From: a virus | Reading direction: 5' to 3' (one strand) | IMG/VR virus record: IMGVR_UViG_3300032242_003236 | Span: 1 to 33,377 of that record | Length of the DNA: 33,377 bases | Shown: positions 1 through 33,377 of the stretch, one piece after another | Numbering within the stretch: the stretch's first letter is position 1 | How the letters are laid out: every line of letters begins with the position of its first letter | Notes under the pieces: model-generated | The model's database searches: none | Seen by the model: the letters and a program-made list of their open reading frames with translations, nothing else | What the model was told of the DNA's origin: nothing | Position numbers and translations under genes: made by a program

Positions 1-195
1 CGCCGCGCCCCAGAAACGCCGCAGCGCCGTCGCTGGCGCCGGTGCCGGCAGTGGCGACGGCCGCCAGGCCGAGCAACGCCGCGCCGCCGCCGCTGGCCGC
101 CGCACCGGCTGCCGCGAGGCCGCCGCGCCCCAGAAACGCCGCAGCGCCGTCGCTGGCGCCGGTGCCGGCAGTGGCGAAGGCCGCCAGGCCGAGCA
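1..195. repeat. 120-bp tandem repeat at the left edge
   Basis: Bases 1-75 reappear at 121-195 with a single mismatch (position 58 C, position 178 A), so the period is 120 bp or 40 codons. The repeat lies inside the Ala/Gly-rich gene and the window begins within a copy, so the true copy number cannot be known from here. Confidence 0.85.
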
Positions 196-490
196 GCCCG
201 ACGCCGTCACCGGAGACCGCCTGCCCATTTGCCACGAGCGCCGCGCGGGCGCTGGCGAAGATTGACCCGCCCGAGGTCGCCGCGCCGGCCTGCGCAAGGG
301 CTGCACGGGCCGCAAAGCCAGCGACGCCGCCGGTGGCACCGGAGCCGGACGCCGCCAGGGCCGCGGAGGCCGCGAACGCGGTGCTGCCGCCCGAGACCGC
401 GGCGCCGGTGACGACCAGCGCCACAGTCGAGTTGCTGGCCCTCCGACCGGCGAGCGGCGCCGAGCCGAGCGGGTCAAAGCCTAGAGGCAT
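1..490 (-). CDS. Repetitive Ala/Gly-rich virion-type protein, 3' end off the window
   Basis: The minus strand stays open from an ATG at 490 to the window edge, giving 163 visible codons that begin MPLGFDPLGSAPLAG. After about 20 residues the protein becomes a low-complexity array of motifs such as AALAASGSGATGG, ATAGTGASDGAAAFLGRG and LLGLAA, with a 40-residue period matching the 120-bp DNA repeat at the edge. The start lies three bases after the stop of the upstream gene, so it belongs to the late fibre cassette. I infer a structural repeat protein, such as a fibre or decoration filament, from position and composition only; no catalytic motif is visible. The reverse-strand reading frame of 151 codons here is its GC-rich shadow. 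Confidence 0.6.
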   Translation of the reverse strand, partial: MPLGFDPLGSAPLAGRRASNSTVALVVTGAAVSGGSTAFAASAALAASGSGATGGVAGFAARAALAQAGAATSGGSIFASARAALVANGQAVSGDGVGLLGLAAFATAGTGASDGAAAFLGRGGLAAAGAAASGGGAALLGLAAVATAGTGASDGAAAFLGRG

Positions 491-493
491 GCG

Positions 494-835
494 CTAGACC
501 TCGCTCGGCGAGCCGTCTGCCATGATCTGCGCGAGCCGCGCCGCGTCGAGAAAGCCCTTGCTGACGGCATAGGCGAGAAGCTCCGGCAGCCGGGGGCTGT
601 CGAGATTGACCGTTCTTTTGAACCCGGCGGCGAGGCACGCCCGCCGCATCTTCGGATCGGCGTCGAGGGCCGCGAACTCGGCATCGGTGAAACGAGCAAG
701 GAAGGCGTCGGCCAAGATTGTGCGGATGCGCGGCAATTCGCAGGCCACTGGAACTAGCATCTCTGGGGATGCCTCGGAGAGTGGGACCAGCGTGGTCGAT
801 CCATCCGGATTTGCCCGAAGATAGAAGCCAGACAT
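494..835 (-). CDS. Phage late protein of unknown function (113 aa)
   Basis: The start ATG at 835 shares a base with the stop of the upstream tail-fibre gene (TGATG), indicating translational coupling. The protein begins MSGFYLRANPDGSTTLVPL and then reads as a mostly helical, charged protein with no membrane segment or recognisable catalytic motif. It sits between a fibre-like protein and a repetitive fibre-like protein, so a small fibre-associated or chaperone role is possible, but this is inference from position. An in-frame upstream extension (to 1300) exists but would overlap the fibre gene extensively and is rejected. Confidence 0.65.
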   Translation of the reverse strand: MSGFYLRANPDGSTTLVPLSEASPEMLVPVACELPRIRTILADAFLARFTDAEFAALDADPKMRRACLAAGFKRTVNLDSPRLPELLAYAVSKGFLDAARLAQIMADGSPSEV

Positions 836-1767
836 CAGTAAGCCCTCAGACGAACTCGGGTGGGGTTCACGAGGTTTCCGCTGGTCGGGATGATGTTCAC
901 CCCAGTGACGATGTGTCCGGCGTAAAGGAGGCTGTGCCCGGTAACGGTCATGGCCATGTTGCCTCCGGCGGGCGCGTTGTCTCCTCCGGCACTCAGTGCG
1001 TGAACGATCGACCGGACGCCCGGGTAGACACCAGAATACCCGTCCACGTTGGTCCGGATCAGGATGTCGGATAGGCCCGAGTACCCGGCGGTGTTGAACA
1101 CGAGGCCGGCAACTATGCCGTTCAAGGTTCCGCCCCAGCCGGCATTGGTCCCGTTGTTCTGGCCGAGGATGTACTGCCAGGTGTAGTCGTTGGACCCCGA
1201 TTTCAGGGTCGAGGAGCCACCCGATGGCTTGGAGTACAGACGCACTTGAAGGGAGGCAGCCGTCGACCCCTTGGCGTTGTCGATGAGGAGACGGACCCAC
1301 TCGGCACCGGCGAAGAAGCTGCTCCAGGTGGACTCCGGGATGTCAATGGACCCCACCGGGCTTCCGGCCGCAACCTGGAGTACATACTCGGAAAGGCCCA
1401 GGACGCCGTTATTAACAACCAGTGGGGCCGCAAGCGACGTCGCCCCGGTGCCGCCCATCGACTGCGGCAGGATGGTGCCAGACGTGAACCCGACCCAGAT
1501 ATTGATCGTCTCGGCGCCCCAGGAAATCAGGGCGCCGGTCGAACTGCTGCTCAGCGCCCGGGAAATCGTGCCGCCGGTATTGTAGGTTCCGCGCCCGGTT
1601 TCCCAGGCGCCGGAGGTCGCCCCGAGCGCCACATACGGGAAGGTATCGCCGTTGCTGTAGACCGAGGAGAATGCGCGGTAGGTCGCCACCGCGCCGGCAA
1701 GCGTATAGGCCCCCGTGCCGCTGGCGCTCGCGGTCTCCTGGATCCGATCGAACAGAGCGAACGCCAC
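835..1767 (-). CDS. Tail-fibre-like protein
   Basis: This 310-residue protein starts with GTG at 1767, four bases after the preceding stop. Its N-terminus (FDRIQETASASGTGAYTLAGA, continuing to about residue 50) resembles the N-terminal module common in phage fibre proteins, where a short beta domain follows a DRV/I-x-E-T motif. A GGTGAT motif at residues 105-110 is the type of short repeat found between fibre modules. The remaining 200 residues are rich in Ser, Gly and Thr with beta-strand-like patterning and probably form the exposed part. Role: likely receptor contact or virion decoration. Fibre function is family-level inference; the receptor is unknown. Confidence 0.6.
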   Translation of the reverse strand: MAFALFDRIQETASASGTGAYTLAGAVATYRAFSSVYSNGDTFPYVALGATSGAWETGRGTYNTGGTISRALSSSSTGALISWGAETINIWVGFTSGTILPQSMGGTGATSLAAPLVVNNGVLGLSEYVLQVAAGSPVGSIDIPESTWSSFFAGAEWVRLLIDNAKGSTAASLQVRLYSKPSGGSSTLKSGSNDYTWQYILGQNNGTNAGWGGTLNGIVAGLVFNTAGYSGLSDILIRTNVDGYSGVYPGVRSIVHALSAGGDNAPAGGNMAMTVTGHSLLYAGHIVTGVNIIPTSGNLVNPTRVRLRAY

Positions 1768-1771
1768 GCGA

Positions 1772-2383
1772 TCAGCTCAGCGTCAGCGTGTCGGAGCCGG
1801 CGGCGATCGTCGGTGCGATGTTGGTCGAGACCGCGACCACGCCGCTCGACGCCGAGGCGATCTGAAACACCGTCATGTTGCCCGACGTGCTCGCATCGAA
1901 CTCGGCCGATCCGACGATGAGGTTGCTGCCGCCGGTGCAGGTCGGGAAGGTGCGCACCGTCGCGCTGGCGCTGCTCGCGCTCGCCGCGCTCGACCAGTCA
2001 CTGGCGGCCGTCGAGACCCGGGCATAGCCGGTATACGTCGCTTCGGTGCCGGTCGCGCTGGCATTCGCCGCCAGGAAGTCCGGCGTCATCTCGGTCCAGA
2101 CCGCGCCGCCATCCGTCACCGTGCCGCCGTTCGTGGTCGGCCAGGTCGGCTCGCCGGAGCCGGTCGTGCCGGCCGTGGTGCAGCGGTACATGCGGCCGTT
2201 CGGCGTCGCCGGGATGGTGGTCTGGCCGACCGTCACCGCCGTGCTGCGCGGGCTGCCCGCCAGACCGCCGCTGGCGGTCGCGGTGATGCGCAGCAGCGCG
2301 CAATAGACCGAGGCGGTCACCGCGGCCTTGTTGCGCACGAAATCCAGCACGCGGTTCGCCGCGGAGGTGGTCAGGGTCGCCAT
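1772..2383 (-). CDS. Fibre or decoration-type beta protein with a carbohydrate-binding-like insert
   Basis: This 203-residue protein is preceded by a good ribosome binding site (GAGGAA, eight bases before ATG 2383). The N-terminus (LDFVRNKAAVTASVYCALL) and C-terminus (TYTGYARVS, then a FPTCTGG...FDASTSGNM core) match the general layout of small phage tail-fibre/decoration proteins that present a Y-x-R beta strand and end with a GDTLTL-type strand; here that strand is GSDTLTLS. Residues 64-100 carry RMYRCTTAGTTGSGEPTWP and GGTVTDGGAVWTE, a repeat type often seen in fibre and carbohydrate-binding modules. Assignment is from pattern recall, so function is moderately uncertain. Confidence 0.55.
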   Translation of the reverse strand: MATLTTSAANRVLDFVRNKAAVTASVYCALLRITATASGGLAGSPRSTAVTVGQTTIPATPNGRMYRCTTAGTTGSGEPTWPTTNGGTVTDGGAVWTEMTPDFLAANASATGTEATYTGYARVSTAASDWSSAASASSASATVRTFPTCTGGSNLIVGSAEFDASTSGNMTVFQIASASSGVVAVSTNIAPTIAAGSDTLTLS

Positions 2384-2393
2384 GGATGGTTCC

Positions 2394-2780
2394 TCACGGG
2401 GAAATCAGGGATCCGCCGATGGTCACGCCGCTCCCGCTGCCGACGGTCAGCGTGCCGGCCGCATCCTTCAGCCGCAGCGTCCAGGCGGCGCCGGTCACGT
2501 CGCGCATGGCGGTCGTCACCAGGTAGGCCGCGCCGTCGGCAAGAGTCAGCGCGTCGCCTTCGGCCGGGTCGGCCGGCAGGGCCGCGGCCGGCAGCATGGC
2601 CTCGAGGTGCGGCGCGACGATGCCGGCGCCGTCGCCGAGCTGGTAGGGCTCGATCGGTTGCGACAGCACCGCGCGTACCGCGACTGGCGACCACGTCGCG
2701 CCGGAGCGCGCATAGGTCACGGCGCTGCCCAGGTTCTGGTCGGCCACCAGGGCGGCCGCCGCGGCGGCGAAAGCGTTCAT
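2394..2780 (-). CDS. Head-tail joining-like protein (gpFII-like)
   Basis: This 128-residue protein starts at ATG 2780, overlapping the upstream glycosyltransferase stop by ATGA. The core VTYARSGATWSPVAVRAVL, followed by an acidic, beta-rich stretch with GDALTLADGAAYLVTTAMRD, resembles lambda gpFII-type head-tail attachment proteins. Those are small beta proteins that cap the connector after packaging. The C-terminal 20 residues (LTVGSGSGVTIGGSLISP) look like an added beta strand. Its place after portal, capsid and decoration genes fits this role. Similarity is judged by eye, so another small virion protein is possible. Confidence 0.5.
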   Translation of the reverse strand: MNAFAAAAAALVADQNLGSAVTYARSGATWSPVAVRAVLSQPIEPYQLGDGAGIVAPHLEAMLPAAALPADPAEGDALTLADGAAYLVTTAMRDVTGAAWTLRLKDAAGTLTVGSGSGVTIGGSLISP

Positions 2781-3541
2781 GCCGCCGCCTGGCCCAGATG
2801 TTCCATCGGGTCAGCCGACAGCGGCAGGTTGCCGTGGTGCTGCAGGATCAGGCCCGGGTCGCACCAGACCTCGCCGCCCATGGCGCGCCAGCGCGCGCAG
2901 AAGGCGTAATCCTCGCTCAGATAGCCACGGGTGGCCGGGTCGATCCAGCAGTCGAAGAAGGCGTGGCAGTGGTCCCGCCAGGCGCCCGGCCGGCCATCGC
3001 CCGGGCTGATCGCATAGTGGATCTGGGGGAAGGCCTGGGCCATGGCCTCGAAGACCTCGCGCTTGATCGCCATGAAGCCGGTGCCGACCGCGGCGCATTC
3101 CAGCGCGCCGGTGGCGGGATCCCGGCGGGCCTGACCGGCCGCATTCGGCAGCCAGTTCACCGCGAACTCGACCCGATCGAGCGACTTCTTGCGGTAGAGA
3201 CCGCCGACGATGTCGCGGTCATGCGTCAGCAGCCGGAGCACCTGCTGGCCGGTGAAGCCGATATCGACATCGATGAAGATCAGCCGGTCGCACTGGCTGG
3301 CGAGGAACTCGGCGGCGATGCCGTTCCGCGCCCGCTGCACCAGGCTTTCATTCGTGATCGTCATCACGTTCCAGGGAATGCCGGCATCGCGGAAGGCCGC
3401 CTCCGTCTCACGGAGGCCGTGATAGGTGGCGGCGCTCATCATGCCGCCGTAGCAGGGCAGGCCGATCAGGACGCCGCGCGTCTGGATCTCGGCCGAGAAC
3501 TGGGGAACATGCGGCGAAAGCGCTGCGTCGGAATGGGGCAT
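2777..3541 (-). CDS. Glycosyltransferase-like protein (GT-A fold, family 2-like)
   Basis: The chosen start at 3541 gives 254 residues. An in-frame ATG at 3586 is rejected because it lies inside the hairpin upstream and has no ribosome binding site. Visible features typical of GT-A glycosyltransferases are an N-terminal beta strand LIGLPCYGGM (26-34), a conserved N-E-S-L-x-x-x-R-N region (64-73), the metal/nucleotide-sugar DVD at 91-93 in a hydrophobic strand (LIFIDVDIGF), and DIVGGLYRKK (110-119). It lies inside the virion gene cassette, so its target may be the capsid, the decoration protein or the fibres. That is inference. An alternative is modification of host surface sugars, but position favours virion proteins. 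Confidence 0.7.
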   Translation of the reverse strand: MPHSDAALSPHVPQFSAEIQTRGVLIGLPCYGGMMSAATYHGLRETEAAFRDAGIPWNVMTITNESLVQRARNGIAAEFLASQCDRLIFIDVDIGFTGQQVLRLLTHDRDIVGGLYRKKSLDRVEFAVNWLPNAAGQARRDPATGALECAAVGTGFMAIKREVFEAMAQAFPQIHYAISPGDGRPGAWRDHCHAFFDCWIDPATRGYLSEDYAFCARWRAMGGEVWCDPGLILQHHGNLPLSADPMEHLGQAAA

Positions 3542-3554
3542 GGGGCTGGGCCTC

Positions 3555-3597
3555 TTGTCGGAGAGGTGGCGGGCGGCGTCCGACAACGCCGCCCGCC
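3555..3597 (-). other. 12-bp hairpin with possible loop-downstream pseudoknot
   Basis: On the transcribed (minus) strand a perfect 12-bp GC-rich stem (3586-3597 with 3568-3579) closes a six-base loop. The loop plus one stem base, TTGTCGG (3580-3586), is exactly complementary to CCGACAA at 3555-3561, which lies next to the AGAGG ribosome binding site of the glycosyltransferase gene. This could form an H-type pseudoknot or switch between two stems. There is no U-run, so it is not a classical terminator. Confidence 0.55.
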
Positions 3598-3639
3598 GGT
3601 CGCGCGCGCGATTTCTGCCCGGTGCCGGCCGAGCCGGGC

Positions 3640-3975
3640 TCAGAAGCTCGGGTTGAGCCGAACCGTGGCGACAGTGTCGGCGTTCGCCCCGGCGATCGCC
3701 GCCACGCCGATGCGCGTGTTCGCGTTGGCGGAGATCGTCACGTTGGCATTGGTCGCGTCCCAGTAGAGGTTCGCGCCCTGGGCATAGCTGGTGCTCGCCC
3801 CGTTCAGCTTGCGCAGCGCGAAGACGCCGCCGCAGCGAATGGCGACGTTTGCCGCCGAGGCCGCGGAAGTTATGGCGACGCCGACGATCTGGCCGACGGC
3901 GACCACATCGCCGCTATTGACGTTCGCGGGCGCGACCACGGTCATGCGCTCGCCGTCCTGCAGGTAATTGCGCAT
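3640..3975 (-). CDS. DUF2190-family capsid decoration/cement-like protein
   Basis: This 111-residue protein begins MRNYLQDGERMTVVAPANV and continues SGDVVAVGQIVGVA, the signature layout of DUF2190 proteins. Those are small beta-rich phage proteins encoded next to the major capsid gene and thought to decorate or cement the shell. A strong ribosome binding site (AAGGAAG) precedes ATG 3975. It lies directly downstream of the protease/capsid fusion, separated by a palindromic hairpin, and another hairpin follows it. The protein has no cysteine pairs or membrane segment apart from a single Cys. Family assignment is from sequence pattern; the cement role is family knowledge. Confidence 0.75.
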   Translation of the reverse strand: MRNYLQDGERMTVVAPANVNSGDVVAVGQIVGVAITSAASAANVAIRCGGVFALRKLNGASTSYAQGANLYWDATNANVTISANANTRIGVAAIAGANADTVATVRLNPSF

Positions 3976-4011
3976 GTCGCGCTTCCTTTCGGGATGGAGG
4001 GAGAGAGGAAG

Positions 4012-4033
4012 GCGGGCGCCCTAGGGCGCCCGC
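4012..4033 (-). terminator. 22-bp perfect palindrome after the capsid gene
   Basis: A perfect 22-bp palindrome (arms GCGGGCGCCC, centre TA) lies three bases after the stop of the capsid fusion gene. On the transcribed strand it is followed by a pyrimidine run (CTTCCTCTCTCCC). It could act as a weak or partial terminator, or as an mRNA 3'-end stabiliser, between the capsid and decoration genes. Lack of a pure U-run makes strong termination unlikely. Confidence 0.5.
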
Positions 4034-4036
4034 GGC

Positions 4037-6148
4037 TCAGTTGGAGGACCGGGCGATGGTGCGGAACGTGACCGCCTTCGCGCCGAAGCTGTGGCGGCAG
4101 GAGAAAACGACGCCGTCGACCTCGGGATCGAGGTAGCTGGACAGGTCGGGGCCATTCATCCCCTGCTCGTAGCCGTACTCCACCGCCTCGTAGCCGGTGC
4201 CGCTCTCGACCGTGACGAACCAGTCGTTGTTGTCGGTCAGGAACTGGCTGGCGACGACCTGCGCCTGGCCCCGGAAGGGGTTTACCTGGGTGGTTGCCCA
4301 GCCATTCGGCACCACCAGGGTGCTGAACAGCGCCAGCGCCGCCGCCTCGAGCTCGGTCGGCACGATCAGGATGCGCGGCTGGGTGACCATCTGCTGGCCC
4401 GTCGCGTCGCGCATGCGCAGGATCAGGGTGCGCACCGCCTGGTAGTTGTCGACCGACAGCGCGCCCGAGGTGCTGTTGTTCTGGGTGTAGACGGTCCCGT
4501 CGACCGTCACCGTGCGCGTGGTGCCGAACAGCGGGTTGCCGTCGGCCATGTTCGCGTTGGCGCCGAGGATGCCATAGACCGTGCTGGCCTCGTAGTTCAG
4601 CGCGCTCTGCGCGAAGGCCTGCGGCAGGCGATCGAAGCCGCCGAGGTCATCGTTGACGATGGCGACGTAGGTCAGCGCCGTGTTGCGGGCCAGCCGCACC
4701 AGCGACCACTGCTCGCCGCCCTCGCCCATGACCCCGAACTCGATGTTGCCGCCCTCGGCGAGCGGCCGCAGCGTCGGCGAGGCGCCGAGCTCGATGGTGC
4801 GGGCCGTCTTGAAGTCGGGCAGGTCGCGCCGGCGGGCCCAGGCGGTGTAGTTCCGGGTCTCCATGCTGTAGGCGGTCAGCAGCCGCTTCGACTGGGCATT
4901 GGCGAGCAGGTTCGGGAAGTCCGACGTGGTGCCCATGCCGCGCGTCATGAAGCCGCCGACCGGCAGGCCGAGCGCGCGCTTGGCGATCTCGGTCGGGGTC
5001 ATGCCGCGGGTGCGGGTGCCGTGCACCTCGAGGCTCTCGCGCGCCATGTCGAGCAGCGACATGCCGCGGCACTCCATCGCCGGGCCCTCCAACTTGTGGT
5101 GCTGCGGGTCGCAGCGGTGCATCAGCCAGCCCTCGATGCCGGCCATGCGGGTCTCGCCGCCGTCGCGGGTGACCTCGACCGTCGCGGTCAGCGGCTTCGC
5201 CGTCGAACGCGCGGCGACGTCATCGACCGCGGCGCGCAGCGCCTCGGTCTCGGTGATCCCGGCCTCGAGCTGGCGCAGCGTCCAGTCGGCGTCGAGCTTG
5301 GCGCGGGTGGCGATATCCTTCAGCTGCTGCAGCGTCGCCGCCTGCGGCGCCTCCGCGGTACGCTTGGCCGGCGCCGGGGCGCCCTGATCCTCGATGGTCT
5401 CGGGCATCCGAGCCTCCTTGCTATGCGACGCCGTGCCGCGGGTGGTGGAGAGATGCGGCGGCGCCTCGGCCGGCGCCGCCGAACGGGTTCCGGCACCGGC
5501 ATCGGCCGGCACCGCGACAAGGCTGATCTCGGCCGGGGTCCAGGCGCGCGCGGTCCAGACCGTGGGCTTGCCCTCGCTCTCGACCTTCTCCCATTCGGTG
5601 ACCCAGTAGCCGCAGGAGACGAAGCGCAGATGGCCACCGGCGACCTTTGCCTCGACCGCCTGGCCGGCCTCGCTTGACCGATCGAAGCGCACGCGGGCCA
5701 CCGCCTGCGCCTTCTCGATCCGCGCCGAGCCCGGCACCACGCTGCCGACCACGCTGGCGACCTGCGCATCGTGATCCGTCAGCAGCGGCGCGCCGCTGTT
5801 CAGGCGCGAGAGGTCGCAGCCGGCGACGTCGAGCACCTCGAAATAGGTCTGGTCGCCCCACCAATCGTAGCGGCGCACCGAAGCGCCGGTGGAGAAAACG
5901 ACATCGACCTCGCCGGCGGCAGGGTCATAGCTGGCCGGGGCAAATTCGAGGCCGATGGCGTCGATGATGCGCTTCGCCGCGGCGGGATCGCCGCCCAGCT
6001 CGGGCTCCTCGCCTTCTTCGCCCGCTTCCTCGGGGTCGTTTTCGCCCATCGCATAGTCGGGCGAATTGGCATCGCGCCTGGCGGGGGTGGCGGGGCGCGC
6101 GCGGAGGCGCGGCGGCGCCTCGCGGCGCGATTCGCTGGGCTTCGGCAT
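4037..6148 (-). CDS. Prohead protease-major capsid protein fusion
   Basis: This 703-residue protein uses ATG 6148, preceded by GGGAGA; an in-frame ATG at 6286 would overlap the portal gene and is rejected. After an Arg/Pro- and Glu-rich tail, residues 55-215 form a U35/HK97-type prohead protease, with likely catalytic His126 in LLTDHD and Ser178 in RFVSCGY. Residues 230-250 are a linker. A helical scaffold-like delta segment (about 265-310) then precedes an HK97-fold major capsid protein (about 340-703), with a conserved MCP-like C-terminus. The protease matures the shell by cleaving scaffold tails, and the capsid part forms the icosahedral head. Fused protease-capsid genes are a known arrangement. 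A strong internal ribosome binding site suggests the capsid part is also made separately. Confidence 0.85.
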   Translation of the reverse strand: MPKPSESRREAPPRLRARPATPARRDANSPDYAMGENDPEEAGEEGEEPELGGDPAAAKRIIDAIGLEFAPASYDPAAGEVDVVFSTGASVRRYDWWGDQTYFEVLDVAGCDLSRLNSGAPLLTDHDAQVASVVGSVVPGSARIEKAQAVARVRFDRSSEAGQAVEAKVAGGHLRFVSCGYWVTEWEKVESEGKPTVWTARAWTPAEISLVAVPADAGAGTRSAAPAEAPPHLSTTRGTASHSKEARMPETIEDQGAPAPAKRTAEAPQAATLQQLKDIATRAKLDADWTLRQLEAGITETEALRAAVDDVAARSTAKPLTATVEVTRDGGETRMAGIEGWLMHRCDPQHHKLEGPAMECRGMSLLDMARESLEVHGTRTRGMTPTEIAKRALGLPVGGFMTRGMGTTSDFPNLLANAQSKRLLTAYSMETRNYTAWARRRDLPDFKTARTIELGASPTLRPLAEGGNIEFGVMGEGGEQWSLVRLARNTALTYVAIVNDDLGGFDRLPQAFAQSALNYEASTVYGILGANANMADGNPLFGTTRTVTVDGTVYTQNNSTSGALSVDNYQAVRTLILRMRDATGQQMVTQPRILIVPTELEAAALALFSTLVVPNGWATTQVNPFRGQAQVVASQFLTDNNDWFVTVESGTGYEAVEYGYEQGMNGPDLSSYLDPEVDGVVFSCRHSFGAKAVTFRTIARSSN
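5405..5419 (-). promoter_or_regulatory. Internal ribosome binding site and start inside the protease-capsid gene
   Basis: The sequence AAGGAGG (5413-5419 on the minus strand) lies five bases before an in-frame ATG at 5407, codon 248 of the fusion. This is better than most gene starts in the window. Initiation here would yield a 456-residue scaffold-plus-capsid protein beginning MPETIEDQG, without the protease. Confidence 0.7.
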
Positions 6149-6170
6149 GGTATCTCCCGTGGCGAGGCGC

Positions 6171-7688
6171 TCAGGGCGCCGAGAGCTGAACCTTCGCGTT
6201 CTGCGCGGGGTCCTGCGCGGCGCCGGCATTGTTGATGTACCGGGGGTCGGTATCGAGAATGACGCCGGCGGCCTTTGCCGCCGCATTCCAGGCGGCGATT
6301 TCGGCGAGCTGCGCCTTCGGATCCCAGCCCATCTCGGCGACGGCCTGGTCCCAAGTCTTGAAGCCGGCGCGGACCTCGGCGATCAGCGCCTCGGCATCCT
6401 TTACCGGGTCGACAAATTCGAAGCGCGGCGGGCTCCACCGGACCGGCCAGGGGCCCTGGCGTTGCGGCAGCTTGCCGACCAGCTGGGCAGCCTCGGCGAA
6501 AGCCTGGTAGAGCGGATCGCAGAGCCGCGGCACCAGCATGAGCCATTGCGCCTGCTCGATCCGGCGCCTGAACGGCAGGAAGCCGGCGCGCATCGAGGAA
6601 TAGTTGGCTTCGGCCAGGTCGCCGGTCAGCATCATGTAGGGGATGCCGTAGCCCTGGGCGACGGCGCGCAGTTGGTGGCGGGCGAACTCGGAGAAGCCGT
6701 TGGCCGGCGGCGGCGAGAGGAATTTGACATCCTCGCCGGGCTTCAGCCGCTCGATGATGCCGGGCGCTAGCGTCTTCCGCTGCTGCCCGGTGCCGTCCTG
6801 CACCGGGCCTTCCAGCGGGCCGCGGCCGGCGCCGGCGTCGGAGGTCACGAAGGCCGCGAGGCAGGCTTGGATGCGCGCCTGCTCGAAGGTCGCATCCTCG
6901 TAGTCATCCAGCATGCGCAGCCGGTTCAGGACCGGCGATAGGTCAGGGACTCCGCGGAGCTGGCCGGGCCGATCCGCCCGGTAGAGGTGGAGGATCTCGG
7001 CAGCCGGAAAGCGCGTAGAGGCCACCATGGCGCGCCCGGTGACGGTGAAGTATTCGCCGGGGTGGTGGTCATAGAGCCAGTAGGCGCGGACCCGGCCCCA
7101 GAGGTCGGTTTCGACGCCGTGGCGGATCTTGCCGTCATCCAGCACCACATCCTTCAAGATATCCAGGAACTCGGGCTCGAGCAGCTGCAGGGCAAGCGGC
7201 ACTGGGGTGCGCAGCCGCGTCATCTCGGCGGTCGAGAGCTTGACCTTGCGCACCAGCGTCTCGCCGGCTTCCGACCGGGTACGCGCGGCATGCGCGATCA
7301 GCCCGTGGAAGTCGAAGGTGCCGACGATGTCGCAGGCCGCCGACCACTCGCCGAACAGCGCATCGGCCTTCTTGTCGAGATCGAGGTCGCCGGTATTGGA
7401 CCGCGGGATGATGCCGGTACCGACCTGATAGGCCACCAGCACATCCAGGCCGCCGGCGGCGTATGGGTTGTTCCTGACCAGGTCGCGCGAGCGGTTGCGC
7501 AGCCGGTCGAGCTGGCGGTCGAGCAACGTGTCGGCGGTCGCGTTGCTGGGGAACCATCCCTGCGTGCGGCGGGACACCTTGGCGCCTTCGTAGTTGCGCG
7601 TCAGCATGTCGAACTTCACCCGGGCCTCGGCCCGGCGCGCCGCCCAGCCGGGGAAGAGCGGCGCGAGCGCCCGCTCAATACCGAGCAT
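6171..7688 (-). CDS. Portal protein, lambda gpB-like
   Basis: This 505-residue protein has the expected length and start of lambda-type portals: FDMLTRNYEGAKVSRRTQGW, then RNRSRDLVRNNPYAAGGLDVLVAYQVGTG (residues about 62-92), which is characteristic of the family. It forms the dodecameric ring at one capsid vertex, through which DNA enters and leaves and to which the terminase and connector bind. A second conserved region (HLYRADRPGQLRGVPDLSPVLNRL) lies near residues 245-268. It overlaps the gpW-like gene upstream by 14 bases and precedes the protease-capsid gene, matching lambda order. Confidence 0.9.
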   Translation of the reverse strand: MLGIERALAPLFPGWAARRAEARVKFDMLTRNYEGAKVSRRTQGWFPSNATADTLLDRQLDRLRNRSRDLVRNNPYAAGGLDVLVAYQVGTGIIPRSNTGDLDLDKKADALFGEWSAACDIVGTFDFHGLIAHAARTRSEAGETLVRKVKLSTAEMTRLRTPVPLALQLLEPEFLDILKDVVLDDGKIRHGVETDLWGRVRAYWLYDHHPGEYFTVTGRAMVASTRFPAAEILHLYRADRPGQLRGVPDLSPVLNRLRMLDDYEDATFEQARIQACLAAFVTSDAGAGRGPLEGPVQDGTGQQRKTLAPGIIERLKPGEDVKFLSPPPANGFSEFARHQLRAVAQGYGIPYMMLTGDLAEANYSSMRAGFLPFRRRIEQAQWLMLVPRLCDPLYQAFAEAAQLVGKLPQRQGPWPVRWSPPRFEFVDPVKDAEALIAEVRAGFKTWDQAVAEMGWDPKAQLAEIAAWNAAAKAAGVILDTDPRYINNAGAAQDPAQNAKVQLSAP

Positions 7689-7914
7689 AGGGATAGACCG
7701 GCCAGGTGGTGCTCATGCCGTCATCACGCTCGGTGCCGATTCGCGTGGTGCGCTCGAAGGTCGCGGTCGGGATCAGCGCTTCGAGGCGGGAGGCAGCGTC
7801 GAGCATCTCCTTCGGCGAGGCGTACTGCACGCGCCGGCCGTCGGCGAACTGCACCATGGTGACGCCGGAGGCGGCCAGGGTGCGCAGGGTGTCGACATCC
7901 GCCTGGCTAGCCAT
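7675..7914 (-). CDS. gpW-like head-tail joining protein
   Basis: This 79-residue protein carries the pattern of gpW-like proteins: a helix (DVDTLRTLAASG), a beta hairpin (VQFADGRRVQYASP) and a second helix (KEMLDAASRLEALI). Such proteins are needed to finish DNA-filled heads and prepare them for tail attachment. A near-ideal ribosome binding site (AGGAGGAT) precedes ATG 7914. The C-terminal tail overlaps the portal start. Its place between terminase and portal equals the W position in lambda. Confidence 0.8.
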   Translation of the reverse strand: MASQADVDTLRTLAASGVTMVQFADGRRVQYASPKEMLDAASRLEALIPTATFERTTRIGTERDDGMSTTWPVYPYARY

Positions 7915-7953
7915 CCGATCCTCCTAATCGTCTCGACGCGGCGCGCTTCATTC

Positions 7954-7976
7954 GAAAGAAATCGCGGCTTTCTTTC
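7954..7976. promoter_or_regulatory. Perfect dyad GAAAGAAA-N7-TTTCTTTC
   Basis: Two perfect 8-base arms are separated by seven bases in the 204-bp gap (7915-8118) between the gpW-like gene and the plus-strand HTH gene. The gap is AT-richer than its surroundings and also holds a TTGCATGCAA palindrome at 8029-8038. It may be an operator for the neighbouring HTH protein or an RNA hairpin; there is no U-run. Confidence 0.4.
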
Positions 7977-8118
7977 CATTAGAGGCGCAGCGACACTGAG
8001 AGATACACAGGCTGCGTTGCACGCCACGTTGCATGCAAAAACCTCGGCGACCTTTCTTCATCGACCGAGATCGAATGCCACTGGTAAGCAGCAAATCTCT
8101 CAATGTCTGGAGGGCTCT

Positions 8119-8358
8119 ATGCAAACCGCACCAAACCTGCCGCTGACCGCTCAAGAAGCCGCCGCCGAGCTGGGCATTTCCCCCGCGGCATTCTGGCGCG
8201 CCGTTGCCACCGGTCGCATGCCCGCGCCCTGCTACCCCGCACCGCGCGCGCCATGGTGGTATCGGAACGAGCTAAGTGCCGCGCTGGCCGCTACGCGGGC
8301 CCTTCCGTCAGAAGCCAAGGCCAGTCGCAAAGCGAGCCGCCTTGCTGCTGCCGGCTAG
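8119..8358 (+). CDS. AlpA/MerR-like helix-turn-helix protein on the strand opposite the late genes
   Basis: This 79-residue protein is preceded by GGAGGG, four bases before ATG 8119, giving a well-supported start. LTAQEAAAELGISPAAFWRAV (residues 8-28) is a MerR/AlpA-type helix-turn-helix, followed by a short wing region with PAPRAPWWYRNEL (about 39-51). Such small proteins act as DNA-binding regulators or excisionases. It lies antisense between terminase and gpW-like genes, its stop overlapping that of the large terminase by four bases, so it interrupts the late operon. This suggests an acquired gene with its own promoter in 7915-8118. Whether it regulates the phage or is an excisionase cannot be told; no integrase is in the window. 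Confidence 0.75.
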   Translation: MQTAPNLPLTAQEAAAELGISPAAFWRAVATGRMPAPCYPAPRAPWWYRNELSAALAATRALPSEAKASRKASRLAAAG

Positions 8359-10388
8359 CCATCCGATCCTCCGAACCAGTCTTCGCGCGGGTCGATCCAG
8401 GAAGCCCGGGAGCCGCGATTCGCCACCCAGTTCTCCTCGGCCTCGGCCGCGCGGGTCTGCGCCGCCTGCTTCGCCTCGGCGGCCTTGCCGCGGGCGACTT
8501 CTTCGGCCAGCGATTTCAGCCGTGGCGCCCAGAGCGCCTCAAGATCGGCCTGCACCGCATCCGGCGGCCCGCTGCGCTGCGCCGTCAGCCGGTCCCAGGT
8601 CGCCTCGATGAAGCCCATGGTCTCGTGCCGCGCGAGGGCGCGGGCATAGACCGCAAGGTCCCAGGCCTCGTTGCGTGCCGCGACCTTCATCCAGGTGCGC
8701 GCGCCGGTGCGCGGGTTCTCGACCAGGCGCTCGGCCAGCAGCTCCTCGAGCCAGGCGCGGTCGATCTGCTCATTGTACCGCAGCGCGCCGGGCGGCCAGC
8801 CTTCCGGGCCCGGTCCCTGCTCGGTCAGGCGCAGCGCGCCGGCCAGCTCCGATTTCAGATCCCAGGTGCCGACCGGCCAGAGCTGGACGGTGCCGAGCCG
8901 GCGGCCCTGGTAGTCGACGGTGACCTGCTTCGGCGTGCCGATCGGCGGCAGCCGCCAGCCCGGCCGGCCATCCAGCGCCCAGACCCGCGGCGCGGCGCGG
9001 GAAGCGTGGCGGCGGGCATAGGCATAGACATGGCTCGACAGGTATCCGGCGTCGACGCCCCAGCTCTCCGGCGCCAGCTCGCGGCGCCAGGCATCCTCCC
9101 AGCGGCGCGCCAGCAGCGCGTCATGCACCTGCCAGGTCGCCGGCAGTGTCGGATCGCCCGGGATGGTCCCGGTCTCGATCAGCCATTGCCCGAAATTCCG
9201 GTCGAAGCCCCAGACCGCCCAGACCAGGCGGTCGCCCTGGACGTCGGTCGCGCCCTGCAGCAGCAGCACGCCGGGCGGTACGCGGCCGGCCTTCCAGGCA
9301 TCGCGCCGCAGCAGCAGCACCTCGGCCTTCGGCAGGTCGAAGGCTGCGTCCCAGGCCTCGCCGAGCCACTGCTGGGCGAAGACCTTGCCGCGGCTGGGGT
9401 CGGCCTCGACCTTCTCGGCCTCCTTGGCGACTTCCGACCATGGCGTGAAGGGCGAGTAGAGCGCCGAGATGTGAAAGCTCGGATGACGCTCGGCCAGTTC
9501 CGGCCGGGCATGCACCCAGCGGCCGCCGGCGAGCATCGCCCGCTTGTCCCGCTCGGTGTGGACGGTGCCGCAGTCGCGGCAGGCATAGGTCGCGCGTTCC
9601 GGGTTGCCGCGCGGCCAGGTCAGCTGCGCGATGTCGAGCACCTGATGCTCGCCGCAATGCTGGCAGGGCACTTCGTAGCGCGCGCCGGAGCCGGCTTCGT
9701 AGAGATCGGTGACGCGGCACTCGCCCTTGGTCCCGGGCGTGCTGCAATCGAAGACCTTGATCCCCATCGCGCGGAATTGGATGGTCCGCGCCATCGCCAT
9801 CTCGACCGGATCACCGCGGCCGTCGACGTCCCGCGGGTATTCGCTGATTTCTTCCAGCACCAGCACCTGGGCGGTGCGCGATTGCAGATCCTTGGACGAC
9901 GCCGCGGTCACCAGCTCGACCTGCGCGCCGCGCGCGCCGCGCTTCACGCGGGTGGTGGATCCGGCGCCGTCCCGGCTGGTGATGTCGGCGACGGCGCGGG
10001 CGAGGCTCGGGCTGGCCGAGATCATCGGCTCAAGCTTGTCGCGGTTGTACCATTGCAGGCTGGTCAGGCTCGGCAGCACCACCAGCGCCGGCGCCGGCGT
10101 CTCGCCCAGCACCTGGCCGAGCAGGTTCAGGCCGCACTGGCTCTTGCCGACCTGCGCCGAGGCCTTGAACGTCACCCGCTGCGCCCGATGGCTCAGGGAG
10201 AGCGCATCCATGACCTCGCGCAGGTAGGGCGTGCGGTCGGTTCGCCAGCGGCCTTGCTGCGCGCCCTCCGTGACCATGCGCTCGGCATCGGCCCATTCGG
10301 AGACGGTGCGCTCTGGATCGGGTCGGATGCCGTTGGCGAAGGCGCTCAGCAGCCAGCGGGCGTCTTCGTCAAGCGGGGCTGGCAGCAT
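8355..10388 (-). CDS. Terminase large subunit, lambda gpA-like
   Basis: This 677-residue protein is a GpA-family packaging motor. The ATPase carries a variant Walker A (KASAQVGKSQ, residues 75-84) and Walker B (VLVLEE, 175-180). A putative zinc site follows, with Cys242/Cys245 and Cys270/Cys273, as in gpA relatives. The C-terminal half (from about residue 370) includes the nuclease region, with acidic positions such as GATDVQGD. It cuts concatemers and drives DNA into the prohead through the portal. Start 10388 was chosen because an in-frame ATG at 10502 would overlap the small terminase much more; the remaining overlap is 20 bases. Confidence 0.9.
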   Translation of the reverse strand: MLPAPLDEDARWLLSAFANGIRPDPERTVSEWADAERMVTEGAQQGRWRTDRTPYLREVMDALSLSHRAQRVTFKASAQVGKSQCGLNLLGQVLGETPAPALVVLPSLTSLQWYNRDKLEPMISASPSLARAVADITSRDGAGSTTRVKRGARGAQVELVTAASSKDLQSRTAQVLVLEEISEYPRDVDGRGDPVEMAMARTIQFRAMGIKVFDCSTPGTKGECRVTDLYEAGSGARYEVPCQHCGEHQVLDIAQLTWPRGNPERATYACRDCGTVHTERDKRAMLAGGRWVHARPELAERHPSFHISALYSPFTPWSEVAKEAEKVEADPSRGKVFAQQWLGEAWDAAFDLPKAEVLLLRRDAWKAGRVPPGVLLLQGATDVQGDRLVWAVWGFDRNFGQWLIETGTIPGDPTLPATWQVHDALLARRWEDAWRRELAPESWGVDAGYLSSHVYAYARRHASRAAPRVWALDGRPGWRLPPIGTPKQVTVDYQGRRLGTVQLWPVGTWDLKSELAGALRLTEQGPGPEGWPPGALRYNEQIDRAWLEELLAERLVENPRTGARTWMKVAARNEAWDLAVYARALARHETMGFIEATWDRLTAQRSGPPDAVQADLEALWAPRLKSLAEEVARGKAAEAKQAAQTRAAEAEENWVANRGSRASWIDPREDWFGGSDG

Positions 10389-10842
10389 CGCCCGTGAGCT
10401 CCTCGGCGAATCGGGCAATCGCCGCGTGGATGGCCTTTTCGGCCGATGCCCGATCCTCCGGGTCTCGCACGGCTTCGCGGGCGACGCCACAGAGCGTGTC
10501 ACGCAGGCGCTTCGCCACCGGCCCCAGGGTCAGCATCACCTTCGACCGCGCGATGAGCTCGCCCTCGCGGATCTTCAGCTCGAGCTCGGCGCGGGAGGCG
10601 TCGGCAGCCATCTTGCGCTGGCGCTCGATCGCCAGGGTGCTCGGCTGGGCTTCATCGGACGCCGTTTGGCGCCCCGTGGTCTGCAGAAGCGGGTCGAGGC
10701 CGGTGGCCCGCAGCGCCTGGTAGGCCTCGAGATCGATCCGTTTGTCGGCGTCCATGATCCCGGCCGCGCGAGCTTGGCGGGAAACGGTCGACTTGTGGAC
10801 GCCAAGGCGCTGCGCGATCTCGGTGCTGGTCAAACGCGGCAT
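10369..10842 (-). CDS. Terminase small subunit, Nu1-like
   Basis: This 157-residue protein opens with a helix-turn-helix (residues 5-27, STEIAQRLGVHKSTVSRQA), followed by a helical region with a long charged segment (IERQRKMAADASRAELELKIREG). Small terminases use such an HTH to recognise the packaging site and hand DNA to the large subunit. GAGGGG five bases before ATG 10842 supports this start over the upstream ATG at 10908. It overlaps the large subunit gene and follows a 184-bp non-coding gap. Confidence 0.8.
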   Translation of the reverse strand: MPRLTSTEIAQRLGVHKSTVSRQARAAGIMDADKRIDLEAYQALRATGLDPLLQTTGRQTASDEAQPSTLAIERQRKMAADASRAELELKIREGELIARSKVMLTLGPVAKRLRDTLCGVAREAVRDPEDRASAEKAIHAAIARFAEELTGDAASPA

Positions 10843-10911
10843 GCAGCCCCTCGGTTGCCGATTGCGCAACAGGGCGTTGCCGGTTGCACCCTCTACGCAC
10901 CACCCCACTGG

Positions 10912-10934
10912 AAAACTCGCGCGCCTTTGCGCGC
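10912..10934 (-). terminator. Terminator-like hairpin upstream of the terminase genes
   Basis: On the minus strand GCGCGC-AAAG-GCGCGC is followed by GAG and TTTT (10912-10915). It lies in the 184-bp non-coding gap (10843-11026) between the NusG-like gene and the small terminase. The T-run is short, so intrinsic termination would be partial. No other feature was recognised in this gap. Confidence 0.4.
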
Positions 10935-11026
10935 CGCATTTGCCATTCCACCGGAAGGACCCGTGAATAGCGTGGCATCGAGGCCACAGTGCGACGCGAT
11001 GGCCGGCGGGCTCGGGCGATGGATGG

Positions 11027-11734
11027 TCACGCGACCCGCTCGACCTGCCCGACCTTCAACTGCACCGGCGTGGTCCGACCGAACATCTCGACATGCAGCC
11101 AGATGTCGTCGCCCTCCTGCTTCAGCACCGTGCCGGGGAAGGAAGAGAACGGACCATCGGCCACGCGAACCACCTCGCCGGCCTTCATCAGCGCCCGCAC
11201 CAGGTCGGCATGCGCGCCGAGTTCCATGACCGCGCCCTGCATCGCCTCGATCTGGCGGGCCTGGATGGGATAGGGCTCGCCGAGGCGCATGCAGAGGAAG
11301 ACGCTGCGCTCCTCGCTCGAACAGACGCCGCGGGTGCTGCGGATGGTCGAGCAGTCATCGGCCAGCAGATCGACATGCACGAAGACGTAGCCGCGCAGGG
11401 CCGGGACAGTCTGGACCTTGGGCGCGGGCACCGGGAACTTCGGCGGCCTGCCCCGCACCCGCTTGCCGCTGGCCCTGGCAATGGCCGCTATGATTGAGCG
11501 GCGATCACGCGGCGTGTAGGGCTTGGCGACCATCGGACAGAAGACCGCAAAGCCCTGCCGCCGCAGCTCCTCGGCGGCGCGGCTTTCCTGCCCGGATCGG
11601 GTCAGGACGGCATACCAGCGAGGGGATCGGGGCGGAACGGCTACCGCACCGGAGGTGCAAATACCCGCTAGGGCCTGCACGCCGGGAGCCGAGGATGCGA
11701 CCGTTACGCGATTCGTGGTCGCTGCGTCAAGCAT
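11027..11734 (-). CDS. NusG/RfaH-like transcription elongation factor
   Basis: This 235-residue protein has an N-terminal extension of about 38 residues and then a NusG N-terminal (NGN) domain. That domain opens with RWYAVLTRSGQE (39-50), continues AAEELRRQGFAVFCPM (53-68), and holds LRGYVFVHVD (113-122), the core NGN strand. A KOW motif region follows (GEVVRVADGPFSSFPGTVL, 186-204). These proteins bind RNA polymerase and can suppress termination. A Lys/Arg/Pro-rich insertion (90-107) sits inside the NGN domain. It is encoded directly before the terminase and head genes and a terminator-like hairpin, so a late antitermination role is plausible but inferred. ATG 11734 is preceded by GGGAGG nine bases upstream. 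Confidence 0.85.
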   Translation of the reverse strand: MLDAATTNRVTVASSAPGVQALAGICTSGAVAVPPRSPRWYAVLTRSGQESRAAEELRRQGFAVFCPMVAKPYTPRDRRSIIAAIARASGKRVRGRPPKFPVPAPKVQTVPALRGYVFVHVDLLADDCSTIRSTRGVCSSEERSVFLCMRLGEPYPIQARQIEAMQGAVMELGAHADLVRALMKAGEVVRVADGPFSSFPGTVLKQEGDDIWLHVEMFGRTTPVQLKVGQVERVA

Positions 11735-11770
11735 CGTTATGCGCCTCCCGGGATTTCCTCTCGGCGATGG

Positions 11771-12610
11771 TCACGCCGCCGCCTGCCACGCCTCGAACTT
11801 CGGGAAGCGCAGGGGATCACCGCCGCGGTCGCAGTGATCCGCGAAGGCCGCAGCCCAGCGGCCTTGCGGGGTGACGGGCTTCGGCGTCGGGGCCGAGGCG
11901 CGGGCGACCTCGATGGCCCGCTGGATGGCGCCGGTGAAGTAGCGCAGCCCGGCCGGCGGCCCCTTGGCGCGGGTCATGACATCCGCGACTGTGGCGCGCA
12001 CCAGCTCGGCCGTGGCGCCGGCGGCGAGCCAGCCCTGCACATCCCGGGCCGACCAGGCCGACCGGGCCGGGTCGATCCCGGCCAGGGTCGCCACCTCATG
12101 CGCCAGAGCCAACACGTCTTCCGCACGCGCGGATGATGAATCAGAGGATGATTCTATCTGATCATCATGATCAGAGTTTCCCGCGCCGGGTTTCGCCTGG
12201 GTTTCGGCGCCGCCCGGGATCGGCAGCGGGATGGAGGGCTGGGCGCGGCGAAGCCGGGCCTGTTCCGGCGTCTCGCCGCGGCGGGGGCGGCCGCCTCGGG
12301 CGCCGTTGGCGCGGCTTGCGGCGGCGCTCGGCGGCGCATCGGCCAGCAGCGGGACGGCGAGCGCCTCGCCCTCACGCCGCAGCAGCCCCTCGCCGATCAG
12401 AGTTTCCATCCAGGTTTCGACCTCGGGTTCCGGCGCGGCAACCAGCAGCGAAACCCGGGCGAAACCCGAGAACGGAAGCACGCCGCCAGATTCCGCTGCG
12501 GCCTCGGCCAGCAGCAGCCAGAGCGCCCGGGCGGCGAGCGGCAGGGTGCGAAGCCGCGGATCGGTGCCGATCGCGGCGAAGAGGCGAACGCAGCTGCAGC
12601 GCTTGCTCAT
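11771..12610 (-). CDS. Probable phage replication protein with N-terminal winged helix
   Basis: This 279-residue protein begins at ATG 12610 (ATGA overlap with the upstream gene). Residues 10-90 (DPRLRTLPLAARALWLLLAEA onward to GLLRREGEALAVPLL) look like the winged-helix domain of phage replisome organisers. A basic, low-complexity stretch (98-145) and an acidic Ser/Asp linker (145-160) follow, and then a helical C-terminal domain with TLAGIDPARSAWSARDVQGW. Its position downstream of the helicase and AAA+ genes, and an AT-rich island in its own coding sequence (as lambda ori lies in O), suggest an origin-binding or helicase-loading role. No catalytic motif is present, so this is inference. 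Confidence 0.55.
   Translation of the reverse strand: MSKRCSCVRLFAAIGTDPRLRTLPLAARALWLLLAEAAAESGGVLPFSGFARVSLLVAAPEPEVETWMETLIGEGLLRREGEALAVPLLADAPPSAAASRANGARGGRPRRGETPEQARLRRAQPSIPLPIPGGAETQAKPGAGNSDHDDQIESSSDSSSARAEDVLALAHEVATLAGIDPARSAWSARDVQGWLAAGATAELVRATVADVMTRAKGPPAGLRYFTGAIQRAIEVARASAPTPKPVTPQGRWAAAFADHCDRGGDPLRFPKFEAWQAAA
12131..12181. other. AT-rich palindromic island, candidate phage replication origin
   Basis: Within a GC-rich gene this 50-bp patch is about 38% G+C. It contains GGATGAT twice (12131-12137, 12146-12152), two GANTC sites (12138-12142 and 12150-12154), and the 17-bp palindrome CTGATCAT-C-ATGATCAG (12158-12174). It ends with GATCAGAGTTTCC, which recurs exactly at 12395-12407 in the same gene. 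The patch encodes a disordered acidic linker. Location inside a replication gene is reminiscent of lambda ori in O; the origin function is inferred. Confidence 0.4.
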
Positions 12611-12990
12611 GGCATCTTCCTGGCAGTCGATTGAGGAGGTGGCGCGGCGGGCCGCAGCCGCGCGACCAGCGCCTTCACGCCGTGGCGCGTCGGCGGCGCC
12701 GCCGCCAGGTGCGAGACATGGTCGACGATGCCCGCGATATGGCTGGCGCATGTCTTCGCGCCCGCAGCGGCACGATTCAGGTTCGCACGGTCGTCCGCGG
12801 CCGCCGCATCCGCCCGCTCATAAACCGAGTCGACCACATCCAGGCAGGCCGCCTCGGCCAGCTGCAGGCCGCGCAGGAAGGCGTTCATCTCGGCATGCGT
12901 GCCTTGATAGCGCTCCGCCCGCATGGTGGAGGCACGCAGCCGCTCGGCCGCGGGGCGAGCGGGGATCGGCCAGGGGCGACGGTCAGCCAT
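12607..12990 (-). CDS. Conserved-looking small protein of the replication operon (127 aa)
   Basis: Start ATG 12990 overlaps the stop of the AAA+ ATPase gene by eight bases and its stop overlaps the next start by ATGA, so it is locked into the operon. The sequence is mainly helical and Ala/Arg-rich (GTHAEMNAFLRGLQLAEAACLDVVDS), with a basic proline-rich tail. No known domain was recognised. A role as adaptor between the AAA+ ATPase and the winged-helix protein is possible from position alone. An in-frame ATG at 13023 would extend it into the ATPase gene and is less likely. Confidence 0.6.
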   Translation of the reverse strand: MADRRPWPIPARPAAERLRASTMRAERYQGTHAEMNAFLRGLQLAEAACLDVVDSVYERADAAAADDRANLNRAAAGAKTCASHIAGIVDHVSHLAAAPPTRHGVKALVARLRPAAPPPQSTARKMP

Positions 12991-13909
12991 GACCCGGCCT
13001 CGAGGGCGGCCAGGCCATCGCATCGAGCTCCGCTACCGCGCGCTCCTGCCAAAGCGGCGGAATCGCCATGCCCGGCGGCGGCTGCACCGATGCGACGATG
13101 CTCTCGATTACGCCGGAAGCACTCGCGACCGAACGCCCCAGCCGAGGTGCCAGAACGAGAGCACGCTTGATGCCCTCCATGAGCGCGCGCAGCAGTGCCG
13201 GGCTGGCGCCCCGCGTCTCCGCGACCAGCAGATCGATATCGTCGTCCGGCAGCGTGTACGGCGCGAGGTATCGCTTCATGATCGCAAAGGCCTCCTCCGG
13301 CCCCGGCAGATCCACGGCGACGTGCAGGCCGAAGCGGCGCCAGAGTGCCGGGTCGATGTCGCGGTCCCGATTCGTCGCGCCGATCAGGATGCCGCTAAAT
13401 TCCTCGATCTTCCGCAGGATCACGCCGAGCAGAGCCGTGCGGGCATTGTCAACCGAGCCGCCCTTGTTGTGATCCCGATTGCCGCCCCAGCTCTCCATTT
13501 CGTCCATCAGGATCACGCAGGGCACCTCGCAGGCCGCGAGGTCACCGAACAGCTTGACGGTGTTTCGCTCAGCCTCGCCCCACATAGCGCTGCTGACCAA
13601 CGCCTCGGACCCGATCAGCACCAGGGGAACACCGAGCCGCGCGGAGAGATGATGCGCGAGGGTAGTCTTGCCGCAGCCTGGCGCACCGTACAGCAAACAG
13701 GTCGACCGCGCCCGCAACCCGACCGCATGCAACTCCTCGCCCGCACCGATTTCGTTCAGCCATTCGTGGATCGCGCCGCGCACCGAGCGCGACAGAATCG
13801 GCTCTTCGGCCTCGCCAGGCGCGCGTACTTCGACCATGTATTTGCCGAGCGCGCTGCGCACCGTTTTCGTCGCGCGATCGGTCGCGCACCTCGCGTCACC
13901 ATCCGTCAT
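12983..13909 (-). CDS. AAA+ ATPase, classic AAA (VPS4/FtsH-like) type
   Basis: This 308-residue protein shows all AAA+ marks. Walker A is GAPGCGKT (75-82), Walker B is VILMDE (132-137), sensor 1 is GATN (177-180), and DPALWRRF (186-193) supplies arginine-finger residues. The spacing, and FSGILIGATNRDRDIDPALWRRF as a block, match the classic AAA clade (Cdc48/VPS4/FtsH) rather than DnaC-type loaders. There is no protease domain or membrane segment, so it is a stand-alone ATPase. It sits between the GapR-RMF gene and small replication genes, so replisome remodelling or host-protein disassembly are both possible; the substrate is unknown. Confidence 0.85.
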   Translation of the reverse strand: MTDGDARCATDRATKTVRSALGKYMVEVRAPGEAEEPILSRSVRGAIHEWLNEIGAGEELHAVGLRARSTCLLYGAPGCGKTTLAHHLSARLGVPLVLIGSEALVSSAMWGEAERNTVKLFGDLAACEVPCVILMDEMESWGGNRDHNKGGSVDNARTALLGVILRKIEEFSGILIGATNRDRDIDPALWRRFGLHVAVDLPGPEEAFAIMKRYLAPYTLPDDDIDLLVAETRGASPALLRALMEGIKRALVLAPRLGRSVASASGVIESIVASVQPPPGMAIPPLWQERAVAELDAMAWPPSRPGHG

Positions 13910-13911
13910 CG

Positions 13912-14502
13912 TCAGCCGGCCTCACCGGGGGTCTCGTCATCGTCCTCGCCCTTTTCAGGCTTGGGCGCGCGGCGAAACTCGGGCGGGATCTCCATGCCGT
14001 CGCCGCCTGCCGCGGCGCACCAGCCTTGATCCCAGGCCGCTCGCATCGAAGACAGAGATGGATAGGGGTTCGCCAGCACTGGCTTGCCGGCCTTCTGCGC
14101 AGCGGCGCCTTCCGCCCGCGCCCGAGTGAGATCGGCGTCCGTCGGCACTGACGGGACGGGACGATCCTCCCCCTCGCGCTCATCCTGCGACGGCGAGAGC
14201 TTCTTCAGGGCGGCCTGGCCCAGCGGCGTGTCGCCCAGCACCCCGATCGCCGCGCGATAGATGTCGTACAGCGCGGCCTCGTCTTCCTCGCGCGCCCGCT
14301 CCGTCGCGGTCTTCATGTCGAACCGCACCAGGCGCCGGACGACCTTGGGATCGAAGCCCGCCGACTTGGCCACCTGCAGAATCTCCTTGATGTCTGCAGT
14401 GAGCCCCTTCTTCTCCTCTTCGAGCCGCACCACCCGGTCGACGATGCTGCGCAGCCCATCGCCCGCCACGCCGCCGCTGTTGCTGCCGCGCTTCTTCGCC
14501 AT
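13912..14502 (-). CDS. GapR (DUF2312)-RMF-like fusion protein
   Basis: This 196-residue protein has two recognisable parts. Residues 16-62 (LRSIVDRVVRLEEEKKGL, then IKEILQVAKSAGFDPKVVRRL) match GapR/DUF2312, an alphaproteobacterial nucleoid protein that clamps overtwisted DNA ahead of polymerases. Residues 128-164 hold GAAAQKAGK, NPYP and RAAWDQGWCAA, the pattern of ribosome modulation factor (RMF)-like domains, known in bacteria for ribosome dimerisation and seen in some mobile-element proteins. An acidic tail follows. It lies two bases from the helicase gene downstream end and belongs to the early operon. I infer that it targets DNA topology during replication, and perhaps ribosomes or nucleic acid by its C-terminus. 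Confidence 0.75.
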   Translation of the reverse strand: MAKKRGSNSGGVAGDGLRSIVDRVVRLEEEKKGLTADIKEILQVAKSAGFDPKVVRRLVRFDMKTATERAREEDEAALYDIYRAAIGVLGDTPLGQAALKKLSPSQDEREGEDRPVPSVPTDADLTRARAEGAAAQKAGKPVLANPYPSLSSMRAAWDQGWCAAAGGDGMEIPPEFRRAPKPEKGEDDDETPGEAG

Positions 14503-14504
14503 GC

Positions 14505-16007
14505 TCAGCCCCCACCCGTTGGCGGCAGCGCGTCGCCGCCGTCGCTCTCATCGAAGTAAAAGGTCATCTCGGCCGACCATCTCAGGCGCACCGGCCCGAC
14601 GCGGCCCTGGCGCTGCTTGGCGATGATCAGCTCGCCCTTGCCATCCTCGGCCTCGAGCAGCTGCTGCCACTCGAAAAGCGCGGTGTGATACTGCTCCTCG
14701 CTCTTGTAGGCGGCGCGGCGCGGGCGGCCGTTCTGCAGGTAGTAGTGCTCGCGGTGCAGGAACCAGACCATGTCGGCGTCCTGCTCGATATCGCCGGAAT
14801 CGCGCAGGTCGCTCAGCTGCGGCCGCTTGTTTTCGCGCCCCTCATTGGCCCGGTTCAGCTGCGCGCCGACCAGCACGGGCACCTGCAATTCCATCGCCAG
14901 TGCCTTCAGGTCGCGGCTGATCTCCGACATCTCGGCGTATCGGCTCTGCCGCCGTGCCTCCGGACTGCCGCGCAGCAGCCCGAGATAGTCAACGCAGACC
15001 AGATCGAGGCCGTGGCGACGCTTCTGGCGCCGCAGGCGCTGCCGCAGCGCCGAGACCGGCAATGCCGGCTGGTCATCCCACACGATCGGGAGCGCACCGA
15101 TGCGGATCGCTACCGCGCGCAGCCGATGAACCTCCTCATCCTGCGGCTGCAGCGGCCGCAGACCTTCGCCCTCGGGCAGCGCGCCGCGCGTGACGGCTTC
15201 GAGCGGCAGGTTCGCCGCGGCCGCGACCAGCCGCGCCATGACGGCCGACGCCAGCATCTCGCCGCCCCAGAAATAGACCCGGGCGCCGGTCGAGGCGGCG
15301 CGGCCCGCGACACCCGCCAGCAGCGCGGTCTTACCCATGCCCGGCCGGCCGCCGGCGATGATGAACTGCCCGCCGCGAAGGCCACCGGTCATGCGGTCGA
15401 TCCCGCGATAGCCTGTGGTGATGCCGGCCAATCCGCCCCGTCGGCCGATGGCGCCGAACATCTCCTCGACCACCTGCGAGGCCACCTGATCGCCGGCGAG
15501 CGCCTCGCGCCCCTGGCGCTTGTCGGCGAGGCCGTTCAGCTCGGTCTCGAGGCCATCCAGCACCTCCGGCGCCGTGACCTCCCCGCCCTCGCCGAGCGCG
15601 CTGGCGATCGCCGTATCGCAGGCGCGGGCGAGCTCGCGCCGCATCCAGGCGTCATGCACCAGGCGGCCATAGGTGGCGACGAGACGGATGCTGACATTCG
15701 CCGTCAGCAGCTCGACCAGATAGGCGACGCCGCCGACCGGGGCGAGCGTGCCCGCGGCCTCGAATTCCGGCCGCAGGGTGATGACATCGGCGGTCTGGCC
15801 GGCCTCGACGCGCCGCTGGATCGCGGCATAGACCATGCCATGAACGGGATCCGCGAAATGCTCGGGCGCCAGGTATTCGGCGACGTGCTCGAAAGCCTTG
15901 TTGTTCGCCATGAGGCCACCGAGCAGGGATTGCTCGGCCTCGCGGTTCGCGGGCATCGCGCGCAGGGCAAGGGTGGCGGGCGCCTGTCCGGGATGAATGC
16001 CGTCCAT
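14505..16007 (-). CDS. dnaB: Replicative DNA helicase, DnaB-like
   Basis: This 500-residue protein has normal DnaB length. It has an N-terminal DnaB domain (NREAEQSLLGGLMANNKAF onward, residues 21-130), a linker, and a RecA-like ATPase. Walker A is GRPGMGKTA (220-228), Walker B lies at DLVCVDYLGLL (334-344), and the DnaB-specific SDLRDSGDIEQDADMV block follows. It unwinds the replication fork as a hexamer and is loaded by a partner that is probably encoded nearby. ATG 16007 is used; a second in-frame ATG 17 codons later lies just before the conserved domain and may be an alternative. No intein is present. Confident family assignment. Confidence 0.92.
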   Translation of the reverse strand: MDGIHPGQAPATLALRAMPANREAEQSLLGGLMANNKAFEHVAEYLAPEHFADPVHGMVYAAIQRRVEAGQTADVITLRPEFEAAGTLAPVGGVAYLVELLTANVSIRLVATYGRLVHDAWMRRELARACDTAIASALGEGGEVTAPEVLDGLETELNGLADKRQGREALAGDQVASQVVEEMFGAIGRRGGLAGITTGYRGIDRMTGGLRGGQFIIAGGRPGMGKTALLAGVAGRAASTGARVYFWGGEMLASAVMARLVAAAANLPLEAVTRGALPEGEGLRPLQPQDEEVHRLRAVAIRIGALPIVWDDQPALPVSALRQRLRRQKRRHGLDLVCVDYLGLLRGSPEARRQSRYAEMSEISRDLKALAMELQVPVLVGAQLNRANEGRENKRPQLSDLRDSGDIEQDADMVWFLHREHYYLQNGRPRRAAYKSEEQYHTALFEWQQLLEAEDGKGELIIAKQRQGRVGPVRLRWSAEMTFYFDESDGGDALPPTGGG

Positions 16008-16030
16008 GGCTCAGCCCTGGCGCCCGGGCA

Positions 16031-16135
16031 TCACTGGTCGCCCCAGCGCAGCGGCAGGCGCAGCGCGTGCGCCGCACGCCGCAGCCAGGCGCCGGCCACC
16101 GAGCCGAGCAGGAGGCAGAGCGCGGCGGGGATCAT
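16031..16135 (-). CDS. Small membrane peptide (34 aa)
   Basis: ATG 16135 overlaps the upstream stop by ATGA, as other pairs in this operon do, which supports translation. The peptide MIPAALCLLLGSVAGAWL is hydrophobic, followed by a basic tail (RRAAHALRLPLRW), giving one membrane segment with a positively charged end. Its function is unknown; small membrane proteins in early phage operons may affect host envelope processes. Confidence is limited by length. Confidence 0.5.
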   Translation of the reverse strand: MIPAALCLLLGSVAGAWLRRAAHALRLPLRWGDQ

Positions 16136-16407
16136 CGCGCCACCGCGGCAGCGCGCCGATCGCGCCAATGCGGTGCGCCGACCCCGCCCGCGGTGCGCCA
16201 GCTTCCGTCGCCGGCCTCGATGACGCGCGAGGATTGCCCCCGCTCGATGCGAATTAGCTCGGCAGCCTCCGCTTGGCGCAACACATGCGCGACGCTGCCG
16301 GTGCTGGCCCAGCCGAAATGCTCGCGCAGCGCCTGGTTCGTCGGGGCGCGGTGCCCGGCTTGCGCCGCGCGGCGGATCACGTCGACAACCCGTGCCGGCG
16401 TGGTCAT
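16132..16407 (-). CDS. Winged-helix DNA-binding protein (LexA N-terminal-like)
   Basis: This 91-residue protein contains a winged helix: VVDVIRRAAQAGHRAPTNQAL (residues 6-26), HFGWASTGSVAHVLRQAEAAE (29-49) and a wing (IRIERGQSSRVIE). The pattern recalls the LexA N-terminal domain, but there is no peptidase domain. Both ends overlap neighbours by ATGA. It follows the GcrA-like gene, so it is likely a second early regulator. Its DNA target is unknown. Confidence 0.65.
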   Translation of the reverse strand: MTTPARVVDVIRRAAQAGHRAPTNQALREHFGWASTGSVAHVLRQAEAAELIRIERGQSSRVIEAGDGSWRTAGGVGAPHWRDRRAAAVAR

Positions 16408-16883
16408 GCGCCCATACTCCCGCCGGCGAAGACGAGCTTCGCGTGCTCCGCGCACCAGGAGCACCCGGCATCGCGCCGCGGCGCGTCGCAGTACCGATGC
16501 GTGGGTCGCTCGGTATTCGACCAGAGCGGCCAGCGGCAGGCGCGCGGCCGGCTATGCTGCGGCAGCAGCCGGTGCGGCGGTTCGGCGGCCGCGCGGAACG
16601 GGATCACGACGCCGGTCGGCTGCGGCGGCGGCAGCGAAACCGGCGCAGCGGCGGCCGGCCGGCGCCACACCCACGGCGCACCGCGGCGCGCTTCAGCCAC
16701 CGCGCGGAGCGAGGCCGGCACGGCCAGCGTCGGCAGCGTCTCGCCGTTGTCGAGCAGCCGTTTGCGGTATCCGACGACCACGTTTTTCGTCACGCCGCAC
16801 TCGCGGCCGATCTCGGAAAGGCTCTTGCCGCCCTGGCGCAGCAGCGCGATGACGCGGGCCTTGTGCGGCGGCGACCGGGTCAT
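16404..16883 (-). CDS. GcrA-like cell-cycle regulator
   Basis: This 159-residue protein pairs an N-terminal HTH (SLSEIGRECGVTKNVVVGYR, 21-40) with a C-terminal Cys/His module: C116 in CRWPL, C132, C141, C144 and H147 (CSWCAEH). This is the layout of GcrA-family proteins of Alphaproteobacteria. Host GcrA binds sigma-70 holoenzyme and GANTC-methylated DNA to activate cell-cycle promoters. The usual N-terminal WT-x-E-R opening is replaced by a shorter basic end, and a Pro/Ala-rich linker (70-100) separates the parts. It is the second gene after the Cro-like gene, overlapping it by ATGA, so it is produced early. An effect on phage or host promoters is inferred. Confidence 0.8.
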   Translation of the reverse strand: MTRSPPHKARVIALLRQGGKSLSEIGRECGVTKNVVVGYRKRLLDNGETLPTLAVPASLRAVAEARRGAPWVWRRPAAAAPVSLPPPQPTGVVIPFRAAAEPPHRLLPQHSRPRACRWPLWSNTERPTHRYCDAPRRDAGCSWCAEHAKLVFAGGSMGA

Positions 16884-17149
16884 GCGGGCCCGTCCGTCAC
16901 GGAAATGTGGGTTGGCGTTAAAGGCTCAGCAACCGCACTGTGCGCTTTATGCACAGCACCGAAAGCACTTGCCAGGTCCGGACGGATCTCAGCGGGGGTA
17001 AGCCCGGTGAGTCGAGCAACGTCGCTGATCTTGTCCGTGGGCACGCGCCCCTTTGCCCAACGGAGGACAGTTGTATGGGCGACACCGAGAGCCCTGCCAA
17101 GGCTGACGGCGGAGGCATTGCGACCACGGAGGTACTCTTGAAGGGTCAT
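16880..17149 (-). CDS. Cro-like, YdaS-type HTH protein
   Basis: This 89-residue protein starts at ATG 17149, first in the minus-strand early operon. The HTH region (AVSLGRALGVAHTTVLRWAKG, 14-34) and the block PTDKISDVARLTGLTPAEIRPDL (37-59) match YdaS/Cro-like phage proteins, with the characteristic IRPDL end. Its divergent orientation to the repressor gene across 93 bp and the operator-like dyads between them fit a Cro role. There is no clear ribosome binding site; a candidate promoter ends seven bases before the ATG, so its mRNA may be leaderless. An operator-type dyad lies inside its 3' end. A longer in-frame start at 17272 would cross the repressor's start. Confidence 0.75.
   Translation of the reverse strand: MTLQEYLRGRNASAVSLGRALGVAHTTVLRWAKGRVPTDKISDVARLTGLTPAEIRPDLASAFGAVHKAHSAVAEPLTPTHISVTDGPA
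16938..16956. promoter_or_regulatory. Operator-type dyad inside the Cro-like gene
   Basis: CTGTGC-GCTTTAT-GCACAG has perfect 6-base arms with a 7-base spacer. It has the same architecture as the sites around the repressor gene, but lies 219 bp from the nearest of them and not on their 34-bp spacing. Confidence 0.5.
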
Positions 17150-17155
17150 GGCGAG

Positions 17156-17184
17156 ATTGTGGAGTCGACGCACAAACAACGCAA
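17156..17184 (-). promoter_or_regulatory. Candidate early promoter of the Cro operon
   Basis: On the minus strand TTGCGT (17179-17184) and CACAAT (17156-17161) are 17 bases apart. The -10 matches TATAAT in 4 of 6 positions. The expected start falls at about the ATG at 17149. A GANTC site (GAGTC, 17162-17166) lies in the spacer next to the -10. Confidence 0.35.
17157..17175. promoter_or_regulatory. Operator site O1 between repressor and Cro-like genes
   Basis: TTGTGG-AGTCGAC-GCACAA has matching TTGTG/CACAA arms. Its centre is 17166, exactly 34 bp from the next ATGTGC-type site. It covers the candidate -10 of the Cro operon, so a bound repressor would block that promoter. Confidence 0.55.
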
Positions 17185-17190
17185 GGCGAA

Positions 17191-17209
17191 ATGTGCAAAA
17201 TCCGCCGGG
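17191..17209. promoter_or_regulatory. Operator half-site O2
   Basis: A perfect left arm ATGTGC (17191-17196) is seen, with only GC conserved in the right arm (GCCGGG). Its centre, 17200, is 34 bp from both O1 and O3, and this spacing is the main support. Confidence 0.4.
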
Positions 17210-17224
17210 GTCGGGCCGCAGGGC

Positions 17225-17243
17225 ATGTGCGAGCGTCGCGCTA
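17225..17243. promoter_or_regulatory. Operator half-site O3 at the repressor start
   Basis: The left arm ATGTGC (17225-17230) is perfect and the right arm GCGCTA partial. Its centre is 17234, 34 bp from O2. The site ends on the first base of the repressor start codon, so binding would repress the repressor's own expression. Confidence 0.4.
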
Positions 17244-17563
17244 TGCCCAAGAAGCACCCGATCCGCCCGCACCTTCGAGCGTGGCGCCTACACTTCGACA
17301 AGAGCCTGGAATGGGTTGCAGATCAGATAGGGATATCTCACTCTACCGTGCAGCGGTACGAAGTGGGGAAAGCCGGCGTGGACGACGCGACCTTTACAGC
17401 GATCGCAAAGGTTTATTGGATCACAGAGGCCGAGCTTTCCGCTCCGGTGTCTGAAGCCGAGCACGCGCGCGCATTGCATAAACTCCTATCGACCGTGAAA
17501 GGGCTCGACGTGGAGTCTTTGACTATCCTGGTCGGATTCGCCCAGCGCATGCGGCCGAAATAG
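17243..17563 (+). CDS. CI-like XRE-family repressor, short form
   Basis: This 106-residue protein has an XRE helix-turn-helix (residues 20-45: LEWVADQIGISHSTVQRYEVGK) and a C-terminal helical part (SEAEHARALHKLLSTVKGLDV) that may dimerise. There is no S24/LexA-type peptidase domain, so RecA-stimulated self-cleavage is not expected and prophage induction must work otherwise. It is divergent from the Cro-like gene and has operator-type dyads on both sides. Codon use and base composition are less GC-rich than its neighbours. Start 17243 is chosen because an upstream in-frame ATG (17225) falls inside an operator; neither has a strong ribosome binding site. Confidence 0.75.
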   Translation: MPKKHPIRPHLRAWRLHFDKSLEWVADQIGISHSTVQRYEVGKAGVDDATFTAIAKVYWITEAELSAPVSEAEHARALHKLLSTVKGLDVESLTILVGFAQRMRPK

Positions 17564-17569
17564 CAGCGC

Positions 17570-17588
17570 ATGTGCCCTCACTGCACAT
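17570..17588. promoter_or_regulatory. Operator-type dyad after the repressor gene
   Basis: ATGTGC-CCTCACT-GCACAT has perfect 6-base arms and is the best example of the site. It lies seven bases after the repressor stop. Its centre, 17579, is 34 bp from the next dyad. Confidence 0.6.
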
Positions 17589-17603
17589 TCAGGGTTGCAA
17601 TAA

Positions 17604-17622
17604 CTGTGCGGTGACTGCACCA
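17604..17622. promoter_or_regulatory. Operator-type dyad before the plus-strand operon
   Basis: CTGTGC-GGTGACT-GCACCA shares the spacing and inner arm bases of the other sites. It lies between a possible -35 (TTGCAA, 17595-17600) and a weak -10 (CACCAT, 17618-17623), and 26 bp before the first gene after the repressor. Confidence 0.5.
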
Positions 17623-17647
17623 TCCCTCCCGCTTTCCGGAGGGACCG

Positions 17648-18013
17648 ATGCCCGAAGATTCAACCGCCTTGGCCGCCGAGCGCTTTTGCGCCATCGACGG
17701 CGCCGCGTTGCCGAGCAACGTCCGGCCGTTGCGACCGGCCCTGGCCGCGGCGCCCCGGCCGGTCGCGCTGCCGAGCTATGAGGCACTCGCCGCCGCCAAT
17801 GCCGCCCTGCGGCGCGAAGCCCATGCGCTGCGCTGGGGCCTGCTGCTGACCCGGATCTTCGGGGTCGCGCCGCATTGCGTGGCGACGCCCTCGGTGGCGG
17901 CGCAGGCCCGCAAGCTGGCCACCTGGATCGATGCCGGCTGCCACGGCGCGCCGGAGCTGACGGGCTACGCCGAACAGCAGGTGCGCCACATCGCGCCGGA
18001 GCTGCGGCCATGA
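17648..18013 (+). CDS. Unknown protein (121 aa), first gene after the repressor
   Basis: A strong GGAGGGA five bases before ATG 17648 supports the start. The N-terminal 40 residues are low-complexity Ala/Pro. A helical stretch follows (SYEALAAANAALRREAHALRW), with coiled-coil character, and then a conserved-looking C-terminus (ATWIDAGCHGAPELTGYAEQQ). No domain was recognised. It opens an operon whose next genes overlap by ATGA/GTGA, and dyads lie just upstream, so the repressor probably controls it. Confidence 0.65.
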   Translation: MPEDSTALAAERFCAIDGAALPSNVRPLRPALAAAPRPVALPSYEALAAANAALRREAHALRWGLLLTRIFGVAPHCVATPSVAAQARKLATWIDAGCHGAPELTGYAEQQVRHIAPELRP

Positions 18014-18330
18014 GCGGCCTGCTGGCGGACGCCATGGACCTGTTGCGCCTGATGGCGTGGCGCGGCGCGGTCGCGGGCGCGGCCGCTGTGCAGCGTCGGC
18101 AGCATCGGGCCCGGCAGCATCACCGCAAAGCCGAGAGCTTCGGCGCGGTGGTGTCAGTTTTTCCGGCTCAGCACCCTACGGCGCAGCGCGCCCGGCTGCT
18201 GGCCGCCAGCGCAAGCTTTCGGTCCTGCGCCTGGGATGCCTTGGCGCATGGTGATGCCAAGCTGGCCTGGATCGCACGCGGCGAGGCCATCAGGCATGAG
18301 GCGCTGGCGCGCCGGGACCGGCGGCTGTGA
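18010..18330 (+). CDS. Unknown basic protein (106 aa)
   Basis: ATG 18010 overlaps the previous stop by ATGA. The protein is Arg/His/Ala-rich, with a basic central region (VQRRQHRARQHHRKAESFG) and an acid-poor helical C-terminus (RSCAWDALAHGDAKLAWIARG). No domain or membrane segment is convincing. The gene is supported by operon overlap, not by homology. Confidence 0.55.
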   Translation: MSGLLADAMDLLRLMAWRGAVAGAAAVQRRQHRARQHHRKAESFGAVVSVFPAQHPTAQRARLLAASASFRSCAWDALAHGDAKLAWIARGEAIRHEALARRDRRL

Positions 18331-18425
18331 ATTTCTGGCGCACGATCGCCGTGCTGATCCTCGGCTGCGGCACATGGATCGCCGTGGTTGCCTGGATGGC
18401 GCTGGCCGAGGGGGTTGCCCGGTGA
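18327..18425 (+). CDS. Single-pass membrane peptide (32 aa)
   Basis: A GTG start at 18327 overlaps the previous stop (GTGA) and its own stop overlaps the next GTG in the same way. The peptide has a short N-terminus (NFWRT), a hydrophobic stretch (IAVLILGCGTWIAVVAWMAL) long enough to cross a membrane, and a short tail (AEGVAR). Function is unknown. Confidence comes from the overlap pattern on both sides. Confidence 0.5.
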   Translation: MNFWRTIAVLILGCGTWIAVVAWMALAEGVAR

Positions 18426-18682
18426 CCCCGCCGGTGGACGCCCTGACCGAGGAGCTGGCGGCGCTGGTGACCCGCGCTGGCACGATGGCGGAAGGCCAGC
18501 GCTTCGGCTCCGACTTCCTGTTGCTGGTCGCCGATGCCCTGACGATCGGCGCCGGCCAGTGCGACGCCGTGATGGCGAGCCTGGAATCCGCGGCCTTTGC
18601 CGAGGCCGCGCAGGCGCTGCGCGACCTGGCGCCCGGCTTCGCCGGCGCCGTTGCCCGCAACCCCAGCCCGAGGAATCGCTGA
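18422..18682 (+). CDS. Unknown helical protein (86 aa)
   Basis: The GTG start at 18422 overlaps the previous stop. The sequence is strongly helical and Ala/Leu/Glu-rich (ALTEELAALVTRAGTMAEGQ, ESAAFAEAAQALRDLAPGFA) with no catalytic motif. It is in operon with the cupin and other small proteins and probably functions with them, but nothing specific can be said. Confidence 0.55.
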   Translation: MTPPVDALTEELAALVTRAGTMAEGQRFGSDFLLLVADALTIGAGQCDAVMASLESAAFAEAAQALRDLAPGFAGAVARNPSPRNR

Positions 18683-18683
18683 C

Positions 18684-19391
18684 ATGCAGATTGCGCTCAG
18701 CCGTCACGATCTATGGTCGGCGGTGGATGCTTTGAAGGATCGGGTCGAACAGGCCGGATTTAGCGGCGAAGCGCTTGCGGTCGCTCTCGGCGGCCTCACC
18801 ACGCTTGAGATGCTGCTGCGGCCGCCGACGGAACCTGCCGCCGACGGCGAGGACGCGAGCGCCGCACTGACCGAGCTCGCGGCGTGGACCGAAACACCGC
18901 GCGAATTGCCCGTCGCGGCCCGCAAGGCCGGGATCGCCGAGAAGGCACCGGTCATCGTGCCAGCGACGCCGAAGGCCGCCGCCGCGCCCGATAGCGGCCC
19001 GCTGCTGACGCTTGAGCGGCGCGAGCTGCTGCAAAAGATCTGGGGCGACCCCGCGCATACGCTGAAGACGGTCACCGCCGCGGTGAACGCCACGGAGGGC
19101 AAGCCGATCCGGGCGGATTCGATGCTCTACAAGCTGGCCGAGGCCGCCGGCTTGCCGCGCACCCGCACCGGCGCCGGCGTCGATCGGTTTCGCATGGTGA
19201 CGGCGTCCGCCACGCCGCCAGCAAACCCGCCGGCCGCACCCGACGACGAAGACATGCGCGAGGCCGAGGCCATGGCCAAGGCCGGCCGCAGCGGGCGCGA
19301 AATTGCCGAGTATTTCGGCTGGAAGCCCGAGCGCGGCGCCGACCTGGTCGCGCGCGTGCGCGAGCAGGCGGGCGCGGAGGCCGCGGCATGA
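18684..19391 (+). CDS. Protein with a C-terminal HTH-like region (235 aa)
   Basis: GAGGAA eight bases before ATG 18684 supports the start. The N-terminal region (MQIALSRHDLWSAVDALKDR) is helical and a Pro/Ala-rich linker follows (about 90-110). Residues 115-165 (TLERRELLQKIWGDPAHTLK to GLPRTRT) could be a DNA-binding winged helix. The C-terminus (AEAMAKAGRSGREIAEYFGW) also carries an HTH-like pattern. It may therefore be a regulator with two DNA-binding segments. No family was recognised. It overlaps the cupin gene by ATGA. Confidence 0.55.
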   Translation: MQIALSRHDLWSAVDALKDRVEQAGFSGEALAVALGGLTTLEMLLRPPTEPAADGEDASAALTELAAWTETPRELPVAARKAGIAEKAPVIVPATPKAAAAPDSGPLLTLERRELLQKIWGDPAHTLKTVTAAVNATEGKPIRADSMLYKLAEAAGLPRTRTGAGVDRFRMVTASATPPANPPAAPDDEDMREAEAMAKAGRSGREIAEYFGWKPERGADLVARVREQAGAEAAA

Positions 19392-19918
19392 CCGGGCCCG
19401 ACTTCATCCTGCCCGGCTGGCTTTGTCACCTGTTCCTGGCGCTGCTGCGGCCGCGCTTCGCGCGCCTGCCTGCCGAGGCAGCGCATGGCTTCACGATCGG
19501 CGGCGACGAAGACCCCTATCTGCGCCGGTGGTTCGTGACGCCGAAGGGCGATGGCCCGGCGGTCTACCTGCACCAGTTTCTGCGGGATGACGATGACCGC
19601 GCGCTGCATGACCACCCGTGGTCGAGCTGCGGCATCATCCTCGAGGGCGGGTACATCGAGCACACGCCGGCCGGCCAGGTGGTGCGCGCGGTCGGCGACG
19701 TGGTGCTGCGCAAGCCGGAGGACCGGCACCGCGTCGAGCTTTTCCGCGAGGCCAATGGCATGAAGCGCCCGGCCTGGACGCTGTTCCTGGTCGGGAAGAA
19801 GGAGCGGGACTGGGGCTTCTGGTGCCCGGGTGATGGCACTGCCGAGCGTTTCGTGCCCTGGCAGGACTTCACCGAGGGCGAGCATGGCGAGCGCGTCGGC
19901 AAGGGTTGCGGTGCGTGA
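19388..19918 (+). CDS. Cupin-fold protein
   Basis: This 176-residue protein contains cupin motif 1-like residues in RALHDHPWSS (His74, His76), GYIEHTP (86-93) and motif 2 GDVVLRKPEDRHRVEL (103-118, His114). These could bind a metal ion in a beta barrel. A hydrophobic N-terminal segment (WLCHLFLALLR) precedes the barrel. It ends with DWGFWCPGDG, a pattern seen in phage and bacterial small cupins. The substrate is unknown. It lies in the repressor-side operon, so it may be a lysogeny-expressed accessory gene. Confidence 0.7.
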   Translation: MTGPDFILPGWLCHLFLALLRPRFARLPAEAAHGFTIGGDEDPYLRRWFVTPKGDGPAVYLHQFLRDDDDRALHDHPWSSCGIILEGGYIEHTPAGQVVRAVGDVVLRKPEDRHRVELFREANGMKRPAWTLFLVGKKERDWGFWCPGDGTAERFVPWQDFTEGEHGERVGKGCGA

Positions 19919-20109
19919 TCGGCGCGGCGGCCTTTGGATCCTTCGCAATCGCGTGCCTGATCGGCGGCGGACAATGGTGGGCGAGCCTGCTGGCGGCTTC
20001 CGGCCTTGGCTGGCTCGCGCGCGACGTGGTCGGCTGGCCGGTGACCCAGGCGGTGCTTGACCGCGTGCTGTTCTCGGTGCTGGCCAAGCTGCCGCGCGAC
20101 GGGGAGTGA
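19915..20109 (+). CDS. Small membrane protein (64 aa)
   Basis: A GTG at 19915 overlaps the cupin stop (GTGA). The N-terminal two thirds are hydrophobic (AAAFGSFAIACLIGGG, WWASLLAASGLGWLA), consistent with one or two membrane segments, followed by an amphipathic tail. It resembles small membrane proteins often found in phage operons; no holin signature beyond that. Function unknown. Confidence 0.55.
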   Translation: MIGAAAFGSFAIACLIGGGQWWASLLAASGLGWLARDVVGWPVTQAVLDRVLFSVLAKLPRDGE

Positions 20110-20114
20110 GGCGG

Positions 20115-20309
20115 ATGCCCGACTTCGTCGCCGACGACGCCACAGCAATCAAGGCCCGCTGGGATCAGATCAAGGCCGACGAGGAGCGGGCGCGCACGCA
20201 TTGCGCCGTGTGCGGCCTCGATCTGCGCGGCGCGACCTGGTGCTCGCGGCAGGCGCCGGGTTGCACGCTGCCGGGGATGCCGTCGGGTAGTGAGGCAGCC
20301 GATGCCTGA
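20115..20309 (+). CDS. Cys-rich small protein, possible zinc binding (64 aa)
   Basis: GGGGAG eight bases before ATG 20115 supports this start; a GTG at 20106 overlapping the previous stop is an alternative. Cysteines in HCAVCG, WCSRQAPGC form a CxxC...C...C set that could bind zinc. The N-terminus is helical and acidic (ADDATAIKARWDQIKADEER). Small zinc-ribbon phage proteins of this kind are common but varied in function. Confidence 0.55.
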   Translation: MPDFVADDATAIKARWDQIKADEERARTHCAVCGLDLRGATWCSRQAPGCTLPGMPSGSEAADA

Positions 20310-20469
20310 CGACGCCGCCCGCTTTGCCTTCCCGCCGCGCCTGCTGCGGACTGCCGCGGCTGCCTACTATTGTGGGATGGGCGAGACCACTTTCCGCGAG
20401 CGCGTGATGCAGGCCGTGCCGCGGGTGACGATCGGCGGGGTGCGGGGTTGGCTGCGGGAGGCGTCTAAA
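20302..20469 (+). CDS. AlpA-like HTH protein with unresolved 3' end
   Basis: ATG 20302 overlaps the previous gene by eight bases. Residues 13-45 (LLRTAAAAYYCGMGETTFRERV then VPRVTIGGVRGWLRE) resemble AlpA/excisionase-like helix-turn-helix proteins, where a wing strand is followed by a short C-terminal helix. The expected C-terminal helix is not seen: after about residue 54 the sequence turns basic and Ser-rich, and the frame stays open to 21213 through the terminator and two opposite-strand genes. Only the first 56 codons are listed. A frameshift, truncation or recombination here is likely; the downstream reading is probably non-coding. Confidence 0.45.
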
Positions 20470-20506
20470 TCAGCGCGCCGAATCAAGAGCCTATCTGGCG
20501 ACGCGC

Positions 20507-20556
20507 TCGCAAACCGCCCGCTTGGGATCAATGGGTTACGGGCGGATTCGCAAACC
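20507..20556. repeat. Short direct repeat with internal inverted repeat
   Basis: TCGCAAACC occurs at 20507-20515 and again at 20548-20556. Between them CCGCCCG (20514-20520) and CGGGCGG (20539-20545) form a 7-bp inverted repeat with an 18-base loop. The patch lies in an AT-richer stretch where the HTH gene loses its reading-frame character. It could be an attachment site, a recombination scar or a weak terminator; no T-run follows. Confidence 0.3.
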
Positions 20557-20569
20557 TCGGCGGGGGCGG

Positions 20570-20842
20570 TCACTCGCCATCGGTCACGGTCCTCGCGCTC
20601 GCCGGTGCGCTCGCGGGCTGGCGCTGCGCAAGCATGGCGTCGGCGTGGCGATAGGCCAGCTCGGCGGCCTGTGAGGGCCGCTCGGCCGACCGGGCGAGGA
20701 TGCCGGCGAGGGCTTTTCCGGCCAGGACGGCGAGCCCCTGGACCTCGACAAGCTGTTCCCCGCGCCGGCCGATGCGGGCTGACGCACAAACCCCAGCTTC
20801 GGCGGCGCGGCGCGCGGGTGCTACCTTTCCTGCGTGTGTCAC
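20570..20842 (-). CDS. Small helical protein downstream of the late terminator (90 aa)
   Basis: A GTG start at 20842 (GTG ACA CAC), preceded by GGGGGA, gives a 90-residue protein. Its C-terminal half (QAAELAYRHADAMLAQRQPA) is the type of helix found in many small phage proteins of unknown function. The Arg/Ala-rich middle (ERPSQAAELA, LAGKALAGILARSAE) is also helical. It lies just past the bidirectional terminator on the minus strand, so it needs its own promoter or readthrough. An ATG-started extension to 20983 exists but overlaps the terminator. Confidence 0.5.
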   Translation of the reverse strand: MTHAGKVAPARRAAEAGVCASARIGRRGEQLVEVQGLAVLAGKALAGILARSAERPSQAAELAYRHADAMLAQRQPASAPASARTVTDGE

Positions 20843-20918
20843 CTGATCCGGTCCCCCGTCAGCCGCGCCGCCGGGGGGACCACCTACAAAACCCGATCTC
20901 TGCCCCCCAGAACGACGA

Positions 20919-20951
20919 AAGGCCCCGCTGTGGCTCGCGCCGCGGGGCCTT
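20919..20951. terminator. Bidirectional rho-independent terminator
   Basis: Perfect 10-bp arms AAGGCCCCGC (20919-20928) and GCGGGGCCTT (20942-20951) enclose a 13-base loop. On the minus strand the stem is followed by TCGTCGTT; on the plus strand by GCTGTTATT. It separates the end of the tail/lysis operon (minus) from the end of the plus-strand operon. Confidence 0.75.
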
Positions 20952-20979
20952 GCTGTTATTGGCCGGCTCGGCCCCGCCA

Positions 20980-21258
20980 TCACGCCCGGCTGGCCATCAG
21001 GTCAGCCTCCTCGAGCTGCTCCTCATCATCCCGCACCGCCTTGCGCCGTGCGCAGCTCGGGCACCGGAAGACCTCGCGCGGGATGGAATAAGTCACGCAG
21101 CCCTGCCAGCCGCAGCCGAGGCACAGCAGCTGCGCGGTGAAGGTCGGCCCGGGGCGGATGCGCGCCAGGCGCTTCGTGGTCTCCGTGACCACGGCGCGCC
21201 GGGCCACGACTAAGCGACCGACCGCGGCGCCGAGCGCGCAGGACCATGGTGCGACCAT
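20980..21258 (-). CDS. Small zinc-ribbon-like protein (up to 92 aa)
   Basis: CLGCGWQGC and FRCPSCA form a CxxC...CxxC set typical of zinc ribbons, and an acidic tail follows (DDEEQLEEADLM). The conserved part begins near RIRPGPTFTAQL. The start is uncertain: ATG 21258 lies inside the phosphoesterase gene, while GTG 21207 or GTG 21192 just after that gene's stop are more natural but lack a ribosome binding site. It is the last gene before the terminator. Such proteins may bind RNA polymerase or DNA; no specific function can be assigned. Confidence 0.6.
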   Translation of the reverse strand: MVAPWSCALGAAVGRLVVARRAVVTETTKRLARIRPGPTFTAQLLCLGCGWQGCVTYSIPREVFRCPSCARRKAVRDDEEQLEEADLMASRA

Positions 21259-22643
21259 CGGCCGCTGTAGTAGTCCCGCACGAAGTAATTCCGGTACTCG
21301 CCGCGCGCGGCGATGATCGCGCCAGTCGCCTCATCCTGCTCGAGCTCGATCACCCAGCCGCCGACATGCGCCGAGAGCTTCTTCTGCCGCATGAACGGAG
21401 TCTGGTCTTGAAAGCACCCGACCTGGAAGGCATGCACGTTGCGCGTCAGCTGATAGCTCGCCTTATGGTAGTGGCCGATCAGCAGCACGCTCGGCTTGTC
21501 GCCGCCGTCATAGGCCTCGACGATCTTCTGCGGCTGGTAGCTGATCGCATAGGCCGAGCCGCCGCCGGGGTGCATCAGGTGCAGCATGCCGGTTTTACCG
21601 CTGCGCGCATCGCGCAGCTTGATATAGGATTCCATATAGCCAACATCGCGCCAGTCGGTGCGGCCGGCCTCGCACATCACGTTCTGCGTGTAGCGCCCGA
21701 CATCGACGGCCTCTCGCTTGGCCCACCACCCTTCATGGTCGGCGCCGGTCACCGCCCAGGTCTCGCACCCCTCGATGCGCGGATAGTGCTGCGCCAGGTA
21801 TTGCAGCTGCGGGTCGAGGCCGTGCGTGTGGAGGTCATGCACATTGAAGCTGGCGTCGCCGTCGACGTAGTTCCCGGCATGCAGGAACAACCGCACACCC
21901 TGTTCCGCCGCCCAGCCATAGAAATGCGTCAGGCAGTCGAGCCGCTCGTACTTGCTGCCGAGGTGCGTATCGCCGACGGCGCCGATCTTGTAGCGCCCAT
22001 GCGCGTCGGAGACGATCTCGGGGAATTCCTCGCGCGAGAGCTGGCTTCCCATCGCCGGAGCGTCGACCAGGTGCACCACCTCGCCGCGCATCTGGATCGA
22101 CCGGGCCTTCACCAGCATCTCGGCCAGCAGCTTGCCGACCTCGAAAGGGTTGGCGCCGAGCTTTTCGGTCAGCGCTTCCAGCGTCGCCGGCGCGCGCCGC
22201 AGCGCGCCGATGATCCGGTCGGGCGTGACCGCGGCCGGCACGGGCGCCTGCGGTGCGGCAGGCAGCGGGGGCGGCAGGGGCGCGGGGGCGGCCGCTGGCA
22301 GGGTGCGAGCGGCGGGGCGGGCCCTGGATGCGGAAACGGCCTGGGCTGGCGTCGTGGCGCCGGCCCAGGCCGCATAGTCGGGATCTTCGGCACGGTAGCG
22401 GCGACGCTGCGCCTCAGACCATGCAGGGTCCGGCGGCTCGCGCCCCGGCACCTCGAGGCCCAGCGCCTGCGCGGTGCGCAGCCTGTCCCTTGCCTGCTTG
22501 CCGCTCAGCCCAAGCGCATGGCCGACATACCAGACCGCGGAGCGACTGGTGACTGCTTCCGCCGGCCAGCCCTCGCGCAGCGCCTCCATGAAAGCCGCCT
22601 GCACCTTGCGGATGTCAGCGAAGGGGATCGCGGGAAAAGGCAT
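21210..22643 (-). CDS. Calcineurin-like metallophosphoesterase with N-terminal winged helix
   Basis: This 477-residue protein has an N-terminal helical region (residues 10-65) that may bind DNA (SRSAVWYVGHALGLSGKQARDR). A Pro/Ala linker (100-140) and a second winged-helix-like segment (PDRIIGALRRAPATLEALTE, 141-160) follow, and then the phosphoesterase core. Metal-binding motifs are GDTH (224-227), AGNYVDG (256-262), GADHE (300-304), HPGGG (358-362) and GHYHK (390-394). Two depart from the usual GDxxDG and GNHE, although similar changes occur in phage members. It may act on nucleic-acid or nucleotide phosphoesters. It follows the lysis genes, which is unusual for a replication enzyme. Confidence 0.8.
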   Translation of the reverse strand: MPFPAIPFADIRKVQAAFMEALREGWPAEAVTSRSAVWYVGHALGLSGKQARDRLRTAQALGLEVPGREPPDPAWSEAQRRRYRAEDPDYAAWAGATTPAQAVSASRARPAARTLPAAAPAPLPPPLPAAPQAPVPAAVTPDRIIGALRRAPATLEALTEKLGANPFEVGKLLAEMLVKARSIQMRGEVVHLVDAPAMGSQLSREEFPEIVSDAHGRYKIGAVGDTHLGSKYERLDCLTHFYGWAAEQGVRLFLHAGNYVDGDASFNVHDLHTHGLDPQLQYLAQHYPRIEGCETWAVTGADHEGWWAKREAVDVGRYTQNVMCEAGRTDWRDVGYMESYIKLRDARSGKTGMLHLMHPGGGSAYAISYQPQKIVEAYDGGDKPSVLLIGHYHKASYQLTRNVHAFQVGCFQDQTPFMRQKKLSAHVGGWVIELEQDEATGAIIAARGEYRNYFVRDYYSGRWSHHGPARSAPRSVA

Positions 22644-22677
22644 GCGGTCTCTCCGGCTTCAGGGTCAGGTCAGGGCG

Positions 22678-22860
22678 TCACCACCCGCAGAGCTTCCGGC
22701 CAGTCTCATCGTGCGCGAGGATCGCCGCCGCGGTCTCCCGCGTCAGCTTGTCGTCGTCGGCAACCCGGATCGGGCGGAATGCGGCGCAACCGTCACCGGT
22801 GCCAGTCGCGGCGCAGGCGCTCAGCAGGATCAGGGTCAGCAGCAGCAGCGCGGTCTTCAT
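22678..22860 (-). CDS. Outer-membrane spanin lipoprotein, Rz1-like
   Basis: ATG 22860 lies inside the Rz-like gene in another frame and the 60-residue product runs past its end. MKTALLLLTLILLSAC has a signal peptide with lipobox LSAC and a mature N-terminal Cys16, followed by a short periplasmic part. This nested Rz/Rz1 arrangement is classic: Rz1 is anchored in the outer membrane and joins Rz to fuse inner and outer membranes at lysis. The gene is easily missed because it starts in the middle of another frame. Confidence 0.8.
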   Translation of the reverse strand: MKTALLLLTLILLSACAATGTGDGCAAFRPIRVADDDKLTRETAAAILAHDETGRKLCGW

Positions 22861-23074
22861 CGCGTCGGACCTCGAGTTCATGGGTGACGGCCTTCGCGCC
22901 GGCGACGGCATCGGCCGCGCGCTGGGTATCGGCGCCGTGATGCACCAGCCAGAGCGCCAGCAGGCCGGCGCCAAGGGCGAGCCAGAGCCATCGCGGGACG
23001 GTGCCAAGGGCGAGCCAGAGCCATCGCGGGACGGTGCCGATCGCGGCCTGGATGGCGAGCAGCGCGGGCATCAT
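22793..23074 (-). CDS. Inner-membrane spanin, Rz-like, with a duplicated membrane segment
   Basis: This 93-residue protein overlaps the endolysin by ATGA. Its N-terminal half is hydrophobic and includes GTVPRWLWLAL twice in tandem (residues 13-34), due to an exact 33-bp DNA duplication. The hydrophobic part (ALGAGLLALWLVHHG) continues to about residue 47, and a charged, helical periplasmic part (AKAVTHELEVRRDEDRAAA) follows. With the nested Rz1 gene this is a spanin pair. The duplicate lengthens the membrane region to about 45 residues. Confidence 0.75.
   Translation of the reverse strand: MMPALLAIQAAIGTVPRWLWLALGTVPRWLWLALGAGLLALWLVHHGADTQRAADAVAGAKAVTHELEVRRDEDRAAAADPDPAERLRRDWHR
22971..23036. 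repeat. Exact tandem 33-bp duplication in the Rz-like gene
   Basis: Bases 22971-23003 and 23004-23036 are identical. The 33-bp unit is in frame and adds 11 residues to the membrane segment. Perfect identity suggests a recent event or active slippage. Confidence 0.9.
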
Positions 23075-23703
23075 GCCACCCCCGCCATCGCCAGAGCCCG
23101 GCGCTTCACATCGGCGACGCGCGACGCCCAGCCCTTGCCGAAGGCCGCGAAGGTCGGCAGCCGGCGATAGTAGTCGAGCCGCTCATCAGCCAGTTTGCCG
23201 ATCAGTTCAGGCGCCGGCACGGCAAAGGCAGCACGGATCGTCGCCGGGCCGACCATGCCATCGGGGAGCAGGCCGACGCAGGCCTGCAGCAGTCGGGCCG
23301 AGCGCGTGACGCCGGCGTTCACCCCGAAATCGAACGCCATCAGATCCACCCCGCGCGGCAGCGCATCGCAGCGCAGCGGCGTCCAGTAATGCGCCTGATA
23401 GATCGCGCCGGCCTCTGCCGTGGTCAGGGTGCGCACATCATCGACCGTGACCGGCGCGCCGCGCCATTCGGCCAGCGTCCGATAGGTGATGCCGTGATTC
23501 GTCGCGCCGCCAGGGTCGCGCGGGTCATTCACGAAACCGCCTTCGGCGGCGAGGATGATCGGAAGACAGGCGCCGAAGCGTGCCGGACTGATCGAAGCCG
23601 TCGCCGGCGTGCTGCCGGTCGGCGCCGGCGGCATGGGCTCGGCCGGCGCAGGGCCGAGCGTGGTGGCCGGGCGACGCCAGGACAGCCAATCCATCAGGCT
23701 CAT
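23071..23703 (-). CDS. Endolysin, GH108 family
   Basis: This 210-residue protein has a Pro/Ala-rich N-terminus (20-40), then the GH108 signature ILAAEGGFVNDPRDPGGATN (50-69), in which Glu54 is the expected catalytic acid. A PG_binding_3-type C-terminal domain follows (VDLMAFDFGVNAGVTRSARL). It hydrolyses the glycan of host peptidoglycan at the end of infection. ATG 23703 overlaps the upstream holin-like gene by ATGA. No classical signal peptide is apparent, so export probably depends on the holin. Confidence 0.9.
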   Translation of the reverse strand: MSLMDWLSWRRPATTLGPAPAEPMPPAPTGSTPATASISPARFGACLPIILAAEGGFVNDPRDPGGATNHGITYRTLAEWRGAPVTVDDVRTLTTAEAGAIYQAHYWTPLRCDALPRGVDLMAFDFGVNAGVTRSARLLQACVGLLPDGMVGPATIRAAFAVPAPELIGKLADERLDYYRRLPTFAAFGKGWASRVADVKRRALAMAGVA

Positions 23704-23888
23704 TGCGGCCGGTCCTGCAGCGCGCCACGATCGGCGCAGATCAGGTTGACCATGGCGACCAATCCGGCCGCGAGCGCATGCCGGCCATCGATATCACCGG
23801 CAAGCCAACCGGCGATCGTCGGCGCGAGCAGCCCGAGGCCGATGCGCGTCGTGGTCTGCTCGACCCACCATTTGAGCCATGCGATCAT
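23700..23888 (-). CDS. Holin-like small membrane protein
   Basis: This 62-residue protein has a short amphipathic N-terminus (IAWLKWWVEQTTTR) and hydrophobic stretches (IGLGLLAPTIAGWLAG and HALAAGLVAMVNLIC). It lies between a membrane/coiled-coil protein and the endolysin with ATGA overlaps at both ends. That position and size fit a holin, which times lysis by piercing the inner membrane. Sequence alone does not identify a holin family. Confidence 0.6.
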   Translation of the reverse strand: MIAWLKWWVEQTTTRIGLGLLAPTIAGWLAGDIDGRHALAAGLVAMVNLICADRGALQDRPQ

Positions 23889-24223
23889 GGTTGCCCTCCT
23901 TGCGGCGCGCGCTGCTGCGGAATCGGCGCTGTTCCTCGGATTGCGAAACGCAGCTCCCGCATGGTGTCGCGCACCTCATCCATCGTGCCGGCCAGGCGCG
24001 AGAGCGCATCTGCCATTGTCCGCGTCCGAACGTCGGCGTCACGGTCCGCGATCTCGAGGCGGGTGATGCGAGTATCCTGCTCATCGACGCGGGCATCGAC
24101 ATGCGCGGCGTACCAGACGAGAACCAGCACCTGCGCCGCAGCGACCACCAAGGTGGCCACAGGAATATGCTTGTCGACTGCCCAGCCGCGCTCAGGCGCG
24201 GGCGCGTCCGATTCATCCGGCAT
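23885..24223 (-). CDS. Membrane-anchored coiled-coil protein in the lysis cassette
   Basis: This 112-residue protein has one membrane segment (IPVATLVVAAAQVLVLVWYA, about residues 20-39). A charged helix (DEQDTRITRLEIADRDADVR, then TMADALSRLAGTMDEVRDTM) follows and is likely a coiled coil. Such proteins accompany holins and may be antiholins or DUF2730-like proteins. It overlaps the holin-like gene by ATGA. Role inferred from position. Confidence 0.55.
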   Translation of the reverse strand: MPDESDAPAPERGWAVDKHIPVATLVVAAAQVLVLVWYAAHVDARVDEQDTRITRLEIADRDADVRTRTMADALSRLAGTMDEVRDTMRELRFAIRGTAPIPQQRAPQGGQP

Positions 24224-24256
24224 GACGGCATCCTGCTGTGAAAAGGAAGAGGCGGC

Positions 24257-24445
24257 TCAGGCCGCGGCGAGCGCGCCGTCGACCACGCGCCAGGCGCGCG
24301 GCGTCGCCCGCACGGCGGCGAGCTGATCGGCCGTGACCTGCAGCACGGTCGCGTTCGGCATGCTCTGGTGATCGAGCTCGCCGGCGGCGCAGAAACCGTG
24401 GCCGACGATCGTGCCGTCGGCCTTGTGGATCACGTAAGGGATCAT
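24257..24445 (-). CDS. Small unknown protein (62 aa)
   Basis: ATG 24445 overlaps the preceding stop by ATGA. The sequence (IPYVIHKADGTIVGHGFCAAGEL) is beta-like, with an even mix of residues and one Cys. Similar short proteins are found after tail-tip genes in phages, possibly as fibre-associated or tail-fibre assembly-like proteins. No function can be assigned. Confidence 0.55.
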   Translation of the reverse strand: MIPYVIHKADGTIVGHGFCAAGELDHQSMPNATVLQVTADQLAAVRATPRAWRVVDGALAAA

Positions 24446-24693
24446 CGCTTCAGCTGCTGGATGACGATCTGCGCGATGCCGGCACTGCTGCCATCGGCAT
24501 AAGTGACGCTGTCGGCGGAGACGCTGGCTCCGATAATGGCCCAGACCTCATAACGGAAGGTCCCCTCGCCCGGGTAGTCGACAATCTCATCGATTTCGCC
24601 GTTCACCCAGTCGACGAAAAACCATTCTGTGCTCAGCACGTCCTGCCGCATCAGCGCGAAGCCGAAGGAGGCGGAAAAGTCGGGCAGCGCCAT
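24442..24693 (-). CDS. Small unknown protein (83 aa)
   Basis: The ATG at 24693 shares a base with the tail-tip gene stop (TGATG). The protein has aromatic-rich strands (STEWFFVDWVNGEIDEIVDY, GTFRYEVWAIIG) and a polar tail (IAQIVIQQLKR). It probably forms a small beta domain, for example a tail-tip associated protein. No family was recognised. Confidence 0.55.
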   Translation of the reverse strand: MALPDFSASFGFALMRQDVLSTEWFFVDWVNGEIDEIVDYPGEGTFRYEVWAIIGASVSADSVTYADGSSAGIAQIVIQQLKR

Positions 24694-27032
24694 CAGAGAC
24701 CACCGCCCCCACCGCCCTCAGCTCCGCCGGAGGTCGAGCCACCATCGATCACCACGGATGCGATCGACGCCGACTTGAATGGCAGTTTCAGGCGGATACT
24801 GGTTTGCGCATCGCCGGAAAGCACGGCACTGATCCCGACCACCACGTTATGCGCCCAGCCGCTGCTCGGCCTGCTCAGCGTCAGATTCGTGTGCCAGATC
24901 GCGGCACCGATGCCGGAAACCGCGCCGCTCGATAGATCCGTCGTGACCATTTGCGGCACGGTGGCATCTCCGACCAAAACAAATCCACTCTGGTTGCCGG
25001 AGGTATCAACCGACCTAAGCCAGAAATACTTATGTGTAAACGGCGCATATTCCATCAGACTGACGCGGCTTGCCGACAGTCTTTGCAAATAATCTGCAGG
25101 GCCAGAACTGGTATTCGATTGCCAGATTTCGACATGGTCGAAATCGGGATCGGTCGGGTTGTTCCAGAAAAGCGCGAAACCCCGCGGCACGCCATAGACC
25201 CCGGCGGAGGTCGGCGCTCCCGGCGGAATCGTATCGGCCGAAGCGGTGATGTTGCCCGTACCCGTCCAGGGCCCATAGACCAGGCCGGAGACAGCGCGCA
25301 CCCGCACGTCATAGGACGTGCCGATGATCACCGGCGCGATGCGCGCATGCCCGACGCCAGCGCCGACCTGGATGCTTTTCCAGGAATCGCCGGAGCCGGC
25401 CCGCCACTGCACTTCATCCGCATTCACGAAGGGGTTGGTCGCTTCCGACCAGGAAACCAGCAGCGCCGGCACCACGGAGCCGTCGGCATTGATCGTCGCC
25501 GTGGAAGTCAGCGACAGCGAGCTCGGCGCCGGCAGCGAAAGCGGACTGACCAGCGTCGTGGTGGGGGAATCCGGCAACGCACTGGCGACGTCGTAATACC
25601 AGGTATAGGCGCTGGGCTGCTCTTCCTGCATCGAGACGACAATGCTGCCCTCGCTGGGGTTGAATTCCCAGCTGGTCAGGCGGAAAGGCTTCGCACTCCA
25701 ACCCAAATCCGGCACGGTCAATGCCACCACATCCCAGGCGCAGATCGTCAGCGATGCGTAGCGCAGAGGCGCCTTGACGGTGATGCCATGGCGCGAGCGG
25801 TCAAGCATCTGCTTCGACAGCCGCTGCGCGCGGGTCATGTCGTTGATCCAGGGATGATCGATCTGACGCCAGAGCTGGGCACCGTCGGCCGAGACATACG
25901 TGCCGTTCTGCACGCTCGGATAGTCGCTCATGATCCAGTTGTAGCCTGGATTGATGCAGGTGCCGCGCACGCTGTTGAACATCTGGGCGCGCGGCGGCTG
26001 CGTGGTCACCTGGATCTCGCCGGCAAAATCGGACAAGCCGAGGCTGGCGGTCGGGCTGGCATAAGCGCCGCCGTACAGTCGATATTGCCCCTGGACATAG
26101 ACCAGCGCGCCGGCGCCGCCCTGGATCATCGCATCCATGACCTGGATCGGCGCCTGATCCAAGGTGAAGGTGCCGGAAAGGGCGTAGCGGGCCTGGGTCG
26201 CGCCGAAGGAACTGATTGCCACGCCTTCGTCGGAAAGATTAGCCGCCGCGATGAAGGTGCCCGAATCGATTTCGTCGTCGGAGCACTGCAACCCGAATTC
26301 GGCGCGCAGATAGTCGAGCACGATCAGCGCCCAGTTTTCGGTATAGCCGGTGCCGCCCGATCGCGGATCGAAGATGTCGTTCTTACCCTTGACAAGGCAA
26401 GTAATGTTTGGAATGCCCTGGTAGGCGGCGCTGCTGTATTTCAAGCGCACATAGAGATAGGTAATCCCCAGCAGCTTATGAGCGCTCGACCAGCCATCAG
26501 GACTTTCCGCGATCAGGTCGGCATCCGCTTCAGTCTGGTCGCCGAGGTGGCGCTTAATCCGGGCAATGTTCATGTAGTAGCCGCTGCTCAGCGTACCATC
26601 GCTGTTAATGTCATAGCCCGCAATATGACTGTCGTCGAACCATACATCGGTGATTGCCTCGCACCGATGCGCAGCAATAGCGATGACCAGATGCAGATAC
26701 TCCTGGTAGTCGCCGGAGCTGGCGGCGTAGACAATCGTCCCGCCGACGCGCTGCGTGCCGTAAATGACCTGGCGCGGCTGGGTCGAAGAGCGGATGAGCT
26801 GCTGCTGATCGACCGCGGAGACCGGTGCACGGCGATTCTTGTTCAGGTGCAGCGCGCTTGACAAGCCGAAAGAGACCAGCAAACCGACGCCGGCGGAGAT
26901 GAGGGTGGTGGCAATGGCACTGAAGGTTGCGCTCAGCACGCCCGCCAGAACCGGCCCCAGCAGGCCGCCGGTGACGACGGTTGCAATGGCGCCGCCGATG
27001 ACCGGAATCAGAGATTTCAGGACCTTGCCCAT
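24693..27032 (-). CDS. Tail tip/host-specificity protein, gpJ-like
   Basis: This 779-residue protein opens with hydrophobic helices (VIGGAIATVVTGGLLGPVLAG and a second to about residue 57), as do several tail-tip proteins that sit on the tape-measure end. Residues 80-470 contain the tail-hub-like region, with VIYGTQRVGG, WFDDSHIAGYD, and a Phage-tail_3-like part. The C-terminal part carries two fibronectin type III-like repeats (about 500-590 and 595-680) and ends in a Gly-rich stretch. It likely contacts the host receptor. It is the last large tail gene, as J is in lambda. Confidence 0.75.
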   Translation of the reverse strand: MGKVLKSLIPVIGGAIATVVTGGLLGPVLAGVLSATFSAIATTLISAGVGLLVSFGLSSALHLNKNRRAPVSAVDQQQLIRSSTQPRQVIYGTQRVGGTIVYAASSGDYQEYLHLVIAIAAHRCEAITDVWFDDSHIAGYDINSDGTLSSGYYMNIARIKRHLGDQTEADADLIAESPDGWSSAHKLLGITYLYVRLKYSSAAYQGIPNITCLVKGKNDIFDPRSGGTGYTENWALIVLDYLRAEFGLQCSDDEIDSGTFIAAANLSDEGVAISSFGATQARYALSGTFTLDQAPIQVMDAMIQGGAGALVYVQGQYRLYGGAYASPTASLGLSDFAGEIQVTTQPPRAQMFNSVRGTCINPGYNWIMSDYPSVQNGTYVSADGAQLWRQIDHPWINDMTRAQRLSKQMLDRSRHGITVKAPLRYASLTICAWDVVALTVPDLGWSAKPFRLTSWEFNPSEGSIVVSMQEEQPSAYTWYYDVASALPDSPTTTLVSPLSLPAPSSLSLTSTATINADGSVVPALLVSWSEATNPFVNADEVQWRAGSGDSWKSIQVGAGVGHARIAPVIIGTSYDVRVRAVSGLVYGPWTGTGNITASADTIPPGAPTSAGVYGVPRGFALFWNNPTDPDFDHVEIWQSNTSSGPADYLQRLSASRVSLMEYAPFTHKYFWLRSVDTSGNQSGFVLVGDATVPQMVTTDLSSGAVSGIGAAIWHTNLTLSRPSSGWAHNVVVGISAVLSGDAQTSIRLKLPFKSASIASVVIDGGSTSGGAEGGGGGGL

Positions 27033-27047
27033 TCATCGCCTTTCGGA

Positions 27048-27074
27048 TTGATAGCGGGCACGGCTGCAGATTAT
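27048..27074 (+). promoter_or_regulatory. Candidate promoter of the lipoprotein gene
   Basis: TTGATA (27048-27053; 5 of 6 to consensus) and GATTAT (27069-27074; 4 of 6) lie 15 bases apart, in the 52-bp gap between divergent genes. The predicted start is at about 27081, just before ATG 27085, so the transcript would be nearly leaderless. The 15-base spacer is shorter than ideal. Confidence 0.3.
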
Positions 27075-27084
27075 CGTGGCGGCC

Positions 27085-27462
27085 ATGAAACAGCGTTACA
27101 GCTTGCTTGCGGTGGCGCTGACCGGGCTCATTGGATGCGCGGCCGAGACGCGGCTTGTGTCGAAGGACACGCTCGGATATTCCGCGCTTCGGTTCCGTGA
27201 GACGGTGCAGACCCACGGTATCGGAGCCGGCACGGTGGAGTTTCCGGCCGGCACCTTGCTTATCATGGACCGCGTCAGAGTCAGTGACGGCGAGCCGTTA
27301 TATTGCGGCGACGCTATTGATCGCGGCCTCGGCGGTCGCCAGACAATGCACTGGTGCTATCGCTGGCATGCGCCCGTGCTTTATCTAAACGCCGAATACT
27401 GGAAGGAAGGCTTTGCGCGGCCAATGCCGCCGGGTTTGATTGAAGAAATTCGCCTGCAGTGA
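27085..27462 (+). CDS. Lipoprotein encoded against the tail operon (moron candidate)
   Basis: From ATG 27085 the protein has 125 residues and begins MKQRYSLLAVALTGLIGCAAE. This is a basic start, a hydrophobic core and lipobox LIGC with Cys18 as the expected lipidated residue. The mature part has two further Cys (YCGDA, HWCYRW). It lies opposite to, and between, two tail genes with its own promoter-like signal and a lower G+C than neighbours. Such lone plus-strand genes in late operons are usually morons expressed in lysogens. Some phage lipoproteins block receptor use (superinfection exclusion); that role is inference. A GTG at 27076 in frame is less likely. Confidence 0.7.
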   Translation: MKQRYSLLAVALTGLIGCAAETRLVSKDTLGYSALRFRETVQTHGIGAGTVEFPAGTLLIMDRVRVSDGEPLYCGDAIDRGLGGRQTMHWCYRWHAPVLYLNAEYWKEGFARPMPPGLIEEIRLQ

Positions 27463-27466
27463 GCCG

Positions 27467-27889
27467 CTAGATCGCCCAGGCCCGCTTCGCGAAGCGCTGC
27501 ACTGGCACATGCTGCAGCCGGTCGCTGCCGGGCACCGCCGCCAGATGGCCGGTGACGATGCCCATCACCAGCTCATTCCCGACATCGACCACCACCCAAT
27601 CCCCGCGCTGCGCCATCAGAACCGGAATCTCCTCCCGCCCCATCTCGGCCATCGCGGCGGCCGCCGCGCCCTCGAGGCCGCCATGCTGCATCAGCAGCGC
27701 ATCCAGATCCTCCTGCGTCGCGTAGCCTTTCAGCCAGGGTGCCGGCCGAGTGCCGGTAATGGCCTCGGCCACGTCGCAGGCAAAGCTGCCGCAGTCGTGC
27801 ACGCCAAGCTCGAAAGGCTGGTCGAGCGCAGCGGCCAGCGCCGCGGCCAGACGCTCTTCCCAGTCCGGCAGGCGCTGGCGCCCGCTCAT
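27467..27889 (-). CDS. NlpC/P60-like tail-associated cysteine peptidase-like protein (DUF6950-like)
   Basis: From ATG 27889 (ATGA overlap with the preceding stop) the protein has 140 residues. GVHDCGSFACDVAEAITGT carries a Cys in a helix start typical of NlpC/P60-fold peptidases, and GDWVVVDVGNEL/MGIVTGHLA forms the beta part with a His. This resembles DUF6950-type phage tail proteins and lambda gpK-like peptidases that help tail tips penetrate peptidoglycan. A start at 27907 is also open but loses the tight overlap. Enzymatic activity is inferred. Confidence 0.7.
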   Translation of the reverse strand: MSGRQRLPDWEERLAAALAAALDQPFELGVHDCGSFACDVAEAITGTRPAPWLKGYATQEDLDALLMQHGGLEGAAAAAMAEMGREEIPVLMAQRGDWVVVDVGNELVMGIVTGHLAAVPGSDRLQHVPVQRFAKRAWAI

Positions 27890-28467
27890 GAATTGTGGTC
27901 CCACCATGAGCGGGCCGGCCAGATCAGGCGCTTCTGCACCACGGCGCCGACGAATTGCAGGCCCAGGTCTCCGGGGCGCAACCGCTGTTGCTCGATGTCG
28001 GTATAAAGCACGTTTCGCGCCACCTCCCAGTCCGCCAGGCGGTTCACCATGCGCACGGAGACCGTGCAGCTTTCCCCCAGCGTCGGGTTCAGCTGATCCA
28101 TGTGCCCGCGGAAGATCACCACCGGATCGGCCAATGGCTGCCCGCTGTCGCGGTCGATCACCACTTCCCAGATGGTCGCCCTACGCCCCTGGTAGGGTTC
28201 CGTCATGGCGATGCCGATCGCGTCGCGTGGAATCCCGCTCAACGCAAAGGTGCAATCGTAGCTTCGGCTCTCGTTGCTCTCCGATACCGCCGAGAGCGCA
28301 CCCAGGCCGCCGACGCCGACGAAGGTTTCACCGAACAGCGTGAGATCGACCGGCGAGCCGTTCACCCGCACCGCACCGCTGTCGAATCCCAGCTCGATCG
28401 CGACAGTGCGCAGCACCACCTCGGATTGCACGGCAGCCTGAACTGCCGTGGTCATGGATCGCGTCAC
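27886..28467 (-). CDS. Distal tail protein, DUF2163-like
   Basis: This 193-residue protein shares the order seen in DUF2163/tail hub proteins of alphaproteobacterial phages and gene transfer agents. It has an N-terminal beta part (VVLRTVAIELGFDSGAVRVN), a FVGVGGLGALSAVSE strand, and a C-terminal tail with YTDIEQQRLRPGDLGLQFV. It overlaps genes on both sides by ATGA. It lies between another distal tail protein and the peptidase-like protein, as in lambda L/K order. Pattern-based assignment. Confidence 0.6.
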   Translation of the reverse strand: MTRSMTTAVQAAVQSEVVLRTVAIELGFDSGAVRVNGSPVDLTLFGETFVGVGGLGALSAVSESNESRSYDCTFALSGIPRDAIGIAMTEPYQGRRATIWEVVIDRDSGQPLADPVVIFRGHMDQLNPTLGESCTVSVRMVNRLADWEVARNVLYTDIEQQRLRPGDLGLQFVGAVVQKRLIWPARSWWDHNS

Positions 28468-29111
28468 CAGATGGCCTCTTCAATCGGGATGGTGAAGCTG
28501 GCCAGCGGCCCGTTTCCCGGAATGAAGTCGGGCATGACCACATCCTGCTGCAGCCGCCAGATCGCGGTATAGGCATAGAGCTCGATTGCGGTTCCGTCGA
28601 CGGTCGGCCGCCGGAGCGCTGGCGTGATCGGAACCGACAGCACGGCGCTCGAGGCCGCCACATCCGCCGTGACCTGGTGCAGCACCACGCGACCGGTGAT
28701 ATCTGCGAAGGAAAACCAGTCGCCGGTGTGGAAGGCATAGGTGCCGGCGTTGCCGGCAAACCCGGTGATGCCGACCGTCGAGCCGGTAACGCCGGATCCG
28801 GAAAGGCGCGGAACGCTGCCGGAGCCTGCCGCCACGTCGTTGCCGCGACGCGGCTGAAATCCGGACGGCCCCCAGTAGAACCGCCCGGCCCGGCCGCGGA
28901 GCTGGCCAAGGAAAGCGTTCAGCACCCGCCAGTCGCGCTCCCGCTTGCGATCGAAGCGCAGCTCGGCCACCCAATGCGCACCCGGCAGCTCTAGCGTCTG
29001 CTCCGTGCCATCGAAGGGCGAGACGCCGCCGGATTGCGTGTTCGCCTTCAGCGCCGGGCCAGAGATCGAGGAAGGCCCGGGCAGGGAGCTCGGCCAGGTG
29101 AGAATGGTCAT
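28464..29111 (-). CDS. Distal tail/minor tail protein
   Basis: This 215-residue protein starts MTILTWPSSLPGPSSISGPA, overlapping the tape-measure stop by ATGA. A beta-rich core follows (WVAELRFDRKRERDWRVLN, AFLGQLRGRAGRFYWGP), with GPSGFQPRR. The opening, including SLPGPS and L(R)GRAGRFYWG, resembles minor tail proteins around the tail tip. Its place after the tape measure is the lambda M position. No enzymatic motif. Family assignment is tentative. Confidence 0.6.
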   Translation of the reverse strand: MTILTWPSSLPGPSSISGPALKANTQSGGVSPFDGTEQTLELPGAHWVAELRFDRKRERDWRVLNAFLGQLRGRAGRFYWGPSGFQPRRGNDVAAGSGSVPRLSGSGVTGSTVGITGFAGNAGTYAFHTGDWFSFADITGRVVLHQVTADVAASSAVLSVPITPALRRPTVDGTAIELYAYTAIWRLQQDVVMPDFIPGNGPLASFTIPIEEAIW

Positions 29112-31090
29112 GCGCCAGGCGGCCTCCGCCCGAAGGCCTGCGCGGCCGTGCCGCCGCGGCTCACGTCGGCACCGAGCGAGGCCTTTGTGATGTTCACGAT
29201 GCCCGGGATATTGCGGGCGAGCACGCTGTTAATTCGCGCCTCGACCCCGGCATCGGCGCCGCGCGCGTCAATGAAAAACGTTGGGCTGCTGCCGCCGCCC
29301 TTCATGGCAACGGGAATGCTTCGGCCATCCGGCAGCGGCACGAAGGCTTCCGGCGTGCTGCCCTCACCGAAGATCGCCGCCTGCGGCTGGTTGGCGACGC
29401 CGCCGCCGGCATAGGCGCGCAGCGGCACGGCGCCCCATTGCGTCATGATGCCGCCGCGGGCGAAGGGAATGCCGGGGCCGATGGGCGAGGAATAGATCTC
29501 CACGCCCGCATTGCTGCCGCTGCCACCGCCGAAGAGATTGCCGAAGGATCCGCCGAGCTGCTTGCCGAGCCAGCTCCCGGCACCACTCAGCAGCCCGCCA
29601 AGCATGCCGCCGGTGCCGGTTCCGCCGCTTCCCGAAGAGCCGCCAAAGGCCTTGCTTGCGAGATCATTGACCGCGCTGTTCAAGGGCTTGGTGATGAAAT
29701 TGTCGCTGATCAGCTTGACCAGCTGGGTTTCCAGCATATGCACGCCCTGGCTCGCACGGTTGGTTCCGGCGAAAACGCCACCCCAGGTTCGATTCGCGCG
29801 CTCGAGGATGCTGTCAAAGGCGCCCGTGAGGTTCAGCCCCATGCCCTGGAAGGCCCGGCCGGTCTCGCTGGCCGAACGCTGCACCGATTGCATCCCCTGC
29901 TCGAGCTTCTTCAGATCTTCCACGGCCCTGGTTCGCGCCATTTCTTGCAGAGTGGTGCGATCATCAGGCGAGATGCCACGCTGGCCGCCGGTGCGCTCGA
30001 ACAGGTCGGCCGCGGCGTTCAGCTTATCGTAGAGGTCATCGTAACGCTGCTTGATGGCGAGGCTGGGGTTGATGCTGCCGGCGGCGGCCAAGCCAGCACG
30101 CTCGATAGCGTCATCCTGCCGCGCGCCATCATCGACCGGCGCAGCGCGCATTCGGCCGCCGCCACCGCCGCCGCCGCCTGACCGGGCACGGCCGACACTC
30201 GGGGCACGTTCGCGCGGCGGGTCCTGCGGCTGCTCGGCAGGCACGTTGTTCAGGCGCTGCGCCTGCTCATTGAGCCGGCCCATCTGATCCGACTGCCGGT
30301 CGAGGAAGGCCTGCGAGCCGGCGCGCACGTCCTGCCAGGCCTGCAGATCACGCTCGAGCCGGCGGCGTGCGAGGTTCGGCAGCCCCGGCGTGTTCAGCTG
30401 CGCCTGGGTCTTCGCGATCTCGCTGTCGGCTCGCGCCACATCCGACGCGGCCTCATCCATGCGGCCGATCGTGGTGCTCTGATTTTGCGCGACCTGCGCC
30501 TTCAGGCTCTCGACCTGCGCCTGCCGCGCGGCAGCGGCATTCTGCGAGGAGGTGCGGAAGAGCTGGTTCACCTTGTCGATGATCTGCGCCGTGGACTCGG
30601 CCGCGGCCGAGATGCCCTTGAAGGCATCCTCGGCTGATTTCTTCATCGCCTCGGCATTGTTGCCGGCCGTCAGGAATTGCGCGGCGACGGAGCCGATCGA
30701 CAGCACCACGCCGGCGATCGCGCCGGTGGCGCCGAACAGCCCCAGGAACTGGCTGCCCTGCTGGCTCAGCGCCACCAGGGCCGAGGTTCCGTTCTGCACC
30801 TGAACGACGAAGTCGCCGAGCTGGAAGCCGGCCTGCTGGACCACCTGGCCCATCTTGCTGAAGCCGCCATGCGCGTTGTTCGTGGCGGTCTCGAGCTCGC
30901 GGTGCTGATCAACAAGGCGCTTCGTTGCCTCTTCGGCCCGGTTTATGGAGGAGGCCAGTTGCGGCGAGGAATTCACCAGCTGGTTGAACGCGGATTGCAG
31001 CTGTTCGGCCGAGGCGGTGCCATCCCGCATCACCGCCGAAAGCTGAGTGAAGGCCCCGGTCTCGATGCGGAAGGAATAGTTGCTCGCCAT
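29108..31090 (-). CDS. Tape measure protein
   Basis: This 660-residue protein is helical and repetitive at the N-terminus (TASAEQLQSAFNQLVNSSPQ), with a hydrophobic stretch (GATGAIAGVVLSIGSVAAQF, residues about 120-140) and long coiled regions (180-290). A Gly linker (GGGGGGGG, about 310) follows, and the C-terminal region has Gly-rich membrane-like segments (GGMLGGLLSGAGSWLG) and IYSSPIGPGIPFARGG. The latter region is typical of tape measures, which set tail length and later form a DNA channel. At about 660 residues the tail would be on the order of 100 nm by the usual 1.5 angstrom per residue rule, which is only an estimate. Confidence 0.85.
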   Translation of the reverse strand: MASNYSFRIETGAFTQLSAVMRDGTASAEQLQSAFNQLVNSSPQLASSINRAEEATKRLVDQHRELETATNNAHGGFSKMGQVVQQAGFQLGDFVVQVQNGTSALVALSQQGSQFLGLFGATGAIAGVVLSIGSVAAQFLTAGNNAEAMKKSAEDAFKGISAAAESTAQIIDKVNQLFRTSSQNAAAARQAQVESLKAQVAQNQSTTIGRMDEAASDVARADSEIAKTQAQLNTPGLPNLARRRLERDLQAWQDVRAGSQAFLDRQSDQMGRLNEQAQRLNNVPAEQPQDPPRERAPSVGRARSGGGGGGGGRMRAAPVDDGARQDDAIERAGLAAAGSINPSLAIKQRYDDLYDKLNAAADLFERTGGQRGISPDDRTTLQEMARTRAVEDLKKLEQGMQSVQRSASETGRAFQGMGLNLTGAFDSILERANRTWGGVFAGTNRASQGVHMLETQLVKLISDNFITKPLNSAVNDLASKAFGGSSGSGGTGTGGMLGGLLSGAGSWLGKQLGGSFGNLFGGGSGSNAGVEIYSSPIGPGIPFARGGIMTQWGAVPLRAYAGGGVANQPQAAIFGEGSTPEAFVPLPDGRSIPVAMKGGGSSPTFFIDARGADAGVEARINSVLARNIPGIVNITKASLGADVSRGGTAAQAFGRRPPGA

Positions 31091-31752
31091 CAGCGCGCGA
31101 TCCTTGCGAGGGCCTGATCGAACAATCCGGGCATCATCGCCTCTGCCTGCTTCAGCGCCCGCTCGGGCGACAGCCGCTTGCCCAGCACCACCGTCGGCAC
31201 CAGCAGGAACATCGGCACCAAGCGGTTGCGCCGATCCTTGCCGGCGGCGCCGGCGGCGGCCAGCTGCAGGCTGCGCGGCGCGGCGCGGCCGGCCTTGGTG
31301 GTCGGCATGGGCAGCGCCAGCATGCCGCGGGCGCGGCGGCCCTTCAGCGGCACATAGATCAGCGCGCGGCCATACTTGGCCTCGACCTGCGCCGGGGTCA
31401 TCGCCGTGCCGTAGCGCGCGCGCGGCGCGGCGGGCAGCGGGATGGCCAGCATCTGGCCGGTCCTGCCGATGATTTCCGCGCCCTGGCTGAAGGCCGTCAG
31501 GATGCGGGAGGCGCTTTCGCCGTTGGCATAAATCTCGCCGGCCGGCGCGTAGGCCAGGCGGCCGTCGGGATAGACCCGGCTGCGCACGGTGTTCGCCACC
31601 TTTTCGCCCAGGCCGGCGGCGCGGATCTGGCTGCGGAGTTCCTGCTGCGCGAAGGCGGTGGCGCCGGCGACCGAGGCTTTCAGCGCGATCAGCGTGGCCT
31701 CTTTCAGCGCCTTCATCTGCGCGACGATGTCATCCCCGCTCGCCTTGATCAT
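31090..31752 (-). CDS. DUF6441-like phage protein (minor tail-type)
   Basis: This 220-residue protein begins MIKASGDDIVAQMKALKEA and has the pattern of DUF6441-like phage proteins: a helical start, RSRVYPDGRLAYAPAGEIYA in the middle, and a basic Ala/Arg-rich C-terminal half. It lies between the chaperone frameshift ORF and tape measure, a place used for small tail proteins in these phages. ATG 31752 lies inside the -1 frame fusion end. Function unknown; a tail assembly role is inferred from position. Confidence 0.6.
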   Translation of the reverse strand: MIKASGDDIVAQMKALKEATLIALKASVAGATAFAQQELRSQIRAAGLGEKVANTVRSRVYPDGRLAYAPAGEIYANGESASRILTAFSQGAEIIGRTGQMLAIPLPAAPRARYGTAMTPAQVEAKYGRALIYVPLKGRRARGMLALPMPTTKAGRAAPRSLQLAAAGAAGKDRRNRLVPMFLLVPTVVLGKRLSPERALKQAEAMMPGLFDQALARIAR

Positions 31753-32454
31753 TGCCGCCCTCCTCGCTTTTCGCGCGGGCGCGGGCCAGGCCGGCGGCGA
31801 AGGCGGCCAGCAGCGGCCCGGCGACCCTGCGCGGCGCGCCGAGCGCCTCGGCCAGCGCCAGCGCGGCGGTCAGGTCGAGCTCGGCACCGCCGAATCCTCC
31901 GCGGAGGGCGGCGAGGCCGGCCTGCCAGGCGGCGGCGCCTTCGATGCTGCGCGGCGCGCTGATCTCGGCCGGGCAGGCTGCGCAGCCGGATGGTCCGCAG
32001 CCCCGGCAGTAATCGGCGCCCCCGCCGAGAATCCATTCGGCGCGGGCGCGGATGCGTTTCCCTCTTCGGTCACCTTCTGCGCCGGGCCCATCAGCGCATC
32101 GAGGAAGGCGAGGCCCATGTCGGGGTGCCGCACCATCATCGCCTCGGCCAGGTCCGGCGTATGCGCTTGCTCGATGCCTTCCCAGCGGATGATGGCGAAG
32201 CGCGCCAGCTTGCCGGCGATGCCGAGGACGAGAAAGGTGGTGCGCAGGTCGGGATCCGCGAGGTCGAGCAGGTCGGCGGTATCGGCGCCCTCCTCGAGCC
32301 GCGCCGCGCGCTCGGCTTCCTGGGCGCGGACCTCCCGCAGCACGGCGGCCTCGGCGGCGGCGCGCACCAGGCCATCGGCGGGCCGGACTTCCACGCGCAC
32401 GCCATGCGGCAGGTCGACCCAGCGCGGTTCCTCGGGCGGGGCGATGCTGAACAT
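31730..32454 (-). CDS. Tail assembly chaperone G-GT-type fusion made by -1 frameshift
   Basis: After 133 codons from ATG 32454 a -1 slip at G_GGA_AAC moves translation into a second frame that is open for 108 further residues, giving about 241 residues. The second part contains CRGCGPSGCAAC (C-x2-C-x4-C-x2-C) and a well-behaved helical tail (GAELDLTAALALAEALGAP), with better protein-like composition than the zero frame. No start codon with a ribosome binding site is found for it, so it must be reached by frameshift. This mirrors lambda G/GT, where the fusion brings tape measure and tail tube together. The fusion ends 22 bases inside the next gene. Confidence 0.75.
31870..32454 (-). CDS. Tail assembly chaperone, zero-frame product (G-like)
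   Basis: ATG 32454 shares its first base with the last base of the tail tube stop (TGATG). The zero-frame protein has 194 residues: a helical start (FSIAPPEEPRWVDLPHGVRV) and a core (DPDLRTTFLVLGIAGKLARF) comparable in position to tail chaperones between tube and tape-measure genes. After the slippery site (codons 132-133) its sequence turns Ala/Pro/Ser-rich and unprotein-like. The main stop product is probably abundant and the shift product rare, as in lambda. A longer in-frame start at 32619 would overlap the tube gene and is rejected. Confidence 0.75.
   Translation of the reverse strand: MFSIAPPEEPRWVDLPHGVRVEVRPADGLVRAAAEAAVLREVRAQEAERAARLEEGADTADLLDLADPDLRTTFLVLGIAGKLARFAIIRWEGIEQAHTPDLAEAMMVRHPDMGLAFLDALMGPAQKVTEEGNASAPAPNGFSAGAPITAGAADHPAAQPARPRSARRAASKAPPPGRPASPPSAEDSAVPSST
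32016..32062 (-). other. Programmed -1 frameshift signal: slippery heptamer plus stem
   Basis: The heptamer GGGAAAC (32062-32056 on the minus strand) reads G_GGA_AAC in the zero frame, a canonical X_XXY_YYZ slippery site. Six bases later a 13-base arm (32049-32037) pairs with 32028-32016 with one mismatch, leaving an 8-base loop. Spacing and strength fit a stimulatory structure. Confidence 0.85.
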
Positions 32455-33377
32455 CAGTACCCGCTCACCGGCGATTGCAGGTAGACGACCAGCGTATTCC
32501 CGACGGAACTGCTGAAGGCGGCGCGGAAGGGATAGGTCACCTCGATGCCACCCGGGCCACTGACGCCGACGCTGGGCTTCCCGAGGAACGCGCGAGCCAC
32601 CTGGAAGCCGAGGCTCCAATTGCTGTCATACGCCCAGGTGGCCGCGATGGTGGCCGGCGTGTTGCCGGTGGCCGCATTGAGCAACGTGGCGTCGTTGTGG
32701 CGCACGCGGATCTCTCCGGTGCAGTCGATCTGGCCTTCATCGACGTTATCGGCCAGGCCGCCGGCATTCACGGTGCGGACCACTTCCAGGCCGTTGCTAT
32801 AGCGGAGGTTGACGCTCATCACGTCGACGATGCCGGACCCGGCCCAGGTCACCGAAGCGGTCTTCTGCAGGAACCGGGTATAGGCCTGGGTCGTCGGCGT
32901 GCCGCCCGAGGAGCTGGTGGCCTGCACTTCCTGCCGCCCGATGAGCCCGATCGTCGCGGTCGGCGCCTGCTCGGCCGTGTTGGTCCAGGTCAGGTCGAGC
33001 GAATTCGCCTTCACGCCAAGTGCGACGTGGAACTTGTTGTATCCGGCCGCGCCATTGAAGCCCTTCTCGATGCTGCGGCTCGGCAGGGCGACCTGCGGAC
33101 CGGTAACGGCGAAGGAATGCAGGTAGGGGTTGGCCGAACCGGTCACGGTCGCCGGGCCGAAGAGCATCTTCAGCCAGTAACCGAAATTCCGCACGTCGAC
33201 GGGCACCACGACGTTGCCCTGCACCTGCGGCACATCGAGGTATGGATCGGCGTGCTCGCGGCCGAGGCCGGCCGAGATGATCGGGTCATCGACCAGCGAC
33301 AGCGCGCCACCGAGGTCGATGCTCCGCACGGGCAGCCTGCGCCAGTTTCCGGTCGCCAGTACGCCATAGGTGCTTTC
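32454..33377 (-). CDS. Phage tail tube protein, 5' end off the window
   Basis: The frame is open to the window edge. Before the internal GTG at 33329 it reads STYGVLATGNWRRLPVRSI, which matches the N-terminal start of such tube proteins, so the true start lies outside. The 307 visible codons include SIDLGGALSLVDDPIISAGL, a central beta core with VPVDVRNFGYWLKMLFGP, and a C-terminal Ig-like or extra beta part. Tail tube proteins polymerise around the tape measure to form the DNA conduit. It overlaps the chaperone gene by TGATG. Confidence 0.8.
   Translation of the reverse strand, partial: ESTYGVLATGNWRRLPVRSIDLGGALSLVDDPIISAGLGREHADPYLDVPQVQGNVVVPVDVRNFGYWLKMLFGPATVTGSANPYLHSFAVTGPQVALPSRSIEKGFNGAAGYNKFHVALGVKANSLDLTWTNTAEQAPTATIGLIGRQEVQATSSSGGTPTTQAYTRFLQKTASVTWAGSGIVDVMSVNLRYSNGLEVVRTVNAGGLADNVDEGQIDCTGEIRVRHNDATLLNAATGNTPATIAATWAYDSNWSLGFQVARAFLGKPSVGVSGPGGIEVTYPFRAAFSSSVGNTLVVYLQSPVSGY

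Follow-up and report, generated by a model that had tools for sequence, protein, structure and literature searches.

The fused protease-capsid gene and its neighbours

The window, that is, the whole stretch of DNA that was analysed, is the 33,377-base IMG/VR virus record IMGVR_UViG_3300032242_003236. On its minus strand, one long gene couples a prohead protease to a major capsid protein and is directly flanked by a portal gene and a capsid cement/decoration gene (Table 1). Its reading frame is open from position 6286, and 703 codons follow without a stop from ATG 6148, which is likely the start of the full-length fusion.

Table 1. Position of the fused gene, its parts and its neighbours in the window
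Feature	Position	Strand	Evidence or remark
Capsid cement/decoration gene, directly downstream of the fusion	3640..3975	minus	PF09956, 7.1e-21
Fusion gene, 703 aa: prohead protease, linker, helical scaffold-like region, HK97-fold major capsid protein	4037..6148	minus	
Nested gene, 456 aa: scaffold-like region and capsid precursor	4037..5407	minus	
HK97-fold capsid domain, residues 409-703	4040..4924	minus	Pfam, AlphaFold2, Foldseek
Helical region, residues 269-392	4973..5344	minus	AlphaFold2
Disordered linker, residues 223-268, contains the internal start	5345..5482	minus	pLDDT <50 for 225-268
Internal in-frame start codon ATG, M248 of the fusion	5405..5407	minus	
Internal Shine-Dalgarno, AAGGAGG	5413..5419	minus	duplex -11.4
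Protease domain, residues 69-222	5483..5944	minus	alignments and AlphaFold2
Shine-Dalgarno of the full-length start ATG 6148, GGGAG	6154..6158	minus	duplex -7.4
Portal gene, directly upstream of the fusion	6171..7688	minus	PF05136, 2e-108

The identity of the protein was established by profile searches. The NCBIfam family NF045541 (scaf_prot_MCP2, prohead protease/major capsid protein fusion) matched at 510.2 bits (E value 9e-153) over positions 1-630 of 634, a near full-length match that stays under the curated cut-off of 525 bits. The protease and capsid parts lie in one open frame, as expected for a fusion of this family; judged by its profile score, the window protein is a clear relative of NF045541, just below the cut-off. 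The PHROG family phrog_4523 (major head and protease protein) was matched from residue 67 to residue 701 (profile positions 18-641 of 644, E value 1.1e-144), and a TIGR01543 stretch was seen at residues 120-221, below the cut-off of that model. In the protease domain, H126 and S178 are invariant in alignments A1 and A2. For the capsid part, Pfam gave Phage_capsid_4 (PF25209, 1.2e-38; capsid span residues 392-700) and the best Foldseek match was the JBD30 procapsid (4.7e-8), HK97 and encapsulins being matched as well, which places this domain in the HK97 fold.

In the AlphaFold2 model (24-row alignment, mean pLDDT 74.7), the N-terminus is disordered and the protease is folded up to about residue 222; disorder at residues 225-268, helices at 269-392 and the capsid domain follow in that order. 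M248 is located inside the disordered linker, between the folded protease and the helical region, and occupies a nearly invariant column of the 24-row alignment A2. The helical region is likely a removable scaffold of the delta-domain kind.

The internal start in the window and in fused homologues

A preliminary description of this DNA had pointed out an AAGGAGG five bases before an in-frame ATG at 5407, as one of the best ribosome binding sites of the window and the start of a 456-residue product. All of this is borne out by the sequence. On the minus strand, AAGGAGG (5419-5413) is followed by CTCGG and ATG (5407-5405), and 456 codons run from this ATG to the stop, in the frame that ends at 4037. 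The duplex with the anti-Shine-Dalgarno (anti-SD) sequence reaches -11.4 kcal/mol, which ranks 6th among the 491 minus-strand ATGs and is stronger than the -7.4 at the fusion's own start. AAGGAGG occurs five times in the window, both strands included. As the fused gene contains 17 in-frame ATGs, about 0.2 in-frame ATGs of this strength were expected from the window's own rate (6/491 x 17). Nevertheless, when the gene was shuffled synonymously, 4298 of 5000 shuffles were equally strong at ATG 5407, given the peptide KEAR-M and the codon use of the gene. Thus, taken alone, the internal site of the window shows no excess over chance at the codon level, whereas the comparison with its relatives does. 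The local structure at this start was not below that of synonymous shuffles either (z = -0.28).

For this comparison, 256 loci were assembled: the window's own, 16 GenBank phage records, 80 viral-contig loci, 80 prokaryote-genome loci and 79 further viral-contig loci. A direct scan of the viral contigs with the window protein as query gave no matches, and MinM1, the nearest isolate, took its place, with a slight selection bias, one of the six peptide patterns of that scan spanning the MinM1 start. Profile searches yielded 252 full ORFs, 253 with the window, of which 116 were left at 80% identity. Four of these were set aside (L014, which is split and whose capsid gene had been taken, and the ClpP-type L015-L017), leaving 112 fused homologues. 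A site was counted when an in-frame ATG with an SD energy of -5 or lower was present within 60 codons after the protease end, and the energy of each homologue was that of its best linker ATG (144 ATGs for the 112 sequences).

Absence of the site from related fused genes was the outcome that, according to the preliminary description, would speak against an internal start. The site was present in 104 of the 112 non-redundant homologues, against 70.2 ± 4.2 (maximum 81) in 200 synonymous shuffles of this 80% identity set. That shuffling still yields 70 of 112 means that the raw frequency is partly due to peptide composition. The excess was also seen with stricter cuts (66 against 48.2 ± 4.7 at -6.5 and 45 against 34.2 ± 3.7 at -8, for the same 112 homologues) and after thinning at 45% identity (20 of 21 against 14.0 ± 1.8, maximum 18, 300 shuffles). 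When ATGs at the -5 threshold were counted in 60-codon bins along the gene, 96 of the 112 sequences had one at +20 to +80, and the other bins contained 4 to 31. SD cores of at least 5 nt preceded 85 of the 144 in-frame linker ATGs against 41 of the 1287 other in-frame ATGs, and the combination of such a core with an ATG was found in 81, 7 and 0 of the 112 sequences in frames 0, +1 and +2, respectively. Methionine by itself is not special to the linker.

In the ATG-aligned logo, AGGA stands at -11 to -8 with 71-78% per base in an A-rich surrounding region. The start region of the homologues is weakly structured, with -7.8 kcal/mol against -15.3 in the rest of the gene and against -9.8 in synonymous shuffles (Wilcoxon p 2.8e-9). 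The nested product has a median length of 470 aa (interquartile range 460-477).

Eight of the 112 homologues fell below the threshold (L008, L026, L037, L048, L189, L197, L200 and L225). L037 carries a GTG with AAAGGA, and in the other seven the ATG is preceded by a weaker match; in L048 and L189 there is almost no SD (-0.9).

An SD-like run could also arise as the by-product of a conserved peptide, for instance a motif (K/Q/E)E-x-x-M at which the protease would cut itself, in which case only the full-length protein would be made and the stoichiometry would be set by cleavage. It is true that the main codon register, xAG-GAG, accounts for 77 of 107 SDs, so that KE, QE and EE peptides are common, and that the window peptide predicts an SD in 86% of shuffles. 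But over the homologues the shuffles fall far short of the observed count, 100 distinct tetrapeptides precede the internal methionine, the SD is present in all three registers (77/21/9), and GTG replaces ATG in L037. A conserved peptide is thus a very unlikely explanation. Judged from these alignments, the pattern, in which the SD is kept and peptides and registers vary, is one of selection for a ribosome binding site.

A profile of the capsid alone was used to look for split genes in the window's own clade as well. Among the 79 new loci, 71 were fused, one was read as split (L509) and seven gave no match to a window-type protease. The apparent split of L509 (20-2043) is a frameshift inside the protease part, either a sequencing error or real, with the capsid part and the internal start intact. 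Long ORFs with a ClpP-type protease were present in L533 and L564, and the capsid ORFs of L511, L520, L540 and L556 start at the locus edge. In L525 (2447-3604), for which no window-type protease was found, the ORF of a capsid relative begins near the capsid domain and lacks the helical scaffold-like region.

Relatives with separate protease and capsid genes

The sister group of the fused genes comprises 82 loci (80 viral contigs, L014 and L495). In 78 of them, protease and capsid are encoded by two adjacent genes, and the relative frames of the two are distributed over all three possibilities (16, 26 and 36 pairs). At three of the 82 loci the protease was not found. In one member of the group, Dulem virus 34 (L014, 1447-3561), the separate genes share the same frame and the protease stop TGA lies inside the SD of the capsid gene.

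The split capsid genes open with an SD and an ATG, 190-231 residues ahead of the capsid-HMM start. The median distance from start to capsid HMM is 213 residues for the split genes, calculated on 82 split loci that include L509 and three doubtful-split loci from the ClpP-type scan set, against 175.5 for the internal starts of the fused genes. As the capsid genes of the split loci begin at nearly the same position, the internal start corresponds in location to a true gene start, varying scaffold length being allowed for. A gene start at this place, in all three frames relative to the protease, is a further point against a mere by-product of the peptide.

A true start in the split relatives also bears on a possible role of the SD-like sequence as a translational pause, which would let the protease fold before capsid synthesis and would not be a start at all. 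The sequence is indeed found exactly at the domain boundary. For a pause, however, there would be no need of a start codon 5-8 nt downstream that is confined to frame 0, or of weak structure around that codon. Nor would a pause account for the gene starts of the split relatives, and we consider this explanation the least probable of those examined.

The sister group also contains a lone fused gene (L494, 1745-3985) in an otherwise split clade. Its protease is of the S78 type according to Pfam, the SD and the ATG are retained, and the gene has the appearance of a separate in-frame fusion event in which the start of the capsid gene was preserved. This locus, together with the two-gene organization of its clade, would suit the idea that the internal site is the relic of a once-separate capsid gene and is now unused. 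Unused sites would decay, though, and this one is kept down to about 30% identity while the linker peptide, the SD register and the spacing drift. The relic explanation is therefore improbable, a shade more so than that of the conserved peptide.

Proposed products, known systems and ClpP-type fusions

The explanation that we regard as highly likely, from the comparison of homologues, is that one gene gives two proteins by two starts in the same frame: a protease carrier and a separately initiated capsid precursor resembling HK97 gp5. The separate production of 456-residue precursors by internal initiation, proposed in the preliminary description on the assumption that a shell needs few proteases, gains support from the conservation in 104 of 112 homologues and from the capsid starts at about the same place in the sister clade. 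Ribosomes starting at ATG 6148 would make the protease-scaffold-capsid protein, and those starting at the stronger internal AAGGAGG and ATG 5407 would make the 456-aa scaffold-capsid precursor, the equivalent of HK97 gp5. The short form should be in excess, because in 70 of 109 homologues the best 5' SD is surpassed by the best internal one (equal in 2); very probably, many plain capsid proteins and fewer protease-tagged ones would be made. The long form would then co-assemble with the short one through their common scaffold and capsid parts, and would thereby bring a limited protease dose into the shell, where the protease would free itself and trim the scaffold regions.

By analogy with HK97, a strictly fused gene would place a protease on every subunit. 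Two starts would explain how a gene in which every capsid is linked to one protease can still build a shell, and would give the phages with fused genes a precursor of the gp5 kind. Annotation would then lack the main capsid product: each of the 14 annotated GenBank records of fused genes examined (11 window-type, 3 ClpP-type) gives the fusion as one CDS and lists no internal product. Furthermore, protease dosage would become testable by silent mutation.

In-frame starts nested in phage protease genes are known, and there the nested product is a scaffold. What sets the present case apart is a predicted nested product that is a complete capsid precursor, conserved across a broad family. In lambda, the C and Nu3 genes reportedly overlap, the Nu3 scaffold gene being nested in frame in the protease gene, as Shaw and Murialdo are said to have described in 1980. 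The lambda capsid protein gpE is encoded separately and the C protease belongs to another family. The window thus resembles C/Nu3 in having a protease gene with an in-frame nested gene, and differs from it in that lambda nests the scaffold and keeps gpE apart. As in systems of the Mu and lambda C/Nu3 kind, a conserved in-frame start codon with an SD lies in the protease gene; a scaffold without capsid is not what is encoded here, since the nested frame continues across the capsid domain as far as 4037. In herpesviruses, UL26 and UL26.5 encode a protease-scaffold protein and a nested in-frame scaffold. Unlike the nested frame of the window, UL26.5 comes from its own transcript and is a scaffold rather than a capsid protein.

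In phage Mu, the scaffold is started in frame inside the protease gene, and for PaMx73, a Mu-like phage of P. aeruginosa, a start at Val177 was proposed (PMC4378225). The window shares with Mu and PaMx73 an in-frame internal start with an SD in a prohead protease gene, which gives a partner that has the C-terminal part of the protease protein in common with it; theirs, however, nests the scaffold alone, with a separate capsid gene, whereas here the scaffold-like region and the whole capsid protein are included. In HK97, gp5 carries the scaffold (delta) domain and the protease gp4 is a separate gene, as stated in PMC8508860, and a scaffold-capsid fusion is also described in PMC10275583. The prohead protease followed by a capsid with an N-terminal scaffold domain is common to HK97 and the window, and the nested 456-aa product has the gp5 layout; the two separate genes of HK97 are joined into one here, which gives the protease a capsid part as well.

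The papers on Pseudomonas phage MD8 (PMC8508860) and on Paracoccus ClpP-type fusions (PMC6536676) describe single genes encoding, respectively, protease, scaffold and capsid, and protease and capsid. These share the single-gene layout of the window, but their protease is of the ClpP type. In the MD8 paper, none of the terms 'internal', 'start codon', 'Shine' or 'stoichiom' appears. More generally, no published internal start in protease-capsid fusions was found among the papers listed by searches of the open-licence PMC literature.

A second set of 43 non-redundant fused ORFs was collected from the MD8 and Pben1 scans, Fels-1 included; this set is mixed rather than purely ClpP-type, as 14 loci from one scan carry the window's protease type. 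In this set, a site lay 140-190 residues upstream of the capsid-HMM start in 27 of 43 ORFs, against 18.2 ± 2.4 (maximum 24) in 100 shuffles. The region 60-100 residues upstream of the capsid showed no excess in the same ORFs (11 against 9.2 ± 1.8).

In a quick tree of 64 capsid domains, which has many open forks and is relied on for just two points, the closest relatives of the window and the intermingling of protease types, the window-type and ClpP-type labels mix, with at least 10 changes over three labels. The capsid of L211 (1610-3865) groups with those of the window and MinM1 (SH-aLRT 97), and its ORF has a ClpP-type protease (PF00574, 1.8e-25) with GAGGAG and ATG retained in the linker. 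This suggests, as a lead and not as proof, that protease modules may have been exchanged at the linker. We lean with moderate confidence towards a general statement: in phages with protease-capsid fusions, both those with an S78/HK97-type protease and those with the unrelated ClpP type, the major capsid protein would as a rule be initiated at an unannotated internal site in the linker, with the full-length fusion as a minor, dosed protease carrier. The linker start would also mark the point where protease modules are swapped and the start of the capsid is preserved.

When nine ORFs without a window-type protease were checked against Pfam, eight matched CLP_protease. The ninth, a long capsid fusion (L384, 1286-3388) whose N-terminal part has no Pfam protease match, possibly represents a third protease type.

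Follow-up and report, generated by a model that had tools for sequence, protein, structure and literature searches.

A probable lambda-type CI/Cro immunity region with candidate operators 34 bp apart in a viral genome, and its counterparts in Acetobacteraceae prophages

The OR region of phage lambda is the textbook genetic switch, and mutation has been the main approach to the question of how far its operator spacing reflects protein contacts or promoter geometry. Its cro and cI genes are divergent, a second lytic promoter lies behind cI, and the operators, 17-bp dyads, overlap both promoters between the divergent genes. The proximal operator overlaps the -10 of the lytic promoter by four bases with its centre at -17, the middle operator is centred at -42 from the leaderless repressor start, and the pitch is 24/23 bp, so spaced that OR2 overlaps the lytic -35. 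In CP-933P (PaaR2/YdaS), the repressor gene is also leaderless and both proteins bind the 97-bp intergenic region, and a PL-like promoter with further operators belongs to this E. coli cryptic prophage switch (PMC8630535). Like CP-933P, Rac (RacR/YdaS) has a YdaS-type Cro; its sites, by our measurement, have spacings of 26 and 25 bp, and the repressors of both prophages differ from the one described below. For phiAP1, a mitomycin-C-inducible Acetobacter phage, Xre-family ORFs have been named and operators are not described in the same paper (PMC8566455). We found no description of a 34-bp operator spacing in the open-access papers searched.

We analysed a 33,377-base virus record, referred to here as the window, whose coordinates are used throughout. 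Two divergent regulator genes lie in its middle. The minus-strand gene (16880-17149), predicted to be leaderless, which lambda cro is not, encodes an 89-aa Cro-like HTH protein that matches the PHROG 'transcriptional repressor' (5.7e-08) and has homologues in the related loci L043/L005, L044 and L066. Its Pfam matches to YdaS_toxin and HTH_26 are weak, and the resemblance to the YdaS-type Cro of CP-933P and Rac rests on a PF15943 match (E 1.5e-4, 22 bits) below the cut-off of 30. The plus-strand gene (17243-17563) encodes a short CI-type repressor of 106 aa with HTH_31 and HTH_3 matches above the Pfam cut-off. Only HTH matches were found, with no S24 peptidase or LexA-like C-terminal domain, which sets it apart from lambda CI with its C-terminal domain of the RecA-cleavable type. 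An AlphaFold2 model (mean pLDDT 88.5) shows a five-helix HTH domain followed by a tail of two helices, and related solved structures match it over the HTH domain only, or weakly. Behind the repressor gene, a short plus-strand operon begins at 17648 with a 121-aa ORF (17648-18013) that is preceded by GGAGGG and has no PHROG match; further along this operon, a cupin-like protein (19388-19918, plus strand) matches PHROG 4786 'cysteine dioxygenase' (3.8e-47). On the minus strand, cro is followed by genes for a GcrA-like regulator, a DnaB helicase and an AAA ATPase, and then by antiterminator, terminase, portal and head genes. The GcrA-like protein (16404-16883, minus strand; PF07750 above cut-off) comes directly after cro and overlaps its end.

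The first-pass annotation had placed five operator-like sites around the repressor gene and a further dyad within cro, and all of these coordinates proved correct. Counting the operator core as 17 bp (TGTGC-N7-GCACA), O1 (17158-17174, TGTGGAGTCGACGCACA) has one mismatch and is a candidate operator on the Cro promoter, where it shares four bases with the predicted -10, as had been proposed. O2 (17192-17208, TGTGCAAAATCCGCCGG) has the left half only and lies with its centre at -43 from the repressor start, and O3 (17226-17242, TGTGCGAGCGTCGCGCT) adds just GC to the left half, so that both are left half-sites, in agreement with their first description. In the 19-bp reading of the annotation, O3 indeed ends at the A of the repressor start codon (17243); it overlaps the -10 of the repressor promoter. 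Beyond the repressor gene, O4 (17571-17587, TGTGCCCTCACTGCACA) is an exact dyad and the distal candidate operator of the plus-strand promoter, and O5 (17605-17621, TGTGCGGTGACTGCACC), with one mismatch, is the proximal one and ends inside the -10. This pair flanks the PL-like -35 and does precede the plus-strand operon. The extra dyad (16939-16955, TGTGCGCTTTATGCACA) is an exact match inside cro, as reported, and has no conserved counterpart in L005/L043. The spacing noted for the first three and the last two sites was also recovered, the pitch being 34 bp for O1-O2, O2-O3 and O4-O5 alike.

With up to one mismatch, the motif occurs five times in the window against 1.26 expected, a count reached in none of 100 shuffles, and four of the five matches fall within 700 bp, at the regulators. 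At two mismatches, the count (21 seen, 20.5 expected) shows no enrichment and is uninformative. A scoring matrix trained on the relatives L043 and L066 only, then run over 33,361 positions of the window, ranked 17571, 17605, 17158 and 16939 first to fourth. The same matrix placed O3 at rank 190 (score -0.9) and O2 at rank 716 (score -5.2), and the case for these two sites therefore rests on their conserved position. Because O2 and O3 of the window are half-sites, a repeat search confined to its upstream region failed to make 34 stand out; a motif learned from the downstream pair did pick out O1.

The closest relative (L005/L043), also found in Paracraurococcus ruber (L053/L062), has a DnaB 82% identical to that of the window, a repressor 55% identical and a Cro 56% identical. 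In its intergenic region, TGTGC recurs at 34/34, the Cro ATG is nine bases away from O1, O3 stops just before the repressor ATG, all as in the window, and the pair behind the repressor is spaced at 35. The expectation that related phages would carry the motif at the same spacing was thus borne out. O2 lies exactly 34 bp from O1 in the window, L043, L044, L066, L046, L047, L072, L087 and others, and at 33 or 35 bp in some loci. O3 is clear in a few close relatives only: TGTGC at -17 from the repressor ATG is also found in L043 and L070, with GGTGC in L066.

Used alone as a query, the window repressor found no relatives in viral contigs or phage records, and relatives were gathered by alignment-based searches and a family alignment of 26 repressors. 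Loci were found in viral contigs, Gluconobacter, Paracraurococcus and the induced phage phiAP1 (LC644972), and in 20 of 397 genomes for the family drawn around Paracraurococcus. Some two dozen divergent repressor loci repeat the layout. Most belong to Acetobacteraceae prophages, and one is that of phiAP1, which has the TTTCGC word, a pair 34 bp apart and a third site at -25 instead of -17. We ran a motif-free spacing search over the 95 bases behind each repressor stop. For 23 of 31 loci, the best spacing was 33-35 bp and exceeded every shuffle (13 at 34, eight at 35 and two at 33), a result with P of about 7e-21 if the loci were independent, which is overstated since they are related. They form eight single-linkage clusters at 40% repressor identity, and such probabilities are therefore upper limits on the surprise. 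Non-member HTH loci showed no 33-35-bp spacing in the same search. Within the family, the recognition word varies by group (TGTGC, TGTCC, TGGGCG, GTTGCC, TTAGCG, TTTCGC, TTACGC, TATTCG and TTTCTTC). The more distant L003/L049 and L004, with variant motifs, were kept out of the main claims.

Class- and phylum-wide searches added few members and yielded mostly other HTH families (L089-L098) that lack the downstream pair. L089, an alphaproteobacterial S24-type repressor gene, has TTTGC sites O1 and O2 that by eye are 34 bp apart, and a TTGAC on the reverse strand lies between them, so that the pitch may be independent of the short repressor tail. A second group of short repressor genes (L101, L114, L124), weakly similar to the family of the window, likewise has 34-35-bp pairs. 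Several relatives (L085, L045, L046, L047, L073, L079) carry an additional site that fills the O1-O2 gap, so that tiles of 16-17 bp abut and the -35 falls inside the middle one.

The layout was also recovered by a scan blind to the proteins, in which 2.9 million viral contigs were searched for pairs of exact TGTGC-N7-GCACA dyads, with every pitch between 19 and 49 allowed. Of the 28 stretches matched, 12 had a pitch of 33-35, against about 2.7 expected if uniform (p 5e-6). A TTGAC -35 sat at a nearly fixed offset in the gap of 11 of these 12 pairs, compared with any -35-like word in two of the 16 others (Fisher p 5e-5).

We then aligned the promoters of 24 loci, anchored on their proximal operators. 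In nearly all relatives, TTGAC or TTGC lies at a fixed distance upstream of the proximal operator, and the outer arm of that operator makes up the first four bases of the -10 in both the Cro and the plus-strand promoters. The -35 of each lytic promoter sits free between its two operators, in the 17 bp that separate them, in contrast to lambda. In the window, the Cro promoter has TTGCGT (17179-17184, minus strand) in the O1-O2 gap and CACAAT (17156-17161) after a 17-bp spacer, with its predicted +1 at 17149, the A of the ATG, and in nearly all loci the Cro ATG stands 7-9 nt past O1, the position of the +1. The plus-strand promoter has TTGCAA (17595-17600) in the O4-O5 gap and, again after 17 bp, CACCAT (17618-17623), which overlaps O5 by four bases. 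The repressor promoter (PRM) has no recognisable -35, and its -10 (17231-17236, plus strand, GAGCGT) is poor apart from the fitting A at -11 and T at -7, the two bases it shares with lambda PRM. In 20 of 24 loci, these two bases are tied to O1 (O1+74/+78), with 15 loci at the exact offset, against a background of 6.4%, and where the ATG is shifted by one they follow the operator array and not the ATG. The repressor ATG itself lies at O1+83 to +86 in most loci, and both regulator genes appear leaderless. In L075, L077 and L079-L081, the repressor start that agrees with the family is an in-frame ATG at O1+85/86.

We consider it very probable that these sites are the operators of a lambda-type CI/Cro immunity region with an OR/OL layout, at a pitch about one helical turn longer. 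The placing of O1 on the Cro promoter and of O4/O5 before the plus-strand operon, together with the conserved spacing, speaks for the earlier reading as CI/Cro switch operators. We infer binding, repression, activation at O2 and cooperativity from the geometry of the sequence and its conservation. The short CI-like repressor and the divergent Cro-like protein would bind the same 17-bp dyads, with O1 on Pcro, O2 between the promoters, O3 on PRM and O4/O5 on the PL-like promoter behind the repressor gene. When O1/O2 and O4/O5 are filled, one dimer would cover the -10 and a second would lie just upstream of the -35, switching off both lytic promoters. At PRM, which has no -35, polymerase would be aided by a dimer bound at O2, centred at -43 from the leaderless start of the repressor gene, a geometry fitting a repressor-activated promoter, and O3 would serve to shut off PRM by Cro or by surplus repressor.

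The starts of cro and the repressor gene are 94 bp apart in the window, with O1 at -17 and O2 at -43; the corresponding measurements in lambda place OR1 at -17 from the PR +1 and OR2 at -42 from the cI +1, with starts 83 bp apart. Thus, 94-17-43 gives 34 where 83-17-42 gives 24, which indicates the same promoter-operator units with about one more turn between them. O4/O5 adjoins no PRM and yet keeps 33-35 bp, just as OL1-OL2 of lambda keeps 24, which suggests that the pitch is preferred by the repressor itself, presumably via contacts between dimers. A tenable explanation, which we favour less, needs no dimer contact: two independent sites, the first on the -10 and the second immediately upstream of the -35, would block one promoter while sparing its -35. 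This would suit a repressor without the C-terminal cooperativity domain of lambda, the variation of the pitch between 33 and 35, and the presence of a -35 in the gap of nearly every pair, including the protein-blind ones. However, the distal site would then be free to wander, and it is held within 33-35 bp in those 23 of 31 loci, the one clear exception being the downstream (PL-like) pair of L085, whose 24 bp differs by 10 bp, or nearly one helical turn.

A second alternative concerns only the window phage, in which O2 may have decayed and O3 may be just the extended -10 of PRM, leaving an array of O1 and O4/O5. The low matrix scores of both sites are in keeping with it, and the TGTGC of O3 supplies a TG at -15/-14, as suits an extended -10. 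We nevertheless think it rather unlikely that the two sites are non-functional, since L043 has TGTGC exactly +34 and +68 from O1 and carries O2 as a full site, and half-sites occur at +34 in many loci.

We also looked at which protein reads the sites. Operator similarity tracks the recognition helix of the repressor (Mantel r 0.58), also once the remainder of the protein is accounted for (partial r 0.40, p 0.001). By helix, the correlation is 0.61 for CI and weaker, 0.46, for Cro, a difference that would fit a model in which only one regulator reads the sites and the other acts elsewhere. This is quite improbable, as the recognition helices of the two proteins are more similar inside one locus (0.44) than across loci (0.31, p 1e-4) and nearly identical in L063, and PaaR2 and YdaS of CP-933P both footprint their shared intergenic region (PMC8630535). 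The covariation of the two helices with the operators and with each other indicates that the CI-like repressor and Cro most likely read the same operators. That a common 5-mer merely happens to recur at this spacing, as the lack of enrichment at two mismatches might hint, has next to no probability, being contradicted by the same distances kept in relatives and found again by the protein-blind scan.

In most loci, an inverted repeat follows the -10 of the PL-like promoter (17624-17643 in the window; also in L043, L046, L047, L063, L074, L075, L077, L080, L081 and L087). Its 3' arm holds the Shine-Dalgarno sequence, GGAGGG in the window, and its 5' arm is largely upstream of the predicted transcription start. 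The mean accessibility of the Shine-Dalgarno sequence is 0.22 in the read-through RNA vs 0.43 in the promoter RNA, a difference to be read with the fact that trimming alone raises it, and the comparison with shuffles gives p 0.06. The leader hairpin might mask the ribosome site solely in transcripts that read through from the repressor gene. The ribosome site of T4 gene e is likewise hidden only in read-through transcripts.

As predicted from its sequence, this switch is a new, conserved variant of the lambda type, with a likeness to the leaderless YdaS-type switches of the E. coli cryptic prophages (PMC8630535); it stands outside the lambda type by its pitch and by the lack of a C-terminal domain in its repressor. 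More tentatively, it may represent a widespread class of temperate-phage switch that combines a repressor without a cooperativity domain, operators one turn wider than those of lambda, two back-to-back leaderless promoters at about 94 bp, a recognition word that changes on a fixed skeleton so that immunity specificity evolves freely, and possibly a leader hairpin that hides a ribosome site in read-through RNA only. Here, a natural family keeps the promoter-relative positions, adds about one turn, dispenses with the C-terminal domain and has swapped its recognition sequences many times, which makes the question of contacts versus promoter geometry testable. Its matched repressor-Cro-operator triples would be a resource for reading the recognition code, and the layout offers a simple route to the immunity regions and predicted immunity groups of Acetobacteraceae phages, including those of vinegar bacteria.
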